The notes below the pieces were generated by a model. The model was not told the origin of the DNA, did not search any database, and saw only the letters and a list, made by a program, of their open reading frames with translations. From Tateyamaria omphalii (GTDB taxonomy: Bacteria; Pseudomonadota; Alphaproteobacteria; Rhodobacterales; Rhodobacteraceae), in the NCBI RefSeq assembly GCF_019802125.1, contig NZ_JAHVHT010000001.1:1612001-1676000 (forward strand): a stretch of DNA of 64,000 bases, in the 5' to 3' direction. A program made the translations under genes and the position numbers. Shown piece by piece: positions 1 to 64,000 of the stretch. How positions within the stretch are numbered: position 1 is the stretch's first letter; each line of letters starts with the position of its first letter.

Positions 1-2400
1 GGCGCGCTCGAGCCCCGCACCAGGTGTTGCAGTGATGGCCCCTTCAGCCTGTAAACCCGGCGCGTCCAGAACCAGCCGGTCAACACGCGGCGCTGGACCC
101 AACGCCCCCGAAAGCGACAAGGCGGCCGGGCTGCCCGCAGGTTTTGACCACCCTAGGGGCGGCGAAGACAAGCGCACGCCACGCAGGTTCGATGACAGGG
201 CAAAAGATGGCGCCGCCTCACCCACCGGCAACGTTATCTCGATATCGCCACTGCCCCGTCCCGACACCAGTCCGGCAGGCAGGCCGAGGTCAAAGGCGTC
301 AATCGTCCGCTCGGACAACTCGATTGAGCCGCGCACCGTGCTGGGCTGCGGCCCCTGCCCCAAAGGTTGGGCCCAGGTCACGTCAAAGGGCACGCCATCC
401 AGCGTGCCGGGTCCTGCGACCTCTACCCCCGTTTGCGACGCAACGACCGTCAACCGGTCGGCAGACAGGCGGCGCCCCTCGATCAGGGACGTGCTCAGCA
501 CATCGCGGGCGGTGCCTGTCGCGTCGTATTGAACGTCTTTGGGCTTCAGCCCTTTCTTCATCGCAAAGGCCAGCGTACCCGCGGCAGCGATCCGCCCATC
601 AGCGATGGTCGGCGACAGCCCGGCCCGCTCCATCACGTTCAGCGGCGGCATGTCGAGAAGCGAGAGACCGGCCGTCACCGTTCCATCTGTTTCAAGCCGG
701 ACAACAGCGGGCACCTCATCGCGCGCGCGCACGTCCGGGATGATGAAGGACGACCCGCTCACATCGATACGGCCCCCTTGCGGCGCGGTCACATGACCCT
801 GATCCACGGACACAACGAACCGGCCATCGAGCAGGCTGGCACTGCCCCGTGCCTCCTCGACCGGGGGCAACGTCTTGAGATATCGCACCTTCGCATCTTC
901 ATAGGCAAAGCTGGTATAGGCCACGACGGCCCCCGTCGGAGTGTCGCGCAAGGCCAGATCGAGATCACGCATCTGCCCCTCGAACAGGTTCTCCAGCACC
1001 CATTTGCGTGCCTTGGGGGCATAGCGCTCCGGCCACAGCTCAAGCAGACGGTCCGGCATCATGGCCTCCATCTGCGCGTCAAGCTCGTAGCTCCACCCGT
1101 CGGGGTCCGCCATCAGCGCGCCGCGGGCAATCAGGTCCTGCCCCTTGTCCTGAAACAACGCCTGCCCGATATCCAGGCGGAAAGGATCGAGGCTCAGCCG
1201 AAAATCGAGCTGCGCTGCTTCCATTTGAATGGGCTCGGGATACAGGGCGTCGGGATTGGCACTCAAGGATGTGGCGCGAAACTGACCAACCAGATCGTCC
1301 AGGCCACCCCGCTCATCGATTCCAAGCACCGCCTGCCCGTCGATCTGGGCCGTGATCCACGCACTGTCGACGGACAACTCGTCAAAGAGCAGAACAGTGC
1401 CCTCGGGATCGTAGCTGAAATAGCTGCGCGCCGACCGGAACGGCACGGGGCGGGTCGCATCGGTCGGTTGAATGACACCCTCGCCTATGTTCAGCGCAAC
1501 ATTGATCGGGGCCAGCGTGCCATCGACACCAAACACCCCGCGAACCGCCCCCGAGATAGGGGCGCGCAGAACATCCAGCCACTCGAACGCGGGGGCCAGA
1601 ACAGCGATGTCGCCTGCATCCACATCATTGACCAGCACACCAAAAGTCGCAGCCGAGGCGCCCACGCGGCCCTCGTAATTCGCCTCCAGCGTCGCCACGC
1701 CCTGCCCGCCGCTGAGCAAGGCCAGGTCCGAGGTGATGCGCAGAACGTCGCCATCGCGGATCAGCCGCATCCGCCCACCATCGACCGTCCAGGCGCGGGC
1801 CGACCGGACATCCTCGATCTGCAGGGTCAGCGCCTGCACATCCGCTTCTGTCATGGCGGAAAGGCCGGGGATCGACACAAGATCGTCAATCCCTTCGATC
1901 AATTTGGCAAAGGTATCCGCTTGCTGCGAGGGCGCCCCCAGATCCAGACCGCCGGACAGGATCACAGACCCGTCAATCTCGCGGCGCAGCTTGGCAAAAA
2001 CACCGGTCACGCCAATCTCTGTCGGGCGGAACGTCCCCTGCACAAGGTCCGTCAACGACAGACCGATCCGCATCTCGGAAAAACCGACAATCTCGACACC
2101 TGCATCATTCAGCAGCTGCACGTTGGTCATGCGCACACGTGGCTTTGTGCTGTCTTCAACCACCAGGTCCAGCGCATCGAAACGCAAAGATGCGGCCCCA
2201 AGCGCTTCGCCTGCACGAATTTCGATCCGGTCACGCAACCAATCCGGGGCCATCACCGGCCGCCCGATCAGCACATAGATCGCCGCCCCCATCACAGCAG
2301 CGAACATCAGGCTGAACAACATGCTCCCAAGCCCAAGGCGACGCCACAGGCTCTTTTTCCGCTCAGTCGGCGGATCGGTTACAGGGTCTGCACTGCTCAT
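1..2400 (-). CDS. AsmA/YhdP-like (DUF3971) membrane-anchored protein, C-terminus missing
   Basis: The frame starts with ATG at 2400 and stays open to the window edge, giving the first 800 residues of a larger protein. Residues about 24-46 form one membrane helix after a basic, polar N-terminus. The rest is a long beta-rich periplasmic region typical of AsmA-like proteins, and the sequence near the edge (PPLGWSKP-type) resembles the DUF3971 region of YhdP relatives. This family is thought to help move phospholipid between the membranes; that role is taken from relatives. It is transcribed divergently from the bcp-like gene, 72 bases away. The true end lies outside the window. Confidence 0.8.
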   Translation of the reverse strand, partial: MSSADPVTDPPTERKKSLWRRLGLGSMLFSLMFAAVMGAAIYVLIGRPVMAPDWLRDRIEIRAGEALGAASLRFDALDLVVEDSTKPRVRMTNVQLLNDAGVEIVGFSEMRIGLSLTDLVQGTFRPTEIGVTGVFAKLRREIDGSVILSGGLDLGAPSQQADTFAKLIEGIDDLVSIPGLSAMTEADVQALTLQIEDVRSARAWTVDGGRMRLIRDGDVLRITSDLALLSGGQGVATLEANYEGRVGASAATFGVLVNDVDAGDIAVLAPAFEWLDVLRAPISGAVRGVFGVDGTLAPINVALNIGEGVIQPTDATRPVPFRSARSYFSYDPEGTVLLFDELSVDSAWITAQIDGQAVLGIDERGGLDDLVGQFRATSLSANPDALYPEPIQMEAAQLDFRLSLDPFRLDIGQALFQDKGQDLIARGALMADPDGWSYELDAQMEAMMPDRLLELWPERYAPKARKWVLENLFEGQMRDLDLALRDTPTGAVVAYTSFAYEDAKVRYLKTLPPVEEARGSASLLDGRFVVSVDQGHVTAPQGGRIDVSGSSFIIPDVRARDEVPAVVRLETDGTVTAGLSLLDMPPLNVMERAGLSPTIADGRIAAAGTLAFAMKKGLKPKDVQYDATGTARDVLSTSLIEGRRLSADRLTVVASQTGVEVAGPGTLDGVPFDVTWAQPLGQGPQPSTVRGSIELSERTIDAFDLGLPAGLVSGRGSGDIEITLPVGEAAPSFALSSNLRGVRLSSPPLGWSKPAGSPAALSLSGALGPAPRVDRLVLDAPGLQAEGAITATPGAGLERA

Positions 2401-2472
2401 GTCTTTATTCTTGTCCGCTCAGCCCTATCATGCCAGTCACAACTTTCCCAAGAGTAATGAAAAGGCCAAAAC

Positions 2473-2934
2473 ATGCTCGACATAGCCTCCTCCGCCCCTG
2501 ATTTCACGCTGCCCGACGCCGACGGCAATGATGTGACGCTCTCGGCGCTACAGGGCGGTCCGGTTGTGCTCTATTTCTACCCGCGCGACGACACGCCCGG
2601 CTGCACCAAGGAATCTATCGCCTTTTCCGAACACCTGTCCGAATTCGAAGCGGCCGGCGCCAAGATCTTCGGCATCTCCAAGGACAGCGTGGCCAGCCAC
2701 GCCAAGTTCGCCAAGAAACGCGAGCTGACGGTGGGCCTTCTGTCGGATGAAAACGGCTCGGTCTGCGAAGACTACGGCGTGTGGAAGGAAAAGAACATGT
2801 ACGGCAAGAAGTACATGGGCATCGAACGCACGACCTTCCTGATCGACGCAAATGGCAACATCGCCATGGTCTGGCCCAAGGTGAAAGTGCCAGGCCATGC
2901 CGAGGCGGTATTGGCGGCTGTGAAGGCGCTGTAG
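2473..2934 (+). CDS. bcp: Bcp/PrxQ-type thiol peroxidase
   Basis: A 153-residue cytoplasmic peroxiredoxin that would reduce hydroperoxides using thioredoxin. The peroxidatic cysteine is C44 in the motif DDTPGCTKE. The resolving cysteine that many Bcp proteins have five residues later is absent (the sequence continues ESIAF). The only other cysteine is C98, so the enzyme is either one-cysteine or uses an unusual partner. Length is normal for the family. It diverges from the AsmA-like gene, an arrangement that leaves its promoter in the 72-base gap. Family assignment is firm; the mechanism is inferred. Confidence 0.92.
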   Translation: MLDIASSAPDFTLPDADGNDVTLSALQGGPVVLYFYPRDDTPGCTKESIAFSEHLSEFEAAGAKIFGISKDSVASHAKFAKKRELTVGLLSDENGSVCEDYGVWKEKNMYGKKYMGIERTTFLIDANGNIAMVWPKVKVPGHAEAVLAAVKAL

Positions 2935-3096
2935 CAGGCTCTGGCACGCCGGAGTGTATCGAGACATCGCCGGACGCCATCCTGAACGCGCCCGGCGAAG
3001 CGCGTCGGTTTTGCGGACTTTGCTGCCGTTCGCTATTCTTGAGAACCTGGCGATGATGAGCTTAACTGTTATCGGCGCTCTATCCGGGATCAGCCA

Positions 3097-3459
3097 ATGA
3101 GTAGTTTTGACGTAGTTACAGATTGGACGGCGGCGTATGAGCATCCTATCACTCTCGAAGAGGGTGACGAATTATGGCTGTCTGGTAAGTCCGACAATTG
3201 GGATGGTCACATTTGGGTCTGGGCAAAAGATCGAGCTGGTAGAGAGGGTTGGATACCGGACAACCTCGCCAAGCGTGTCGGTGGTAAGACATATGCCAGG
3301 GCGCCGTTTTCGGCTCAGGAGTTAACCTGTCAGTTGGGCGAGAAGCTGGACGGCATCGACGAAACGCACGGATGGGTCCTTTGCAGAAATACAAATGGTA
3401 TGGTGGGGTGGGTTCCATCAAGAAGCCTTCGAGAAATTTTTGATTCCCGGGAAACCTAA
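3097..3459 (+). CDS. Small protein with two SH3-like repeats
   Basis: A 120-residue protein without a signal peptide or membrane helix. It reads as two tandem SH3-type barrels: residues about 15-60, with ELWLSGK, HIWVWAKD and GREGWIPD, and about 75-115, with GWVLCRNTNGMVGWVPSRSL. The GW-I/V-P strand is the hallmark of bacterial variant SH3 domains. The substrate is unknown. The gene sits in a patch of roughly 50 percent GC, clearly below its neighbours, which suggests acquisition by transfer. No operon partner is visible. Confidence 0.65.
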   Translation: MSSFDVVTDWTAAYEHPITLEEGDELWLSGKSDNWDGHIWVWAKDRAGREGWIPDNLAKRVGGKTYARAPFSAQELTCQLGEKLDGIDETHGWVLCRNTNGMVGWVPSRSLREIFDSRET

Positions 3460-3805
3460 GCGACAGTTTGGGCTCATAGCGGACCTCTCTCAGCAGCGTC
3501 GAAGGTGTATGCGACGCCAAACAAGCCTCTATTCGGCGACGCTGTCAGCCAAGTCGCTTTCGGCGATCAGTTCAGCCAATCAAACGTGAGGTGAATGGCA
3601 ACGCTCGAACTTCGACGTTGTTGGATCGATTGTCCCGTTCAACCCTTGTATGGCACGAACGAACCATGGATACGTTTCAAACAGGGACGCCCTCGCAATA
3701 CAACATGAGCGGCCCACCGCTGACCGAACCGTCAGGATCAGAACATATGCCACAGCTTGAAAACATCGACGCAACACGCCGGGCCGCCTTGCCCGCACTT
3801 GCCGC
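3460..3805. other. Low-GC stretch without a recognisable gene
   Basis: These 346 bases have short open frames on both strands, but none gives a protein-like composition or a recognisable motif. GC is about 52 percent in a sampled line, like the SH3 gene beside it. A short plus-strand frame (3591-3809) ends in an ATGA overlap with the DUF455 gene, but its product looks random. It may be decayed remains of transferred DNA; no repeat or integrase remnant is visible. Confidence 0.4.
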
Positions 3806-4615
3806 ATGATACCGCTCGCCCAGATGGCCGAGGCCGTGCTGCGCACAGCCGACGGGCGGGAAAAGACGGCGCTCTCCCGCAAGCTCGCCGCCGAATGGAA
3901 AGCCGCACGCGCCGATGGGCAGACCCCAGAGATCGGCACCGCCAACCCGCCCATGCACCCTGCGCGCCCTGCGCAACCCGAACTGCTCAGCCCCCGCGAT
4001 GTCCCCCGCCGCCGCCCCGGCAGCCCCGAAGGGCGGATCGCCCTCCTGCACGCCGTGGCCCACATCGAACTCAACGCGGTCGATCTGCACTGGGACATCA
4101 TCGCACGTTTCACCCACGTGCCCATGCCCACGGGCTTCTACGACGACTGGGTCAAAGCGGCTGACGAGGAATCCAAGCATTTCAACCTGATGTGCGACTG
4201 CCTCGAAGAGCTGGGCAGCCACTACGGCGCCCTGCCCGCCCACGCTGGCATGTGGCGCGCTGCCGAAGACACTGCGACCGACTTCATGGGCCGCCTCGCC
4301 GTCGTCCCCATGGTGCTCGAAGCGCGCGGGCTCGACGTCACCCCCGGCATGATCGAGGTGTTCCGCAAAGCCAAGCTCGACAGCGCCGTCGCCGCTCTCG
4401 AAACCATCTACTCCGAAGAAGTCGCGCACGTCGCCTACGGCTCAAAATGGTTCCACTTCCTCTGCGGCCGCGACAACCTCGACCCAAAGGACGCCTTCCA
4501 CCAGCTGGTACAACGCTACTTCCACAGCCCCCTCAAACCACCATTCAACGAGGAAAAGCGCGCCGAGGCCGGGCTGCCCCCGGACTTCTATTGGCCACTC
4601 GCCGTGGCAGACTGA
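3806..4615 (+). CDS. DUF455 ferritin-like protein
   Basis: A 269-residue protein of the DUF455 family. It has the four helix motifs expected for a ferritin-like di-metal site: HAVAHIELNAVDLHWD, ADEESKHFNLM, EARGLDVTP and YSEEVAHVAYG. The start chosen gives the N-terminus expected for the family (MIPLAQMAEAVLRTAD). The reaction is not known; relatives are sometimes linked to tRNA hydroxylase-type di-iron enzymes. It stands alone, with low-GC DNA upstream and 174 bases of intergenic sequence downstream. Confidence 0.85.
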   Translation: MIPLAQMAEAVLRTADGREKTALSRKLAAEWKAARADGQTPEIGTANPPMHPARPAQPELLSPRDVPRRRPGSPEGRIALLHAVAHIELNAVDLHWDIIARFTHVPMPTGFYDDWVKAADEESKHFNLMCDCLEELGSHYGALPAHAGMWRAAEDTATDFMGRLAVVPMVLEARGLDVTPGMIEVFRKAKLDSAVAALETIYSEEVAHVAYGSKWFHFLCGRDNLDPKDAFHQLVQRYFHSPLKPPFNEEKRAEAGLPPDFYWPLAVAD

Positions 4616-4789
4616 TCCGTATGGTCTGATGGGCGGTTTTCCGCCAATTTGACACATTTCCGCACCGCTTTTTGCCGGATCGCCACGTCAGACTTGCCGC
4701 CAAAGCGGTGTGACTTTATGCACAGGCGCTAGGTGCCGTGTTTGGGGATATGAGCGCCTGCAACGGGATGGGACAAAGGGACGAGGATT

Positions 4790-6121
4790 TTGCGGACACG
4801 CCTCGCGATCAAATGGCACGGCCTGCTGGAAAGGTATTTTCCCGAAAGGCGCGTATTTCTGAAATCGGACAACGACACCCGGTTCATCCGGCTCCGATCC
4901 GGGACTCAACTGATCGCATTCACTGGCAGTTCCTTCCTCGTGGCCTGGGCCATCATTGCCACGGCAATCCTCCTGATGGACAGCATCGGCGCGGGCAATT
5001 TCCGCGAGCAGGCCAAGCGCGATCAACGAACCTATCAGGCACGTCTCAACGATCTGGCGGGGCAACGCGACGCCCGCGCAGAAGAGGCGCTCGCAGCCCA
5101 AAACCGTTTCAATGCGGCCCTCGAACAGATCTCCGTCATGCAGTCCGAACTGCTCGCCTCCGAAACGCGGCGGCGCGAATTGGAGACGGGTATCGAGGTC
5201 ATCCAAGCCACCCTACGTGGCACAATGAAAGACCGTGAAGCGGCCCGCAACCAGCTGGCCGCGTTGCAGGAAAAGGTCGAAACCGGTGGGGCGGGCACGG
5301 CGCTCGCCGCAAACTCTGGTGGGGCACCCATAGATTTCGTGGCCCAAGCGCTCGCCAAAACCGCTGCCGAACGTGACAAGATCGAGCGTGACGCGCAGGA
5401 CGCGCTGCTCGCTGCCGACGAAATGGCGACCGAAATCGCGTTGATGAAAGAACAGAACGACCAGATCTTCCGCCAGCTCGAAGAGGCGATGACCGTCTCG
5501 GTCGCCCCGCTGGACAAGATGTTCCGCGCAGCTGGCATGCCCACCGACCGGATCATCGAAGAAGTGCGCCGCGGCTATTCCGGCCAGGGCGGCCCGCTCA
5601 CGCCACTCAGCTTCTCCACACGCGGGGAAGAGCCCAGCCCCGACACCCGCCGCGCAAACCGTCTGCTCAACCAGATGGACACGCTCAACCTCTACCGGAT
5701 TGCCGCGCAAAAGGCGCCGTTCGCAACACCGGTCAAGTCCTCCTTCCGCTTCACATCCGGCTTCGGCTTCCGCCGCGACCCCAAAACCGGCGGGCGGCGC
5801 ATGCACAACGGCGTCGATTTCGCCGCCTCGAACGGCACTCCGCTTTATGCCACAGCCGACGGCGTCGTCACCCATGCGGGCTGGCAATCGGGCTACGGGC
5901 GACTTGTCAAAATTCAACATGAATTCGGGATTGAAACCCGCTACGCGCATCTCTCACGGCTTCGTGTGAAAGTTGGTCAAAAGGTCTCGCGCGGGGACCG
6001 GATAGGTGATATGGGAGCGTCCGGACGGGTCACTGGCGTGCATCTGCACTACGAAGTCCGCGTCGGCGGAAAAGCCGTCAACCCGATGATCTATATCAAG
6101 GCAGCCAACGATGTTTTCTAA
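4790..6121 (+). CDS. Membrane-anchored M23-family metallopeptidase with coiled coil
   Basis: A 443-residue putative peptidoglycan endopeptidase. A single helix at about 41-64 anchors it. A long coiled coil follows (about 75-240), then a C-terminal LytM/M23 domain with zinc ligands in MHNGVDF and in HLHYEVR, so the catalytic motifs are complete. The start is TTG, with AAAGGGA 8 bases upstream; no ATG precedes the membrane helix. Its last 11 bases overlap the bactofilin gene. M23 peptidases beside bactofilins act in cell-shape control in other proteobacteria (for example LmdC-type proteins), and the same is inferred here. Confidence 0.87.
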   Translation: MRTRLAIKWHGLLERYFPERRVFLKSDNDTRFIRLRSGTQLIAFTGSSFLVAWAIIATAILLMDSIGAGNFREQAKRDQRTYQARLNDLAGQRDARAEEALAAQNRFNAALEQISVMQSELLASETRRRELETGIEVIQATLRGTMKDREAARNQLAALQEKVETGGAGTALAANSGGAPIDFVAQALAKTAAERDKIERDAQDALLAADEMATEIALMKEQNDQIFRQLEEAMTVSVAPLDKMFRAAGMPTDRIIEEVRRGYSGQGGPLTPLSFSTRGEEPSPDTRRANRLLNQMDTLNLYRIAAQKAPFATPVKSSFRFTSGFGFRRDPKTGGRRMHNGVDFAASNGTPLYATADGVVTHAGWQSGYGRLVKIQHEFGIETRYAHLSRLRVKVGQKVSRGDRIGDMGASGRVTGVHLHYEVRVGGKAVNPMIYIKAANDVF

Positions 6122-6620
6122 GAGCAAAATCAACGAACCTGGCCCCAGCTCTGATGCGGCCAAACCCGCGGCACCGGCCGCCCCTGCCCCCGCAGCGCCC
6201 AAGCCGCAAAGCGAATTCAAGGCCAGCGCGCCCAAGGCGAAACCACCTGCCTCGCTGCTGTCGGCCGATCTGCACATCACCGGCAACATGAAAACCACCG
6301 GCGACATCCAGGTCGAAGGTACGGTCGAAGGCGACATTCGCGCCCACCTGCTGACCATAGGGGAAAGCGCCACGATCAAGGGCGAAGTCGTCGCTGACGA
6401 TGTCGTCATCAACGGCCGCATCGTCGGCCGTGTGCGCGGTCTCAAGGTCCGCCTCACCTCGACCGCACGGGTCGAAGGCGACATCATCCACAAAACAATC
6501 GCCATCGAATCCGGCGCCCATTTCGAAGGCTCCGTGCAGCGTCAGGACGATCCCCTGAACGCCGGTGGCAACAAGCCGAAGCCGCAGCAACCGGCCCCAG
6601 CGCCGCAGCAAAACGGCTAA
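6111..6620 (+). CDS. Bactofilin
   Basis: A 169-residue bactofilin (DUF583). A proline/alanine-rich N-terminal tail (about 1-45) precedes the right-handed beta-helix core (about 50-150), whose repeating hydrophobic pattern is seen in DLHITGNMKTTGDIQVEGTV. The C-terminal tail is Q/P-rich. Bactofilins polymerise without nucleotide into membrane-associated filaments and position cell-wall enzymes. The start overlaps the end of the M23 peptidase gene by 11 bases, so the two are translationally coupled. A strong terminator hairpin follows at 6642-6674. Confidence 0.92.
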   Translation: MFSKSKINEPGPSSDAAKPAAPAAPAPAAPKPQSEFKASAPKAKPPASLLSADLHITGNMKTTGDIQVEGTVEGDIRAHLLTIGESATIKGEVVADDVVINGRIVGRVRGLKVRLTSTARVEGDIIHKTIAIESGAHFEGSVQRQDDPLNAGGNKPKPQQPAPAPQQNG

Positions 6621-6629
6621 GTTCCTTAC

Positions 6630-8096
6630 ATGACAGATCAACGGGCGCCCCAGACACCTGCGGCGCCCGTTTTTCATGCGGGGTTCTGCGCGGAACGCAG
6701 CCGCCCCTATATCCTCGTTGCGGCTGTTCTTGCCACATCCATCGGACTGATAGACGGACATGTCGTCGCCATAGCCCTGCCCGCCATGCGCGACAGTCTG
6801 GGCGCCGATCTGATGCAGGCGCAGTGGATCCACAACGCCTATATGCTCACTCTGTCGGCCCTGATCCTTGTCGGCGGGGCCATGGGCGACCGGTTCGGAC
6901 TGGGGCGTGTCTTTGGTCTTGGAATTGCGCTGTTTGTCATCGCCTCGATTTTCTGCGCCATTGCACCGACGCCATGGTTCATGATCATGGCCCGCGCGGT
7001 GCAGGGCATCGGGGCCGCCATCATGGTACCCGGATCGCTTGCCCTCATCGCGCGCGCTTACCCTCGAGAAAGCAGAGGCCGCGCCATCGGCATCTGGGCG
7101 GCCGCCTCCGCCGTCACGACCGCCGCCGGACCCATCATCGGAGGATTGGCACTGACCATTAGCGGCCCCGACATGTGGCGCTGGATCTTTGCCATCAACC
7201 TGCCTTTGGGTGGGCTCGCACTGTACATCCTTTTCCGCCATCTGGCCGAGGACCCGTCAAAGGACGAGGCCCGCGTGGACATCCCGGGGGCCCTCAGCGC
7301 CACTTTTGCCCTCCTCGCAATCGCTTGGGGCCTCACATCGCTTGATCACGGATCGAACGCCAGCATCTGGCTGATCGGCGGCTGTGCAATGCTGCTCGTC
7401 TTTCTTTGGATACAAAGCCGCAGCACGCACCCCATGATGCCGCTCGCGCTCTTCGCGTCCCGGCCCTTCTCCGCCGCCAACGCCCTCAGCTTTACGCTCT
7501 ACTCGGCCCTATCGATGATGTTCTTCTTCATGCCCATGACCTTCATCGCCGGTTGGGGCCTGAGCGAGATCGAGACCGCCGCCGCCTTCGCGCCCATGTC
7601 CGTTTTCATATCACTGCTGTCGGCCCGCGCAGGTCAACTGGCCGACCGCATCGGGCCCGCTCCACTCCTCATGGGCGGATCGCTCGTCGTGGCCACGGGC
7701 TACGCCACCATGGCCCTCCTCGCCCCCGCACAGAACTTCTGGGGCCACATCCTGCCTGCAATGTGCCTCGTTGGTCTTGGCATGGCCGCCGTCGCCGCCC
7801 CCCTTTCGACAGCCGTCATGGCCGCCGTGAATGAGGCGCAATCGGGCATCGCGTCGGGCATCAACAACGCAGTGACCCGCATGGCGGGTCTGATCTCTGT
7901 CGCAGCCGTGGGTGGCATCATCGCTACGCTCTATGCAGGCGCAGGCGGCACCGCCAGTTTCGGCGTGACGAGCGATACGGCAGGGCATGGCGCGGCCATG
8001 ACAGCCGCGTTTTCGGGCCTCGCCTGGATCGCCACCGCACTGGCGCTGATCAGCGCTGGCCTCGGCTGGCTGACCCGCGGCGTCACCAAATCTTAA
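6630..8096 (+). CDS. MFS drug/solute exporter, DHA2 (EmrB/QacA) type
   Basis: A 488-residue membrane protein with about 14 predicted helices, as in the DHA2 branch of the major facilitator superfamily. Motif A is recognisable in GGAMGDRFGLGR and motif C-like glycines/prolines in AAGPIIGGLAL. The likely role is proton-coupled export of a drug or metabolite; the substrate cannot be read. The only start upstream of the first helix is ATG 6630, nine bases after the bactofilin stop. Its codons 5-15 contain a terminator-like hairpin, so either the start or the transcription of this gene needs checking. Confidence 0.85.
   Translation: MTDQRAPQTPAAPVFHAGFCAERSRPYILVAAVLATSIGLIDGHVVAIALPAMRDSLGADLMQAQWIHNAYMLTLSALILVGGAMGDRFGLGRVFGLGIALFVIASIFCAIAPTPWFMIMARAVQGIGAAIMVPGSLALIARAYPRESRGRAIGIWAAASAVTTAAGPIIGGLALTISGPDMWRWIFAINLPLGGLALYILFRHLAEDPSKDEARVDIPGALSATFALLAIAWGLTSLDHGSNASIWLIGGCAMLLVFLWIQSRSTHPMMPLALFASRPFSAANALSFTLYSALSMMFFFMPMTFIAGWGLSEIETAAAFAPMSVFISLLSARAGQLADRIGPAPLLMGGSLVVATGYATMALLAPAQNFWGHILPAMCLVGLGMAAVAAPLSTAVMAAVNEAQSGIASGINNAVTRMAGLISVAAVGGIIATLYAGAGGTASFGVTSDTAGHGAAMTAAFSGLAWIATALALISAGLGWLTRGVTKS
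6642..6674 (+). terminator. Intrinsic terminator inside the MFS 5' coding region
   Basis: The arms CGGGCGCC (6642-6649) and GGCGCCCG (6662-6669) are perfectly complementary. The 12-base loop can add a CAG/CTG pair, and TTTTT follows at 6670-6674. This is a classical rho-independent terminator for the M23-bactofilin operon, yet it lies inside the first codons of the MFS frame. Confidence 0.75.
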
Positions 8097-8153
8097 CCTT
8101 CGTTAAATCGCAGGTAAGGTGAGCGTCGGCCTGTAAAGGCCTGTCTTCACAAC

Positions 8154-8182
8154 AAAAAAGGGCGCGGAAAATCCGCGCCCTT
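8154..8182 (-). terminator. Terminator of the cyclophilin operon
   Basis: The arms AAGGGCGCGGA (8158-8168) and TCCGCGCCCTT (8172-8182) pair over 11 bases with a 3-base loop. On the minus strand the hairpin is followed by six T. It lies just beyond the stop of the periplasmic cyclophilin gene and a second palindrome. On the plus strand it lacks a T-run, so it serves the MFS gene less well. Confidence 0.8.
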
Positions 8183-8183
8183 C

Positions 8184-8209
8184 AAATCTGTCCCCGCGGG
8201 GACAGATTT
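8184..8209. repeat. 26-bp perfect palindrome containing the TGTCCCCGCGGGGACA core
   Basis: The 16-bp core TGTCCCCGCGGGGACA is at 8189-8204 and the palindrome extends five bases on each side. It directly abuts the stop codon of the periplasmic cyclophilin gene. The same core occurs at 8720-8735 and 31045-31060, with a variant at 34420-34435. Confidence 0.8.
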
Positions 8210-8770
8210 TCACTCTGTCACAGTGACCTTCGTCATCACATCCGGAGCGCCCTCGATAGCGCCCGACCGCGGATGCCCGCGCTTGATCTGATCCAGCACC
8301 TCAAGCCCAGACGTCACGCGGCCAACCACGGTATATTGCCCGTCCAGAAACGGCCCCGGCTGGAACATGATAAAGAACTGGCTGTTGGCACTGTTCGGGC
8401 TCTGCGACCGGGCCATACCAACGACACCACGGTCAAAGGTGATGTCCGAAAACTCCGCCGGAAGGTCCGGCTGATCCGACCCACCCGTGCCTGCACGACG
8501 CCCATTGTAGTCGGCGGTCGTGTCACCAAACTGAACGTCACCAGTCTGCGCCATAAAGCCGTCGATCACGCGGTGAAAGGCCACGCCATCATACTCGCCA
8601 CCCTCAGCCAATGCCGTGATGCGCGCGACGTGCTGCGGAGCGGTGCCTTCGAGCAGATCGATGGCGATGGTGCCATTGGCCTCTCCCGTCACTTCGATCT
8701 CCAAGCCCGACGCCAGCGCTGTCCCCGCGGGGACAGCAAGTGCTGCGGCGGCAATCAGATTACGCCACAT
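8210..8770 (-). CDS. Periplasmic cyclophilin-type peptidyl-prolyl isomerase
   Basis: A 186-residue cyclophilin with an N-terminal signal peptide (about 1-20, ending TALASG). The catalytic core shows FHRVIDGFMAQTGD, and NSANSQFFIMF corresponds to the conserved Q-F-F region. It would catalyse proline isomerisation in folding periplasmic proteins. It overlaps the upstream cytoplasmic cyclophilin gene by 11 bases. Oddly, its signal peptide codons for AVPAGTA are formed by a 20-bp palindrome (8718-8737) that recurs elsewhere in the window, so part of the signal sequence may derive from a mobile repeat. Confidence 0.93.
   Translation of the reverse strand: MWRNLIAAAALAVPAGTALASGLEIEVTGEANGTIAIDLLEGTAPQHVARITALAEGGEYDGVAFHRVIDGFMAQTGDVQFGDTTADYNGRRAGTGGSDQPDLPAEFSDITFDRGVVGMARSQSPNSANSQFFIMFQPGPFLDGQYTVVGRVTSGLEVLDQIKRGHPRSGAIEGAPDVMTKVTVTE
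8718..8737. repeat. 20-bp palindrome inside the cyclophilin signal-peptide codons
   Basis: A perfect palindrome of GCTGTCCCCG and its complement, with the 16-bp core at 8720-8735. Read on the minus strand it is in frame and encodes the hydrophobic end of the signal peptide (AVPAGTA). It is the same core as at 8189-8204 and 31045-31060. Confidence 0.8.
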
Positions 8771-9269
8771 CGGCGGCCACCTTGACGCTGATCATGCGAT
8801 CCGGCTCGGCAGGCGGCTCACCACGGGTGATGGCGTCGACATGCTCCATCCCTTCGATGACCTGGCCGTAGACAGTGTATTGTCCATTCAGGAAATCGTT
8901 GTCCTTGAAGTTGATGAAGAACTGCGAGTTCGCGCTGTTCGGGTTCGCCGAACGCGCCGCGCCCAGCGAGCCACGAGCGTGCGGGATCTTTGAAAATTCA
9001 GCAGGCAGATCGGGCTTGTCAGAGCCACCTGTACCCGCCATACGGATGTTGAACCCGTCTTCCATGTCGCCGTGCTGCACGTCGCCCGTCTGCGCCATGA
9101 AGCCGTCGATCACGCGGTGGAAGGCGACATTGTCGTACTCACCAGCGCGCGCCAGTTCCTTCATCCGTTCCACGTGCTGCGGGGCCACGTCGGGCAGGAG
9201 TTGAATGGTGACGGTGCCGCCCTTCAATTCCATCAGGATCGTGTTTTCGGGGTCTTTGATCTCGGCCAT
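8760..9269 (-). CDS. ppiB: Cytoplasmic cyclophilin-type peptidyl-prolyl isomerase
   Basis: A 169-residue cyclophilin without a signal peptide, closely resembling the periplasmic copy that follows it. Conserved motifs are FHRVIDGFMAQTGDVQ, NPNSANSQFFINF and LNGQYTVYGQV. It assists protein folding by prolyl cis-trans isomerisation. The two genes overlap by 11 bases and look like a tandem duplication, one copy retargeted to the periplasm. The promoter should lie in the gap before pgk, which is transcribed the other way. Confidence 0.93.
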   Translation of the reverse strand: MAEIKDPENTILMELKGGTVTIQLLPDVAPQHVERMKELARAGEYDNVAFHRVIDGFMAQTGDVQHGDMEDGFNIRMAGTGGSDKPDLPAEFSKIPHARGSLGAARSANPNSANSQFFINFKDNDFLNGQYTVYGQVIEGMEHVDAITRGEPPAEPDRMISVKVAADVA

Positions 9270-9398
9270 GTCTGCCTCTTTCCGTTCAGGTTGGGCACCT
9301 ACCTAAGCCTGTGGGCGCCGAGGGACAAGTCACCCGGTTGACCCAAGGTGCATTTGCCGCGATGGAAGGGCCGACCGCTGAACAAGGGAGTATGCGAG

Positions 9399-10586
9399 AT
9401 GGGCTGGAAATCGCTGGATGACATGGACCTTGGGGGCAAGCGCGTGCTGACCCGTGTGGACATCAATGTCCCCATGGAAAACGGCCGGGTCACCGACGCC
9501 ACCCGGATCGAACGGATCGTGCCCACCATCACCGACATCCGCGCGCAAGGCGGCAGCCCCGTTTTGCTCGCCCATTTCGGGCGGCCCAAGGGCAAGCCCA
9601 ATCCGGACATGTCGTTGCAACCGTTGGTGCCTGCCCTCGAAGAAGCATTCGGCTGCCCCGTCACCTTTGTCGAACGTCCCAGCCGGGACTTCATCGACGC
9701 GCAGCCGAACGATGCAGTGATCCTTGTGGAGAACACGCGCTTTTCCCCGATGGAGGAAGCGAACGATCCGCAGATGGCGCAGTTTTTGGCGACGCTTGGA
9801 GACATCTATTGTAACGACGCATTCTCGGCCGCGCACCGGGCCCATGCCTCGACCACCGGGGTCGCGCACCTGCTTCCCAATTGTGCGGGTCGCCTGATGC
9901 AAGCGGAGTTGGAGGCGCTGGAGGCGGCGCTCTCGACACCCAAGCGTCCGGTTGGCGCAGTGGTTGGTGGAGCGAAGGTGTCGACCAAACTCGACCTGCT
10001 GCAGAACCTGGTGAAGAAGATCGACGTGCTGATCATCGGGGGCGGCATGGCGAATACGTTCATTGCCGCGCAAGGTGCGGATCTTGGCGCCTCGCTGCAA
10101 GAGGCCGATCTGCACGACACCGCGCGGGACATCATGGCCGCAGCGGACGAGGCAGGCTGCAAGGTGATCCTGCCCACCGACGGTCGGATCGCGCGGGAGT
10201 TCAAGGCGGGTGCGGCGCATGAGGTGATTGCCCTTGGGCAAGACACCAGGCTCGCCGGGGATCAGATGGTTCTGGACGCGGGCGATGCGGCGGCTGAGAC
10301 CATCGCGCGGTGCTTTGACGATTTGGAAACACTGATCTGGAACGGCCCTCTTGGAGCCTTCGAAATCGAGCCCTTCGACACCGCGACGATGGCCGCAGCC
10401 AAGGCGGCGGCAGAGCTGACCAAGGCGGGCAAGCTGGTCACGGTTGCAGGCGGTGGCGACACAGTCGCCGCGCTGAACCAGGCGGGCGTGGCCGACGACT
10501 TCACCTATATCTCGACCGCCGGAGGCGCGTTCCTGGAGTGGATGGAGGGCAAAGAGTTGCCCGGTGTCGCGGCGCTGACCCAATAA
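9399..10586 (+). CDS. pgk: Phosphoglycerate kinase
   Basis: A 395-residue glycolytic enzyme that interconverts 1,3-bisphosphoglycerate and ADP with 3-phosphoglycerate and ATP. Signature sequences are [15 protein letters not shown] near the N-terminus, [17 protein letters not shown], and [11 protein letters not shown] near the end. The frame is open from 9348, but ATG 9399 is preceded by AAGGGAG with 8-base spacing and gives the usual N-terminus ([17 protein letters not shown]). It is a single gene, divergent from ppiB. Confidence 0.96.
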
Positions 10587-10629
10587 AGACTGCAGCCGCT
10601 TGGCGACGCGGCAACCGCGCCCCATATGA

Positions 10630-10657
10630 CCCCGTATAGTAGAACAACGATACGGGG
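10630..10657. promoter_or_regulatory. Inverted repeat before the short-chain dehydrogenase gene
   Basis: CCCCGTAT (10630-10637) is mirrored by ATACGGGG (10650-10657) around a 12-base spacer. It ends nine bases before the ATG at 10666 and has no T-run. It could be an operator or an RNA hairpin controlling the next gene. Confidence 0.4.
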
Positions 10658-10665
10658 ATCATCAT

Positions 10666-11439
10666 ATGGCGTGGACACTCATCACCGGCGCGTCCGAGGG
10701 CCTTGGCGTGGAATTCGCGCGCATCGCGGCCAAGGAACAACGCAACCTGATCCTCGCCGCCCGGTCCGAAGACAAGCTGAACGCGGTCGCGGACGAAGTG
10801 CGCGCGCGGGGTGTGGAGGTTATGGTCATCCCCGCCGATCTGTCGGACATGGAAGAGGTCGAGCGGTTGTGGGCTGAGGCCACCGATGGGCGTGAGATCG
10901 ACGTGCTCGTGAACAATGCCGGGCTTGGCTACAACGGCCCCTTCGACGAAGGTCAGGGATGGGCGCGTGAGCTCAATTCGATCAACGTGAACATGCTGGC
11001 GCTGACGCGGCTGATGAAACTGGCCATTCCGCACATGAACGCCCTGCCCAAAGGGCGCATTCTGAACGTGTCGTCTGTCGCCGGATTCACGCCGGGGCCG
11101 AACATGGCTGTGTACCACGCCACGAAGGCCTATGTGCTGTCGCTGTCCGAAGCCGTGGCCGAGGAATTGCGCGGGTCCAAGGTGACCGTCACGGCCCTGT
11201 GTCCGGGGGCGACAGCGACGAATTTCTTTGACGATGCCGACATGGACGGCGTGCGCTTGTTGAAGCTGTCGAAGCCCATGAAAGCGAAAGACGTCGCTGA
11301 GGAAGGGTGGCTGCAATCGCGGATCGGCAAACGGATCGTCGTGCCGGGTGTTATGAACAAGGTCATGGCCTTTCTGCCTCGGATCAGCCCGCGCGGGATC
11401 GTGACGCGGATTGCGGCGCAGATGATGGGCAAGCACTGA
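10666..11439 (+). CDS. SDR-family NAD(P)-dependent oxidoreductase
   Basis: A 257-residue classical short-chain dehydrogenase. The cofactor motif is TGASEGLG (residues 7-14), the NAG motif is in LVNNAGLGYNG, and the catalytic serine (NVSSVAG) and YHATK follow. A Rossmann fold enzyme acting in the cytoplasm; the substrate is unknown. The C-terminal part resembles SDRs of the DltE/YqjQ-like group. It is preceded by the inverted repeat at 10630-10657 and followed by three tandem hairpins. It is probably transcribed alone. Confidence 0.88.
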   Translation: MAWTLITGASEGLGVEFARIAAKEQRNLILAARSEDKLNAVADEVRARGVEVMVIPADLSDMEEVERLWAEATDGREIDVLVNNAGLGYNGPFDEGQGWARELNSINVNMLALTRLMKLAIPHMNALPKGRILNVSSVAGFTPGPNMAVYHATKAYVLSLSEAVAEELRGSKVTVTALCPGATATNFFDDADMDGVRLLKLSKPMKAKDVAEEGWLQSRIGKRIVVPGVMNKVMAFLPRISPRGIVTRIAAQMMGKH

Positions 11440-11443
11440 ACTC

Positions 11444-11491
11444 GGCGCATCACGATGCGCCTTACGTCGTAAGGTGGACGTGTCGTCCGCC
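11444..11491. repeat. Three tandem short hairpins after the SDR gene
   Basis: Three adjacent stems: GGCGCATC/GATGCGCC (11444-11461), CCTTACG/CGTAAGG (11460-11474) and GGTGGACG/CGTCCGCC (11473-11491, one wobble pair). None is followed by a T-run. The first two share their boundary bases and so are alternatives or form a cruciform chain. Possibly a 3' mRNA stabiliser or a repeat element. Confidence 0.5.
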
Positions 11492-11588
11492 AATGTCAGC
11501 CAATTGAAACAAAAGGGATTCACAGCGCGAATCACCTGTGCCATAGTGGTCAAAACCGCCCCGAGAGGCGGACCAGAGGCAGAGTAGT

Positions 11589-11888
11589 ATGACCCGTACC
11601 GCACGTCCCGCTTTGGGCACATTCGTCTTTTTCTCGGTCGCGTTTGCGCTGGCGACCTATTTCACCTTTGCCGCCGTGCAGGGAGATTTCGGCGTGTTCC
11701 GCCGGGCCGAGATCGAAGCCGAGGCGCGCGACCTGACCCGGCAACTGGCCGAGGTGGAGGCGCAGGTGGCCGAGATGGAGAACCTGACCAAGCGGCTGTC
11801 GGATGATTTCCTGGATCTTGATCTGCTGGATGAACAGGCGCGGTCCGTTCTGGGCATGTTGCGCAGCGACGAGATCGTCATTCGCTAA
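11589..11888 (+). CDS. FtsB/DivIC-family septum formation protein
   Basis: A 99-residue bitopic protein. There is one helix (about 10-29, FVFFSVAFALATYFTFAAV) and a coiled coil (about 40-80) ending in DEQARSVLGM, the usual DivIC/FtsB pattern. It would join the divisome FtsQLB complex at the septum. Its place just upstream of the pyruvate dehydrogenase genes is common in Rhodobacteraceae, but 127 bases and a candidate promoter separate them, so it is probably its own unit. Confidence 0.82.
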   Translation: MTRTARPALGTFVFFSVAFALATYFTFAAVQGDFGVFRRAEIEAEARDLTRQLAEVEAQVAEMENLTKRLSDDFLDLDLLDEQARSVLGMLRSDEIVIR

Positions 11889-11937
11889 ACCACCCGTAAA
11901 ACATGGCTGCCATGCATCAGCTTGCCGTTGCGGCAAA

Positions 11938-11993
11938 TTGACTGTCGCGTATGGGAACCGAATCCTGTAGGGGATAGTTTAACGCTAAACTAT
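11938..11993 (+). promoter_or_regulatory. Candidate promoter and operator of the pdh operon
   Basis: TTGACT at 11938-11943 is a good -35. The best 17-base-spaced -10 is only AATCCT (11961-11966). Seven bases on, ATAGTTTA (11974-11981) and TAAACTAT (11986-11993) form a perfect inverted repeat with a 4-base centre, placed about where transcription would start. It is a likely operator for a repressor of pyruvate dehydrogenase. The regulator is not identifiable here. Confidence 0.55.
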
Positions 11994-12015
11994 TTCAGTT
12001 ACGGGAGGTTGCCGC

Positions 12016-13026
12016 ATGGCCGCGCGCAAAGCCGCAAGTAAACCGAACGTGTCGGCGGAGGAGTTGAAAGGCTACTACCGCGACATGCTTTTGATCCGCA
12101 GGTTCGAGGAAAAGGCGGGTCAGCTTTACGGCATGGGTCTGATTGGCGGCTTTTGCCACCTCTATATCGGGCAGGAAGCCGTGGTTGTGGGCCTGGAAGC
12201 GGCAGCAGAGGAAGGCGACAAGCGCATCACCTCCTACCGTGATCACGGCCACATGTTGGCCTGCGGCATGGACCCGAACGGCGTGATGGCCGAGCTGACG
12301 GGCCGTGATGGCGGTTACTCCAAGGGCAAGGGCGGCTCCATGCACATGTTCTCGAAAGAGAAGCATTTCTATGGCGGTCACGGCATCGTTGCGGCGCAGG
12401 TGCCGCTTGGCGCGGGCCTCGCCTTTGCTGACAAGTATCTTGAGAACGACCGCGTAACCTTCACCTATTTCGGGGATGGGGCCGCGAACCAGGGGCAGGT
12501 TTACGAGTCCTACAACATGGCCGAACTGTGGGATTTGCCCGTCGTGTTCGTCATCGAGAACAACCAATATGCAATGGGGACGTCGACCAAACGCTCGACC
12601 AAGTCGCCGAGCTATTGGGAACGTGGTGCCGCCTATGGCATTCCGGGTGAGGAAGTGGACGGCATGGATGTGCTGGCGGTGAAGGCGGCGGGCCAGAAGG
12701 CTGTCGCGCACTGCCGCGCTGGCAAAGGTCCGTATATCCTGGAGATCAAGACATATCGCTATCGCGGCCACTCGATGTCGGACCCGGCCAAGTACCGGAC
12801 CCGCGAGGAAGTGCAGAAGATGCGTGATGAGCGTGATCCGATCGAAGCGGTCCGCTCGATGCTGCTGACCGGCAAGCACGCGACCGAGGAAGACCTGAAG
12901 GCCATCGACAAAGAGATCAAGGAAATCGTGAACGCCTCTGCCGAGTTCGCCAAGGAGAGCCCGGAGCCGCATCTGGACGAGCTCTGGACCGACATCTACG
13001 CCGAAACGGCGCCGCAGAACGCGTAA
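12016..13026 (+). CDS. pdhA: Pyruvate dehydrogenase E1 component, alpha subunit
   Basis: A 336-residue thiamine diphosphate-dependent subunit that decarboxylates pyruvate together with PdhB. The thiamine diphosphate motif runs from GDG (153-155) to NN (182-183), within [20 protein letters not shown] and ENNQYAMG. The phosphorylation-loop region [15 protein letters not shown] is also typical. It opens the pdhA-pdhB-pdhC operon, 14 bases before pdhB, with GGGAGG upstream of the ATG. No E3 (lpd) gene follows, so the dihydrolipoamide dehydrogenase must lie elsewhere. Confidence 0.97.
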
Positions 13027-13040
13027 GGGGAGCAAGACAC

Positions 13041-14423
13041 ATGGCAACCGAAATTCTGATGCCCGCCCTGTCCCCGACGATGGAGGAAGGCACGCTGGCG
13101 AAGTGGCTGGTGAAAGAGGGCGATACGGTGTCGTCCGGTGACATCATGGCCGAGATCGAAACCGACAAGGCGACGATGGAGTTCGAGGCCGTCGACGAGG
13201 GGATCGTCGGCAAGATCCTGATCGCGGAAGGCACCGAGGGTGTGAAGGTCAATACCCCCATCGCCGTGCTGATCGAAGAAGGCGAGAGCGTCGACGATAT
13301 CGAGACATCGAGCGCCCCTGCCCCGGCAGCGTTGTCCGATGAGGAAGGCAAGGCTGCCTCGCCCGCGACGGCCTCCACCCCCGAGACGCCCCCTGCGGCG
13401 CCCAAGGTGGACAACAGCCCCGACTGGCCTGAAGGCACGGCGATGAAGGAACAGACCGTCCGCGAGGCCTTGCGCGACGCAATGGCCGAAGAAATGCGCG
13501 CCGACGACACCGTATTCCTGATGGGTGAGGAAGTGGCCGAGTATCAGGGCGCGTACAAGGTGTCTCAAGGCTTGCTGGATGAGTTCGGCGCCAAGCGCGT
13601 GATCGACACGCCCATCACCGAGCACGGCTTCGCCGGGATCGGCGTTGGTGCAGCGTTCGGCGGATTGCGTCCCATCGTTGAGTTCATGACCTTCAACTTC
13701 GCAATGCAGGCGATTGACCAGATCATCAACTCGGCTGCCAAGACGCTTTATATGTCGGGCGGCCAGATGGGCGCGCCAATGGTCTTCCGCGGTCCCAACG
13801 GCGCGGCCGCCCGCGTCGGTGCCCAGCACTCACAGGATTACGCTGCGTGGTACATGCAAGTGCCGGGTCTAAAGGTGGTCATGCCATATTCGGCCTCAGA
13901 CGCCAAAGGGTTGATGAAGACCGCCATTCGTGACCCCAACCCGGTGATCTTCTTGGAAAACGAAATCCTCTACGGGCGCACCTTCAACGTGCCGGACATG
14001 GACGACTTCACCGTTCCCTTCGGCAAAGCCCGCATTTGGCGCGAGGGCGATGACGTGACAATCGTGTCCTTCGGCATTGGCATGCAATACGCGCTGGAGG
14101 CCGCCGACAAACTGGCGGAGGACGGCATCAACGCAGAGGTGATCGACCTGCGCACGCTGCGTCCGATGGACACCGGCACGATCATCAATTCGGTGATGAA
14201 GACCAACCGATGCGTGACCGTGGAAGAAGGCTGGCCGCAAGGCTCCGTCGGCAACTACATCAGCTCGGTTCTGATGCAGCAGGCGTTCGACTATCTCGAC
14301 GCGCCGGTCATCAACTGCACCGGCAAGGACGTGCCGATGCCCTATGCTGCGAACCTCGAAAAGCACGCGCTGATCACCACCGCCGAGGTGATCGAGGCCG
14401 TCAAACAAGTCACCTACCGCTAA
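13041..14423 (+). CDS. pdhB: Pyruvate dehydrogenase E1 beta subunit with N-terminal lipoyl domain
   Basis: 460 residues: a lipoyl domain (1-80, lipoyl lysine K43 in ETDKATMEF), an Ala/Pro linker (about 90-130) and the E1 beta catalytic domain (about 138-460, starting [18 protein letters not shown]). Plain E1 beta subunits are about 330 residues; the lipoyl fusion is typical of alphaproteobacteria. The lipoyl part matches that of PdhC at nearly 90 percent of residues and in long identical DNA runs, which suggests duplication and gene conversion. Operon with pdhA and pdhC. Confidence 0.97.
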
Positions 14424-14435
14424 GGAGCCGCAGAC

Positions 14436-15740
14436 ATGCCGACAGAAATTCTCATGCCCGCGCTGTCTCCGACGATGGAGGAAGGCACGCTGGCGAAGTG
14501 GCTGGTGAAAGAGGGCGATACGGTGTCATCCGGCGACCTTTTAGCCGAGATCGAAACCGACAAGGCAACCATGGAATTCGAAGCGGTCGATGAAGGGACG
14601 GTGGGCAAGATCCTCGTTGCCGAAGGCTCCGAAGGCGTCAAGGTGAATACCCCCATCGCCGTCCTGCTGGAAGATGGCGAAAGCGCCGACGACATTGGCA
14701 GCTCACCGGCGGCGGCACCCGCGCCGGAAGCGGCCCCGGCAGCTGACGCGGCCGGTGACGTGTCGGCGCCAGCCGCCGCCGAGAAGGCCGCACCCGCGCC
14801 AGCTGCACCGACCAAGGATGGCACGCGCATCTTTGCCTCCCCTCTCGCCCGCCGCATTGCAGCGCAAAAAGGTCTGGATCTGAGCGCGATCAAGGGCTCG
14901 GGCCCCCACGGTCGCATCGTCAAGGCAGATGTGGAAAAAGCCGAAGCGGCACCCGCGAAATCAGCCGAACCTGCGCCTACCGCAGCACCTGCACCCGCGG
15001 CTCCGGCAGGTCCGTCGGGCGATGCAATTGCCAAGATGTACGAGGGACGCGACTACGAGGAAGTCAAGCTCGACGGAATGCGCAAGACCATTGCGGCACG
15101 CCTGACCGAAGCCAAGCAAACTGTACCGCATTTCTACCTGCGGCGTGACATCAAGCTCGATGCGCTGCTGGAATTCCGTGGTACGCTCAACGGGCAGCTC
15201 GCGGACCGTGGCATCAAGCTTTCGGTCAATGACTTCATCATCAAGGCCTGCGCACTAGCCCTGCAGCAGGTGCCCGATGCAAACGCGGTCTGGGCCGGTG
15301 AGAAGGTTCTGAAACTGACCCCGTCCGATGTGGCCGTGGCCGTGGCGATCGAAGGTGGACTGTTCACCCCTGTTCTGCAGGACGCCCACCAGAAATCTCT
15401 TTCGGCCCTGTCAGCCGAGATGAAGGATCTCGCAGGTCGCGCACGGGACCGCAAACTGGCGCCGCACGAATACCAAGGTGGCAGCTTTGCGATTTCCAAT
15501 CTTGGCATGTTTGGCATCGACAATTTCGATGCCGTCATCAACCCGCCGCACGGGGCTATCCTTGCGGTTGGTGCTGGAGTGAAAAAGCCGGTTGTCGGAA
15601 AGGATGGAAGTATCGAAGCGGCCACCGTCATGTCGGTGACACTGTCTGTTGACCACCGTGTCATCGACGGCGCACTCGGCGCGCAGTTGTTGCAAGCGAT
15701 CGTCGAAAACCTCGAGAACCCATTGACCATGCTGGCGTGA
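14436..15740 (+). CDS. pdhC: Dihydrolipoamide acetyltransferase (E2) of pyruvate dehydrogenase
   Basis: A 434-residue E2 core protein that transfers the acetyl group to coenzyme A. In order: a lipoyl domain (1-80, K43), an Ala/Pro linker, the peripheral subunit-binding domain (about 130-165, [15 protein letters not shown] and [11 protein letters not shown]), a second linker, and the catalytic domain ending with [10 protein letters not shown], which holds the catalytic histidine. It is the last gene of the pdh operon, 12 bases after pdhB, and is followed by a strong bidirectional terminator shared with cysE. Confidence 0.97.
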
Positions 15741-15757
15741 TGCCGGAGCGCAAACAA

Positions 15758-15788
15758 AAAAAGGCCGGAGCATCGCTCCGGCCTTTTT
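15758..15788. terminator. Bidirectional terminator between pdhC and cysE
   Basis: AAAAAGGCCGGAGC and GCTCCGGCCTTTTT pair perfectly over 14 bases with a 3-base loop, giving a T-run on both strands. It lies between the convergent stops of pdhC and cysE. Confidence 0.9.
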
Positions 15789-15804
15789 GCATTTCTTGTT
15801 TGCT

Positions 15805-16614
15805 CTATTGGTCCTTGCCCAACATATGGTTCATCGAAACCGATGGCTGATCGCAACCGGCCTCCCCGACGATACGGGCTGGAATGCCAGCAACGGTTTT
15901 GCACGGCGGTACCTCCGCAAGAACGACAGAACCTGCGGCGATACGGCTGCAATTGCCGACCCTGATGTTGCCCAACACCTTGGCGCCAGCACCGATCAAT
16001 ACACCATCTCCGATTTTCGGGTGCCGGTCCTCTTCCTCTTTGCCCGTGCCACCAAGGGTGACGGAATGCAACATCGATACGTTGTCCCCGACAACAGCTG
16101 TTTCACCAATCACGATCGAGTGTGCATGGTCGATCATGACGCCTTTGCCAATCCGGGCGGCCGGATGGATGTCGACACCAAAGATTTCCGAAACGCGCAT
16201 CTGGAAGAAATAGGCCAGATCACGATGTCCTTCCGCCCACATGAAGTGGCCCACCCGGTACGCTTGTATCGCCTGATACCCCTTGAAATAAAGAATGGGC
16301 TGCAACAAGCGATGGCAGGCCGGATCACGTTCGGAAACGGCGACCAAATCGGCGCGCGCAGCTTCGACAAGGGCTGGCGACTTCCGGTATGCCTCCTCAA
16401 CGACCTCTCGCACCACAACCATCGACATCTCATTCGAGGCGAGCTTGGCCGCAATGCGGTAGGACAATGCTTTTTCCACGGATTTATGATGCAGAATACA
16501 TGCGTGCACAAACCCGCCGATCAACGGTTCATCCGACACCGCCTGTCTGGCTTCTTCCGTGATCTGGTCCCAAACCGGGTCGATAGAAGAGATATTTGTA
16601 CGTGGGTCAGCCAT
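15805..16614 (-). CDS. cysE: Serine O-acetyltransferase
   Basis: A 269-residue enzyme of cysteine synthesis that acetylates L-serine with acetyl-CoA. The N-terminal helical domain (about 1-140) is followed by the left-handed beta-helix with hexapeptide repeats (IHPAARIGKGVMIDHAHSIV, GETAVVGDNV). The catalytic Asp-His pair is in MIDHAHS. ATG 16614 was chosen because AAAGGA stands 6 bases upstream; the frame can be extended by five residues only through a TTG. It lies downstream of the GTA cluster on the same strand, 122 bases after g15. Confidence 0.95.
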   Translation of the reverse strand: MADPRTNISSIDPVWDQITEEARQAVSDEPLIGGFVHACILHHKSVEKALSYRIAAKLASNEMSMVVVREVVEEAYRKSPALVEAARADLVAVSERDPACHRLLQPILYFKGYQAIQAYRVGHFMWAEGHRDLAYFFQMRVSEIFGVDIHPAARIGKGVMIDHAHSIVIGETAVVGDNVSMLHSVTLGGTGKEEEDRHPKIGDGVLIGAGAKVLGNIRVGNCSRIAAGSVVLAEVPPCKTVAGIPARIVGEAGCDQPSVSMNHMLGKDQ

Positions 16615-16736
16615 GTAGCGTCCTTTCAAGACCTCCCTAAACTAGATAAGGCCACTTCGCCAAACGCAAACCCGTGATAACATACATTCCGGAAAGAGAT
16701 CAGTGCACGAGGATCAGGCGCTTACCGTCAACATCA

Positions 16737-19700
16737 TCAGCCTTGCCAAACAGCGCTCTTGAACGGACCCGGTCCGTATCGTGCAGAATTCTGCGCCACC
16801 GAGATGGAAAATGGACCCGCTACCCCGTCGGCCTGTTGCATCGCGTTTGTGTAGGACCAGCTTGGCGATGCAGTGGTCGTTTCTCGAACAACTTGATCTG
16901 CCTGAACGACCCTAACGGTGTAGCTTTCAATTTCCTCGGCCAAAGGCACATCAGGTAACTCCCAGTCGTCTCCGTCAAGCCGTGTTCGTCGGACCCAATG
17001 AGCGGTAACGCCATCAGCATCACCGGACATTGTAAGGTGAACGGGCGAATATGGACGCAACCCGTTGCCATTGAATGCGTGGATGGCCTCAGTGTACGAC
17101 GGATCATCATAGCTGCGTTTTGCCGGCCCGATGCGGAAAGTCTGCGATATCCGACGCAAGGCGCGTAACAAACCTATCTGCGATGGTACACCGTTCATAA
17201 GCACGAACCACGAACCGATGGGCCATTCATCAGGCATCAATGCATCCGTGCCAGCTTGGCCACGCAATCGATGTGACAAGAGGTATTGGTTTTGCGCAAT
17301 CAATTCCGCATCTCGGAACTGCAGCAATTCCCAGTTGTCAGCTGATCCATCACCAATCGCCACAAGGTTCCCACCGTTCAGAAAAGTGGTTTCAGGAATT
17401 GATTGAAGAGTTCCATGAACCATCCTCACATCCAAAGGTTCGCCGCGATCGATGACACCACTTCTCGCACCGAGTAGCGGTTGGTTTAGAAAACCAATGC
17501 TCGCACGGGCTGCAATGATCGAGTTCAGAACGAAATCCGACTCCGTGGATGATTGATAAACAGCAACACCACCAGGCCAGGGTGTTCCTGTCACCGCCAG
17601 ATGCGGCGCATGTTCGACCTCATCACCAGTCAAAAGGGGTAAGTCCATAAACACTGACGTCAAAGGGACCGGGGGTACGAACTCGCGCACACCTGCCAAT
17701 TCGTCGGATAGTTCGGACGGTGTGTAAACTTCGGGTTCGATCCGAACTGCTTCAAGTAACTGCATCTCGCCGTGTTCGACGCGATCTACGCGGTAGAGCC
17801 CCGGACCTTCCGACCCGTCAGCTGCCACTTCGATCACATCGCCAGCACCGACGCCTATCAAAGAAGGAGGTAGGGCCAGCTTCACCCCCTCACGCGCAAT
17901 GCGTGCCTCGGCAAGCCAACGCTCAGCAACCTGCCGCCCCTCCGGGCGGGTCAATGCCATGGCGACTTCGCTTATTGAAACGGCGTGGGTAGCTTCATCA
18001 GCGAGAACCGCCTCTTCGGCAAGCACATCAAAGTTGCCGTCCGTCTGCACAAACCTCAGCCGTACACGCCCCGCAATGTCGGCTTCTGATTCACGAGATT
18101 GCTCCAATCGGCCATTCAAGTCCGTATGAAGCGCGAGTGCATCAGACGTGAGCTTGACTGCATTCCGTCCGGTGCGTGTGATGAATTTCAAAACACCATC
18201 CCGCTCGACGGCATCAAATGCAAAACGCAGCATCAAGGGCTGCAAAGCACTGCGGGCGTCTGTCACATCTTCAACCGTGTAACCACGAACAAAGCCGTAG
18301 AGTTCAGATGTGTCATAGTGCGTGAGGCCTGACCTCTGACAGATTTCACCAACAACAGATGCAAGAGAGCGCCCGGATGTACGACCATTGATCCAATGGC
18401 CCCTCGGATAGTTCTCGCCGTCAGACCAAATACGCAACGAATTTGGAAAAAACGGATACGGGCGCGCGTCCCATGCCCAAACGAATGCCCGCGACATATC
18501 AATCATCGGACCCGCATATTCATCGGATATCGGGTTGTTCTCTGGCGCGCGCCAGTGTGAGTGCATAGCGCGCAGGTACTGCTTCTGGATCAAGTCGTCG
18601 CGCCCGCCGTTGGAATACCTCGGCAAGCTGCTTTCAGACGATTTCCGGTCCAAGAACTTGTTCGGCTGGTTTGTGCCCTTGTCTACCGCCGCACAGCCGA
18701 GCTCCGTGAACCAAATGGGTTTGGATTGTGGAACCCAATCCGTCGGCATCTGCGAACGCTCTCCGCCTATCCGTTCGTAGTGCGCATTGCTCCACCAGTT
18801 TCGCAAATCCTTGAAGCGAAACATCCATGGCTCATCATGTGCACCATCGGTAATTGCCGTTCGCATCTGCGCCACACTGGCTTCGTCCGACGCATAGTAC
18901 CAATCGTATCCTTCGCCGCCTTCAATATTGGCGCGCAGATAGTCGAGATTGTAGATGCTACCCCACTCGGCATCCGTGTGTTCGTCGCCGTCACGCCAGT
19001 CAGAGATGGGCATGTAGTTATCGATCCCGATGAAGTCGATATTGTCGTCTGACCAAAGCGGATCCAAGTGGAAGTATCGATCACCACTGCCGTCCTGCGG
19101 CTGATAGCCAAAGTACTCCGTCCAATCCGCTGCATAGCTGATTTTGACATCTGGACCTAGAAGCAGCCGAACTTGCGCCGCAAGTGCCCTTAGCTTTTCC
19201 ACGGCATAAAACCGGTTCTGCGTTCCCCGGATTTGGGTCAGACCACGCATTTCAGAACTGATGCAGAACGAGTCGACGCCGCCTGCAGCACGACACAGTG
19301 TTGCATAGTGCAGAATGAAGCGGGACAAGGTCCACTCGTCAGGCCCGCTATAGTGAATTTCCGAGTCGATGGAGAAATCGGCCGCTTGCACCGTGCCAAA
19401 AAATGCATCGATCTCCGCTTCAGCGGCTGACGTCCCATCTGGCGAACCCTCAACGCCGGGTGCGGTCGACAACGTGATCCGACCTCGCCAGGGCAGGTGC
19501 GGCTGGCTCTCGTCCGGATTGTATGGGTTGGGCAGCGTGTTGCCTTCCAGCTGGTCCATGAGAATGAAGGGATAGAACATCACCTTCTTTCCGGCCTGAA
19601 CCAAGGCGCGTATGGACTCTACTACCGATTTGTCCGACGGAGTTCCTCCATAGATTGGACGGTCATCAATGCGTGGCACGTCATAGGCCGCAGTCCGCAC

Positions 19701-20681
19701 CAAACTGCTAACTGACCAACGCATGTTCTCACCGTCAGTGTTCCAACGCTCGACCTTTGGGCGGATCCGACATTGCCCGCATCGCAGATCACTGCCGAAC
19801 CAGGAGACAATCAGTGACGCCGCTCCACAATTTGGCAGCTCAGTCTGCAAAGCATCCAGTGAAACCGTGAAGTCAGTCAGTCCTGCCGGCGTATTTATGT
19901 TTGCGCTCCAGCGGGCATTGTTGCCATCCAGATAGTTCACAGGTGTGGTCGCCAGTGTGTATTCACCAGTTCCAGGCATTATTGCTACGGCCTGAATGGC
20001 ACGGGTCATTTCTTCGTCCGCACCCGCCTCGCCAGCCTGCTCCGGCCGCACAACTTCAAACGAGAATTGCGGTACGCGGTTTCCAAAACGGCCCAGCGCA
20101 AGATTCTCGATCACGACGTAAGCGGTTCCGCGATATGCAGGAACCAAACCCTGACCTTCAATGGCTTCGATCAGCGGATCGGGCAGTTGATCTTTTGAAC
20201 CGGTGTAAACGCGCATATTGATGTCATTCAGCGCCACCTCCTCGCCATCTGCCCAGACGCGGCCAATTCGGGTAATCTCCCCCTCGCAAACAGCAAGCGC
20301 CAAGCTGACCGAGTACGAGTACTCGCGCCGCTCCGGCTCGGGCGGTGCAGACGGCGCACCCTTGCCACCCCCACCGCCTCCACCGCCGGTCACCGTTACT
20401 GTTTCCAGAAAGTCTGAGCTCCATATGACCTGCCCGCCCAGCCGCATGCGACCATAAAGCTGGGTAACCGGCGCACCTTCGCCCGAGTTGGACAACCGGA
20501 AACGATCAACTTTCCCATGTTCAACAACTTCAGAGCCTTGTCCCATGACGCGTTGATCGATCACGCGCCCAAGTGTTGCTCCCACGGCGCGTCCAATCGC
20601 AACGGAGGACAGGCCAAGAAAAGACCCGCCAACCGAGCCGCCAATAGCCGCGCCTGCGGCAGATAGTACAACGGTCGCCAT
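16737..20681 (-). CDS. GTA megatron / host-specificity protein, g15
   Basis: A 1314-residue tail-tip protein, the last gene of the GTA cluster. A glycine/alanine-rich hydrophobic N-terminus comes first. A glycoside-hydrolase TIM-barrel-like domain lies at about 440-740 (FIGIDNYMPISDW, WFTELGCAAVDKG) and a phage tail domain at about 790-960. In the R. capsulatus particle the homologue forms the baseplate fibre-like megatron that contacts the cell. The start overlaps the g14 stop (TGATG). GC is about 57 percent, lower than g1-g11. The reading frame ends abruptly in SAVWQG; a neighbouring frame continues 13 codons further (see findings). Confidence 0.93.
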   Translation of the reverse strand: MATVVLSAAGAAIGGSVGGSFLGLSSVAIGRAVGATLGRVIDQRVMGQGSEVVEHGKVDRFRLSNSGEGAPVTQLYGRMRLGGQVIWSSDFLETVTVTGGGGGGGGKGAPSAPPEPERREYSYSVSLALAVCEGEITRIGRVWADGEEVALNDINMRVYTGSKDQLPDPLIEAIEGQGLVPAYRGTAYVVIENLALGRFGNRVPQFSFEVVRPEQAGEAGADEEMTRAIQAVAIMPGTGEYTLATTPVNYLDGNNARWSANINTPAGLTDFTVSLDALQTELPNCGAASLIVSWFGSDLRCGQCRIRPKVERWNTDGENMRWSVSSLVRTAAYDVPRIDDRPIYGGTPSDKSVVESIRALVQAGKKVMFYPFILMDQLEGNTLPNPYNPDESQPHLPWRGRITLSTAPGVEGSPDGTSAAEAEIDAFFGTVQAADFSIDSEIHYSGPDEWTLSRFILHYATLCRAAGGVDSFCISSEMRGLTQIRGTQNRFYAVEKLRALAAQVRLLLGPDVKISYAADWTEYFGYQPQDGSGDRYFHLDPLWSDDNIDFIGIDNYMPISDWRDGDEHTDAEWGSIYNLDYLRANIEGGEGYDWYYASDEASVAQMRTAITDGAHDEPWMFRFKDLRNWWSNAHYERIGGERSQMPTDWVPQSKPIWFTELGCAAVDKGTNQPNKFLDRKSSESSLPRYSNGGRDDLIQKQYLRAMHSHWRAPENNPISDEYAGPMIDMSRAFVWAWDARPYPFFPNSLRIWSDGENYPRGHWINGRTSGRSLASVVGEICQRSGLTHYDTSELYGFVRGYTVEDVTDARSALQPLMLRFAFDAVERDGVLKFITRTGRNAVKLTSDALALHTDLNGRLEQSRESEADIAGRVRLRFVQTDGNFDVLAEEAVLADEATHAVSISEVAMALTRPEGRQVAERWLAEARIAREGVKLALPPSLIGVGAGDVIEVAADGSEGPGLYRVDRVEHGEMQLLEAVRIEPEVYTPSELSDELAGVREFVPPVPLTSVFMDLPLLTGDEVEHAPHLAVTGTPWPGGVAVYQSSTESDFVLNSIIAARASIGFLNQPLLGARSGVIDRGEPLDVRMVHGTLQSIPETTFLNGGNLVAIGDGSADNWELLQFRDAELIAQNQYLLSHRLRGQAGTDALMPDEWPIGSWFVLMNGVPSQIGLLRALRRISQTFRIGPAKRSYDDPSYTEAIHAFNGNGLRPYSPVHLTMSGDADGVTAHWVRRTRLDGDDWELPDVPLAEEIESYTVRVVQADQVVRETTTASPSWSYTNAMQQADGVAGPFSISVAQNSARYGPGPFKSAVWQG

Positions 20682-21130
20682 CAGGTAGCCTCCACGTCAG
20701 GGAATTGAAAACGGGCAACGACACGGCGGGCCCATGGAGCACTCAAAGGGCTTTCGACGACGCCATGGCCGCTATAGGCGTGAACAAAGCGCGGCGCTTG
20801 GCCGACCTCTGATTGAATGCCCAAGTGTTTGGCGACAGCCCCGTCGCGCATCCGGAACAGGATAACGTCTCCAAGTGCGGGTTCTCCAAACTCCTTGGGT
20901 GACAAATGACGTATCGCCGCTCGCCACAGCAACTCCTGCCCCTGCGGCTCAGACCAGTCCATGCTATATGCTGGCGGCTGTTCCGGCTCGTGACCGACAA
21001 CAGCGCGCCAGACACCACGCACCAGACCAAGACAATCTGTCCCTGCTCCGCGTGCCGCCATTTGATGAACATACGGTGTCCCAATCCAAGCGCGCGCTTC
21101 TCGGACGATTATCGACGCAGCACCACTCAT
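20681..21130 (-). CDS. GTA tail peptidase (NlpC/P60 family), g14
   Basis: A 149-residue NlpC/P60-type cysteine peptidase. The catalytic cysteine is C33 in GAGTDCLGLVRG, with a histidine in the KHLGI segment. Relatives in phage tails cut peptidoglycan during DNA entry, and RcGTA gp14 is called the tail peptidase. It overlaps g13 by four bases (ATGA) and g15 by one, so the three are translationally coupled. No signal peptide, as expected for a particle protein. Confidence 0.93.
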   Translation of the reverse strand: MSGAASIIVREARAWIGTPYVHQMAARGAGTDCLGLVRGVWRAVVGHEPEQPPAYSMDWSEPQGQELLWRAAIRHLSPKEFGEPALGDVILFRMRDGAVAKHLGIQSEVGQAPRFVHAYSGHGVVESPLSAPWARRVVARFQFPDVEAT

Positions 21131-22014
21131 CTCAGGCTTCCCCCACTGTTTGCGCCGCCCGAAGTGGGATAGGCCATCATCCAGTCATCGCTGGGCAAAT
21201 CTGGGAAGCCTTGAAAATTGATCAGGTTGTTGAACTTCAGGCGACAGGTCTCGAACCGTTTGTCGCAGCCGACAGTAAGGCGGACCTGATCGTCGGCGCT
21301 GATCTCACCGCGTATGGCTTCCCAAAGCTCAACGCGGCGTACGCCATCCTCAAACACGTCGCGTTTGATCATACCCCAAAGGCCACTTGCGGGTCCGGTC
21401 AGGACATCAAGCCGTCCGCGCATGAACCATTGCGGTTCAAACCCCGACAGATCATCCCACTCGAACACGCGGCTATCTATGACGCGGCTCGGTGTTCCGT
21501 CGTGCCTATATCCAGGCCGCTCCAGGTCGAACCCACAATCCGCATCGCCCACCACTGCAGTGCAAGGCTTCTGATAGATACGACCAAGCGGGCGGTTCAG
21601 CGCTTCGGTCAATCCCCGCAGTTCAGCATGAAACGCGCCGCCTGAGCGGCGCATTTCACCAATCGTTCCCCGAAACTGCAACCAGCGGACATCAGGATCA
21701 GACCAATTCACCAACCATGCACGTACTTCGGCATTGTCGAAACGACCTGCCTCGATCTCGTCCTCTCGTACCGACGCGTCGGTCAACGCGCCCAGCGCTT
21801 CAGTGTTGTCCACGCTCAAACCAGTGCTTTGAGCAAGGGCAGCAGCCGACAACCCCGTATCGGCACGGAACACAATCCCATCAAACGCCAGTTCGGTATC
21901 ATGGTCGGTAAATCCGAACGTATTGCCATCCTTTCGCAATATCGCCCAGGCCCGGCACAAGGTTGTGACACCGGTAGCCGTATGCGCCAGGAATTCTTCG
22001 CTCTGCCCGCTCAT
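21127..22014 (-). CDS. GTA hub protein (DUF2163), g13
   Basis: A 295-residue protein of the DUF2163 / phage BR0599 family. The C-terminal region has the conserved cysteines of that domain (GCDKRFETCRLKFNN, and CTAVVGDADCGFDLERPGY), which in the RcGTA structure bind an iron-sulfur cluster in the hub. It sits in the tail baseplate between the distal tail protein and the megatron. Start and stop overlap the neighbouring genes. Local GC falls to near 50 percent in places, unlike the head genes. Confidence 0.92.
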   Translation of the reverse strand: MSGQSEEFLAHTATGVTTLCRAWAILRKDGNTFGFTDHDTELAFDGIVFRADTGLSAAALAQSTGLSVDNTEALGALTDASVREDEIEAGRFDNAEVRAWLVNWSDPDVRWLQFRGTIGEMRRSGGAFHAELRGLTEALNRPLGRIYQKPCTAVVGDADCGFDLERPGYRHDGTPSRVIDSRVFEWDDLSGFEPQWFMRGRLDVLTGPASGLWGMIKRDVFEDGVRRVELWEAIRGEISADDQVRLTVGCDKRFETCRLKFNNLINFQGFPDLPSDDWMMAYPTSGGANSGGSLR

Positions 22015-22646
22015 TACACACGTACCTCGATGATGGGGACGTTCGGAACAGTACCGGCCTGAAAGCTTGCGACCGATGTCTGTATCTGGTCAGTGTCAAA
22101 GCGCACGGGAACATCGAACTCGAAACCGGCAGTGACTTCCTCATTCTCTTCTGGTGGATGTCGGAAAGTGATCAGCCCCGTCTCGAGCTCAACCTCGTAG
22201 TCCACGCCCTCCTGCATCTCGTCGCGACCCAAACCTACACGAACCGTGCCGGCGACGGGTTTCGTGATAGGCCGCGCGTAGGAAAACGCACCCGACCGAT
22301 ATGTCTTCACAAGGGGAAAGACCGCCTGAACACCATTTCCACTCGCGATGGTCTGATCCAGAAAATCCGGATCTACGCTGGCCGAACCCGACTTGTAGTC
22401 GGCCCAGTCCTTCCAACGAAACCCGTACATCTGCCCCATACGCGCCTCGAAAAACGCGATCAAAGTCTCGACATCGTCCAATGATCGCATACCCAATCCC
22501 GCATCATATCGACGGCGTGAGTGTGCCCATGGCGTGTTGCGCTCTTCGTACCCGTTGGCGAGGGTCACAACCTCTGTGCGACGCTCCGGTCCTCCGACCG
22601 AACCGAAGCTCAAGGACGCAGGAAAACGAACCTCGTGAAAATTCAT
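22014..22646 (-). CDS. GTA distal tail protein (DUF2460), g12
   Basis: A 210-residue DUF2460 protein. The N-terminal MNFHEVRFPASLSFGSVGGP and the central MYGFRWKDWADYKSG are typical of the family. In RcGTA the homologue is the distal tail ring that links the tail tube to the hub. The stop overlaps the g13 start (TAATG), and g11 lies 23 bases upstream. Gene order and length match the reference cluster. Confidence 0.93.
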   Translation of the reverse strand: MNFHEVRFPASLSFGSVGGPERRTEVVTLANGYEERNTPWAHSRRRYDAGLGMRSLDDVETLIAFFEARMGQMYGFRWKDWADYKSGSASVDPDFLDQTIASGNGVQAVFPLVKTYRSGAFSYARPITKPVAGTVRVGLGRDEMQEGVDYEVELETGLITFRHPPEENEEVTAGFEFDVPVRFDTDQIQTSVASFQAGTVPNVPIIEVRV

Positions 22647-22669
22647 GGCGTTTGCTCCCCTTCTGTTTC

Positions 22670-23335
22670 TTAACGGTTGCGATTTGCGCGGCTGAGCACG
22701 CGGTTCATCTGGGCGGCGATCTGGTTCTGCGAACGCGCAAAGCCTTGAACATCCGGTGTGGTGATGTTCATCACCACGGTGGGCCCGCTTTGCCCGCCCC
22801 CACCACGCACACCCAGCTTGCCATCTGGCCCGCGAGCAAGCGGCATGATGGCCTCGGGGCCCGCCTCTCCCATGACCCCCATACCTCCTCGCATACCGAA
22901 AGGCGTGGCCGAACTGACCACGCCTCCGGACGCAAAGGGCATCACGCGGCCCTGGCTGAAAGGTGCTCCATCTGCAAAGGGCAGGATCTTTTCAAAAATG
23001 TTGCCTGCACCGGTCGCCAACAGGCCACCAAAGTGATCCGTGACTGGCTTCATTGCGGCATTGTAGGTCGCATTGATCATCGAATTGGCCAGACCGTCCA
23101 GCGCATCCGACAGGCTCATCCCGTCAAAAACCAACCCGTCAAAGGCCTTGCGCAACCCGCGCGACAGCCCCTTTTCCAGCGTCGCAACGTCCTTGTTGGT
23201 CGCAGTGAGGCTCTCGCGCATCCGGCGCAACTCGCCGTCAAACCCGGTCACCATGTCCGCGGTGGCACTCAGAGAAAACCGCAGGCTCTCGCTGTTCTCT
23301 TCGAGGTTCTCGATCTCGTCGTTGTAGTCACTCAT
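22670..23335 (-). CDS. GTA tape-measure protein, g11
   Basis: A 221-residue tail tape-measure protein. The N-terminal half is predicted coiled coil (DEIENLEENSESLRFSLSAT), the middle has a hydrophobic stretch, and the glycine-rich C-terminus contains FASGGVVSSATPFGM and MGEAGPEAIMPLARG, a common tape-measure ending. Its shortness fits the short GTA tail. Its start overlaps the g10.1 stop by four bases. Confidence 0.93.
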   Translation of the reverse strand: MSDYNDEIENLEENSESLRFSLSATADMVTGFDGELRRMRESLTATNKDVATLEKGLSRGLRKAFDGLVFDGMSLSDALDGLANSMINATYNAAMKPVTDHFGGLLATGAGNIFEKILPFADGAPFSQGRVMPFASGGVVSSATPFGMRGGMGVMGEAGPEAIMPLARGPDGKLGVRGGGGQSGPTVVMNITTPDVQGFARSQNQIAAQMNRVLSRANRNR

Positions 23336-23538
23336 GCGGGATCCCCTTCCGACGTTTCGTCTGGCCAGGCCGCCATCAGTGCATCCAGGCCCTCGCTCAA
23401 CAGCGGTGCGGCCTGGGCAGGTGGGCCCAGCATCATCTGCAATTCGGCAGGGGTCAGCCCCCAGAACGCCTCGGGCGTCAGGCGCAACCCCTGTATCCCG
23501 GCCCGCATCAACGCGGGCCAGTCAAGGCTTCGGCTCAT
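23332..23538 (-). CDS. GTA tail assembly chaperone-like protein, g10.1
   Basis: A 68-residue protein of the rcc01693 type, with the signature GLRLTPEAFWGLTPAELQMM. Such small proteins between the tail tube and tape-measure genes usually act as tail assembly chaperones. It overlaps both neighbours by four bases. The frame, length and position agree with the Rhodobacter cluster. Confidence 0.88.
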   Translation of the reverse strand: MSRSLDWPALMRAGIQGLRLTPEAFWGLTPAELQMMLGPPAQAAPLLSEGLDALMAAWPDETSEGDPA

Positions 23539-23852
23539 GCGTCCGGCACCACAAAGGCGCGGGCAATCAATTCGGCCGCCGCGCGGGCAGCACCCATCGG
23601 CCCCCCGGCGATCTCGGCATGATCCAAAGCGTCCTGATCAAATCCAGCACCGCCGCCGGTCAAACCGGCCTTCAGGACCGCAAGGACATCCGCGCTGGAA
23701 AACCGGCCCTGTTCGAACCGCTCGACCAGAGCCACAAGCGACGGCTCAGCCAATGCAGCCTCAAGTCCGGCCAAAGCCCCAAGGGTCAGCCGCATGGTTT
23801 GCGGCTGCCCCTCGATTACCAAAGTGACCTCTCCCCTCCACGGATTGGTCAT
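23535..23852 (-). CDS. GTA tail protein/chaperone, g10
   Basis: A 105-residue member of the GTA gp10 family (phage tail assembly chaperone group). It starts MTNPWRGEVTLVIEGQPQTM and has the alternating small domain typical of tail-completion chaperones. It overlaps g9 by one base (TGATG) and g10.1 by four. The exact step in tail assembly is inferred from position. Confidence 0.9.
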   Translation of the reverse strand: MTNPWRGEVTLVIEGQPQTMRLTLGALAGLEAALAEPSLVALVERFEQGRFSSADVLAVLKAGLTGGGAGFDQDALDHAEIAGGPMGAARAAAELIARAFVVPDA

Positions 23853-24271
23853 CAGGCCACGAGCGCCGTGAATGCGAGTGCGCCTGCCGACGCCAGTGAC
23901 ACCTCATAGGTGGCCTCGCCGTTGTGGCTGCCCGAGTATTCCAGCGACGTCACCTGAAATGGACCCTCGACGATCCCGAAATCAGGGATGATCACCTGAA
24001 AATTCGGCGTCTCCCCGTCAAAGAAGATCTGGCGCGCACGTTCATCCGTGCCTTCATCCTTGAACACACCCGCACCGGTGATGGCCGCCGACCGCACCCC
24101 GGCACCGGCCAGCAACTCACGCCACCCGCCTTGGCTCTCCAGACTGGTGACATCCACCGTCTCGGCATTGAAGCTGACGCGCGTGGCCCGCAGACCCGCA
24201 ATGGTTTCGAACTGGCCGTCCGAGGTCATGTCGACCTTCAGAAGCAGGTCCTTTCCGTTCTGAGCACCCAT
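23852..24271 (-). CDS. GTA tail tube (major tail) protein, g9
   Basis: A 139-residue major tail protein of the TP901-1/GTA type. MGAQNGKDLLLKVD and VDVTSLESQGGWRELLAG are family signatures. Rings of this protein form the tail tube. It is 27 bases after g8 and has its own ribosome binding site, which suits a protein needed in quantity. Confidence 0.93.
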   Translation of the reverse strand: MGAQNGKDLLLKVDMTSDGQFETIAGLRATRVSFNAETVDVTSLESQGGWRELLAGAGVRSAAITGAGVFKDEGTDERARQIFFDGETPNFQVIIPDFGIVEGPFQVTSLEYSGSHNGEATYEVSLASAGALAFTALVA

Positions 24272-24298
24272 GGGTTTTCTCCGTTTGAATTGAGTTGG

Positions 24299-24709
24299 TT
24301 AGTTGTCTTCCGTCCGCGCGCGGAACGTCAGGTCGATGCGGCGACCCGTGCCCTTGTCGATCTTGACGGCGCGGGCGCGATCAAATCGCAGGAACACCAA
24401 GCGGCCGCGATCCAGCGGCAGGTCGGCGTCGTGCAGCACGTCGCAGACAGCGCCCGCGACCTCCTTGGCCCTGAAAAAGCCAGGCACCTCGGTGACCACT
24501 GACACGACAAAGCGATGTTCGGCACCGCCGCCGGTCTTGTCGTCGGCGGCACGGACGGTCTCGGGACCGATGCTGACGTAAAGGCTGGGTAACGCCCCGC
24601 TGGGCAGCGCGTCATAAACGGCGTCACCCACGGCATCACTCACGGCAATATCGGCGGCAACGGCAGAAAAAACAGCACTCTGAAGCGCTGCGGAAACAGC
24701 ATAGCTCAT
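24299..24709 (-). CDS. GTA tail terminator (DUF3168), g8
   Basis: A 136-residue DUF3168 protein. The core PSLYVSIGPETVRA and the C-terminal RRIDLTFRART are typical. The family caps the tail tube at the head-proximal end. It overlaps g7 by four bases (ATGA). Confidence 0.92.
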   Translation of the reverse strand: MSYAVSAALQSAVFSAVAADIAVSDAVGDAVYDALPSGALPSLYVSIGPETVRAADDKTGGGAEHRFVVSVVTEVPGFFRAKEVAGAVCDVLHDADLPLDRGRLVFLRFDRARAVKIDKGTGRRIDLTFRARTEDN

Positions 24710-25044
24710 ACCGCGATCTCCTCGTCAGCCATGCACACCAGATACCGGCCCTCTGGATCGCGTTCCGCGACACTGCGAATGTGAAACAAACGGTTGCCAT
24801 CACGAAACCGCTGCTCTGCAATGGGCCGTTCCGGGTGGCCAGCAGGCGCGCCACGCACGACAATCTCGTAAGGCACGGCAGACACCGCAGCACCTGTTGC
24901 GACGGTCTCTCGGCCCGTCCTTGCCGTCAGCTCCGCCCACAACACACCAAGGGACGACCAGCTTTCGGAAAAGCCGCCCGCACCATCAGGTACACGCATC
25001 GGGCTCTCCAGGGTCAGGCGCCGGTTCAGGCGCGGCGTTTTCAC
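24706..25044 (-). CDS. GTA head-tail joining protein (stopper), g7
   Basis: A 112-residue phage head-tail adaptor. It shows the family pattern RLTLESPMRVPDGAGGFSES near the start and FHIRSVAERDPEGRYLVC near the end. It closes the head below the adaptor ring. Four-base overlaps with g6 and g8. Confidence 0.92.
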   Translation of the reverse strand: MKTPRLNRRLTLESPMRVPDGAGGFSESWSSLGVLWAELTARTGRETVATGAAVSAVPYEIVVRGAPAGHPERPIAEQRFRDGNRLFHIRSVAERDPEGRYLVCMADEEIAV

Positions 25045-25637
25045 CGGACACCCCCGCCCAAGCGGATGGGCTTGTAACGCTCAATCAGGCTGGTCACACC
25101 AAAGGGCATGCAGCCCTCGCTCAAACTGGTCTCATTCCTGAACTCGTAATAGTGAGCGGCCAACAGCATCACGGCCTGCGCCAGATCTGCCGGCACTTCG
25201 GACCAAACCGCGCCGTAGCCGGCGGTAAAGGACACGATCAACGCTCCCGCCGCCGGAATGGTCGGCAAAGCCGCACCAACGGACCGCACTCGCGGACGGT
25301 GCGCATCACGCTCAAGCCAATGCGCATCACCAGACACCGGCGCCTCAACGCCCGCCCGGTCCACCAACGCAGCCGCAGTCACCGCAACAACCGGTGCCAC
25401 GGGCAAGGCAACCGCATCCGGCGCGCTCAAGGACGTCACAGACAAAACAAAATCACGGGCGATCAGCACCTTACCCGTCCGCGCCTCGATCGCAGTCACA
25501 GCAGCCCGCAAAAAGCTGATCAGCACTGCGTCCTGCACGCTGTCGTTGCCAAAGCCGCTGCCCAGACGCAGATGCGCCTTGAATTCTTCGACCGGCAGCG
25601 CGCCATCGGGCACCGTGGTCACCTCGTTCAACATCAT
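25041..25637 (-). CDS. GTA head-tail connector (adaptor), g6
   Basis: A 198-residue protein of the phiE125 gp8 / head-tail connector family, binding beneath the portal. Recognisable parts are PVEEFKAHLRLG at the N-terminus and a C-terminal helix region with AQAVMLLAAHYYEFR. It follows the capsid gene after a 163-base gap containing a stable hairpin, and overlaps g7 by four bases. Confidence 0.9.
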   Translation of the reverse strand: MMLNEVTTVPDGALPVEEFKAHLRLGSGFGNDSVQDAVLISFLRAAVTAIEARTGKVLIARDFVLSVTSLSAPDAVALPVAPVVAVTAAALVDRAGVEAPVSGDAHWLERDAHRPRVRSVGAALPTIPAAGALIVSFTAGYGAVWSEVPADLAQAVMLLAAHYYEFRNETSLSEGCMPFGVTSLIERYKPIRLGGGVR

Positions 25638-25760
25638 GGAACATCTCCAGGAAAATTCTGCCCCTCGGCTCCAAAGGCCCGGGCGCGCGCCAGTCCGCGT
25701 TGCTCGGACGGAGGGGAGCAGCTAGACAACACGGCGCACTTGATCAGCGCGCACCCGGAA

Positions 25761-25784
25761 CCGGGGGCAGTCACCCACCCCCGG
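25761..25784 (-). other. Hairpin between the capsid and connector genes
   Basis: CCGGGGG (25761-25767) pairs with CCCCCGG (25778-25784) over a 10-base loop, directly after the capsid stop in the transcript. There is no T-run. It may protect the capsid message or partly stop transcription so that more capsid than connector is made. Confidence 0.4.
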
Positions 25785-25800
25785 CCACCCGCACCTGCCC

Positions 25801-26979
25801 TTAGGCGGTTGCGAATTTCAGCAGCTTGATCGCGGCAAAGTCGCTCACGTCCCCGCCCACGCGCTTGGTGGCATAGAACAGGACGTGGGGCTTGGCGCTG
25901 AAGGGATCACGCAGCACACGCAGGTCGGGGCGCTCGGCCACGGTGTAGCCTGCATCGAAGTCACCAAACGCAATCGCGTCGGCACCCGTACCCGCATCGG
26001 GCATGTCCTCGGCGATCAGAACCGGATAGCCCATCAGGGTCGCAGGCTGACCAGCCGCCAGACCGTCCGACCACAGGAAGCGGCCATCGTTGTCTTTCAG
26101 CTTGCGCACGATGCCAGCCGTCTTCGAGTTCATAACAAAGGTCGCGTTGGCACGGTACTCCGCACCCAGGGCATAGACGACGTCGATGATGGCTTCGGCC
26201 GTCACGTCGCCGTCCACACCGGTGGGCACATAACCAAGGTTGCCCCAAGCCCAGACGTCATTGTCGACGGTCGTGTGGGTCAGGAACCCCTTGGGCTTGT
26301 CCACACCATCGCCGTTGATGAAGGCCGCAGCCTCGGCACGGGCAAACTTGTCGGCGATGCGACCGGCCAGCCAACCTTCGATATCGAATGCGCTGTCATC
26401 CAGCAGACGCTGGGACGCCTTCGGCAGGGCCGACAGCTCATGCAGCGGAATGGTGATGCGGTCGATGGACGGCGTGTCGGTCTCGGCCTGGGTGCCGGTT
26501 TCGGTCGCCCAACCTGCGCCCACATCCGTGTGGTCGACAAGCACGTCGTACGATGTCGCCTCGACATTCACGACCGACGCGATGGAACGGATCGACGCCG
26601 TCGCGTTCAGAACCGATTTCACCGACTCCGAAGTGGCCGGATCGACGAGGTAGCCGCCATCCGAGTTCACCGCCGTGGACAGCGATTTGCCCTCCAGCTC
26701 CAGGCCGCGCAGGCCATCATCTTCGCCCGACCGCAGATAGGCGTTGAACGCCTTCTGGTGGGGGGCTTCCATCTCAACGGCACCAGCCAGAGGGGTGCGC
26801 GCAGCCGTCATGTTTTTCCGATCCAGCATGGTCAGTCGCTCTTCCGTTTGTTGAAGTTTGGTTTGAATGTCGGCCTTGAAGCCTTTCAGTTCATTGACGA
26901 AACCACTCATGGCCTCGGCAACGTCCTGGGCTGGGGACAAACCTTCCCCGGCCCGAGCCTTGATCTCGGTCTTGCTCAT
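25801..26979 (-). CDS. GTA major capsid protein (HK97 fold), g5
   Basis: A 392-residue capsid protein. The N-terminal part (about 1-75) is a coiled-coil scaffold-like region that g4 is expected to remove; the HK97 fold follows, beginning near GLELEGKSLSTAVNSDGGYL. ATG 26979 was chosen because AAGGA lies 7 bases upstream; a nearer ATG at 26985 is too close to that site and the frame further upstream is unlikely to be coding. It follows g4 by 37 bases and is the most abundant particle protein in relatives. Confidence 0.94.
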   Translation of the reverse strand: MSKTEIKARAGEGLSPAQDVAEAMSGFVNELKGFKADIQTKLQQTEERLTMLDRKNMTAARTPLAGAVEMEAPHQKAFNAYLRSGEDDGLRGLELEGKSLSTAVNSDGGYLVDPATSESVKSVLNATASIRSIASVVNVEATSYDVLVDHTDVGAGWATETGTQAETDTPSIDRITIPLHELSALPKASQRLLDDSAFDIEGWLAGRIADKFARAEAAAFINGDGVDKPKGFLTHTTVDNDVWAWGNLGYVPTGVDGDVTAEAIIDVVYALGAEYRANATFVMNSKTAGIVRKLKDNDGRFLWSDGLAAGQPATLMGYPVLIAEDMPDAGTGADAIAFGDFDAGYTVAERPDLRVLRDPFSAKPHVLFYATKRVGGDVSDFAAIKLLKFATA

Positions 26980-27016
26980 CAGCATGTCCTTGATGGTTGA
27001 TGTGAATGGCTGCGCT

Positions 27017-27580
27017 CTAGCGCGTCGCCAACTCCGCGCGCGCAGCCCGTAGGGCCGCCGCCATGTCGCGCAAATGCACGTCCGCCTCCGAAGACAACTC
27101 TTCGGACTTGGCCGCCACCCGCGCACTGGGCAGCATCGGGAAGGTCACCAGCGACACCTCCCAAAGCTCCAGTTCGGTCAAGAGCCGCTGGCCCTTGTCA
27201 TTCTTCGTGGCCTTCACGGTGCGGTAACCGATGGACAGCCCATCAATGGCCCCTGCCCCGATCAGCTCCGCCGCCTCACGGCCCTTGGCTATGGACGGCA
27301 AGAGCCGTCCCTTCACCCACAGCCCCTTGGCATCCTCGCGCACCTCATCCCACACACCGATGGGAAAGGCCGGATCATGCTGCCACAACATCTTCACGGA
27401 CCGCCCCTCGGCAGCAATGGCTTTCAAGGACGCCGCATAGGCCCCCTTCGTCACCACATCGCCGCCCTGATCACAGGCACCAAAGAGGCTCGCATAGCCC
27501 TCAATGACGGTCCCATCCTGCACCTCGACACCCTCGCCAAAGCGCGCAAATTTCGTCTCCAGACCGGTCTCTGCCTGCAT
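27017..27580 (-). CDS. GTA prohead protease (HK97 family), g4
   Basis: A 187-residue HK97-type serine protease that matures the capsid. Conserved segments are VIEGYASLFGACDQGGDVV, MLWQHDPAFPIG (catalytic histidine), and GLSIGYRT (catalytic serine). ATG 27580 has GGAGAG close upstream and gives the normal N-terminus; the longer open frame upstream overlaps g3.5 and is not protein-like. It lies between g3.5 and g5. Confidence 0.93.
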   Translation of the reverse strand: MQAETGLETKFARFGEGVEVQDGTVIEGYASLFGACDQGGDVVTKGAYAASLKAIAAEGRSVKMLWQHDPAFPIGVWDEVREDAKGLWVKGRLLPSIAKGREAAELIGAGAIDGLSIGYRTVKATKNDKGQRLLTELELWEVSLVTFPMLPSARVAAKSEELSSEADVHLRDMAAALRAARAELATR

Positions 27581-27597
27581 CTGCTCTCTCCTCGTAT

Positions 27598-27831
27598 TCA
27601 ATGCGGGATCGCCGCCATGATCGACTGAAACCCGGTCGCCAAAACCACCGCCACAACGCCGTAGACGGTCAGCCACAACCGCTTCTCCAACCGTTCCATC
27701 AACGTCTCCAACCGCGCCAAACGGTCGGAAATATTGGCAAAATGCACCTCGGTCAGCCGCTCATGGGCCTCCAACTTCAGACCCGGCCCACAGGCAAACT
27801 TCTCCCACAGCTTGGCATCATCCATCCGCAC
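27598..27831 (-). CDS. Small GTA head-formation membrane protein, g3.5
   Basis: A 77-residue protein with an amphipathic/coiled N-terminal part (RLARLETLMERLEKR) and one hydrophobic helix near the C-terminus (LWLTVYGVVAVVLATGF). Position between portal and protease and the overall design match ORFg3.5 (rcc01685 family). It overlaps the portal gene by 14 bases. Its exact role is uncertain; relatives are described as needed for head formation. Confidence 0.82.
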   Translation of the reverse strand: MRMDDAKLWEKFACGPGLKLEAHERLTEVHFANISDRLARLETLMERLEKRLWLTVYGVVAVVLATGFQSIMAAIPH

Positions 27832-29002
27832 CGTCCTCGGCCACGGCGGGCAGCCCCAGCAAACGCCGCTTCTCCGCCACGCTCAGAAAATCGGCGGCAG
27901 CAACCCGCGCCCACTGCGCGTCCCGTTCGGCCGCCAGCGCCGGCACCTGATCCAAATCCGGAGCCAGGACCACATCCTCGCCCGTATGCGCACCCAACCA
28001 CTCGGCCAAGGCAGCAGCCACCCGCGTCGCCAGGGGCAACACAGTCAGGCGATAGAAGGCCCGGTTCGCCTCCTGATAATTGGCGTAGGTCGCATCGCCC
28101 TGGATCCCCAGCAGCATCGGCGGCACCCCAAAGGCCAACGCGATCTCCCGTGCCGCGGCCTCCTTGGTCTTCTGAAACTCCATGTCCGACGGCGAAAAGC
28201 CCATCGGCTTCCAGTCCAGCCCACCTTCCAGCAACATCGGACGCCCCGCATTGCGCGCCCCCGAATGGTTGGTCTCGATCTCACTCACCAACCGCTCATA
28301 CTGATCGCCCGACAGTTGCGACTGCCCGTCCGACCCGCGATACACAATCGCGCCCGAAGGCCGCGCCGCATTGTCCAGCAAGGACTTCGACCACCGCGAC
28401 GCCGCCGTATGGACATCCAGCGCCATGGCCGCCGCCTGCATCGGCGAAAACCCGTAATGATCGTCCTGCGGATGAAAGCTTTTGATATGACAGATCGGGC
28501 TCACCGCCCCACCCGCATCAAAGCGATGCTTGGCCCCGCCAACCGCATACTCATAGGCCACAGGCCAGCCATCGGACCCCGGCACCACCGACATCCGATC
28601 CGACCGCAACACATGCAATTCCAGCGGCGCGCCACTCTCGCCAGACACCGCCTCAACATAGGCATTCCCCGACAACAGCAACTGCGCGTAAAGCGCTTCA
28701 AGCAACTCAGCCCGCCCCTGCCCCGGATTGGGCCGCTTGATCAGGCTCAGAATAGGATGCGCCTCAAACCGCTGCTCCATATCCTGCAAGACCAGGGGCA
28801 ACGCCGCCGCTGCCTCCGCAATCAGCTTCACCGACCGAAACCCAACCGGGTTCCCCGAAAAACCCGCCCGCGTCAGGGACACAGCATCGCGCGGGCTCCA
28901 CGCCACACGGCCCCCCGTCTGCCAGGCCACCACCTTGCCTGTCGCACTCGCCTTCTGTTCCGGCACATCCGCCTGCGCCCGGCTCCGAAAGAAATCAAAC
29001 AC
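27818..29002 (-). CDS. GTA portal protein, g3
   Basis: A 394-residue HK97-family portal. Family segments include GNPVGFRSVKLIAEAAA, NPGQGRAELLEALYAQLLLS, GNAYVEAV and GVPPMLLGIQGDATYANYQE. Twelve copies form the vertex ring through which DNA enters. The start is taken as GTG 29002: AAGGAG is six bases upstream and MFDFFRSR is the expected N-terminus. The frame can be extended to 29098, but that part is not portal-like. Confidence 0.93.
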   Translation of the reverse strand: MFDFFRSRAQADVPEQKASATGKVVAWQTGGRVAWSPRDAVSLTRAGFSGNPVGFRSVKLIAEAAAALPLVLQDMEQRFEAHPILSLIKRPNPGQGRAELLEALYAQLLLSGNAYVEAVSGESGAPLELHVLRSDRMSVVPGSDGWPVAYEYAVGGAKHRFDAGGAVSPICHIKSFHPQDDHYGFSPMQAAAMALDVHTAASRWSKSLLDNAARPSGAIVYRGSDGQSQLSGDQYERLVSEIETNHSGARNAGRPMLLEGGLDWKPMGFSPSDMEFQKTKEAAAREIALAFGVPPMLLGIQGDATYANYQEANRAFYRLTVLPLATRVAAALAEWLGAHTGEDVVLAPDLDQVPALAAERDAQWARVAAADFLSVAEKRRLLGLPAVAEDGADG

Positions 29003-29163
29003 ACCTGTCTCCTTCACATGATCCCGAGAGAGGCCAATCCCCCGTCCGTCCAAAGAAAAAGGCGGCCCAAACCGGAACCGCCTCACCAACCGGGACACCG
29101 CCCCGATCCTTCATTTCGCCAAATAAACCGCCCCCGGAGGGTCGGTTTCAAACCACGCGCGTC

Positions 29164-30579
29164 TCACAAACTCCGCACCCCTGGCCGCCTGTAGGCATTC
29201 GCGGGCTCAATCATCAACTCGTGCAGCGCCCAAACGAGCGCATCCACCCGGTCGGGCGATCCCTCACCTACATATCCGGCCCGCGTCATCCGCGTCATCT
29301 GATCCTCAAGCGGGCCAAGGTTCAACGCATGGGTCACCCGGTCCTGCTCATAAAGCGCGGCAATGGGCTCCGCCCGCGCCACCTTGCCTTTCGAGGCATG
29401 GACCGTCTTCAGCGACACCAGCGGATCGACCTGCCGGATCACCTCGGTCACCAGCTGCCCGCCCTGGTTCACCTCAGCGACCAACCGGTCCGCCTTGTAC
29501 GTGTCCATGGCATCAATCGCCGCCTTGGCCCACCCGCTCGGGCCGACACCCTGCACCGTGCAATCGGCGATCACATGAGCACGCCAATCCTGTGGCGGGC
29601 CATCCATCGTCACCCCCGCGACGATGATGCCGCAGGCGTCAGAGGAGCGACCGGCACTGACAGCAGGGTCCACCCCCACCACCACGCGGTCCAATTTCGG
29701 TTTCCGTTTGCGGCGCACGGCATCCAGCATCGCCGTGGTCCAGAACGCACCCTCTGCATCGCTCAGCAGAATGCCTTCCAACTCCTGCCGCCCCAACCGC
29801 GTCCCGGCATAGCGGCGCCGCACCTCGGCCAGAAACGATCCCGCCAGGTTGGCAGCGTTCGCCTCGGTCGGCGCGTGGGTCATCACGGTCGATCCCTGCG
29901 CCAGCAAATCCTTCAAAACATCCACGTTGCGCGGCGTCGTCGTCACGCAGCAGCGCGGATCATCGCCCAGCCGCAACGCGAATTGCAACATGTCCCAGGT
30001 CTCCTGCCCCTTCTTCCACTTGGCAAGCTCATCGACCCAGGCACAATCGAACTGCGGCCCCCGCAGCCCCTCCGGGTCATGCGCGGTGTGGATGGTCGCC
30101 ACAGCCCCGTTCGGCCACTCCAGCATCTTGCGGCCAACGTGAAACTTCGGACGACGATCCGAGGGCGTACACGCCATCAGACCACTGTCGCCAAACACCA
30201 TCACCTCACGCACCTGATCTATCGTCTCTCCGACCAGGGCCACGCGCCGGGCCTTGCCCGTGTCAAAGGGCATCGCGCCTTCCACCATCGATCTTACCCA
30301 CTCGGCCCCGGCCCGGGTCTTGCCGGCCCCGCGCCCACCCATGATGACCCAGGTCCGCCAATCACTCTCGGGCGGCAACTGATGCTCCATGGCCCAGAAC
30401 TCGAACAGAAAAGGGAGGGCGCCCAAGGCGCCCTCTCCCAACTCATTCAGAAACCGTTCCTGCGCCTCCACAGGCGCGGATGCGACCAAGCGCGCACCGT
30501 ACCTCAGCTTCGGCAAGGTCAAGGTCAAAGGCATATCCGTTTTGGGCAATGCCGCTGCGGGCTTCTCTGAACTTGTCAA
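29164..30579 (-). CDS. GTA terminase large subunit, g2
   Basis: A 471-residue packaging motor. The ATPase domain has Walker A GGRGAGKT (81-88) and Walker B FDCAWVDE (D183, E184); the C-terminal RNase H-like nuclease begins near VVVGVDPAVSAG. It drives headful packaging of host DNA. The frame opens at 30579, overlapping g1 by 137 bases; a later ATG (30534) is possible, so the exact start is uncertain. GC here is above 70 percent in sampled lines. Confidence 0.94.
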   Translation of the reverse strand: MTSSEKPAAALPKTDMPLTLTLPKLRYGARLVASAPVEAQERFLNELGEGALGALPFLFEFWAMEHQLPPESDWRTWVIMGGRGAGKTRAGAEWVRSMVEGAMPFDTGKARRVALVGETIDQVREVMVFGDSGLMACTPSDRRPKFHVGRKMLEWPNGAVATIHTAHDPEGLRGPQFDCAWVDELAKWKKGQETWDMLQFALRLGDDPRCCVTTTPRNVDVLKDLLAQGSTVMTHAPTEANAANLAGSFLAEVRRRYAGTRLGRQELEGILLSDAEGAFWTTAMLDAVRRKRKPKLDRVVVGVDPAVSAGRSSDACGIIVAGVTMDGPPQDWRAHVIADCTVQGVGPSGWAKAAIDAMDTYKADRLVAEVNQGGQLVTEVIRQVDPLVSLKTVHASKGKVARAEPIAALYEQDRVTHALNLGPLEDQMTRMTRAGYVGEGSPDRVDALVWALHELMIEPANAYRRPGVRSL

Positions 30580-30787
30580 GTTTCTGCTCCGCTCCTTGAA
30601 GGGCCACCACCAGCTTCGTCATGGACGTCAGCTGGCCGTTGACCTCGGTTTCCTTCAATTCCTCCCCGGCACCAGCCTTTTCTTTGAAGGCTTGGATGGT
30701 CTGCCGCAATTCTGCGAGCGATGCCTGCATCGAAGAGACAAGCTCCTCGCTGCGGGCCTCTTCAGCCTCCGGGGTAATCAATGTCAT
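30443..30787 (-). CDS. GTA terminase small subunit, g1
   Basis: A 114-residue helical, acidic protein starting MTLITPEAEEARSEELVSS. It is the first gene of the cluster, and its R. capsulatus counterpart has been shown to be the small terminase. ATG 30787 was chosen over an upstream extension because GAGAGGT precedes it and the extension has no family likeness. The C-terminal third overlaps the start of g2 in another frame. A strong promoter lies about 100 bases upstream. Confidence 0.87.
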   Translation of the reverse strand: MTLITPEAEEARSEELVSSMQASLAELRQTIQAFKEKAGAGEELKETEVNGQLTSMTKLVVALQGAEQKLDKFREARSGIAQNGYAFDLDLAEAEVRCALGRIRACGGAGTVSE

Positions 30788-30887
30788 ATGGTATGACCTC
30801 TCATGCGTTGGGATTGTCTCCGCACGAGAGAAACGAAAAAGCGACCACCGGGTCACCCCAGGGCCGCTTCCCCACTTCTTCTAGCTT

Positions 30888-30908
30888 GTCACAAGTTATA
30901 CGTGTGAC
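30888..30908 (-). promoter_or_regulatory. Inverted repeat over the GTA promoter -10
   Basis: GTCACA (30888-30893) and TGTGAC (30903-30908) form a perfect inverted repeat with a 9-base centre that contains the -10 hexamer. A protein bound here would block or guide RNA polymerase, so it is a candidate operator of the GTA cluster. Confidence 0.55.
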
Positions 30909-30923
30909 CGTTCGCAAAGTCAA
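30895..30923 (-). promoter_or_regulatory. Candidate sigma-70 promoter of the GTA cluster
   Basis: On the minus strand: -35 TTGACT (30918-30923), 17-base spacer, -10 TATAAC (30895-30900). Each hexamer differs from consensus by one base. Transcription would start near 30888, about 100 bases before g1. Confidence 0.7.
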
Positions 30924-30988
30924 GCGAAATCGAATTGAGCTACGCCTGCTAACCGTACGGTACCATTAATAAAATCTTACTCGAGCGG

Positions 30989-31004
30989 TTAAGATGTGGT
31001 TAAC
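30989..31004. promoter_or_regulatory. CtrA-type box upstream of the GTA promoter
   Basis: TTAAGATGTGGTTAAC fits the full CtrA recognition pattern TTAA-N7-TTAAC. It lies about 70 bases upstream of the -35. CtrA is needed for GTA expression in R. capsulatus, though there it is thought to act largely through GafA. Confidence 0.5.
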
Positions 31005-31044
31005 GCGACGGGTAAGCCATTGAGATCGAAAAACAACCCTTGCG

Positions 31045-31060
31045 TGTCCCCGCGGGGACA
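31045..31060. repeat. 16-bp palindrome TGTCCCCGCGGGGACA
   Basis: An exact copy of the core palindrome found at 8189-8204 and 8720-8735, here in the intergenic DNA between mltG and the GTA promoter. Confidence 0.75.
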
Positions 31061-31142
31061 AATGGGCGGAGAACACCTCCGCCTCACGATTGGCCCTCCC
31101 CACGACCGTAGGGTGCGCATTCACTGCGCACCGCTACCTGCG

Positions 31143-32309
31143 TCAACCGCCATCGTTCTGATTGGCCCGCTCCGCCTCGATCTCACGCCATCGCGCCACG
31201 TTGCGGTTGTGCTCGTCCAGCGTCTCGGCAAAGGCATGCCCGCCGGTCCCATCCGCCACAAAGAACACGAAATTCGTGTCTTCCGGCTGCGCCGCCGCCA
31301 TCAGGCTCGCGCGTCCAGGATTGGCAATGGGTGTCGGAGGCAGTCCCTGAATGACATAGGTGTTCCAAGGCGTCGCGGCCCGCAACTCCGACCGGCGCAA
31401 ACCACGCCCCAGCACGCCCTGCCCCTTGGTGATCCCGTAGATGACGGTCGGGTCGGTCTGCAACCGCATGCCGCGGTTCAGCCGGTTCACAAAAACCGAG
31501 GCCACCTGCCCTCGCTCCTCGGCCACCCCGGTCTCCTTCTCGATGATCGAAGCGAGTGTCAGCAACTCCTCCGGGCTCTCCAGCGGCAAAGCTTCGTCGC
31601 GCGCCTCCCACGCCGCAGACACCCACAATTCCTGTTGCTCCGCCATCTGCACAAGAATGTCTGCGCGGCTGTCTCCGCTGCGCACCTCGTAGCTGTCAGG
31701 AGCCAGCGCGCCCTCTGGCGGCACTTCTTCAATCTCGCCATCCAGCACATCCATGTTGCGCAGCGCATCCACGACCTGCCAGCTGGTCACGCCTTCGGCC
31801 AGGGCGATGCGATAGCGCGTGTCCGGCCCTGCGCGGACCTCGGTATATGCCGCAGGCGCCTCTTCTTCGCCGGGCTCAAACTCGGCCCGCTCAACAAAGC
31901 GATTGGTCGCGGGATCCAGCTCACGCACCTGCGCGCTCAACCGGTTCACCCCGATGCGATAGACCACTTCGGTGCCGCAGGTGCTTGCACCCCCACGGGT
32001 GACAACGTCCACGATCTCTTCCATCGACGCGCCCGGCTCGACCAGGAAACTCCCGGCCTTCAACTCACCCGTCTTGCCCGCGTAGTCCGCGCCAGTGCGG
32101 AAGATCCAGCCGTATTCCACGGCCCCCTGCTCTTCCAGATCGCGGCTCACCCGGCGGAAGTTCGACCCTCGATCCACCTGCACGCAAATGGCCTCGGTCA
32201 GTGGCCCCGCACCTTCATACTGGCCGCGCCCCCACAGGATCAGGCCGCCCAGCACGAACAAGGCGACAATCAGGAATGTCAGCGCGTTCGAGGCGATGGA
32301 TCGCCACAT
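31143..32309 (-). CDS. mltG: Endolytic transglycosylase MltG
   Basis: A 388-residue YceG/MltG protein. It has one N-terminal membrane helix (about 10-28, LTFLIVALFVLGGLILW), LysM-like periplasmic region and the catalytic domain, with the essential glutamate in LASIIEKETGV and the conserved QTDPTVIYG and NTYVIQGLPPTPI. It cuts nascent glycan strands and may end their synthesis. Its start overlaps the fabF stop by one base, so it belongs to the fab operon, as in many proteobacteria. Confidence 0.95.
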   Translation of the reverse strand: MWRSIASNALTFLIVALFVLGGLILWGRGQYEGAGPLTEAICVQVDRGSNFRRVSRDLEEQGAVEYGWIFRTGADYAGKTGELKAGSFLVEPGASMEEIVDVVTRGGASTCGTEVVYRIGVNRLSAQVRELDPATNRFVERAEFEPGEEEAPAAYTEVRAGPDTRYRIALAEGVTSWQVVDALRNMDVLDGEIEEVPPEGALAPDSYEVRSGDSRADILVQMAEQQELWVSAAWEARDEALPLESPEELLTLASIIEKETGVAEERGQVASVFVNRLNRGMRLQTDPTVIYGITKGQGVLGRGLRRSELRAATPWNTYVIQGLPPTPIANPGRASLMAAAQPEDTNFVFFVADGTGGHAFAETLDEHNRNVARWREIEAERANQNDGG

Positions 32310-33568
32310 CAGCTGACCTTTCCAAAGATCACGCTGGCATTCGTGCCACCAAAGCCAAAGCTGTTGGACAGGGCGTAGTCGACCTTGCGCTCCCGCTTGG
32401 CATTGGGCGCCAGATCAACGGGCGTCTCCACCGCTGGCTTGTCCAGGTTGATGGTCGGCGGACAGACCTGATCGCGGATCGCAAGGATCGAGAAAATCGC
32501 CTCGATCGCGCCCGCAGCGCCCAGCAAGTGCCCGGTAGCCGACTTGGTCGACGACATGGTCACATTGGCCGCATGATTGCCCAGCAACCGCTCCACCGCG
32601 CCCAACTCAATTGTGTCCGCCATGGTCGAAGTCCCATGCGCGTTGATGTAATCGATGTCCGAGGCTTCCAGCCCTGCATTGCGCAGGGCAGCCCGCATCG
32701 ACCGCTCACCACCCTCACCATCTTCGGACGGCGCGGTGATGTGATAGGCGTCACCCGATAGACCGTACCCTTTGACCTCCGCATAGATCTTCGCACCCCG
32801 GGCGACGGCGTGCTCGTACTCCTCAAGCACCACGATGCCTGCACCCTCGCCCATAACGAACCCATCGCGGTCCTCATCATAAGGGCGGCTTGCAGATTGC
32901 GGATCGTCCGCACGTTTCGTCGACAGCGCCTTGCACGCATTGAAGCCCGCAATCCCGATCTTGCAGATCGCCGCCTCGGCCCCGCCTGCAATCATCACAT
33001 CCGCATCGCCATGCTGGATCAACCGGCTCGCATCACCAATGGCATGTGCGCCGGTGGAACAGGCCGTCACCACCGAATGGTTCGGCCCCTTGAACCCGTA
33101 TTTGATGCTCACCTGACCCGAGATAAGGTTGATAAGCGCGCCCGGCACAAAGAAGGGCGACACACGGCGCGGCCCCTTTTCTTCCATCATGACGGCGGTG
33201 TTCGCGATGGAGTTCAGACCACCAATTCCTGAGCCGATCAGAACACCAGTCCGCTCCAGGCTCTCGGTATCCTCGGGCATCCAGCCCGCATCCTCAACCG
33301 CCTGCTGAGCGGCGGCCAGACCGAACATGATAAAGGTATCAACCTTGCGCTGTTCCTTGGGCGCCATGTAGGCGTCACCGTTGAACGTCCCGTCAGAGCC
33401 GTCCCCGCGGGGCACTTCGCAGGCGTATGTCGTGGCCAGTCCCTCGGGATCGAACTGCGTGATCGGACCCGCGCCCGATTGGCCATCCAGAATACGGCTC
33501 CAGCTCGCTTCGACCCCGTCCGCCAACGGCGTCACCAGTCCAAGACCTGTCACGACAACTCTGCGCAT
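32309..33568 (-). CDS. fabF: 3-oxoacyl-ACP synthase II
   Basis: A 419-residue condensing enzyme that extends acyl-ACP with malonyl-ACP. The active-site cysteine is C170 in VVTACSTGAH; the two histidines are in NAHGTSTM and KSATGHLLGAAG. The gene is last but one in the fab-mltG run. GAGAGGGG precedes the ATG and lies within the end of the small upstream frame. Catalytic set complete. Confidence 0.97.
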   Translation of the reverse strand: MRRVVVTGLGLVTPLADGVEASWSRILDGQSGAGPITQFDPEGLATTYACEVPRGDGSDGTFNGDAYMAPKEQRKVDTFIMFGLAAAQQAVEDAGWMPEDTESLERTGVLIGSGIGGLNSIANTAVMMEEKGPRRVSPFFVPGALINLISGQVSIKYGFKGPNHSVVTACSTGAHAIGDASRLIQHGDADVMIAGGAEAAICKIGIAGFNACKALSTKRADDPQSASRPYDEDRDGFVMGEGAGIVVLEEYEHAVARGAKIYAEVKGYGLSGDAYHITAPSEDGEGGERSMRAALRNAGLEASDIDYINAHGTSTMADTIELGAVERLLGNHAANVTMSSTKSATGHLLGAAGAIEAIFSILAIRDQVCPPTINLDKPAVETPVDLAPNAKRERKVDYALSNSFGFGGTNASVIFGKVS

Positions 33569-33572
33569 CTGC

Positions 33573-33842
33573 TCATGCCCCTCTCTTTTCTGGCTCGCCT
33601 CTTACCGCGCCCGCTGGCACCTGTTCAAGTCCCGAGGGAGGAAGGCGAAGTACTCTATCATGTAGCTGATGGCTTTGGTAACCGGCACCCAGATACTCCA
33701 CGGTGTGGCCGACAGCTTTGCAAGCAAAGCAGTCCTTGCCACTGGTCGCGTCTGCCTGCGCAGTCGCGACCGCTTTCGCTTTGGTGAGCCTGCAGCGCCA
33801 GATAAAGAATGTAATGCGCCGTAAGGCGCTCAATTGGATCAC
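33573..33842 (-). CDS. Possible small protein between the acetyltransferase gene and fabF
   Basis: An 89-codon frame that exactly fills this gap. It starts with GTG overlapping the acetyltransferase stop (GTGA) and ends four bases before the fabF ATG, as real operon genes do. The product is basic and has a CFAC pair (KDCFACKAVGHTVEYLG), but no known domain is recognised. Composition is weakly protein-like and GC is lower than its neighbours, so it may also be an accidental frame. Confidence 0.3.
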   Translation of the reverse strand: MIQLSALRRITFFIWRCRLTKAKAVATAQADATSGKDCFACKAVGHTVEYLGAGYQSHQLHDRVLRLPPSGLEQVPAGAVRGEPEKRGA

Positions 33843-34375
33843 GCCTGGGGCGGAGACTTCCGCAGCTTCAACTGGATCGGCCCGTCATCATCTTCGGCCT
33901 CGCGCATATCCTCATAGCCCAACTGCTCTGCAATACGCGCCGACGCACGGTGATCCGGGTCCATCATGCAAACCACCGGCCCGGTCACGACCCGATCAAA
34001 CCAATCATGCGCCGCCTGTGCCGCTTCAAGTCCCAGACCCCTGCCCTGCGCTTCAGGCGCCAGAACCCAACCCGCCTCGGGGATGGAATCGAAATCTTCG
34101 CCCAGGCCCCGCGCGCCGTAGAAAAAGCCCACCTGTCCGACAAGGCGCTGTGTGGCGTGCTCCTCAATGCCCCACTGACCGAAACCCGTGACCTGCCAAT
34201 GTCCCGCAATGCTGATGAAGGACCGCCACGACGTATCTCGATCGCGTGGGGCGCCACCGATATAGACGGCGACCTCCGGCATTGCCCAAATCTCGGCGAA
34301 GCGATCGAACTCGCCCGGTCGCATGGCGCGCAATGTCACGCGCGCCGTGTTGATGGTCGGCACATGTCTGCCCAT
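33839..34375 (-). CDS. GNAT-family N-acetyltransferase
   Basis: A 178-residue RimJ/RimL-type acetyltransferase (Acetyltransf_3 group). It has TARVTLRAMRPGEFDRFAEI at the start, the central GQVGFFYG strand and the acetyl-CoA binding motif QGRGLGLEAAQAA. ATG 34375 is preceded by AGGA at 8 bases; a 13-residue extension upstream is possible but lacks a good binding site. Target unknown; it may be a small molecule or protein terminus. Located between the acpP terminator and fabF. Confidence 0.85.
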   Translation of the reverse strand: MGRHVPTINTARVTLRAMRPGEFDRFAEIWAMPEVAVYIGGAPRDRDTSWRSFISIAGHWQVTGFGQWGIEEHATQRLVGQVGFFYGARGLGEDFDSIPEAGWVLAPEAQGRGLGLEAAQAAHDWFDRVVTGPVVCMMDPDHRASARIAEQLGYEDMREAEDDDGPIQLKLRKSPPQA

Positions 34376-34419
34376 GTTTGTTGTCCTGCCCGAACATGAT
34401 TTTTGGTTTTTCATGATCT

Positions 34420-34435
34420 TGTCCCCGTGGGGACA
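34420..34435. repeat. Variant of the CCCCGCGGGG palindrome
   Basis: TGTCCCCGTGGGGACA matches the 16-bp repeat except for a single central base. It lies just upstream of the acetyltransferase start. Confidence 0.6.
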
Positions 34436-34465
34436 TCAAAGGCAAGAGACCATCGCACGGACATG

Positions 34466-34502
34466 AAAAAACGGCGCCCTTCCGCGAAGAAGAACGCCGT
34501 TT
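34466..34502 (-). terminator. Terminator after acpP
   Basis: On the minus strand AAACGGCG and CGCCGTTT pair over 8 bases with an 18-base loop, and more T follow. It lies just after the acpP stop and would give the short abundant acpP message. Confidence 0.75.
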
Positions 34503-34525
34503 GATCAGGCATACACCTGAATGAC

Positions 34526-34759
34526 TTAAGAGGCTTTGGTGATGAAGCCCACTGCGTCGCCGAAGGTCTGGATGGTTTCGGCCGCGTCATCGGGGATCTC
34601 GATGCCGAATTCTTCTTCGAAGGCCATCACCAGTTCCACGGTGTCCAGGCTGTCGGCGCCCAGATCGTCGATGAAGGACGCGTTTTCGCTGACCTTGTCT
34701 TCGTCAACGCCCAGGTGTTCCACAACGATCTTTTTCACGCGATCGGCGATGTCGCTCAT
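34526..34759 (-). CDS. acpP: Acyl carrier protein
   Basis: A 77-residue acidic four-helix carrier of growing fatty acids. The phosphopantetheine serine is S37 in [16 protein letters not shown] 34759 gives the standard N-terminus [18 protein letters not shown]; the longer open frame upstream is not coding. A promoter candidate lies in the 182-base gap to fabG and a terminator follows, so it is probably expressed separately from fabG. Confidence 0.97.
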
Positions 34760-34895
34760 ATGACTGTCCTCATTTTGCCGGGGCAGATAGTCACGCCCCC
34801 AAGTGGTGTCCCCGTGCAAGCAGGGCTCTGGTCTTGCCCCCTTGGGGCGGTGAGACATTGGGCCGAATGGTGGCCCGCTGCCGGAATCTGCGCCG

Positions 34896-34923
34896 CCTAT
34901 AGCACATCCCGATAAGATGGCAA
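34896..34923 (-). promoter_or_regulatory. Candidate acpP promoter
   Basis: On the minus strand: -35 TTGCCA (34918-34923), 16-base spacer, -10 TATAGG (34896-34901). It lies between fabG and acpP and leaves a leader of about 130 bases. Confidence 0.4.
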
Positions 34924-34941
34924 TACGCAGCGTGTTAGCGC

Positions 34942-35679
34942 CTACAACATGGCCATGCCGCCGTTGACGTGCAAGGTGGTGCCGGTGACGTAGGCCGCCT
35001 CGGGGCTGGCAAGATACAGCGTCGCCGCGGCGATTTCATGCGCCTCCCCCATCCGACCGGCAGGGATTTGGCCCATGATTCCAGACTTTTGGTCGTCTGT
35101 CAGTTTGTCGGTCATCGCCGTGGCAATGAACCCCGGCGCAACAGCGTTCACGGTGATCCCTCGGCTTGCCACCTCGTAAGCCAGCGATTTGGACATGCCA
35201 ACCATCCCAGCCTTGGACGCCGCATAATTCGCCTGACCAGGGTTGCCCGTAGCCCCGACAACCGACGAGATATTCACGATCCGCCCCCAGCGCGATTTCA
35301 TCATGCCGCGCATCACACCCTTGCAGAGCTTGAAGGTGGAAGTGAGGTTCACGTCGATCACCGACTGCCATTCCTCATCCGACATGCGCATGAAGATGTT
35401 GTCGCGCGTGATCCCGGCGTTGTTGACCAGGATGTCCACCGCGCCCATGGCTTCGATGGCCTGTTTCGGCAAGGCGTCAACCGCCTCGGCATCGCTGAGG
35501 TTGCAGGGCAGAACGTGTGCCCGTTCGCCAAGCTCTCCGGCCAGCGCCTCAAGCGGGTCGGTACGTGTGCCGCTCAGCCCGACGGTCGCACCTGCGGCGT
35601 GAAGGGTGCGCGCAATCTCGGCCCCGATGCCACCCGATGCGCCGGTGATCAGCGCTGATTTTCCTGTCAGATCAAACAT
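34942..35679 (-). CDS. fabG: 3-oxoacyl-ACP reductase
   Basis: A 245-residue NADPH-dependent reductase of the fatty-acid cycle. Cofactor motif TGASGGIG (12-19), NNAG (86-89), catalytic S139, Y152 and K156 (YAASK). It follows the small GyrI-like gene by 15 bases and is co-transcribed with fabD. C-terminal [16 protein letters not shown] is the normal FabG ending. Confidence 0.97.
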
Positions 35680-35694
35680 TTGAACCTCATTTCT

Positions 35695-36132
35695 TCAAGC
35701 TGTGGCGACATCCATGTAGACATCGCAGATATTCAGGGAAGAGTCTTTGGCCATGAACCGGTAGACCTCGCGCGCCCATCCGGTGCGGGTCAGGCCCTGC
35801 GCCTCGACCTCTGCCGAGAGCGCCTGGTAGACGCGCGGCAGCGTGTCGAAGGCGCCGTGATGGCGCACGTGCAGCGCCCGCGTTTCGGCCACATCGAACA
35901 TTGTGAACCCCGGCAGGCGCTTGGGCAGGCTGACCCCGATCCGTATCTCCATATCATCCCCGTCTACCCGGTAGAGCGCCGTCTGCGGCCCAGCAAAGAA
36001 GATACCCGCCTGCCCCAACGCCGAATCCATCCGTCCGAACACATCCGGGATCAACTGGAAGCGTTTGGCAAATGGCAGGGTGTCGATCACACCGCCCAGC
36101 ATCTGCGCCGGGAGGGTGACCAGATCAGCCAT
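35695..36132 (-). CDS. GyrI-like / effector-binding domain protein
   Basis: A 145-residue protein resembling the GyrI-like (AraC effector-binding) fold: alternating strands with TRALHVRHHGAFDTLPRVYQAL and a C-terminal EVYRF...DVYMDVA. Such domains bind small hydrophobic molecules or act as independent ligand-binding proteins. Its start overlaps the fabD stop by 8 bases and fabG follows 15 bases later, so it is embedded in the fatty-acid operon. A role in binding a lipid-related ligand is only a guess. Confidence 0.7.
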   Translation of the reverse strand: MADLVTLPAQMLGGVIDTLPFAKRFQLIPDVFGRMDSALGQAGIFFAGPQTALYRVDGDDMEIRIGVSLPKRLPGFTMFDVAETRALHVRHHGAFDTLPRVYQALSAEVEAQGLTRTGWAREVYRFMAKDSSLNICDVYMDVATA

Positions 36133-37057
36133 CCAGTGCGGCCTTTACATCGTCCGGCGTGCCCACGGCGCGCGTGGCGATGGAGCGATCAATGCGTCGG
36201 ATCATCCCTGACAGCGCCTTGCCCGCGCCGACTTCCCAGATCTCGGTCACGCCCTCGGCAGCCATGTACATGACGCTTTCGCGCCAACGGACCGAGCCGG
36301 TGACCTGATCGACCAGATGGCGGCGCACGAGCGTGGCACTTTGGCAGCTCTGGGCCGTGACGTTGGGGATCACAGGCACGGCGGGGTCATTGATGTCCAC
36401 ATGGCTCAGCGCTTCGGCCATCACCGCGGCGGCGGGCTCCATCAGGCTGCAATGGAACGGGGCGGAGACCGGCAGCATCACGGCGCGCTTGGCACCCTTG
36501 GTCTTTGCGATCTCGACGGCGCGCTCGACGGCACCCTTGTGGCCCGAGACCACGACCTGGCTGGGGTCATTGTCATTGGCGGCCTGGCAAACCTCACCAC
36601 CAGCAGCTTCGGTCGCCACCTCGGTCGCGGTTTCGAAATCGAGACCCAGAAGTGCCGCCATGGCGCCGACGCCCACCGGCACTGCCTCTTGCATGGCTTT
36701 GCCGCGCGTCCGCAGCAGTCGAGCCGTATCAGCCACACTGAGCGCTCCGGCGGCGCAGAGTGCGGAGTATTCACCCAAGGAATGGCCGGCCACGAAGCTG
36801 GCCTTGTTGATCGTGATCCCTTCAGCCTCGAGCGCGCGCATCGCGGCGATGGATGTGGCCATCAGAGCAGGTTGCGCATTCTGGGTCAGGGTCAGCGTAT
36901 CCTGCTCCCCCTCCCAGATCAGCGCGCTCAGCTTCTCGCCCAGCGCCTCGTCCACTTCGTCGAACACAGCCTGCGCTGCGGGATAGGTCTCGGCCAATAG
37001 CTTGCCCATGCCCACCGTTTGGGCGCCCTGCCCCGGAAATACGAACGCCACACTCAT
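36125..37057 (-). CDS. fabD: Malonyl-CoA:ACP transacylase
   Basis: A 310-residue enzyme that charges acyl carrier protein with malonate. The active-site serine is S93 in GHSLGEYSAL, with the histidine in SAPFHCSLM; GQGAQTVGMG is the N-terminal signature. ATG 37057 gives the standard start; the frame stays open far upstream on this strand but that part is antisense to the b561 gene. It heads the fab run and diverges from the cytochrome gene. Confidence 0.97.
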   Translation of the reverse strand: MSVAFVFPGQGAQTVGMGKLLAETYPAAQAVFDEVDEALGEKLSALIWEGEQDTLTLTQNAQPALMATSIAAMRALEAEGITINKASFVAGHSLGEYSALCAAGALSVADTARLLRTRGKAMQEAVPVGVGAMAALLGLDFETATEVATEAAGGEVCQAANDNDPSQVVVSGHKGAVERAVEIAKTKGAKRAVMLPVSAPFHCSLMEPAAAVMAEALSHVDINDPAVPVIPNVTAQSCQSATLVRRHLVDQVTGSVRWRESVMYMAAEGVTEIWEVGAGKALSGMIRRIDRSIATRAVGTPDDVKAALDG

Positions 37058-37231
37058 GGCCTGCCCCCCTGTTTTTAGGTCCTGCTCCCCGCCGGGTGTA
37101 ATGGCAGTGCCCGTGCCAGACAAGAGAGTGACGCACGGCACATGTGCGCCAATCGCAGGTTGTTCTATTGCGCGAATGCATAACATTGGCACCAAAGGTG
37201 TTACACCGATACACACGCTCGGAGACCGCAC

Positions 37232-38458
37232 ATGGCCCTCGCCAATACCGCTGACCGCTACGGCAGCCTGACCAAGACCTTCCACTGGCTGACCGCCCTT
37301 CTGATCATCACGCTGATCCCGCTCGGACTTGTCGCCAACAACATGGCCTACCAAATCCAGGCCACCACCGCACCGGCAGATGAATTGATCGCACGCGCGG
37401 CGTGGCTCTTCAGCTTGCACAAGACGTTGGGGATCGCTGTCTTCTTCGTCGCATTGGCGCGCATTGGCTGGGCGCTGAGCCAGCCCAAGCCCGGCCTGCT
37501 GCATCCCGACCGCAAGATGGAAAGCCTCGCGGCGGAGACGGTGCACTGGCTGCTGTACGGGAGCCTCGTGGTCGTGCCCCTGTCGGGCTGGATCCACCAT
37601 GCAGCCGCCAGCGGCTTCGCCCCGATCTGGTGGCCGCTTGGCCAGAACCTGCCGCTGGTCCCAAAATCCGAAGCGCTGGCCGGTGCCATGGCTGGCGCGC
37701 ATTGGGTGCTGACCAAAGTGCTGGCCGGAGCCCTGCTTCTTCACATCGCCGGGGCCCTCAAACACCACATCATCGACAAGGACGCGACCCTGAAACGTAT
37801 GTGGTTCGGCAAGACGGACGTGCCCGCCACAGCGCACGAACACAAACACGCCGCCCCGGTCACCGCGGCTCTCGCCCTCTGGGTCCTGGCCCTGTCAGGT
37901 GGCGCTGCGCTCGGCGTCTATGCGCCACATGGGGACGTGGTGGCAGCTGCCGAACTGGAGGAGGTGCAATCCGACTGGCAGGTACAGGACGGCACGCTCG
38001 GCATCACGGTTACGCAACTGGGCTCTGAGGTCGAAGGGCAGTTCGCCGACTGGACAGCTGCGATCAGCTTCGACGAAACGGTCGAAAACGGCACTGCCGG
38101 CACGGTCCAGGTGACTGTGTCGATCGGCTCCCTCACCCTCGGCTCTGTCACTGATCAGGCGATGGGCCCCGATTTCTTCAACGCGACGGATTTCCCGACC
38201 GCAACCTACACGGCCGACATCGTCCCGGTCGTCGACGGTTACGAAGCGCAAGGTAACTTGACGATCAAAGGGCAGTCCCTGCCGATCACCCTGCCCTTCG
38301 GGCTTTCCATTGACGGTGACACCGCCTCGATGACGGGCGGGCTGACACTTGACCGCCGCGACTTCAACATCGGCAAAACCATGGCCGACGAAAGCTCGCT
38401 TATGTTTGCAGTGGATGTGAACGTGTCGCTCAGCGCGACCCGCGCAACACCCGAGTGA
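37232..38458 (+). CDS. Cytochrome b561-YceI fusion protein
   Basis: 408 residues. Residues about 8-190 are a four-helix cytochrome b561 domain with histidines in FHWLTALL, LHKTLGIAV, TVHWLLYG and LHIAGALKHH that can hold two b haems. A fifth helix (about 212-232) leads to a periplasmic YceI lipocalin-like domain (about 240-405), which in relatives binds isoprenoid or quinone-like lipids. The fusion suggests electron transfer to or from a lipid-soluble carrier in the periplasm. A second, free YceI lies next door on the other strand. Confidence 0.9.
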   Translation: MALANTADRYGSLTKTFHWLTALLIITLIPLGLVANNMAYQIQATTAPADELIARAAWLFSLHKTLGIAVFFVALARIGWALSQPKPGLLHPDRKMESLAAETVHWLLYGSLVVVPLSGWIHHAAASGFAPIWWPLGQNLPLVPKSEALAGAMAGAHWVLTKVLAGALLLHIAGALKHHIIDKDATLKRMWFGKTDVPATAHEHKHAAPVTAALALWVLALSGGAALGVYAPHGDVVAAAELEEVQSDWQVQDGTLGITVTQLGSEVEGQFADWTAAISFDETVENGTAGTVQVTVSIGSLTLGSVTDQAMGPDFFNATDFPTATYTADIVPVVDGYEAQGNLTIKGQSLPITLPFGLSIDGDTASMTGGLTLDRRDFNIGKTMADESSLMFAVDVNVSLSATRATPE

Positions 38459-38524
38459 CGGAGGCAACCAAGCGCAGTCCCCATGTTTCTTCTGACCCAA
38501 AATACGACCGCCGGAGGCATATCC

Positions 38525-38550
38525 CAGAAGGGTCTGAAAAGGCCCTTCTG
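38525..38550 (+). other. Hairpin after the b561-YceI gene
   Basis: CAGAAGGG (38525-38532) and CCCTTCTG (38543-38550) form a perfect 8-bp stem. It is followed by AATAAAA rather than a T-run, so it is a weak terminator or an mRNA-end hairpin. Confidence 0.4.
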
Positions 38551-38598
38551 AATAAAATCACGTCGCGCCGCAGGCGCGTCACTGCAACGGCAGAGACG

Positions 38599-38630
38599 AA
38601 AAGGGCCGCGCGAACGGATCGCGCGGCCCT
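38599..38630 (-). terminator. Terminator of the free yceI gene
   Basis: AGGGCCGCGCGA (38602-38613) pairs perfectly with TCGCGCGGCCCT (38619-38630) around a 5-base loop. On the minus strand four T follow. It lies 24 bases after the yceI stop. Confidence 0.8.
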
Positions 38631-38653
38631 CGTGTTCTGTGAGTGGTGAAACC

Positions 38654-39223
38654 TTATTCGGCCTTTTCCGCCTCGATCGAGATCTGCACCTGAACCTCGT
38701 CGCTCACTGCGGGGGCAAAAGCACCGACACCGAAATCCGAACGCAGCAGCGTCGTGGTGGCGTTGAACCCGGCCCAGTCCTTCTGGTTGAGCGGGTTGGC
38801 GCCCGCCTGGTTCAGCGTTGCGTCCAGAACGACCTCCTTGGTGACGTCATTCATGGTCAGATCACCGGTGATCTTCGCCGTACCCTCGCCCGTCACTTCG
38901 ATGGCGGTGGAGGTAAAGGTTATCAGGTCCTCATCCGTAGCGCCAAAGAAGTCGTCCGACATGAAGTGTCCGTCGCGCTGCTCCCAACCGGTGAACATAG
39001 ACTTGGTGGGCATCGACACGGTCACGCTCGAATTTGCGGGGTTTTCCTGGTCGAACATGATTTCGCCTTCAAAGCCCGAGAACATACCCCAGGTCGTCGA
39101 GAAGCCGAGGTGGTTGTAGGAGAACAGCACCTGGCTGTGGCTCGAATCGAGCGTGTAGCGCTCGGCCGCCGCGGCGAGGGATGCTGATGCGGCAAGCGCA
39201 GTAGCGAGGAGAAGAGATTTCAT
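38654..39223 (-). CDS. Periplasmic YceI-family lipid-binding protein
   Basis: A 189-residue protein with a clear signal peptide (MKSLLLATALAASASLAAAA) and the lipocalin-like YceI barrel. Signature parts are YTLDSSHSQVLFSYNHLGFS near the start and DLTMNDVTKEVVLDATLN in the middle. YceI proteins bind polyisoprenoids in the periplasm. ATG 39223 fits the signal peptide. It faces the b561-YceI fusion gene convergently, so two YceI domains are encoded side by side. Confidence 0.93.
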   Translation of the reverse strand: MKSLLLATALAASASLAAAAERYTLDSSHSQVLFSYNHLGFSTTWGMFSGFEGEIMFDQENPANSSVTVSMPTKSMFTGWEQRDGHFMSDDFFGATDEDLITFTSTAIEVTGEGTAKITGDLTMNDVTKEVVLDATLNQAGANPLNQKDWAGFNATTTLLRSDFGVGAFAPAVSDEVQVQISIEAEKAE

Positions 39224-39356
39224 GGGACGTGCTCCGCAAGAGTTTCTGTGTGAGAACAAAATGTCGCAGATCGGCGCGGAGACAACTGCACATCGCTCAA
39301 CAGATCGTGCGCATGGCTGAACATCGCCCATGCGCATAAAGCACAGCCCTGAAGTG

Positions 39357-39842
39357 TTAGAGTTTTCCGGCGTCGCGCAAAGCGCCGAGCATGCTGCGGC
39401 GCACGTCGGGGTCGGTCAACGACACCTCGGCAAGCACGTCGTCATCTGCGGATTTGAGCTGCACCGCATTGTCGCGCAGTTCTGCCTTGCTCAGATCGCA
39501 GATCGGGGCCCGGCCCGCGACCTTCCGATGACGGCCCCTTCCGGTGAGGGTGCGCACTTCCCGGCGCACCAGGTCGATCTCGACCTCAAAAGTATCATTC
39601 GCGCGGTCTTCCTGCAGGATCATGAAGCCGGCAAGGCACAGAACAAGCGACACGGCGAGCTTCATCGCGACAAGATCTGCACCGGCATGGGCGGTCGGCT
39701 CCAGCCAGACCCAGATGCCCGCGAGCGTCAGAGTTACCCCGGCGGCGCGTGTGACGAAATGTGCAACGGCGTCCATGTTCACTCCGGCGCGTGGCGCGTC
39801 GGATCTGCTGGTGTCTGTCGTGGCGTCGAAAGTGGCAGTCAT
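39357..39842 (-). CDS. Small two-helix membrane protein of unknown function
   Basis: A 161-residue protein. Two hydrophobic helices (about 28-46, VTLTLAGIWVWLEP region, and 55-73, LAVSLVLCLAGFMIL) precede a soluble C-terminal half with many charged residues (DTFEVEIDLVRREVRTLTG). The latter resembles small domains of roseobacter-conserved hypothetical proteins, but no named family is recognised. ATG 39842 was chosen because the frame upstream is arginine/proline-rich and improbable. Same strand as yceI. Confidence 0.6.
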   Translation of the reverse strand: MTATFDATTDTSRSDAPRAGVNMDAVAHFVTRAAGVTLTLAGIWVWLEPTAHAGADLVAMKLAVSLVLCLAGFMILQEDRANDTFEVEIDLVRREVRTLTGRGRHRKVAGRAPICDLSKAELRDNAVQLKSADDDVLAEVSLTDPDVRRSMLGALRDAGKL

Positions 39843-39947
39843 GGCAGTGCTCCCAAGGTTGGTCGCACTTTTTCTGTTCGCAAAAGGTGACAAAATTGCG
39901 GCCCCTCCAAGGAAAGGCCGTGGACACGGCCGATCACCAATCCGCCC

Positions 39948-39975
39948 TTGCACCGCAGGCCCAACGGTGTATACG
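39948..39975 (+). promoter_or_regulatory. Candidate rpsF operon promoter
   Basis: -35 TTGCAC (39948-39953), 16-base spacer, -10 TATACG (39970-39975). Transcription would begin near 39982, leaving a leader of about 100 bases before rpsF, long enough for ribosomal-protein autoregulation. The leader structure was not resolved. Confidence 0.45.
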
Positions 39976-40082
39976 GGCGCATCCCTGCAAACCCGTTTTG
40001 CCGCGCAGTCTCTCGTGACCGTCCCGCAGGGCCTTGATGGACCGGTCTATGAAATGCGCCTTGATAGAAGTGGAGACTATCC

Positions 40083-40436
40083 ATGCCTCTTTATGAGCAT
40101 GTGATGATTGCCCGTCAGGACCTGTCGAACACGCAGGCCGAGGGTCTCATCGAACATTTTGGCACCGTCCTGTCGGACAATGGCGGCACCCTCGTGGACA
40201 ACGAGTACTGGGGTGTGAAGACCATGGCCTACAAGATCAACAAGAACCGCAAGGGCCACTACGCCTATATGCGCACCGATGCTCCGGCCACCGCCGTGCA
40301 GGAGATGGAGCGCCTGATGCGCCTGCATGACGATGTCATGCGCGTTCTGACGATCAAGGTGGACGAGCACGCCGAAGGCCCCTCGATCCAGATGCAGAAA
40401 CGTGACGAACGCGACAGCCGTCGCGAGCGCCGCTAA
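40083..40436 (+). CDS. rpsF: Ribosomal protein bS6
   Basis: A 117-residue protein of the 30S subunit that pairs with bS18. It begins MPLYEHVMIARQDLS, and has the family segments YWGVKTMAYKINKNRKGHY and ending with a charged RRERR tail. It is first in the conserved rpsF-rpsR-rplI operon with 17 bases to rpsR. GTGGAG is the ribosome binding site region. Confidence 0.97.
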   Translation: MPLYEHVMIARQDLSNTQAEGLIEHFGTVLSDNGGTLVDNEYWGVKTMAYKINKNRKGHYAYMRTDAPATAVQEMERLMRLHDDVMRVLTIKVDEHAEGPSIQMQKRDERDSRRERR

Positions 40437-40453
40437 GGAAAGGGAGCTAAACC

Positions 40454-40681
40454 ATGGCCGCAAAACCATTTTTCCGCCGTCGTAAAGTGTGCCCCTTCTC
40501 GGGCGAGAACGCACCCAAGATCGACTACAAGGACACGCGTCTGCTGCAACGCTACATCTCTGAGCGTGGCAAGATCGTGCCTTCGCGCATCACCGCCGTA
40601 TCGGCCAAGAAGCAACGCGAGCTGGCCCGTGCCATCAAGCGCGCCCGTTTCCTGGCGCTGCTGCCCTACGCCGTGAAATAA
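40454..40681 (+). CDS. rpsR: Ribosomal protein bS18
   Basis: A 75-residue basic protein of the 30S platform. Signature: [20 protein letters not shown] at the start, [20 protein letters not shown] and a lysine/arginine-rich end. Normal length. Preceded by AAGGGAG-type binding site and followed by rplI after 12 bases. Confidence 0.98.
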
Positions 40682-40693
40682 GGAGCGACTGAC

Positions 40694-41335
40694 ATGCAAG
40701 TTATCCTTCTCGAACGTGTGGCCAAGCTGGGCCAGATGGGCGACGTCGTTGACGTGAAGCCCGGGTATGCCCGCAACTACCTGCTGCTGCAGAAGAAAGC
40801 GCTGGTCGCGTCTGAGGCGAACATCGCAGACTTTGAGGCGCAGAAAGCACAGCTGGAAGCCCGCAACCTCGAAACCAAGAAAGAAGCTGAGACCCTCGGT
40901 GAAAAGCTGGACGGCCAGCAGTTCATCGTGATTCGCCAAGCCTCCGACGGTGGGAACCTCTATGGCTCCGTCACGCCGCGTGATGCCGCTGACGTGGCAA
41001 CTGCCGAAGGCTTCACCGTGGACCGCAAGCAGGTTGTGATCCCCAACCCGATCAAGGAACTGGGCCTGCACGACGTGCACGTGACCCTGCACCCTGAAGT
41101 GGACGTGGTCATCAAGCTGAACGTGGCCCGCTCGGAAGAAGAAGCCGAGCTGCAAGCCTCGGGCAAGTCGATCCAGGAGCTGGCCGCCGAAGAGGAAGCC
41201 GCTGCAGAGTTCGAAATCCAGGAGCTGTTCGACGACATCGGTGCTGCCGCATCCGACGACGAAGAGCTGGCCGAGACCGCTGGCATTGCCACCGAAGAGG
41301 CCCCTGCCGAAGGCGACGAAGAGCCAAAGGCCTGA
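40694..41335 (+). CDS. rplI: Ribosomal protein bL9 with long acidic tail
   Basis: A 213-residue bL9. The first about 150 residues are the usual two-domain protein ([32 protein letters not shown]). A C-terminal extension of about 60 residues is very acidic ([16 protein letters not shown], ending GDEEPKA), longer than the common 147-150-residue form. Acidic tails are frequent in Rhodobacteraceae bL9. It is the last gene of the operon and is followed by a terminator. Confidence 0.97.
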
Positions 41336-41362
41336 TCGAGCCCTCTTTACAAGCATTTGAAG

Positions 41363-41387
41363 CCGCGCCCATCCGGGCGCGGTTTTT
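41363..41387 (+). terminator. Terminator of the rpsF-rpsR-rplI operon
   Basis: CCGCGCCC (41363-41370) pairs with GGGCGCGG (41375-41382) over a 4-base loop, followed by TTTTT. Confidence 0.9.
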
Positions 41388-41438
41388 CTTTGCCGATGCG
41401 GTTTGACCTTTGTGGGTCCCACCGCCAGTCTGCGCCAC

Positions 41439-42002
41439 ATGACACGATACCTCGGCCTTTGCCTCTTTCTCGCTGCGGCCTGTGATGCCCTGCCCCCTGA
41501 TGTAAATGTGGCCGACATCGTGATGGATCCGCGGCCCATCCCGCAAACAGCCACCGAAGTCGCCTTTGCCACCGACCTGTTCAACGAATTGCAGGTGCGG
41601 TCGATTGACGAAGGGCGCGAGTATTGCGGCTTGATCGGGATTGATGCGTCGGGCGACTACGTGGCGACCACCGCGCGGCGCGGGGACGCGGTAAGCTGTC
41701 TTCCACCACAAAGTGCGGGCCGCAATGTCACTGTGTTGGCGTCCTACCACACCCACGCGGCCTATGACCCGGAATACCTGACCGAAGTGCCGTCCTTTGA
41801 CGACATGCGCACCGATATCGAGGACGGCACCGATGGATACATCGCCACGCCCGGTGGGCGTCTGTGGTACATAGATGCCCGCGCCCAAGAGGCGCGACTG
41901 ATCTGTGGCGCCGGGTGTCTTGTGAGCGATGTCCGCTTCGAAGAGGACCCGGACTTTCCGGTGCGGAACCGTTACACGCTTTATGATCTGAGTGCGTTCT
42001 GA
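41439..42002 (+). CDS. DUF4329-type lipoprotein
   Basis: A 187-residue protein with a lipoprotein signal: MTRYLGLCLFLAAAC, lipobox LAAAC. The mature part has the DUF4329 pattern, including REYCGLIGID and SYHTHAAYDPEYL followed by PSFDDM. The H-T-H...D arrangement resembles the metal site of JAB/JAMM-like domains, so a hydrolase or deaminase activity is possible but unproven. ATG 41439 was preferred over an in-frame TTG upstream because it gives the lipoprotein signal. Convergent with the RidA-like gene. Confidence 0.75.
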   Translation: MTRYLGLCLFLAAACDALPPDVNVADIVMDPRPIPQTATEVAFATDLFNELQVRSIDEGREYCGLIGIDASGDYVATTARRGDAVSCLPPQSAGRNVTVLASYHTHAAYDPEYLTEVPSFDDMRTDIEDGTDGYIATPGGRLWYIDARAQEARLICGAGCLVSDVRFEEDPDFPVRNRYTLYDLSAF

Positions 42003-42003
42003 C

Positions 42004-42423
42004 TTAGCCTGAAGTCTCCTCGGGCAAATGCACCACCATCTCGACTTCTATCTTGAGCTCCGGCATCGCGAGGGCGGCAACACCGATCCCGGTTACGCTC
42101 GGCCGTGCTCCCTGCAGGAACGCCGTGAGAGGTGGCATGGCGACCGACATCGCTCCGTCATCAAGGTCCGTCATGTAGATGCGCATCTGGGCTATGTCGT
42201 GCGGTGTCGCCGAAAGAGCCGCAAGCGCGTGGTTCAAGTTGTCGATGACCTGTGCAACCTGCCCGTCAAGCGATGACGGTGTCCCGCTTCCGTCAGCGGA
42301 CAGGGCGACCTGACCAGACACGAAGGCCAGCCTGCCCGGACCGGCGATCGAGATTTGCGAATAGCCGAGGTCACTGGGATCCGGCAGCGTCTCAGGGTTC
42401 AGACGCGTGAGCGATGGGGCCAT
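42004..42423 (-). CDS. RidA-family protein, atypical
   Basis: A 139-residue member of the YjgF/RidA family. It shows GRLAFVSGQVALSADGSG, IDNLNHALAALSATPHDIAQ and the C-terminal ELKIEVEMVVHL. RidA proteins hydrolyse reactive imines, using an arginine near the end. Aligned by hand, the matching position here is a threonine (PSVTGIGV), so it probably belongs to a branch without classical imine deaminase activity. ATG 42423 gives the usual length. Confidence 0.85.
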   Translation of the reverse strand: MAPSLTRLNPETLPDPSDLGYSQISIAGPGRLAFVSGQVALSADGSGTPSSLDGQVAQVIDNLNHALAALSATPHDIAQMRIYMTDLDDGAMSVAMPPLTAFLQGARPSVTGIGVAALAMPELKIEVEMVVHLPEETSG

Positions 42424-42524
42424 GTGCTGTCCTTTCGTAGTAAACACATGACCGAGATAGGCGCGCATCCACCTGTGCAACAGACGCAGCACATGGGCCT
42501 GCAAAATGCCGCCAATCCGGACCC

Positions 42525-42555
42525 AAAAGAAAAGGGCCGCACCAGTGGCGCGGCC
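42525..42555 (-). terminator. Terminator after tig
   Basis: On the minus strand GGCCGCGCC (47-55 of this stretch, 42547-42555) pairs with GGTGCGGCC (42535-42543) with one wobble and a 3-base loop. A T-rich tract (CTTTTCTTTT) follows. Confidence 0.75.
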
Positions 42556-42582
42556 TTATCCAATAGCATCTGAGAGAACAGC

Positions 42583-43920
42583 TTAGCTGTCTTCTTCTTC
42601 CAGTGCTTCGACGGCCTTTTGCAGATCGTCCTTGCTGACCTCTTTGTCGCTCACAGTGGCGTTTTCGACAATGTGGTCCACCACTTTGTCCTCGAACAGG
42701 GGCGCGCGCAGTTGCTGTTGCATCTGGGCGTTTTGCTGAACGAATTCAAAGAACTGGCGTTCCTGACCGGGGTACTGGCGCGCTTGTTGCATGATCGCCT
42801 GGCTCATCTCGGCGTCGGTCACTTCGACCTCTGCCTTCTGACCCAGTTCGGCCAGCAGAAGGCCCAAGCGCACGCGGCGCTCGGCCAGGCTGTTGTGCTC
42901 GTCCGTGGGCTCGATCTCGGGGTGATCGTGCCCTTCGACGTCCGGGTTTTCCTCGTGCCACAGCTGGTGGGCGATCTGCTTGGCTTCGGCTTCCACCAGC
43001 GAGGGCGGCAGGTCGAACTTGACGAGGTCGTCCAGCTGGTCCAGCAGCGCGCGCTTCATCACGGCGCGGGCGGCACCGGAATATTCGCTTTCCAGTTGCT
43101 CGGAGATGCGAGATTTCAGGCCGTCCAGGTCCTCCGCCCCGTATTTCTTGGCAAGCTCATCGTCGATCTCGGCGGCGACCGGCTTTTTCACCTCTTTGAT
43201 GGTGCAGTCAAAGACAGCCTCTTTGCCTTTGAGGTTCTCGGCCTGGTAGTCTTCGGGGAATGTGACCGTAACGGCCTTTTCCTCACCTGCAACCGCGCCG
43301 ACAAGCTGATCCTCGAAGCCGGGGATGAAGCTGTTGGAGCCCAGTACAAGCGGGTAGTCCTCGGCCGAGCCGCCTTCGAACGCCTCTCCGTCCACCTTGC
43401 CGACAAAGTTCATGACAACCTGATCGCCGTCCTTGGCCTTGGCGCCCTTCTTGCGGGCTTTGAAGTCCTGCGCGTTTTCCGCAAGCGACCCAAGGGTTTC
43501 TTCGACAGCGGCGTCGTCGGCTTTCACAACCAGACGCTCAAGCGACACCTTGCCCAGATCAACCTCGGGGATCTCGGGCAGCGCCTCGTAGGACATCTCG
43601 ACGTGTACGTCATCGCCCTCTTTCCAGTCCTCGTTGGTCATCTTGACCTCGGGCTGCATGGCAGGGCGGTCGCCGCTGTCCTCGAAATGCTTGTTCATGG
43701 CGCCATCGATGCTTTCCTGCATCGCTTCGCCCATCAGACGCTGGCCGAACTGCTTTTTCAGCAGTGCCATCGGCACCTTGCCCTTGCGAAAGCCCTTCAT
43801 CTCGACATCGGGCTGCGCCTCGGTCAGCTTTTCGTTGACCTTGTCGTCCAGCTCGGCGGCGGTCACGGTGATGGCGTAACCGCGTTTCAGCCCTTCGTTC
43901 AGCGTCTCGGTGACCTGCAT
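42583..43920 (-). CDS. tig: Trigger factor
   Basis: A 445-residue ribosome-bound chaperone. Its N-terminal ribosome-binding domain has the signature GFRKGKVP, the FKBP-type isomerase domain lies at about 160-245 ([20 protein letters not shown]), and the helical C-terminal domain follows. ATG 43920 gives the standard start [17 protein letters not shown]; the frame upstream is not coding. A 7-bp hairpin lies 21 bases before the start. It diverges from the response-regulator gene. Confidence 0.97.
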
Positions 43921-43940
43921 GTGTGCTCCCATAGCATTAA

Positions 43941-43959
43941 AGCCCCCTGAGTGGGGGCT
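43941..43959 (-). promoter_or_regulatory. Leader hairpin before tig
   Basis: AGCCCCC (43941-43947) and GGGGGCT (43953-43959) form a 7-bp stem with a 5-base loop. On the minus strand it is followed by TTTAATG and ends about 20 bases before the tig ATG. It may influence translation start or attenuate. Confidence 0.4.
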
Positions 43960-44184
43960 GTTCGTAAATTCGCGCCCTTCTATGCAGCGTGAAGCCTGTG
44001 CGCAAGGGCTTTGGGCCGCTGGTTCCTGCAAATTTGCGGTGGTGACGATCGCCCCCGTCCGAACGGGATAAATAAACTGTCGCAGGGCGTTTTTTGCAAA
44101 GGTATGGTGGGTCAGTAATTTATTTGCTAACATTATGTTCTAGCGCCCTTTGGACGGTGCGCCCCGTCGGTCAGGACACGTACA

Positions 44185-44568
44185 ATGCAACAGCAAAAGA
44201 AAGTACTCCTGGTCGAGGATGATCAGTTCAGTCGCTTCATGATGAAGGAAGTGATTGATATGCTTGGTGTCGGTGTCGACATTGCTGAAAATGGCAAACA
44301 GGGGTGCGCTACGCTCGATGAACACCCGGAAGACTACGGTCTGGTGTTGATGGATCTGCACATGCCCGAAATGTCGGGCATAGATGCCGCGAATTACATT
44401 CGCACCCGCGTGCCGCCCAACGCCGTCCCGATCATTGCCGTGACCGCAGATGTGGATTTCCACGACAATGACGTGATCGAAAAGCTGGGAATGAACGGGT
44501 ATGCAAGCAAGCCTGTATCACCCGGGCATTTGATGGAATTGATCGATCAGTATTGCCACGTGCACTAA
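44185..44568 (+). CDS. Single-domain response regulator (CheY-like)
   Basis: A 127-residue receiver domain without an output domain. The acidic pocket is E11, D12 and D13, the phosphate acceptor D57 (LVLMDLHMPEMSG) and the conserved lysine K109 (YASKPVSP). It is likely phosphorylated by a histidine kinase, perhaps the one encoded downstream. It is first in a run of signalling genes, with the CheB-CheR fusion 49 bases later. Confidence 0.92.
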   Translation: MQQQKKVLLVEDDQFSRFMMKEVIDMLGVGVDIAENGKQGCATLDEHPEDYGLVLMDLHMPEMSGIDAANYIRTRVPPNAVPIIAVTADVDFHDNDVIEKLGMNGYASKPVSPGHLMELIDQYCHVH

Positions 44569-44617
44569 CCCAGCCATAGAGACCAGCGCATAGCCGCCAC
44601 GAATACCCGAGGACTTG

Positions 44618-47600
44618 ATGAGCGCGGATACGCCTGACCAGCCGACAGACCTTTCCACTGATACCACTGATACGGGAACGAACGAACCATTGCGTGTTAT
44701 CGGCATCGCCGCTTCCGCAGGGGGGCTCGAAGCCGTTTCACTGCTCGTGCAGAACCTGCCGCAGGCTGCCAATGCCGTCTACGTCGTTGCCCAGCACATG
44801 TCGCCCACGCACAAAAGCGTCCTTTCGACGCTGATTTCGCGGGAAACAAGTCTGCCGGTCGTGGAACTCGGTCCGGAAACCGAACCTGAGCGTGGGTACA
44901 TCTATGTCACCCCGCCCAACACGGATGTGGTGCTGGAAAGCGGCATTCTGCGCCTGCGCAACCCGTCCGGGCACGCGGCCTCGCCCAAGCCATCTGCGGA
45001 CCGGCTGTTCAAAAGCCTGGCCAACGAGCAGGGCGAGAATTGCATGGGCATCGTGCTGTCCGGCACCGGTTCGGATGGCAGCTATGGCGTACAGGCCATC
45101 CGCGAGGTCGGCGGCATCACCATCGCGCAGGACCCGGCTTCGGCGAAATATGACGGGATGCCCACATCAGCCATCGAAACAGGCTGCATCGATCTGACCC
45201 TGTCGCCCGAACAGATCGGGACCCACCTGGAAAAGATCCTGGCACAACCGCGCAACCTTGATGGGTTGCGCAGCCTGCAGGACGAACCCAAGCCCTTGGG
45301 TGAATTGTTCGGCATTCTGCTCGCCCGGACCCAGGTGGATTTCGCCGACTACAAAGAAAACACCCTGAACCGCCGCATCGCGCGGCGCATGACGGCCCTC
45401 GGCATCCAGAACTACGACGACTATGTCGACTATTGCCGCACCAACATGCCCGAGGTCGACGCGCTGCACCGCGACCTGCTGATTTCCGTCACGCGGTTTT
45501 TTCGCGACCCGGATCAGTTCGACAAACTGCAGCGCGAGCTTGAAACCCAGTTGAATGGCCGCGAGGATGGCCCGATCCGTGTGTGGGTCGTCGGCTGTGC
45601 GACAGGTGAGGAAGCCTACACCATCGCCGTCATTCTGGCGGAGGTGCTGGGCGGGATCGAGATGCTGGCCCGGCGGAATGTTCAGATCTTTGCCACCGAC
45701 ATTGATCAGAACGCGATTGATGTGGCCCGCAAGGGCATCTACCCCATCGCGGCGGCCTCGGACATTCCGGTCAAGTTGCTGAACAAGTACTTCAGCGTCG
45801 GAAACACCGAGATCACGGTGCGCCCGGAACTGCGTTCCGTCACGCTGTTTTCCCACCACAACGTGTTTCAGGACCCGCCGTTCATCAATGTGGACATTGT
45901 CAGCATTCGCAACCTGCTGATCTACTTCAACCTCGCGCTGCAAGAACGTGTGCTGAGCCGCCTGCATTATGCCATGGCTGCAGGCGGCCTGCTGTTTGTC
46001 GGCACGTCCGAGACCGTGGGCGAAATGGGCGTCTTCTTTGAAGGGCGCCAAGGGGCGGACAAGGTCTATATCAAGCGTCGCGGCATCTCCGGCGAGTTGT
46101 CCATCGAACCGACTGTTCGTGGGTACAAGGGCGGTATGCGTGCCTATCCGGCAGGGGACAAGGCACAGTCCAAGACCGAGCAAAGCGAATATCGCGACCT
46201 GTCTCTTGCCCGCGCCGTGGCCCCGAATGGCATGATCTGCACGCAGAATGGCAACATCATCGAGGTGCTCGGCGATCTGAGCCCGTTCATGGAAATCCGC
46301 GCGGGTGCGTCAACCTCTTTGAACCTGAGGATGCTGATTGATCCGCTCCGCACCGAGGCAATGAGCCTCATGGCCGTGGCCATACGGAACAACGGCCGGC
46401 GAACCGGCAGATGGCACCGGGTATCGCTGCCGGTTGGCAACCAGGTGCAGTTGCAGGTGTTCCCCTTCATCAGCCAGCGCGGCGGAGAGCCACAATGCCT
46501 GATTGCCGTCAACGCCAAGTTTGAAGAGGTGACCGAGACACCGCTCGAGGATATCGCGGATCTCGACCATCGCGCCTATGTCGAGAAGATGGAACTCGAG
46601 ATCAAGTCGACGCAGGAGGCCCTGCAACAGACGATCGAAGAGTTGCAGACGGCGAACGAGGAACTGCAATCCTCGAACGAGGAATTGCAGTCGACCAATG
46701 AGGAGTTCCAGGCCACGAACGAGGAACTGGAAACCTCGAACGAGGAATTGCAATCCACAAACGAGGAGTTGCTGACCGTCAACGAGGAATTGCAGATCAG
46801 TTCTGCCGAACGGCAGGCACTGGCCTCCGAACTCGAAGCGACGATGACCTCGGCCCCCTACGCTGTCGCGCTCGCGGATCAGGCCCTGATGGTGCGTCGC
46901 ATGTCGCGCGTGGCGATGGAATTCTTCGGTGTCGGAGAAATTCCACCCACCGGCATCCACCTGAGCCAATGCAACATGCCATCGGGCTTTCCTGCCCTGG
47001 CGCCCATCGCGAACACGGTACTGCGCGTGCAGGAACCGCGCCGCCTGCCCGTCCTGTCGCACGGCCGCTACTACACCATGCTGATGTCACCGGTGCACGA
47101 TGTGCATCGCAAGCTGATCGGCTTGTCGATCACGATCACCAAGGACGTGAGCGACCCGATGGCTCTGATCGTCGACATGATGAGCAAGGCCAGCAATATC
47201 GCCCACTGGTCCTATAACCTCGATACACTGGAACTGACCTGGTCGCCCGACATGTTCGCCCTGCATGGGCGCACGGATTCCGGCGACATGCCGACATGGG
47301 AAGACACAATACAAATGATCCACCCTGCAGATCGGATCGCCTATCGCACCATGATCGACGACCTGCTGGCGGAGGGCACCTCTCAAACATACGAGGCGCG
47401 GATATTTGGCCCCGGGGGCCGCATCGTAAAGACCACCGGCAGCATCACGATGATCCGGGATTCCGAAGGGGAGCCTGTGCAGATGGTCGGCGTTACGTGG
47501 GATTCAGCCGCCGGACATGCACGAGACATTCAACTGTCCAGCCTCGAAGCCGTTCAGGACGATCTGGGGATCGGGTTCTACTCCTTTGACATCGAGAACA

Positions 47601-47935
47601 ATACCGGGCTGTGGAGCAAGGCGATGTACGAGATACTCGACTTCAACCCGGACCGGCATACCCCGTCGGTCGAAGCGTTGCTGACCCGTGTGATCGAAGA
47701 TGAGCGCGAAGCTCTATCGAATGACTTTCAAACAGTGCTCGAGCGTGGGGATCCCTTTGACCGCACCGTGAGATTGGCCGGAGACACGGGCGTTCACATC
47801 GTTTGCACATGCCTGGGCCGGGCTCGGTCCGAGGAAGATGGCCGCATCAGTCATGTCTTTGGCAGTTTGCGTGTCCTGAACGAGATAGACTTGGCCGACA
47901 CGCAGCCCGCCGCTCAGGACACGTCGACCGGTTAA
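44618..47935 (+). CDS. CheB-CheR-PAS fusion signalling protein
   Basis: 1105 residues. A CheB-type methylesterase domain comes first (about 26-210; S33 in AASAGGLEAV, H60 in AQHMSPTH). A CheR methyltransferase follows (about 225-500; SAM motif VVGCATGEEAYTIAV). Next is a coiled coil of seven-residue NEEL repeats (about 671-727) and two or three PAS domains to the end. There is no kinase domain. CheB-CheR fusions often act outside classical chemotaxis; no receptor, cheA or cheW is near. ATG 44618 has GAGGA upstream. A kinase gene follows after 61 bases. Confidence 0.93.
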   Translation: MSADTPDQPTDLSTDTTDTGTNEPLRVIGIAASAGGLEAVSLLVQNLPQAANAVYVVAQHMSPTHKSVLSTLISRETSLPVVELGPETEPERGYIYVTPPNTDVVLESGILRLRNPSGHAASPKPSADRLFKSLANEQGENCMGIVLSGTGSDGSYGVQAIREVGGITIAQDPASAKYDGMPTSAIETGCIDLTLSPEQIGTHLEKILAQPRNLDGLRSLQDEPKPLGELFGILLARTQVDFADYKENTLNRRIARRMTALGIQNYDDYVDYCRTNMPEVDALHRDLLISVTRFFRDPDQFDKLQRELETQLNGREDGPIRVWVVGCATGEEAYTIAVILAEVLGGIEMLARRNVQIFATDIDQNAIDVARKGIYPIAAASDIPVKLLNKYFSVGNTEITVRPELRSVTLFSHHNVFQDPPFINVDIVSIRNLLIYFNLALQERVLSRLHYAMAAGGLLFVGTSETVGEMGVFFEGRQGADKVYIKRRGISGELSIEPTVRGYKGGMRAYPAGDKAQSKTEQSEYRDLSLARAVAPNGMICTQNGNIIEVLGDLSPFMEIRAGASTSLNLRMLIDPLRTEAMSLMAVAIRNNGRRTGRWHRVSLPVGNQVQLQVFPFISQRGGEPQCLIAVNAKFEEVTETPLEDIADLDHRAYVEKMELEIKSTQEALQQTIEELQTANEELQSSNEELQSTNEEFQATNEELETSNEELQSTNEELLTVNEELQISSAERQALASELEATMTSAPYAVALADQALMVRRMSRVAMEFFGVGEIPPTGIHLSQCNMPSGFPALAPIANTVLRVQEPRRLPVLSHGRYYTMLMSPVHDVHRKLIGLSITITKDVSDPMALIVDMMSKASNIAHWSYNLDTLELTWSPDMFALHGRTDSGDMPTWEDTIQMIHPADRIAYRTMIDDLLAEGTSQTYEARIFGPGGRIVKTTGSITMIRDSEGEPVQMVGVTWDSAAGHARDIQLSSLEAVQDDLGIGFYSFDIENNTGLWSKAMYEILDFNPDRHTPSVEALLTRVIEDEREALSNDFQTVLERGDPFDRTVRLAGDTGVHIVCTCLGRARSEEDGRISHVFGSLRVLNEIDLADTQPAAQDTSTG

Positions 47936-47996
47936 CTCTCCGTTCACCAACTCTGGTCAGTATTGAACGCATTGGAACCGAGTGGAACAGAACTCC

Positions 47997-49223
47997 ATGA
48001 ACATGATGCCTGCCGCACGCTTTGTGAAAAACCGGTATTCGCAGGATGTGGATCGCGCGCTGAACCTGCTGCCCGCCGATGCCGACGTGGACGCAGATAC
48101 GTTGAGCGCTGCCTTCCTTGCTTCGCCATATGCATGTTTTCTGCTGGATCAGGAAGGCCGCGTACTGGTGTGCAACCGGCGTGCCGAGCGCATGTATTGC
48201 CCGCCGACACATGAAATGCCGGACGGGCTGCGCGGCATGGGTCTCCATAAATTGACCAAGCTGACCCATGAAGAGACGATGGAGACGCTGAGAAAGGGCG
48301 CGGCCCGCAGTTCGATGGAACTTCCCATGGTGACGTCGCACGGCGCAAACGCCGTCCGCCCGACCATGTTTCGGGTCGCGCTTCTGCGGTCCAGCGCATT
48401 GGGCCAGCGCCTGTACTTGCTGACACAGGACCATTTGAAAGCGGCAGCCGATGCGTTGAGCCAAATGAATCAGCGCCGCATCTCGGCCCGCAAGGACCTC
48501 GTCGAGATTGAAGGGCGCTTTGTCGACCTGCACGCATCCCTGATCGCCATGGAATCCTTTGCGCATCAGGCATCACACGATCTGCGCACACCTCTGAGTA
48601 CGATTTCCGGCATGCTGCAATTGTTCGAGACGCGGTTTGGCGATGACTTGCCGGATAAGGCCCATCAGTATCTCGACGTCATGCGTCGTGCGGCCGAGCA
48701 GATGGACACGCTGACTTGTGACTTTCTGGAACATGCGCGGTCCGTGTCCGCCGAGGTGGCTGCCGAACCTGTTGATCTGCAGGTCGTTCTGGAAGACGTG
48801 CGACGGGACCTGCAGAACGGTATGGCGCCGAGCGAGTTCGACCTGAGAATTGCATGTCCCTCCTTGACCGTGATGGCGGAACCGACGCTTCTGCGGATGT
48901 TGCTGTCGAACCTGCTGGGCAACGCGATCAAGTACCGTCACCCCGATCGCAGGCTGCGCATTGATGTCGCCTTGCATACAGAGCCGGACGGCACGCATCG
49001 CCTAACAATTGCAGATACGGGCAGCGGTTTTGACCCAAGCGAAAGCGAAGCGATCTTCCTGCCGTTCCGGCGCCTGCATATGTCGATTGACGGGACGGGT
49101 ATGGGGCTGTCGACTTGCGCCGAAGTGTGCCGCCGTCATGGATGGAGCATTTCCGCGTCGTCGGACGGGGAGAGTGGCGCCACTTTTACGTTGCTTTTTC
49201 CACACTTACAGCCATCGGTTTAG
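47997..49223 (+). CDS. PAS-containing sensor histidine kinase
   Basis: A 408-residue soluble kinase. An N-terminal PAS-like sensor (about 35-145) is followed by a coiled linker, the dimerisation domain with the phosphorylated histidine H194 (QASHDLRTPLS) and the ATPase domain (N-box LLSNLLGNAIKY, then DTGSGFD and GTGMGLST). It is probably cytoplasmic and works with one of the two receiver proteins encoded beside it. ATG 47997 is used; a GTG five codons upstream is possible. Confidence 0.92.
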   Translation: MNMMPAARFVKNRYSQDVDRALNLLPADADVDADTLSAAFLASPYACFLLDQEGRVLVCNRRAERMYCPPTHEMPDGLRGMGLHKLTKLTHEETMETLRKGAARSSMELPMVTSHGANAVRPTMFRVALLRSSALGQRLYLLTQDHLKAAADALSQMNQRRISARKDLVEIEGRFVDLHASLIAMESFAHQASHDLRTPLSTISGMLQLFETRFGDDLPDKAHQYLDVMRRAAEQMDTLTCDFLEHARSVSAEVAAEPVDLQVVLEDVRRDLQNGMAPSEFDLRIACPSLTVMAEPTLLRMLLSNLLGNAIKYRHPDRRLRIDVALHTEPDGTHRLTIADTGSGFDPSESEAIFLPFRRLHMSIDGTGMGLSTCAEVCRRHGWSISASSDGESGATFTLLFPHLQPSV

Positions 49224-49343
49224 ATTTCCTAAAATCTGAGAAAAATTCTTCGGCTACCTACTTCTTCATACATTGAACGCTGTGTTAAATGTTTTTTTAA
49301 CCCCAGACGCATAGATGTCTGTCGTAGGAAGTCGGAGTTGTTC

Positions 49344-49730
49344 ATGGCTGTAGTTCTGGTTCTTGAAGATGACCCCGGTTTGCAATTCACCTTCTCTGAA
49401 GCGCTGGAAGATGCAGGCCATGAAGTGCACATCGCGTCCGATAACGAAGAAGCCATGAATGAATTGCGCCGCTGCAGCCCTGACGTTCTTCTGCTTGACC
49501 TGATGGTGGATGGGGGATTGTCCACCGATGTTGCCAACTACGCGGGCTATTCAGCCCCCGACGCCGAGGTGATCTATGTCACCGGAAGCGGGTTGTTCGC
49601 AAAGGGCGAGTTGTTCACGATGACCCGAAACGCGCGCATGGTCCTGCGCAAGCCGGTCGATCTGCGTGAATTGATCTCCATGGTCGGGCATGTGGCTCCG
49701 GAGCCTATTCGCGTATCTGCAACCGCGTAA
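49344..49730 (+). CDS. Single-domain response regulator
   Basis: A 128-residue receiver domain. The acidic pair is in LEDDPG (E8, D9, D10), the acceptor aspartate D52 (LLLDLMVDGG), the switch threonine T80 and the lysine K103 (VLRKPVDL). No output domain. It lies 120 bases after the kinase gene and is convergent with soxT. A partner of the upstream kinase is likely but unproven. ATG 49344 was chosen over a TTG two codons earlier. Confidence 0.9.
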   Translation: MAVVLVLEDDPGLQFTFSEALEDAGHEVHIASDNEEAMNELRRCSPDVLLLDLMVDGGLSTDVANYAGYSAPDAEVIYVTGSGLFAKGELFTMTRNARMVLRKPVDLRELISMVGHVAPEPIRVSATA

Positions 49731-49737
49731 GCGGCGG

Positions 49738-50793
49738 CTACTCCGCCGGAGTGAAACCGGAAATCAACTGCTTCAGCCCCACGCTCGCGCCAATGAAGAT
49801 GGCGACGAAGGCAACGGGCGCGCTGAACGCCAGCGTTGAAAACGCAGATATCCCCTGCCCCACACTGCACCCCACGGCGAGGATCGCGCCCGGGCCCATC
49901 AGCGCCGCCCCACCGATCTGACGCCGCAATTCTCGCGGGTCTTCGCAGGCTTCCCACCGGAAATGCCCCTTGGAATACGAGCCGAGTGCTGCACCGATCA
50001 TGACACCAAGGACCGAACCCACGCTGAAGGAAAGCGTGTTGCCCGACGCGGTCATCATGTAGAACAGCGTGTCGCCGATGGGGGCCACGAAGCTGTGTGT
50101 CTCGATCGGTTCCGGCTCAAACCCTGTCGTTGTCACCCAATAGGTACCGAGCCAGCCCGACACCACCGCAAGGCCCACAACCGTGCCCCAAAACAGGTGC
50201 CGCGGTGACCGGCGCATCTGCGCGCTCGACAGGCCAGCCGCAACGACCAAGGCGCCGATCACGATCCCTGTCATGGCTGATGACAGGCCAAACTGCGCCT
50301 CGATCAACTGGCTCAGCCCTTGCGGGCTGCTTGCATCCAACTCAACCGGAAACAACCAGACGCGGGCGTGTGCCAATGGCCCTGACATCACGAAATAGGC
50401 CGACAGCCCCATCACAATCACGATCACAAAGGACCGCAAGTCACCGCCTCCAAGCCGCGCCAGAGCGCCGTAGCCGCAATTGCCGCTGAGTGCCATGCCA
50501 TAGCCGAACACCAGCCCGCCAATGATGGTGCCCGCCGGGTTCCAGACGCGGTCGAGATAGGCAGCTTCGGAGGCTTCGAACAGGTCGAACATAATGGCCA
50601 GATGCGTGCCGATGATCGCAACACCGATGGCCAGCGCCCACATGCGCAGGCGTCTGTCGTCCGAGCCGTAAAGCACATCTTCGAAGGCACCCAGGGTGCA
50701 GAACCGCCCGATCCGCGCCGCAAGACCAAGGGCGATGCCGCCAAAAAGTCCAATCAAAGCAACGGTGTTCGCTTCTCCAAGCGCATCAAGCAT
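49738..50793 (-). CDS. soxT: YeeE/YedE-family sulfur transporter
   Basis: A 351-residue membrane protein with about nine to ten helices and the paired YeeE/YedE motifs SGNCGYGALARLGGG and VGCSVGQGISAFSTLA, whose cysteines handle thiosulfate or sulfane sulfur in relatives. Its position beside soxR and soxS makes it the SoxT protein. It is probably an importer of a sulfur compound used for induction or transfer. It ends eight bases from the convergent response-regulator stop. Confidence 0.88.
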   Translation of the reverse strand: MLDALGEANTVALIGLFGGIALGLAARIGRFCTLGAFEDVLYGSDDRRLRMWALAIGVAIIGTHLAIMFDLFEASEAAYLDRVWNPAGTIIGGLVFGYGMALSGNCGYGALARLGGGDLRSFVIVIVMGLSAYFVMSGPLAHARVWLFPVELDASSPQGLSQLIEAQFGLSSAMTGIVIGALVVAAGLSSAQMRRSPRHLFWGTVVGLAVVSGWLGTYWVTTTGFEPEPIETHSFVAPIGDTLFYMMTASGNTLSFSVGSVLGVMIGAALGSYSKGHFRWEACEDPRELRRQIGGAALMGPGAILAVGCSVGQGISAFSTLAFSAPVAFVAIFIGASVGLKQLISGFTPAE

Positions 50794-50835
50794 ACAGGCT
50801 TCCTCCCGAAGACCGTACGCGGGCGAAGCGTGCGG

Positions 50836-51219
50836 TCAGTCTTCCCTGCAGAACAGGTCGTAGACGACTTCCATGATTTGCTTGGGTCGGTCGTCTGTCA
50901 AGCTGTAGTAGATCGCTTTGCCCTCGCGGCGGGGCTTGACCAGCCCTTCGAGCCGCAGGCGGGACAGTTGCTGAGACACAGCCGCCTGCCGGGCCGACAG
51001 CAGATCCTCCAGCTCGGTCACTGACTTTTCGCCCGACACGAGGTGGCACAGGATCATCAAGCGCCCCTCGTGACTGATCGCCTTGAGGAAGTTCGACGCG
51101 GCCTGCGCGTTGCGCATCATCTTTTCCATGTCCTCGGGACACATGTCCGGGTCGAAGACAGGCAGGCGCGATGGCGTGTTGTTTTGCGTGTCAGGTTCCG
51201 TTGACATATCCAGCGACAT
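50836..51219 (-). CDS. soxR: ArsR-family repressor of the sox genes
   Basis: A 127-residue winged-helix regulator. The DNA-binding part is ISHEGRLMILCHL and LLSARQAAVSQQLSRLRLEG. Cysteines C27, C58 and C124 could sense sulfur species. SoxR represses sox genes and is released by thiosulfate or related sulfane sulfur. It lies six bases after soxS and before soxT on the minus strand. Candidate operators are seen at the soxS-soxV and soxW-soxX gaps, the two positions at which SoxR binds in other alphaproteobacteria. Confidence 0.92.
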   Translation of the reverse strand: MSLDMSTEPDTQNNTPSRLPVFDPDMCPEDMEKMMRNAQAASNFLKAISHEGRLMILCHLVSGEKSVTELEDLLSARQAAVSQQLSRLRLEGLVKPRREGKAIYYSLTDDRPKQIMEVVYDLFCRED

Positions 51220-51225
51220 ACCGCG

Positions 51226-51594
51226 TTAACCTCTGTTTTCCAAGGGAATGTTCGCGCGTTCGAACATCATTGTGAGCAGGCCCCAGAAGAAGTCTTCTCC
51301 CGGATAGCCTTCGATCCGGCCCACCTCTGCCCCGTCTTGTACCAGGACGAAGGTGGGCGTGAAATGCACCCGCTGCGTGAACGCCACATCGGGCTTTTCG
51401 GCATGCAGATCATAGCGGTGCAGCGGGGCCGCCTGCCCCTCTGCGGTCTTGGGATAAATGTGCGCAATCTCTTCGTTCCACTTGCCGCACCAATAACATC
51501 CATCCTCTTCCGCCATCAGCAGATAGGTGTCCGCCCAAGCCCCCAGCGGCAGGCCCGCCAAGGCCGCCACTGCCATCATGCGTAAGAGTTTCAA
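51226..51594 (-). CDS. soxS: Periplasmic thioredoxin SoxS
   Basis: A 122-residue thioredoxin-like protein with a signal peptide (MKLLRMMAVAALAGLPLGAWA) and the active site C33-Y-W-C36. SoxS keeps SoxY in an active reduced state. The start is taken as TTG 51594: GGAG lies 7 bases upstream, it gives a proper signal peptide, and the predicted promoter would start the message near 51621. A farther TTG at 51624 would then lie outside the message. Divergent from soxV. Confidence 0.88.
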   Translation of the reverse strand: MKLLRMMAVAALAGLPLGAWADTYLLMAEEDGCYWCGKWNEEIAHIYPKTAEGQAAPLHRYDLHAEKPDVAFTQRVHFTPTFVLVQDGAEVGRIEGYPGEDFFWGLLTMMFERANIPLENRG

Positions 51595-51607
51595 CAGACT
51601 GCTCCGA

Positions 51608-51657
51608 TTGACGCCGTTCGACAATTAATCATAATCTAATTCTTGAATATCTCAAGA
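51608..51657. promoter_or_regulatory. Divergent soxS-soxV promoters with candidate SoxR operator
   Basis: Plus strand: -35 TTGACG (51608-51613), 16-base spacer, -10 CATAAT (51630-51635). Minus strand: -35 TTGAGA (51650-51655), 16-base spacer, -10 TATGAT (51628-51633). The two -10 boxes overlap. TCTTGA-N5-TCAAGA (51641-51657) is a perfect inverted repeat covering the minus -35 and the start of the plus transcript. Confidence 0.65.
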
Positions 51658-51674
51658 CAAGGGACGCAGGGGCG

Positions 51675-52415
51675 ATGTTTGATGTGACATTTTTGGGCGC
51701 TCTGCTGGCCGGTTTGCTGTCTTTTTTGTCGCCCTGCATCCTGCCGATCGTGCCGTTCTACCTCAGCTACCTCGCTGGCGTCGGCATGAACCAGATCTCG
51801 GCCGAGGCGGAGATTTCGCGCGAGGTGCGCATGCGCGCGTTTCTGGCTGCTTGCTGTTTCGCGCTTGGCGTCATCACGGTGTTCATGGGCCTCGGTGCCA
51901 CGGCCACGGCGTTTGGCCAGATGGTCCGTGAATACTTCGATGTCCTGCGCTGGATCGCCGCCGCCATCATCATCGCGATGGGCTTGCACTTTCTGGGCGT
52001 CGTCCGGATCGGGTTCCTCTACCGCCAGTTCCGCGCGGATGCGGGCAACACATCAAATGTCGGGTTGCTCGGCGCCTTCGTCATTGGCCTCGCCTTCGCC
52101 TTTGGCTGGACACCCTGCGTCGGACCCGTCCTCGCCGCCATCCTGTTCACCGCCGCGGGGCAAGACACAGCGAGCCAGGGCGCGAGCCTGCTTTTTGTCT
52201 ATGGGCTGGGCATGACCCTGCCCTTCATCGCCGCCGCCCTGTTCATCGGTCCCTTCATGTCGTGGATGGCCCGCTTTCGCCGGCACCTCGGCCTGATCGA
52301 AAAAGCGATGGGCGCGCTCTTGATCCTATTCGGCGTCCTGATCGCCACGAATTCCATCAACTACATCGCGCAATGGATGCTGGAACACGTCCCGTGGTTC
52401 AGCGCCATTGGTTAA
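51675..52415 (+). CDS. soxV: CcdA-type thiol transporter SoxV
   Basis: A 246-residue membrane protein with six helices. The two redox cysteines are C21 (LSPCILPIVPFYL) and C148 (GWTPCVGP). It carries electrons from cytoplasmic thioredoxin across the membrane to SoxW and SoxS. It starts the large plus-strand sox run; soxW follows 15 bases later. Confidence 0.93.
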   Translation: MFDVTFLGALLAGLLSFLSPCILPIVPFYLSYLAGVGMNQISAEAEISREVRMRAFLAACCFALGVITVFMGLGATATAFGQMVREYFDVLRWIAAAIIIAMGLHFLGVVRIGFLYRQFRADAGNTSNVGLLGAFVIGLAFAFGWTPCVGPVLAAILFTAAGQDTASQGASLLFVYGLGMTLPFIAAALFIGPFMSWMARFRRHLGLIEKAMGALLILFGVLIATNSINYIAQWMLEHVPWFSAIG

Positions 52416-52430
52416 TCCTGGGAGGAGACC

Positions 52431-52991
52431 ATGAAACACCTGATTGCTTTGCTGACCACACTTGCCCTCGCCCTGCCCGTCGCCGCTGCCGAACTGGGCG
52501 ACGACGGGCTGCACAAGACACCGTGGATGCGCGACACGTTCAAGGATCTGACCGAGGATCTGGAAGAGGCCAATGCCGAGGGCAAGCGCTTGATGGTCAT
52601 GGTCGAACAGCGAGGCTGCATCTACTGCACCAAGATGCACGAAGAGGTGTTCGTCATCCCCGAGATCGAACAGTATATCGAGGACAACTTCTTTGTCGTG
52701 CAGATCAACATGTTCGGCGATCTGGAAGTCACCGATTTTGACGGCACCACCCTGCCCGAGAAGGACATGGTGAAGCGGTGGGGTGCGCTGTTTACCCCGA
52801 ACATCTATTTCTTTCCTGAAGAGGTCGGCGCCGATCAGAAGGCGAACGAGGCCGCCGTTGCCAACATGCCGGGCGCTTTTGGCCGCTGGACCACCTTCAA
52901 CATGCTGAACTGGGTGGTCGGGAAAGGCTATGACAGCGACGAGCCGTTTCAGAAGTACCACGCCCGCAAATTCGAAGAACAGAACGGCTAG
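52431..52991 (+). CDS. soxW: Periplasmic thioredoxin SoxW
   Basis: A 186-residue secreted thioredoxin-fold protein (signal peptide about 1-20, ALALPVAAA). The active site is C63-I-Y-C66. It takes electrons from SoxV. It is preceded by GGGAGGAGA, an excellent ribosome binding site. A 153-base gap with a promoter/operator separates it from soxX. Confidence 0.92.
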   Translation: MKHLIALLTTLALALPVAAAELGDDGLHKTPWMRDTFKDLTEDLEEANAEGKRLMVMVEQRGCIYCTKMHEEVFVIPEIEQYIEDNFFVVQINMFGDLEVTDFDGTTLPEKDMVKRWGALFTPNIYFFPEEVGADQKANEAAVANMPGAFGRWTTFNMLNWVVGKGYDSDEPFQKYHARKFEEQNG

Positions 52992-53051
52992 GCGTTGCTG
53001 CAGCTGCGAACGAAATCTTGCGGCACTTGCTGCGGTTGCGAACAGATACAA

Positions 53052-53100
53052 AAATTCAAGTAGTTGAATTTGATGTTGCGTACGCGAGAATGTGTACGAT
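53052..53100 (+). promoter_or_regulatory. Candidate soxX promoter and SoxR operator
   Basis: AAATTCAA (53052-53059) and TTGAATTT (53064-53071) form a perfect 8-bp inverted repeat around GTAG. It overlaps a -35-like TTGATG (53070-53075) with -10 TACGAT (53095-53100), a 19-base spacer. The half-site ATTCAAG also occurs in the soxS-soxV repeat. Confidence 0.6.
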
Positions 53101-53144
53101 AGTGTGCAGGAAAACAAAGCCAAGAATCGACCAAGGGAGGGCGC

Positions 53145-53600
53145 ATGAAACATGCACTTGGAGGGGTCTTTGCTGCACTGATGGCTGGAACGATGGCCAT
53201 CGCAGAAGACGTGAAACCAACCGCTGTGGCGTTCGTCGACGGAACTGTCGAACAGTCGTTGACCGGCCAGCCCGGTGATGCAGCCGAAGGCCGCAAGGTG
53301 TTCGCAAACCGCAAGCAGGGCAATTGCCTCGCTTGCCACATGAACGCCGATCTGGCCGAAGAAAGCTTTCACGGCGAAGTTGGCCCACCCATGGACGGCG
53401 TCGCGGATCGTTGGACCGTGGCCGAACTGCGCGGCATCGTCACCAACTCCAAGATAATGTTCGAGGGCACGATCATGCCCGCCTTCTACGTCGATGCAGG
53501 CTACACCCGCCCGCTCGATGACTTTGCCGGCCAATCCATCCTGACCGCCCAGCAGGTCGAGGATGTGGTCGCCTATCTGATGACGCTCAAAGAGCTGTAA
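53145..53600 (+). CDS. soxX: Cytochrome c SoxX
   Basis: A 151-residue secreted monohaem cytochrome (signal peptide about 1-20). The haem site is C61-L-A-C64-H65, and a methionine ligand is likely in TIMPAFY. With SoxA it forms the enzyme that joins thiosulfate to the SoxY cysteine. First gene of the soxXYZA block, preceded by a good AGGGAGGG site. Confidence 0.95.
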   Translation: MKHALGGVFAALMAGTMAIAEDVKPTAVAFVDGTVEQSLTGQPGDAAEGRKVFANRKQGNCLACHMNADLAEESFHGEVGPPMDGVADRWTVAELRGIVTNSKIMFEGTIMPAFYVDAGYTRPLDDFAGQSILTAQQVEDVVAYLMTLKEL

Positions 53601-53626
53601 TTTCCCGAGACCCGAGGAGACATGAC

Positions 53627-54049
53627 ATGAAACTGACACGGCGCAACCTGCTGATTATCAGCTCCGCCGGGGTGGCTGCGACGGCCATGGGCTCCCTGCC
53701 CGCCTTCGCCTCGCTGACTGATGACGCGATCAACGAACTGACGGGCGGTGCAGCCCTGGGCGAAGGGGCCATCACCCTGACTGCCCCTGAAATTGCCGAG
53801 AACGGCAACACCGTCCCGATCGAGGTCGACGCACCCGGTGCGGTCGCCATCACGCTCTTTGCCGACGGCAACCCGGTGCCCAACGTGGCGACCTTCAAAT
53901 TTGGCCCGCTCAGCGCCTCGCGCAGCGCATCCACACGCATCCGCCTGGCCACAACCCAGAACGTCGTCGCCATCGCACAGATGGAAGACGGATCGTTTCA
54001 GAAGGCATCGGCCAACGTCAAAGTGACCATCGGCGGCTGCGGCGGCTGA
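53627..54049 (+). CDS. soxY: Sulfur carrier protein SoxY
   Basis: A 140-residue periplasmic protein with a twin-arginine signal (TRRNLLIISSAG). The C-terminal GGCGG presents C138, to which sulfur substrates are bound through all steps of the cycle. It works as a heterodimer with SoxZ, encoded 25 bases downstream. Complete and normal. Confidence 0.97.
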   Translation: MKLTRRNLLIISSAGVAATAMGSLPAFASLTDDAINELTGGAALGEGAITLTAPEIAENGNTVPIEVDAPGAVAITLFADGNPVPNVATFKFGPLSASRSASTRIRLATTQNVVAIAQMEDGSFQKASANVKVTIGGCGG

Positions 54050-54074
54050 TCCCAGAGATGCGAGGAGTACAAAC

Positions 54075-54404
54075 ATGGCATCCGGCGTAAAACCCCGCGT
54101 AAAAGTCCCCAAAACAGCCTCGGCTGGCGACACGATCACCATCAAGACCCTGATCAGCCACAAAATGGAAAGCGGTCAGCGCAAGGACGATGATGGCAAC
54201 GTCATCCCCCGCTCGATCATCAACCGCTTCACGGCTGACTTTAACGGCCAGAACGTCATCGACGTGACGCTCGAACCGGCGATCTCGACCAACCCGTATT
54301 TCCAGTTCGAAGCGGTCGTGCCGGAATCTGGTGAGTTCACCTTCACCTGGTACGACGATGACGGCGACGTCTACGACACATCGAAGAAGATCGAAGTCTC
54401 CTGA
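54075..54404 (+). CDS. soxZ: SoxY partner protein SoxZ
   Basis: A 109-residue immunoglobulin-like protein that binds SoxY and presents its carrier arm. Typical are VKVPKTASAGDTITIKTLIS, HKMESGQRKD and FTFTWYDDDGDVY. It has no signal peptide, as it is exported together with SoxY. Between soxY and soxA. Confidence 0.97.
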   Translation: MASGVKPRVKVPKTASAGDTITIKTLISHKMESGQRKDDDGNVIPRSIINRFTADFNGQNVIDVTLEPAISTNPYFQFEAVVPESGEFTFTWYDDDGDVYDTSKKIEVS

Positions 54405-54460
54405 TCAACAAGGGGACACGATCCAGCCAGGCCCGGACGGGTCAGCCAGGGAGGGATAAC

Positions 54461-55291
54461 ATGAACATGAAACCATGGATTGCAGTGGTGGTTGCAGGGC
54501 TTGCCAGCACCGCCGCAGCCCAAGACCAAAACAGCCTGAGCATCGAGGGTGAGGATATGGTGACCGAGGCTGCGGCCCCAGCCCATATGGAGAACCTCGA
54601 CACCATCTACTCCGGCTGGCGCTTCCGCTCGGGCGAAACGCAAGCGCTGGAAACCGATGATTTCGACAACCCGGCTTTTGTCTTTGTGGATCAGGGCATT
54701 GATCTGTTCGACAAGGTGGATGGTACCGAGGGCAAGGCCTGTTCGTCCTGCCACGAGAATGTCGAGGATTTCGCGGGCCTGCGCACGCAACTGCCCAAGG
54801 TTCAGGACGGTAAACTCGTCGCGATGGAAGATCTGGTAAACGGATGCCGGACTGAACGTATGGGTGCTGAGCCATGGAAATGGTCGGGCGGCCAGATGAC
54901 GGCCGTCACCGCCCTGATCGGTCTGCAATCGCGCGGGATGCCCATGGATGTTGCCATCGACGGTGACGCCGCCCCCTTCTGGGAGCAGGGCAAGGAGCTG
55001 TATTACACCCGCGTTGGTCAACTCGATATGTCCTGCTCGAACTGTCACGAGGACAATTACGGCATGATGATCCGAGCCGACCACCTGAGCCAGGGTCAGA
55101 TCAACGGCTTTCCGACCTACCGTCTGAAAAACGCCAAGCTGAACTCGATCCACGGGCGCTTCAAGGGCTGCATGAAGAACATCCGCGCCACCCCCTTTGC
55201 CGAGGGCGGCGACGAGTTCAAGGCGCTTGAGCTCTACCTCGCCTCGCGCGGCGAGGGTCTGTCGGTCGAAACACCGTCGGTGCGCAACTAA
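54461..55291 (+). CDS. soxA: Dihaem cytochrome c SoxA
   Basis: A 276-residue secreted cytochrome (signal peptide about 1-20). Haem sites are C94-S-S-C97-H98 and C192-S-N-C195-H196, so this is the dihaem form. C237 in FKGCMKN is the expected cysteine ligand that becomes a persulfide at the active site. SoxXA couples thiosulfate to SoxY. Followed by a terminator-like hairpin before soxB. Confidence 0.96.
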   Translation: MNMKPWIAVVVAGLASTAAAQDQNSLSIEGEDMVTEAAAPAHMENLDTIYSGWRFRSGETQALETDDFDNPAFVFVDQGIDLFDKVDGTEGKACSSCHENVEDFAGLRTQLPKVQDGKLVAMEDLVNGCRTERMGAEPWKWSGGQMTAVTALIGLQSRGMPMDVAIDGDAAPFWEQGKELYYTRVGQLDMSCSNCHEDNYGMMIRADHLSQGQINGFPTYRLKNAKLNSIHGRFKGCMKNIRATPFAEGGDEFKALELYLASRGEGLSVETPSVRN

Positions 55292-55297
55292 CCAATC

Positions 55298-55331
55298 AAA
55301 GGGCCTCGCGTTTTCCAGCGCGGGGCCTTTT
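55298..55331 (+). terminator. Terminator between soxA and soxB
   Basis: AAGGGCCTCGCG pairs with CGCGGGGCCTTT over about 12 bases, including two G-T wobbles, around an 8-base loop, and ends in TTTT. It should reduce transcription into soxB unless read through. Confidence 0.7.
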
Positions 55332-55382
55332 CTTCGCGTATAAATTCAAACATACGCATATGTATAAAGGGATAGATCACAG

Positions 55383-57083
55383 ATGATCTCGCGGCGTGAC
55401 TTTCTGCAAGTAGGTATGGCGGCTTCGGCCCTTCTGGGCACATCGGGTTTCGGCAATTGGGCGCGGCTGGCAGCGCAACAAAAGCTGACGCAGGACCAGC
55501 TTTTGCAGTTCGACACGTTCGGCAATGTGTCCCTTATCCACGTCACGGACATCCACGCGCAGCTCAAGCCCATCTATTTCCGCGAACCTTCGATCAACAT
55601 CGGCGTCGGCGGCAACAAGGGGGCCGTGCCCCATGTGACCGGTGCGGAATTCCGAAAACTCTACGGTATCGAAGACGGCAGCCCCAGCCACTACGCCCTG
55701 TCCTCCGGCGACTTCTCCGCCCTCGCCCAAGGCTATGGCCGCGTCGGCGGCATGGACCGCGTTGCCACAGTGATAAAAGCGATCCGCGCCGACCGTCCCA
55801 ACGCCATCCTGCTCGACGGCGGCGACACGTGGCACGGCTCCTACACCTGCCTCAAGACCCAAGGGCAGGACATGGTCAACGTCATGAACGCGCTCGAACC
55901 GGACGCCATGACCTTCCACTGGGAATTCACCCTCGGCTCCGACCGCGTGAACGAGTTGGTCGAAAACCTGCCCTTCGCAGCGCTCGGCCAGAACATCTTT
56001 GACGTCGAATGGGACGAACCGACCGAGCTTTTTCCGCCCTACAAGATGTTCGAACGCGGCGGCACCAAGATCGCCGTGATCGGACAGGCCTTTCCCTACA
56101 TGCCTATCGCCAACCCCGGTTGGATGTTCCCCGAGTACGCGTTCGGCATCCGGGACGAAAACATGCAGGCCATGGTGGACGAGGTCCGCGCCGCCGGTGC
56201 CGAATGCGTCGTCGTGCTCAGCCACAACGGCTTTGACGTGGACAAGAAGATGGCAACGGTCGTCAGCGGCATCGACGTGATCCTGTCGGGCCACACCCAT
56301 GACGCCCTGCCCGAACCCGTATTGTCAGGCGAAACACTGATCTTCCCTTCCGGCTCGAACGGGAAGTTTGTGACGCGCATTGACCTCGATATCCGCGACG
56401 GTCGGATGATGGGCTACCGGTCCAAACTGATCCCGATCTTCTCCGACGTCATCTCTCCCGATGCCGAGATGGCCGCGCTGATCGACGAGCAGCGCGCACC
56501 GTTCCAGGCCGACTTGTCGGAGGTGATCGGCCAGACCGACAGCCTTCTCTACCGTCGCGGAAACTTCAACGGCACGTGGGATGACCTAATCTGCGACGCG
56601 CTTCTGTCCGAACGGGACGCCGAGATCGCACTCTCGCCCGGCGTCCGCTGGGGGCCGTCCCTCATCCCAGGTCAGGACATCACGCGCGAAGACATCTTCA
56701 ACGTCACCTCCATGACCTATGGCAAGGCCTATCGCACGGAAATGACAGGTGAATTCCTGAAAATCGTGCTGGAGGATGTGGCCGACAACATCTTCAACCC
56801 CGACCCCTACTACCAACAGGGCGGCGACATGGTCCGTACCGGCGGGCTTGGCTACAGCATCGACGTCAGCCAGCCGCAGGGCAGCCGGATCAGCGACATG
56901 ACCCTACTCTCGACCGGCGAACCCATCGACCCGGCTCGCAACTACGTGGTCGCCGGCTGGGCCTCGGTCAACGAAGGCACCGAAGGGCCGCAGATCTGGG
57001 ACGTGGTCGAAGATCACATCGCCAAACTGGGCACCGTCACCGTCAAACCAGACAACAACAGCGTTACAGTCACAGGCGTTTAA
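55383..57083 (+). CDS. soxB: Sulfate thiol esterase SoxB
   Basis: A 566-residue periplasmic metallophosphatase-like hydrolase that releases sulfate from SoxY-bound intermediates. It starts with a twin-arginine signal (ISRRDFLQVG). The dimanganese site is shown by HVTDIHAQ (D56, H58), DGGDTWHGS, a QN motif and GHTHDA. A 5'-nucleotidase-like C-terminal domain completes it. An A/T-rich stretch with the repeat ACATA-CGCA-TATGT lies just upstream and may hold its own promoter. Confidence 0.97.
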   Translation: MISRRDFLQVGMAASALLGTSGFGNWARLAAQQKLTQDQLLQFDTFGNVSLIHVTDIHAQLKPIYFREPSINIGVGGNKGAVPHVTGAEFRKLYGIEDGSPSHYALSSGDFSALAQGYGRVGGMDRVATVIKAIRADRPNAILLDGGDTWHGSYTCLKTQGQDMVNVMNALEPDAMTFHWEFTLGSDRVNELVENLPFAALGQNIFDVEWDEPTELFPPYKMFERGGTKIAVIGQAFPYMPIANPGWMFPEYAFGIRDENMQAMVDEVRAAGAECVVVLSHNGFDVDKKMATVVSGIDVILSGHTHDALPEPVLSGETLIFPSGSNGKFVTRIDLDIRDGRMMGYRSKLIPIFSDVISPDAEMAALIDEQRAPFQADLSEVIGQTDSLLYRRGNFNGTWDDLICDALLSERDAEIALSPGVRWGPSLIPGQDITREDIFNVTSMTYGKAYRTEMTGEFLKIVLEDVADNIFNPDPYYQQGGDMVRTGGLGYSIDVSQPQGSRISDMTLLSTGEPIDPARNYVVAGWASVNEGTEGPQIWDVVEDHIAKLGTVTVKPDNNSVTVTGV

Positions 57084-57100
57084 CCAAGGGATTCAACACC

Positions 57101-58363
57101 ATGGATGACACATTTAAACCTTCCCGTCGGGCTTTCCTGCGTGGCAGTGCCGCGGTTGCCGCAGGCACAGTGGCCGGTGCGGCCACCGCAAACAGCCCCG
57201 ACCCGCTGATCACCGAACTCCAGGACTGGGCGAGCTACACTGGCGTCGGCGTCGATGAGACACCTTACGGCATGCCGATCAGCTTCGAAAGCCACGTGGT
57301 CCGTCGCAACGTCGAATGGCTGACCGCCTCCCCCATTTCGTCCATCAACTTCACGCCGATCCACGCGCTCGACGGCACGATCACACCGCAGGGCTGCGCG
57401 TTCGAACGGCACCACTCGGGCGCGATTGAGCTGTCGAAACCCGACTACCGCCTGATGATCAACGGCCTTGTCGATCAGCCCTTGGTCTTCACCTATGACG
57501 ACCTGATGCGCTTCCCGCGCGAAAACCACGTCTATTTCTGCGAATGCGCCGCCAACACCGGCATGGAATGGGCAGGCGCGCAGCTGAACGGCGTGCAGTT
57601 CACTCACGGCATGATCCACAACATGGAATATACCGGCGTACCCCTGCGGACCCTGCTGCAGGAAGCGGGCGCAGACATCAGCCCCGACAAGTGGGTCTAT
57701 GTGGAGGGCGCCGACGCCTCCTCCAACGGTCGTTCGATCCCCATGGAAAAAGCCCTCGATGACGTGCTGGTCGCCTTCAAGGCCAATGGCGAGGCGCTGC
57801 GGATGGAACATGGCTATCCCGTCCGCCTCGTCGTGCCGGGATGGGAAGGTAACATGTGGGTCAAGTGGCTGCGCCGCATCGAAGTGACCGACATGGCCGT
57901 CGAAAGCCGCGAGGAAACCTCGAAATACACCGACGTTCTGGAGGACGGCACCGCCCGCAAATGGACGTGGGAGATGGACGCCAAATCCGTCATCACCTCC
58001 CCCAGCCCGCAAATGCCGATCACCCACGGCAAGGGGCCGCTCGTTATCTCGGGCCTTGCATGGTCCGGCCATGGCAAGATCACGCGCGTCGACGTGTCCA
58101 AGGATGGCGGCATCACCTGGGAAACCGCCCGTCTGGGTAAGCAGGGCGACACCAAGGCCCTTACCCGCTTCTATCTGGACATGGATTGGGACGGCGCGCC
58201 GATGCTGCTGCAATCCCGTGCCATGGACGACACCGGATATGTCCAGCCGACCAAGGCGCAACTGCGCGAAAAACGGGGCGAGAACTCCGTCTACCACAAC
58301 AACTGTATCCAGACCTGGTACGTGAACGCAGAAGGGATCGCCGAGAATGTCGAAGTCTCCTAA
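57101..58363 (+). CDS. soxC: Sulfite dehydrogenase-like molybdoprotein SoxC
   Basis: A 420-residue molybdenum-cofactor subunit of the SoxCD sulfur dehydrogenase, which oxidises the sulfane sulfur held on SoxY. A twin-arginine signal (PSRRAFLRGSAA) begins it. The oxidoreductase Moco domain (about 85-270) has the cofactor cysteine in YFCECAANTG (C149, the alternative being C147), and a dimerisation domain follows. It overlaps soxD by 17 bases. Its presence implies complete thiosulfate oxidation to sulfate. Confidence 0.96.
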   Translation: MDDTFKPSRRAFLRGSAAVAAGTVAGAATANSPDPLITELQDWASYTGVGVDETPYGMPISFESHVVRRNVEWLTASPISSINFTPIHALDGTITPQGCAFERHHSGAIELSKPDYRLMINGLVDQPLVFTYDDLMRFPRENHVYFCECAANTGMEWAGAQLNGVQFTHGMIHNMEYTGVPLRTLLQEAGADISPDKWVYVEGADASSNGRSIPMEKALDDVLVAFKANGEALRMEHGYPVRLVVPGWEGNMWVKWLRRIEVTDMAVESREETSKYTDVLEDGTARKWTWEMDAKSVITSPSPQMPITHGKGPLVISGLAWSGHGKITRVDVSKDGGITWETARLGKQGDTKALTRFYLDMDWDGAPMLLQSRAMDDTGYVQPTKAQLREKRGENSVYHNNCIQTWYVNAEGIAENVEVS

Positions 58364-59657
58364 CCTCCTCCTTCCCGCGCTCGGGGGCACGGCACTGGTA
58401 CTGGGCGTCGCCTTCGGCGTGATGAACCGCGACTACGCTGCCGACAAGATCGACACGCTGGAAACGCGGGTCGAACAGGTGAACGCACAAGCAAGTGCTG
58501 CCGCGGACAAGGCCAAAGCCGAAGCCACCCGCGCAGCCGAACTGGAAGCCAAAGTGGCCGAGATTCAAGCCAACGCGCAGGCGCAACTGCTGAACGCCAG
58601 TGCCACGCAACCCGCACCAAAGACCGACGGGCGCCTGGGCCTTGGTCGTGCGGCCTTGCCGGAAGAAATCGCCGCCTGGGACGTCGATGTCCTGCCCGAC
58701 GGGCGCGGCCTGCCCGAAGGCAGCGGCGATGTCTGGACGGGCGAAGAGGTCTATGTCGAAAACTGCGCCTCCTGTCACGGCGACTTTGCCGAAGGGGTCG
58801 ACAACTGGCCCGTCCTCGCGGGCGGCTTTGACACGCTGGGCGACAAGGATCCGGTCAAGACGGTGGGCAGCTATTGGCCGTACCTCTCGACGGTCTGGGA
58901 CTACGTCCACCGCTCCATGCCCTTCGGCGCGGCGGGCACGCTGACCCCAGACGACACCTACGCCATCGTCGCCTACATCCTCTACTCCAACGACCTTGTG
59001 GACGATGATTTCGTCCTCAGCCGCGACACGTTCCTCAATGTGCCCATGCACAACGCCGACGGCTTCATCGTGGATGATCGGGCCGAACAGGAATACGCCG
59101 AATGGCGGACGGAACCCTGCATGGAGAACTGCAAGGAAGAGGTTGCAGTCACCATGCGTTCCGTCTTCCTCGTCGAAACCCCGCCCGAGGGGGGATCGAA
59201 CTCGGTCATGAACCACGCGCGAACGGTCGATGACCTGCCCACCTTCTCGGCCGCCGGCCCGTCCTTCATCCCCGAGGCGGCACCGCAACCTGCTACCCCT
59301 GCCCCAACCGTGACGAAGGCAGCCGTCAGCGATGGCGACGCGCTGCTGGAACAAGGTAAAAAGGTCTTCCGCAAATGCTCCGCCTGCCACGCGGTCGGTG
59401 ACGGAGCCAAGCACAAGTCCGGCCCCCAACTCAACGGGGTCATGGGCCGCGCCATGGGATCGGCGAATGGGTTCAAGTATTCCGACGTCTTCCAGGAGGC
59501 CAACGCCGAAGGGCGCACTTGGACGGCCGAAGAACTCGCCGCCTTCCTCGCCAAGCCCAAGGCCTACATGAAAGGCACGAAAATGGCCTTTGCCGGTCTG
59601 AAAAAGGAAGAAGACCTGACCGCCATCACCGCCTATCTCGAAAGCTTCACCGAGTGA
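58347..59657 (+). CDS. soxD: Dihaem cytochrome c SoxD with N-terminal anchor-like helix
   Basis: 436 residues. Haem sites are C140-A-S-C143-H144 and C344-S-A-C347-H348, in two cytochrome domains joined by a long Pro/Ala linker. The N-terminus has one hydrophobic helix (about 7-26, no clear cleavage site) followed by an Ala/Lys/Glu-rich coiled coil (about 33-80), so it may stay membrane-attached. It takes electrons from SoxC. It overlaps soxC by 17 bases and soxE by 4. Confidence 0.95.
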   Translation: MSKSPNLLLPALGGTALVLGVAFGVMNRDYAADKIDTLETRVEQVNAQASAAADKAKAEATRAAELEAKVAEIQANAQAQLLNASATQPAPKTDGRLGLGRAALPEEIAAWDVDVLPDGRGLPEGSGDVWTGEEVYVENCASCHGDFAEGVDNWPVLAGGFDTLGDKDPVKTVGSYWPYLSTVWDYVHRSMPFGAAGTLTPDDTYAIVAYILYSNDLVDDDFVLSRDTFLNVPMHNADGFIVDDRAEQEYAEWRTEPCMENCKEEVAVTMRSVFLVETPPEGGSNSVMNHARTVDDLPTFSAAGPSFIPEAAPQPATPAPTVTKAAVSDGDALLEQGKKVFRKCSACHAVGDGAKHKSGPQLNGVMGRAMGSANGFKYSDVFQEANAEGRTWTAEELAAFLAKPKAYMKGTKMAFAGLKKEEDLTAITAYLESFTE

Positions 59658-60352
59658 GGACACTGGCCGCATATGTGGCGGCGGCGGCCTTCGCCGCATT
59701 GCCCGCGCTCGCAGACCCCGGCGACGTCGAAAAAGGCGAAAAGCTCTTCCAGCAATGTAAGGGCTGTCACCAGATCGGCGCAGGGGCCACGAACCGCAGC
59801 GGCCCGCATCTCAACGGCCTGTTTGGACGCAAGGCGGCAGGCCTCGACGGCTTCCGCTACTCCAAAAGCTTCCAGCGCGCAGGCGCAGGCGGCCTCGAAT
59901 GGCATGCTGAAACCCTCGACACCTTCCTCGAAAACCCGCGCGCCATGACCAGCGGCACGCGGATGAGCTACCCGGGCCTCAAAAGCGCCGAGGACCGCAC
60001 ACACCTCATCGCCTTCCTGCGCCAATACTCCGACGACCCCGCCAACATCCCCGAGGCTGACCCGACTGCACAAGGCATCGACCACGACCTAGACCCGGCG
60101 ATCCTCGCCCTCGTGGGCGACCCGGAATACGGCGCGTATCTGAGCGGCGAATGCACCACATGCCACCAGGCGGCAGGCAGCGATGACGGCATCCCGTCCA
60201 TCACGCTCTGGCCCGAGGATCAGTTCGTCGTCGCCATGCACGCCTACAAGACGAAAAAGCGCAACCACCCGGTCATGCAGATGATCGCCGGGCGGCTGGG
60301 CGATGAAGAGATCGCGGCACTGGCCGCGTATTTCAAAGACCTCGAAAACTGA
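59654..60352 (+). CDS. soxE: Dihaem cytochrome c SoxE
   Basis: A 232-residue secreted dihaem cytochrome. The start GTG 59654 overlaps the soxD stop (GTGA) and gives a signal peptide (about 1-20, ending ALPALA). Haem sites are C35-K-G-C38-H39 and C167-T-T-C170-H171. With SoxF it would form a flavocytochrome c. soxF follows 24 bases later. Relatives act in sulfide oxidation or in reactivating the Sox enzymes. Confidence 0.92.
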   Translation: MRTLAAYVAAAAFAALPALADPGDVEKGEKLFQQCKGCHQIGAGATNRSGPHLNGLFGRKAAGLDGFRYSKSFQRAGAGGLEWHAETLDTFLENPRAMTSGTRMSYPGLKSAEDRTHLIAFLRQYSDDPANIPEADPTAQGIDHDLDPAILALVGDPEYGAYLSGECTTCHQAAGSDDGIPSITLWPEDQFVVAMHAYKTKKRNHPVMQMIAGRLGDEEIAALAAYFKDLEN

Positions 60353-60376
60353 GGCGACACTAGGGAGGAGACTAAA

Positions 60377-61645
60377 ATGACATTGAACAGAAGGACATTC
60401 TTGGGAACATCCGCCGTTGCGGCAGCGACCCTCGCAGCCCCCATGGTCCGCGCGCAGGGCAAACCGCGTGTCGTTGTGATCGGCGGCGGCGCAGGCGGGG
60501 CCACAGCGGCGCGCTACATCGCCAAGGACAGCAAGGGCGACATCGACGTCACGCTGATTGAGCCCACGCGCACCTACTACACCTGCTTTTTCTCGAACCT
60601 CTATCTCGGCGGGTTCAAGACGATTGACGAAATCGGGCACAGCTACGGTGGCCTTGCCGCCAATGGCGTGAACGTCGTGCACGATTGGGCCGTAGGCGTG
60701 GACCGCGACACCAAGATGGTGACACTGGCGGGCGGCGGCACCCTGAAATACGACAAGCTGATCCTCAGCCCCGGCATCGACTTTGTCGACATGGCCGTCC
60801 CCGGCTGGGACATCTCGGCGCAAAACGCTATGCCCCACGCCTACAAGGCAGGCTCACAAACCGAACTGCTGAAGGCACAGCTCAAGGCGATGCCCGAAGG
60901 CGGCACGTTCGCCATGGTCGCCCCACCCAACCCCTACCGCTGCCCCCCCGGACCGTACGAGCGCGTCTCGATGGTGGCCCACTACCTCAAGGTTAACAAC
61001 CCGACCGCCAAGATCATCGTGGCCGACCCCAAGCCCAAATTCTCCAAAATGGCGCTCTTCCAGGAAGGCTGGAACAACCACTACGAGGGCATGGTCGACT
61101 GGATCGGAGAAGACTTCGGCGGCGGCAGTGTCTCCGTCGATCCCGTAGCGATGACGGTCACCATCGACGGGGAAGAGACCAAGGTAGACGTGGCCAACGT
61201 CATCCCCGCCATGAAAGCGGGCCGCATCGCGGACATCGCGGGCGTGACGGACGGCAACTGGGCCCCGGTCAACGCCGCCGACATGTCATCGAAGATGGAC
61301 CCGGATGTCTACGTGCTAGGCGACGCCAGCCAACAGGGCGACATGCCGAAATCCGGCTTCTCGGCCAACAGCCAGGCCAAGGTCTGCGCCAACGCGGTGC
61401 GCGGCGCGCTGACCGGGTCCAAGGTGTTCCCCGCCAAGTTCTCCAACACCTGCTGGTCGCTGATCGAGACCAATGACGGGGTCAAGGTGGGCGCCACTTA
61501 CGAGGCGACGGACGAAAAGATCGCCAAGGTCGACGGGTTCATCTCGCAAACCGGCGAAAGCGCGGATGTACGCAAAGCCACCTACGAGGAATCCGAAGGC
61601 TGGTACGCGGGCATCACTGCCGACATGTTCGGCGCAAAAGCCTGA
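60377..61645 (+). CDS. soxF: Flavocytochrome c flavoprotein subunit SoxF
   Basis: A 422-residue FAD protein with a twin-arginine signal (LNRRTFLGTSAV). The dinucleotide motif is VIGGGAGGATAA (about 35-46). C70 (YYTCFFSN) matches the cysteine that binds FAD covalently in sulfide dehydrogenase; C189 (YRCPPGPYER) and C359 (NTCWSLI) match its redox disulfide. It probably has sulfide dehydrogenase activity and aids Sox function. GGGAGGAGA precedes the ATG. Confidence 0.95.
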   Translation: MTLNRRTFLGTSAVAAATLAAPMVRAQGKPRVVVIGGGAGGATAARYIAKDSKGDIDVTLIEPTRTYYTCFFSNLYLGGFKTIDEIGHSYGGLAANGVNVVHDWAVGVDRDTKMVTLAGGGTLKYDKLILSPGIDFVDMAVPGWDISAQNAMPHAYKAGSQTELLKAQLKAMPEGGTFAMVAPPNPYRCPPGPYERVSMVAHYLKVNNPTAKIIVADPKPKFSKMALFQEGWNNHYEGMVDWIGEDFGGGSVSVDPVAMTVTIDGEETKVDVANVIPAMKAGRIADIAGVTDGNWAPVNAADMSSKMDPDVYVLGDASQQGDMPKSGFSANSQAKVCANAVRGALTGSKVFPAKFSNTCWSLIETNDGVKVGATYEATDEKIAKVDGFISQTGESADVRKATYEESEGWYAGITADMFGAKA

Positions 61646-61724
61646 GAATACCGCGGTGCATTGACACATCTCAGTGCCCCGCCGGACCCAGCATGCAACA
61701 CTGCGGCACTGTCAGGAGGATAAG

Positions 61725-62156
61725 ATGAAACAGACCATTCTTGCCATCTCGCTCGGCCTTGCCGGTGCCGCAGCCCACGCCGAAGACCCCATTGTCGTCC
61801 CCTTCGACGGCAGCTTTGACGACGCCACCTTTGCCGTCGAAAGCGCCATCGTCGATCGCGGGCTGGTCATCGACTACGTCAGCCATGTGGGCGACATGCT
61901 GAACCGGACAGGCACGGATGTGGGCAGCGACACGAAACTCTTCGACGCCGCTGACATCTTCATTTTCTGCTCCGCCGTCATCTCCCGCGAGGTGATGGAG
62001 GCCGACCCGATGAACATCGCACACTGCCCCTATGGCATCTTCGTGGCCGAACGCGAGGGCGCGGTGATGGTCGGCTATCGCGACTACCCCGAAGGAGAGA
62101 TGGCCAAGGTCGAAGACCTGCTTCAAAGCATCGTCGCCGAGGCCGTCGAAAACTGA
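61725..62156 (+). CDS. Periplasmic DUF302-family protein
   Basis: A 143-residue secreted protein (signal peptide [19 protein letters not shown]). The DUF302 fold is recognised by [20 protein letters not shown] and the strand-rich end with [19 protein letters not shown]. The function is unknown; many DUF302 genes accompany sulfur or copper genes. AGGAGGA precedes the ATG. It follows soxF by 79 bases and overlaps hemA (TGATG), so it links the sox run to haem synthesis. Confidence 0.87.
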
Positions 62157-63373
62157 TGAATTACCAAGACTTCTTCCGGTCCGCGCTGGACCAATTGCGC
62201 GATGATGGGAACTACCGCGAATTTGCCGAGCTTGAACGCCATCGCGGCGCCTTCCCCGCCGCCATCTGCCACAACGGACCGGGCGAGGTCACCATCTGGT
62301 GCTCAAACGACTACCTTGGCATGGGCCAGCATCCCGACGTGCTGGCGGCCATGCACAACGCCCTCGACCGCACGGGAGCGGGCGCGGGCGGGACGCGCAA
62401 CATCTCCGGCACGACCCACGACCACGTGCAGCTTGAGGCGGAACTCGCCGACCTGCATGGAAAAGAAGCCGCGCTTCTCTTCACATCCGGCTACGTGTCG
62501 AACTGGGCCACACTCCGCACGCTCGGCGCCCGCATCCCCGGCCTGACGATCCTGTCCGATGCGCTCAACCACGCCTCGATGATCGAAGGCATCCGCCATT
62601 CGAAGGCCGCGCGGCGGATCTGGAAACACAACGACCTCGCCGACCTCGAAGCCAAACTCGCCGCCCTGCCGCTGAACGCACCCAAACTGATCGCGTTCGA
62701 ATCCGTCTACTCCATGGACGGCGACATCGCCCCGATTGCCGAGATCTGCGATCTCGCCGACCGCTACAATGCGATGACCTATCTCGACGAAGTGCACGCG
62801 GTCGGCCTTTACGGCCCGCGCGGCGGTGGCATCGCGGAACGCGACGGGCTGATGGACCGGCTGACGGTGATCGAAGGGACGCTGGGCAAAGCCTTCGGCG
62901 TCATGGGCGGCTACATCGCCGCAAGCGCCGAACTCTGCGACTTCATCCGCTCTTTCGCGTCCGGCTTCATCTTCACCACCGCCCTGCCCCCAGCCGTTGC
63001 TGCAGGCGCAACCGCAGCCGTCCGACACCTGAAATCCAGCACCACCGAACGCACCGCCCATCAGGCCCGCGTGGCAGAGGTGCGCGCGCGGCTCGACGCC
63101 ATCGGCCTGCCGCACATAGACAACCCAAGCCACATCATCCCGGTGATGGTGGGCGACCCGGTGAAGTGCAAATTCATCTCGGACACGCTGCTGCGCGACC
63201 ACGGCATCTACATCCAGCCGATCAACTACCCGACAGTGCCCAAAGGCACCGAACGGCTGCGCATCACACCGTCGCCCGTGCACTCGGCAGCAGACGTCGA
63301 CACCCTCGTCTCGGCACTGGAAACACTCTGGACCCAATGCCAACTCGCGCGCAGGCCCATCGCGGCCCAATAG
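62156..63373 (+). CDS. hemA: 5-aminolevulinate synthase
   Basis: A 405-residue pyridoxal-phosphate enzyme that makes 5-aminolevulinate from glycine and succinyl-CoA, the first step of haem synthesis in alphaproteobacteria. The PLP lysine is K245 ([13 protein letters not shown]). [20 protein letters not shown] and [11 protein letters not shown] are typical. It overlaps the DUF302 stop by one base and so is probably expressed with the sox genes. Rhodobacteraceae often carry two synthases; this may be the second (HemT-like), specialised copy. Confidence 0.96.
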
Positions 63374-63375
63374 GC

Positions 63376-63462
63376 TCAGGCAAACACAATCGCCGTCCCA
63401 ATTGCAAAGACCATCGCGGCAAAACCAACCGCCGCGATAATCCAGACGAGGCGCGTCAGCAA
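63376..63462 (-). CDS. Possible single-helix small membrane protein
   Basis: A 28-codon frame whose product would be one membrane helix (LTRLVWIIAAVGFAAMVFAI and a short end). It would begin at a TTG within the last codons of the DUF2892 gene. The start codon and its ribosome binding site are weak, so this is only a possibility. Confidence 0.25.
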   Translation of the reverse strand: MLTRLVWIIAAVGFAAMVFAIGTAIVFA

Positions 63463-63644
63463 TCCTGGCACGTCTTCAAGCCAAACACCCGGTAGATCGG
63501 GCAGAAATTGACAAAGGCGGTACCGACAAAGATCGCACCGACAAAGCCCCAGGCACCGATGGTGCCAAGCGCTGCCAGCACGATCAGAAGGGCGCCGATG
63601 ACAAAACGGGCGATACGGTCAATCTGTCCAAGGTTGCGGGTCAT
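63456..63644 (-). CDS. DUF2892 (YgaP-type) inner-membrane protein
   Basis: A 62-residue protein with two membrane helices and the DUF2892 signature: NLGQIDRIARFVIGALLI at the start, NFCPIYRVFGLKTC at the end. The domain is common in sulfur-related and rhodanese-linked membrane proteins. It follows a Crp/Fnr regulator gene by 68 bases on the same strand, a frequent pairing in Rhodobacteraceae, and may be its target. Confidence 0.87.
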   Translation of the reverse strand: MTRNLGQIDRIARFVIGALLIVLAALGTIGAWGFVGAIFVGTAFVNFCPIYRVFGLKTCQDC

Positions 63645-63702
63645 GTGAAGCTCTCCGGTTTGCGGTTACAGACTCACCGTGCCCTGCCTCGCGCTGCGCG
63701 TC

Positions 63703-63717
63703 TGTGACTCCGTCACA
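63703..63717. promoter_or_regulatory. Inverted repeat at the end of the Crp/Fnr gene
   Basis: TGTGAC (63703-63708) and GTCACA (63712-63717) are perfectly complementary around TCC. The repeat spans the regulator stop codon and lies upstream of the DUF2892 gene. TGTGA half-sites are typical of Crp-family targets, but the spacing is shorter than the usual N6. Confidence 0.35.
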
Positions 63718-64000
63718 CGCCGTCCTGCGCACCGTGCGCCTCCAGCGCGGCCGCATTCAGAACGGTGATCGTCCCACGCTCCACCGCAATCCAGCCCTGT
63801 CGCTCAAATGACTTGAGGGTCCGCGACACCACCTCGCGCGCCGTCCCCAACTCCTGCGCAATGTCCTGCTGGGTCCGCGAGACCGTGGCCGGTTGCCCAC
63901 TCAACCACCGCGCCAGCTTCAGATCGGTGCGGTGCAAGAGCAGCGCATCAATCACATCCGTCAATTCGCCCACCCGCTGGGCAAAGCCGCGAAACACCAG
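63713..64000 (-). CDS. Crp/Fnr-family transcriptional regulator, N-terminus missing
   Basis: The window holds only the C-terminal 95 codons; the frame continues past the edge. The visible part is the end of the dimerisation helix (VGELTDVIDALLLHRTDLKLARWL) and the winged helix-turn-helix (QQDIAQELGTAREVVSRTLKSFERQG). The ligand-binding part cannot be seen, so haem, iron-sulfur or cyclic-nucleotide sensing is open. It lies just upstream of the DUF2892 gene. Confidence 0.88.
   Translation of the reverse strand: MVFRGFAQRVGELTDVIDALLLHRTDLKLARWLSGQPATVSRTQQDIAQELGTAREVVSRTLKSFERQGWIAVERGTITVLNAAALEAHGAQDGV

Follow-up and report, generated by a model that had tools for sequence, protein, structure and literature searches.

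A candidate termination gate at the head of a Rhodobacteraceae gene transfer agent cluster

Layout and promoter of the cluster

The 64,000-nt stretch of Tateyamaria omphalii DNA analyzed here (hereafter "the window") carries, in order along its minus strand, a gene that we take from its translation to be fabF-like, mltG (minus strand, PF02618), a 355-bp gap, and g1 and TerL of a gene transfer agent (GTA) cluster. g1 has no Pfam match above cut-off and, judging from its position and from the published Rhodobacter capsulatus case, is probably the small terminase gene. The TerL frame is open from a TTG at 30579, with the first in-frame ATG at 30534; its closest named relative among the matches listed is from a Tateyamaria sp. 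(92% identity), and every one of the 299 records retrieved with TerL from a phage collection was below 60% identity. No tRNA genes were found. The promoter, the inverted repeat over its -10 and the CtrA-type box of the original prediction for this DNA all sit in the gap between mltG and g1. Comparisons were based on 81 loci, i.e., the TerL upstream regions of the window and of the best 80 of 113 relatives; one record among them, titled Nocardioides marinus (L082), holds a Rhodobacteraceae-like GTA cluster and is probably mislabelled or contaminated. The genes and the promoter elements are as follows:

30923-30918, minus strand: -35 element TTGACT, read directly
30909..30915, minus strand: GCGNNCG block in the -35/-10 spacer
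30908-30903 and 30893-30888, minus strand: inverted repeat GTCACA-N9-TGTGAC, perfect 6-bp arms with 9 bp between
30900-30895, minus strand: -10 element TATAAC, after a 17-bp spacer
30443..30787, minus strand: g1, 114 aa, ATG at 30787-30785
29164..30579, minus strand: TerL (g2, large terminase), Pfam PF03237/PF17289

As predicted, TTGACT-17-TATAAC is read on the minus strand about 100 bases before g1, the ATG of which lies 108-113 bases downstream of the -10. Sequences within two mismatches of TTGACA-17-TATAAT occur at two places in the 64 kb (0.79 expected), and the promoter stands out from chance somewhat; a stock promoter scan listed none at the site because it demands T as the sixth -10 base, which here is C. 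When scored with a 55-column weight matrix trained on the same loci, the promoter core exceeded 20 bits in 55/81 loci, as part of a ~55-bp block with the consensus CTTGACTTTGCGAACGGTCNNACGTATARSTTGTGACATGCTAGAAGAAGTGGGC. It also lies at the distance from g1 at which GafA of R. capsulatus binds (76-125 bp before g1, a span containing the -10 and the start, according to passages of PMC6363796 and PMC9638019), and the assignment as GTA promoter is well supported on both counts.

Among the 49 distinct cores, which were selected for their match to the matrix, the -35 is TTGACT in 42, TTGACA in six and TTGACC in one, i.e., near-consensus in the cores examined rather than degenerate and activator-needing. 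GCGNNCG occupies its fixed place in 45/55 cores and is a candidate binding element for the C-terminal part of GafA (GafA-C); its inverted partner CGNNCGC follows downstream in none of the 55. TTGTG comes directly after the -10 in 42/55 cores. Further downstream, GCTRGAAG is kept at about +3 to +10 with a weak, by-eye likeness to a -10; as a -10-like pause element it is a weak candidate, the TRGAAG in the initial transcript having no final T. Also set aside was a search of the host genome for TATARSTTGTGNC promoters, which was uninformative (eight places with at most one mismatch vs. 57 for the reversed control). The genome encodes a single DUF6456 protein (PF20057, E 1.8e-63), a family that the control genome of Caulobacter vibrioides also matches. 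This GafA combines DUF6456 with an HTH, and its gene neighbors what is, by our reading of the sequence, presumably a lipoyl-synthase-like gene, as published for gafA.

Terminator-like hairpins and what they may do

GTAs are lethal to the producing cell and are switched on in only a small fraction of cells. Given a -35 that stays close to consensus in the examined cores, a gate acting after initiation was to be expected, and two candidates for it were found, here listed with the neighboring leader elements:

30819..30887, minus strand: leader RNA hairpin 1 (model R1), from the predicted +1, containing t1
30841..30867, minus strand: terminator t1 (predicted), inner G+C stem, with a U-tract at 30840-30836
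30798..30830, minus strand: leader hairpin 2, CTCTCGTGCG / CGCATGAGAG, over the g1 Shine-Dalgarno
30802-30797, minus strand: g1 Shine-Dalgarno GAGAGG, five of its six bases covered by hairpin 2
30413..30438, minus strand: terminator t2 (predicted), d = 46.2, with a U-rich tail from 30412

Both leader hairpins and t2 were absent from the original prediction. In the stretch that separates promoter and g1, a stock scan listed a terminator-like hairpin (30859-30838), and RNA that begins two bases upstream of the predicted +1 has a folding energy of -49.9 kcal/mol over 110 nt (z = -4.94). Its G+C stem followed by a U-tract is that of an intrinsic terminator, and the inner stem scores d = 45.3 on the d'Aubenton-Carafa scale, which was made for E. 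coli, against a background of 1504 window segments, own leader included, of which 41 are above zero and four reach 45.3. A similar leader hairpin appears in relatives, with d > 0 in 63 of 68 located leaders (the window included) and d below zero in L028, L029, L079, L081 and L083, the last three of which, all Cognatishimia-like, keep the long hairpin. The other 13 loci have a terminator behind the promoter region in six cases (L043, L050, L053, L062, L070 and L082; no TTGAC was found in L050 and L053) and none in seven (L066, L071, L076, L077, L080, L089 and L092, the hairpins of L066 and L071 being too far upstream to count). Thus t1 is not universal.

The pairing of hairpin 1 is conserved and covaries. 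RNAalifold gave a weak consensus (-2.06 kcal/mol) on the raw alignment of 66 of the 68 located leaders (two near-identical rows left out), which we put down to misaligned loops. On 36 sequences chosen from these 66, a choice that favors well-aligned rows, 90.5% of the cells of its 27 pairs are paired, against 44-59% when the structure is slid, a control in which the unslid version is favored because the structure is the window's own fold. Double-change cells number 44, vs. 12.1 ± 3.8 in shuffles and at most 15 in slid versions, and nine pairs are changed on both sides, vs. 5.1 ± 1.2 shuffled and 10 when slid by -1; columns 18/55 are unpaired in 32/36 sequences. Covariation extends to the outer stem (columns 12/61 changed on both sides in 7/36 sequences), which begins within a few nucleotides of the predicted +1 and runs beyond the U-tract, an extension that a plain terminator does not need. 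The U-tract itself is kept as U opposite conserved G (columns 16/57, G-U in 29 and G-C in six; columns 17/56, G-U in 34/36).

Covariance model R1 has one strong match in the host genome (E 5.4e-21; next 1.8), and across the order it matches 238/390 genomes from 95/139 genera, once per genome except for two matches each in G070, G122, G332 and G349, and always, among the matches listed, within the window's own family. As 152/390 genomes have no R1 match and 353/390 have a TerL match, some members of the order have lost the leader or carry a diverged form of it. Of 385 genomes of the class, nine match at E ≤ 0.01: strongly the host genome and one relative, weakly (0.0014) a second relative, and at about chance level (2.5e-4 to 0.009) six genomes of other families. 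In each of the 90 genomes that appear among both the 150 R1 places and the 150 TerL places listed (90/90), R1 precedes TerL by 239-480 bp and has the same orientation. The leader hairpin, usually with one match per genome, also provides a compact marker of the operon's control region. No Rfam family scored above its gathering score in the 64-kb window, and the single hit of an Rfam search of 30700-31100, at another place in the gap, was at chance level (E 0.95).

The second hairpin, t2, follows the g1 stop after four bases and is written inside the TerL frame (codons EGALGALPFLF). Across the 66 loci of a codon-shuffle test (15 of the 81, lacking the strict motif, left out), d was above zero in 49, vs. 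11.7 expected under synonymous-codon shuffles, and below zero, or t2 was absent, in 17, Rhodobacter-like ones included. Outside Tateyamaria, where a wider motif gave 66 loci, 57 of them distinct, at least seven of eight stem pairs form in 35/57 distinct loci vs. 4.4 expected, with paired changes from GGGAGAGC/GCTCTCCC to GGGAGGGC/GCCCTCCC and GGGAGCGC/GCGCTCCC alongside amino-acid changes. These comparisons suggest that t2 is kept by selection at synonymous sites. In 67/68 loci its distance from the g1 stop is no more than 30 nt. When 70 thinned loci were scanned blind over 2.8 kb, a range that misses the longer leaders, two clear peaks emerged, namely the leader and t2, plus one weak further bin (12/70; median bin 0). 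Over 21 whole clusters (20 relatives and the window), t2 was present at d > 15 in 12 and the other mapped 30-nt bins recurred in at most two; 24 hits were unmapped and are probably leaders, which are outside the protein anchors. Like t1, t2 is not universal. Other terminator-like hairpins of the window, e.g., 24690-24673 (d = 23.0), were discarded as candidates, not being recurrent in relatives. The same lack of recurrence applies to a strong one near the TerL/portal junction (29082-29061, d = 32.9).

Both hairpins would, from their anatomy and conservation, terminate transcription, and we think it probable on balance that a termination gate controls the GTA operon and that GafA acts as antiterminator. 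RNA polymerase would start at about 30887 (the predicted +1) and, in cells without GafA, stop at t1 about 50 nt downstream; t2, immediately after the g1 stop codon, would catch whatever leaks past t1. In the few GafA-making cells, the C-terminal DUF6456 domain would be loaded at the promoter, the candidate loading elements being the spacer's GCGNNCG and the TTGTG that follows the -10, and GafA would carry the polymerase past t1 and t2 into the 14-kb cluster. Such a scheme would not require a repressor, and CtrA would act mainly via gafA. The original prediction had held that a promoter this close to consensus would fire in all cells unless repressed; downstream terminators fit this puzzle better than a repressor does, and two conserved ones would give a concrete answer to how a near-consensus GTA promoter stays silent. 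If true, anti-termination would extend from Caulobacter to the main GTA-bearing order and GafA would gain a new predicted activity. Among the papers listed in searches of an open literature library, none dealt with a terminator in the leader or between g1 and TerL, or with anti-termination, for GTAs of Rhodobacterales.

Alternatively, t1 and t2 may mainly insulate the cluster, blocking stray transcription from mltG, with GafA only recruiting polymerase and some polymerases leaking through. A terminator of its own (d > 0) is indeed found in only 10/50 mltG-to-promoter gaps (the window among them, d = 8.7), and passages of PMC9638019 report that GafA acts through RNA polymerase omega. However, t1 lies downstream of the GTA promoter, so that the operon's own transcripts must pass it; an upstream position would serve better, and t2 behind g1 would be unneeded for insulation alone. 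We consider insulation possible but unlikely as the main role.

The leader might also do more than terminate. Hairpins 1 and 2 have bases 30830-30822 in common, and it is conceivable, although this is a rather speculative and doubtful reading, that they form a GTA-specific two-state RNA switch through which polymerase modified by GafA would control read-through as well as translation of the small terminase, with t2 as a second check before TerL. Counted on 31 sequences chosen from 68, hairpin 2 has 90.5% of cells able to pair (27-62% slid) and 12 double-change cells (2.8 ± 1.4 expected). Its pair types are no higher than in shuffles (175/500 as high), so support for hairpin 2 is weaker than for hairpin 1.

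Last among the readings of the leader, it could be mainly an RNA element, either a 5' stem-loop protecting a long mRNA or a small leader RNA made in all cells. The outer stem, covarying and starting next to the predicted +1, would suit such a role, as would the three loci (L079, L081 and L083) that keep the long hairpin with a terminator score below zero; yet most sequences retain U in the U-tract across from conserved G's, and t2 would be left unexplained. We regard this as improbable, and retain the termination gate with GafA antitermination as the preferred reading.

The inverted repeat and the upstream elements

The perfect GTCACA-N9-TGTGAC around the -10 is present as described in the original prediction, which had proposed it as a repressor site. 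Allowing two mismatches, this named repeat occurs once in the 64 kb, in its perfect form, vs. 2.45 expected. Perfect inverted repeats with 6-bp arms and a short spacer are common when any sequence is allowed, by our estimate roughly 200 per 64 kb. Alone, the repeat does not stand out from chance. It is perfect in 14/55 cores (Tateyamaria-like and some Roseobacter); among the Tateyamaria-like relatives L013-L025 and L058 it is perfect in 9/14. The arms differ in their conservation: of the 49 distinct cores, 38 retain the right arm with at most one changed base and 17 the left arm, the latter confined to Tateyamaria and some Roseobacter. Arm complementarity over these cores is 0.595 vs. 0.552 for shuffled arms (3/2000 shuffles as high), a slight excess for which kinship may account.

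The right arm also recurs elsewhere. The gafA promoters of all 19 same-genus genomes (own included) have a CtrA site TTAAC-N6-G(T/C)AA followed by TAGGTTGTG, and the left arm is absent from the printed gafA promoter stretches of these genomes. The reverse complement of an R. capsulatus lysis-gene primer contains GTTAAC and GGTTGTG (from a table of PMC6854486); the letters of this paper's R. capsulatus primers had no match in viral_contigs or in the 390 genomes of the order. We therefore take the right arm (TTGTGAC, together with the -10) to belong to a promoter signature of GafA rather than to be one half of an operator. This signature may overlap with the GafA motif figure S7 of PMC9638019. 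With arms neither both conserved nor covarying, a repressor palindrome is not supported.

Three elements lie further upstream:

31003-30988, minus strand: CtrA-type box TTAAC-N6-TTAAC (= TTAA-N7-TTAAC), read directly
30966..30980, minus strand: A/T-rich element, at a fixed place 57 bp before the -35, conserved over 47 thinned sequences
30952..30961, minus strand: ACCGTACGGT palindrome, at a fixed distance upstream of the -35

The TTAA-N7-TTAAC box is present upstream of the promoter as predicted, and it stands out from chance: TTAAC-N6-TTAAC with at most one mismatch has five matches at three places in the 64 kb vs. 0.33 expected. Boxes were counted in 50 gaps, five of the 55 cores being dropped for want of a usable mltG stop. 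The exact box occurs in 9/50. Eight of these are Tateyamaria (the window and seven relatives), with 80-81 bp between box and TTGAC; in the ninth, L063, the distance is 57 bp. Since not one exact box arose in mononucleotide shuffles, the Tateyamaria boxes are not due to chance. Boxes with up to two mismatches are present in 30/50 gaps, where shuffles give about 2.8, and 17 of these boxes are 55-58 bp away from TTGAC on its upstream side. These looser TTAA-TTAA boxes are mostly nearer the promoter, and the ones at 55-58 bp coincide with the A/T-rich element, a candidate site for IHF, for the N-terminal domain of GafA or, in degenerate form, for CtrA. Together with the palindrome, this element forms an upstream module (30952-30980; RTTARGATTTTGTTAA + ACCGTACGGT) that has fixed spacing in many genera.

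The exact box belongs to a 78-bp stretch (30986-31063) that also includes the GTCCCCGCGGGGAC palindrome and CTCAATGGCTT, and that recurs once more in the genome with 78% identity (G000:C1:379554-379631, locus L002), between genes which we read as presumably patatin-like and as an MFS-like transporter. A dispersed repeat of about 30 bp (31092-31062) has seven further matches in the genome, and another inverted repeat, GGTGCGCA/TGCGCACC, lies just behind mltG at 31112-31132.

Passages of PMC6363796 report that R. capsulatus CtrA did not bind the 633-bp RcGTA promoter by EMSA, and passages of a D. shibae survey (PMC6473078) name CtrA sites for gafA and other GTA-associated genes and a LexA site for the GTA gene cluster. 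Direct CtrA input, the other half of the original prediction, finds a mixed answer, the looser boxes of 30/50 gaps speaking for it and the Tateyamaria-only exact box and the EMSA result against it. The alignment of the gap across relatives divides similarly, with promoter core and right arm kept, and left arm and exact box local. Because looser TTAA-TTAA elements are widespread, the CtrA half appears likelier than the repressor half. As a whole, a repressor dimer on the -10 repeat combined with direct CtrA activation from the TTAA box is very improbable: both sequences are present and recur in close relatives (the repeat perfect in nine of 14, the exact box in seven besides the window, looser boxes more widely), but the symmetry of the repeat is not conserved, its left arm is local, its right arm is shared with gafA promoters, the exact box is local too, and CtrA did not bind the RcGTA promoter in the EMSA above.

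Comparison with known systems

Two phage systems resemble parts of this layout. The phage lambda Q / pR'-tR' system has a strong promoter, a regulator element in the -35/-10 spacer and an early terminator, and the locus described here is alike in its strong promoter, spacer element and terminator soon after the start; it differs in having no clear -10-like pause element. RNA antitermination by HK022 put involves two adjacent stem-loops at the transcript start. The two adjacent leader stem-loops are likened to these by layout alone, and unlike them the first hairpin here carries a U-tract.

At the R. capsulatus RcGTA promoter, GafA-C is bound 76-125 bp before g1, which is the distance of the core here (passages of PMC6363796), and CtrA acts through gafA (passages of PMC6363796 and PMC9638019). 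The R. capsulatus work explains GafA by recruitment through RNA polymerase omega (passages of PMC9638019), and a word search of the main texts gave zero occurrences of "terminat" in PMC6363796 and of "terminator" in PMC9638019.

The nearest parallel is the Caulobacter crescentus CcGTA with its regulators GafY and GafZ, for which we draw on passages of PMC11150451. GafZ, which has no sequence or structural similarity to known antiterminators, has the DUF6456 domain family in common with GafA and lets polymerase read through terminators. It binds an inverted repeat, GCGCCCG-CTGGCGC, between -35 and -10 (PMC11150451), a spacer element of like form, since GCGNNCG here has the form of its left half GCGCCCG. 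In both clusters a terminator, here a predicted one, lies behind the first gene. In CcGTA it consists of three 150-bp GC-rich repeats behind gtaT (PMC11150451), whereas here the leader would carry the first terminator, and the second would be a short hairpin that follows g1 within the TerL frame. The CcGTA -35 is degenerate (AATCAT) and the one here near-consensus; in Caulobacter, a change of the -35 to near-consensus rendered the promoter active irrespective of GafYZ, at a strength ~sixfold lower (PMC11150451). The authors of PMC11150451 themselves suggest that GafA may have an unrecognised anti-termination activity, which is the activity that we propose for it at t1 and t2.
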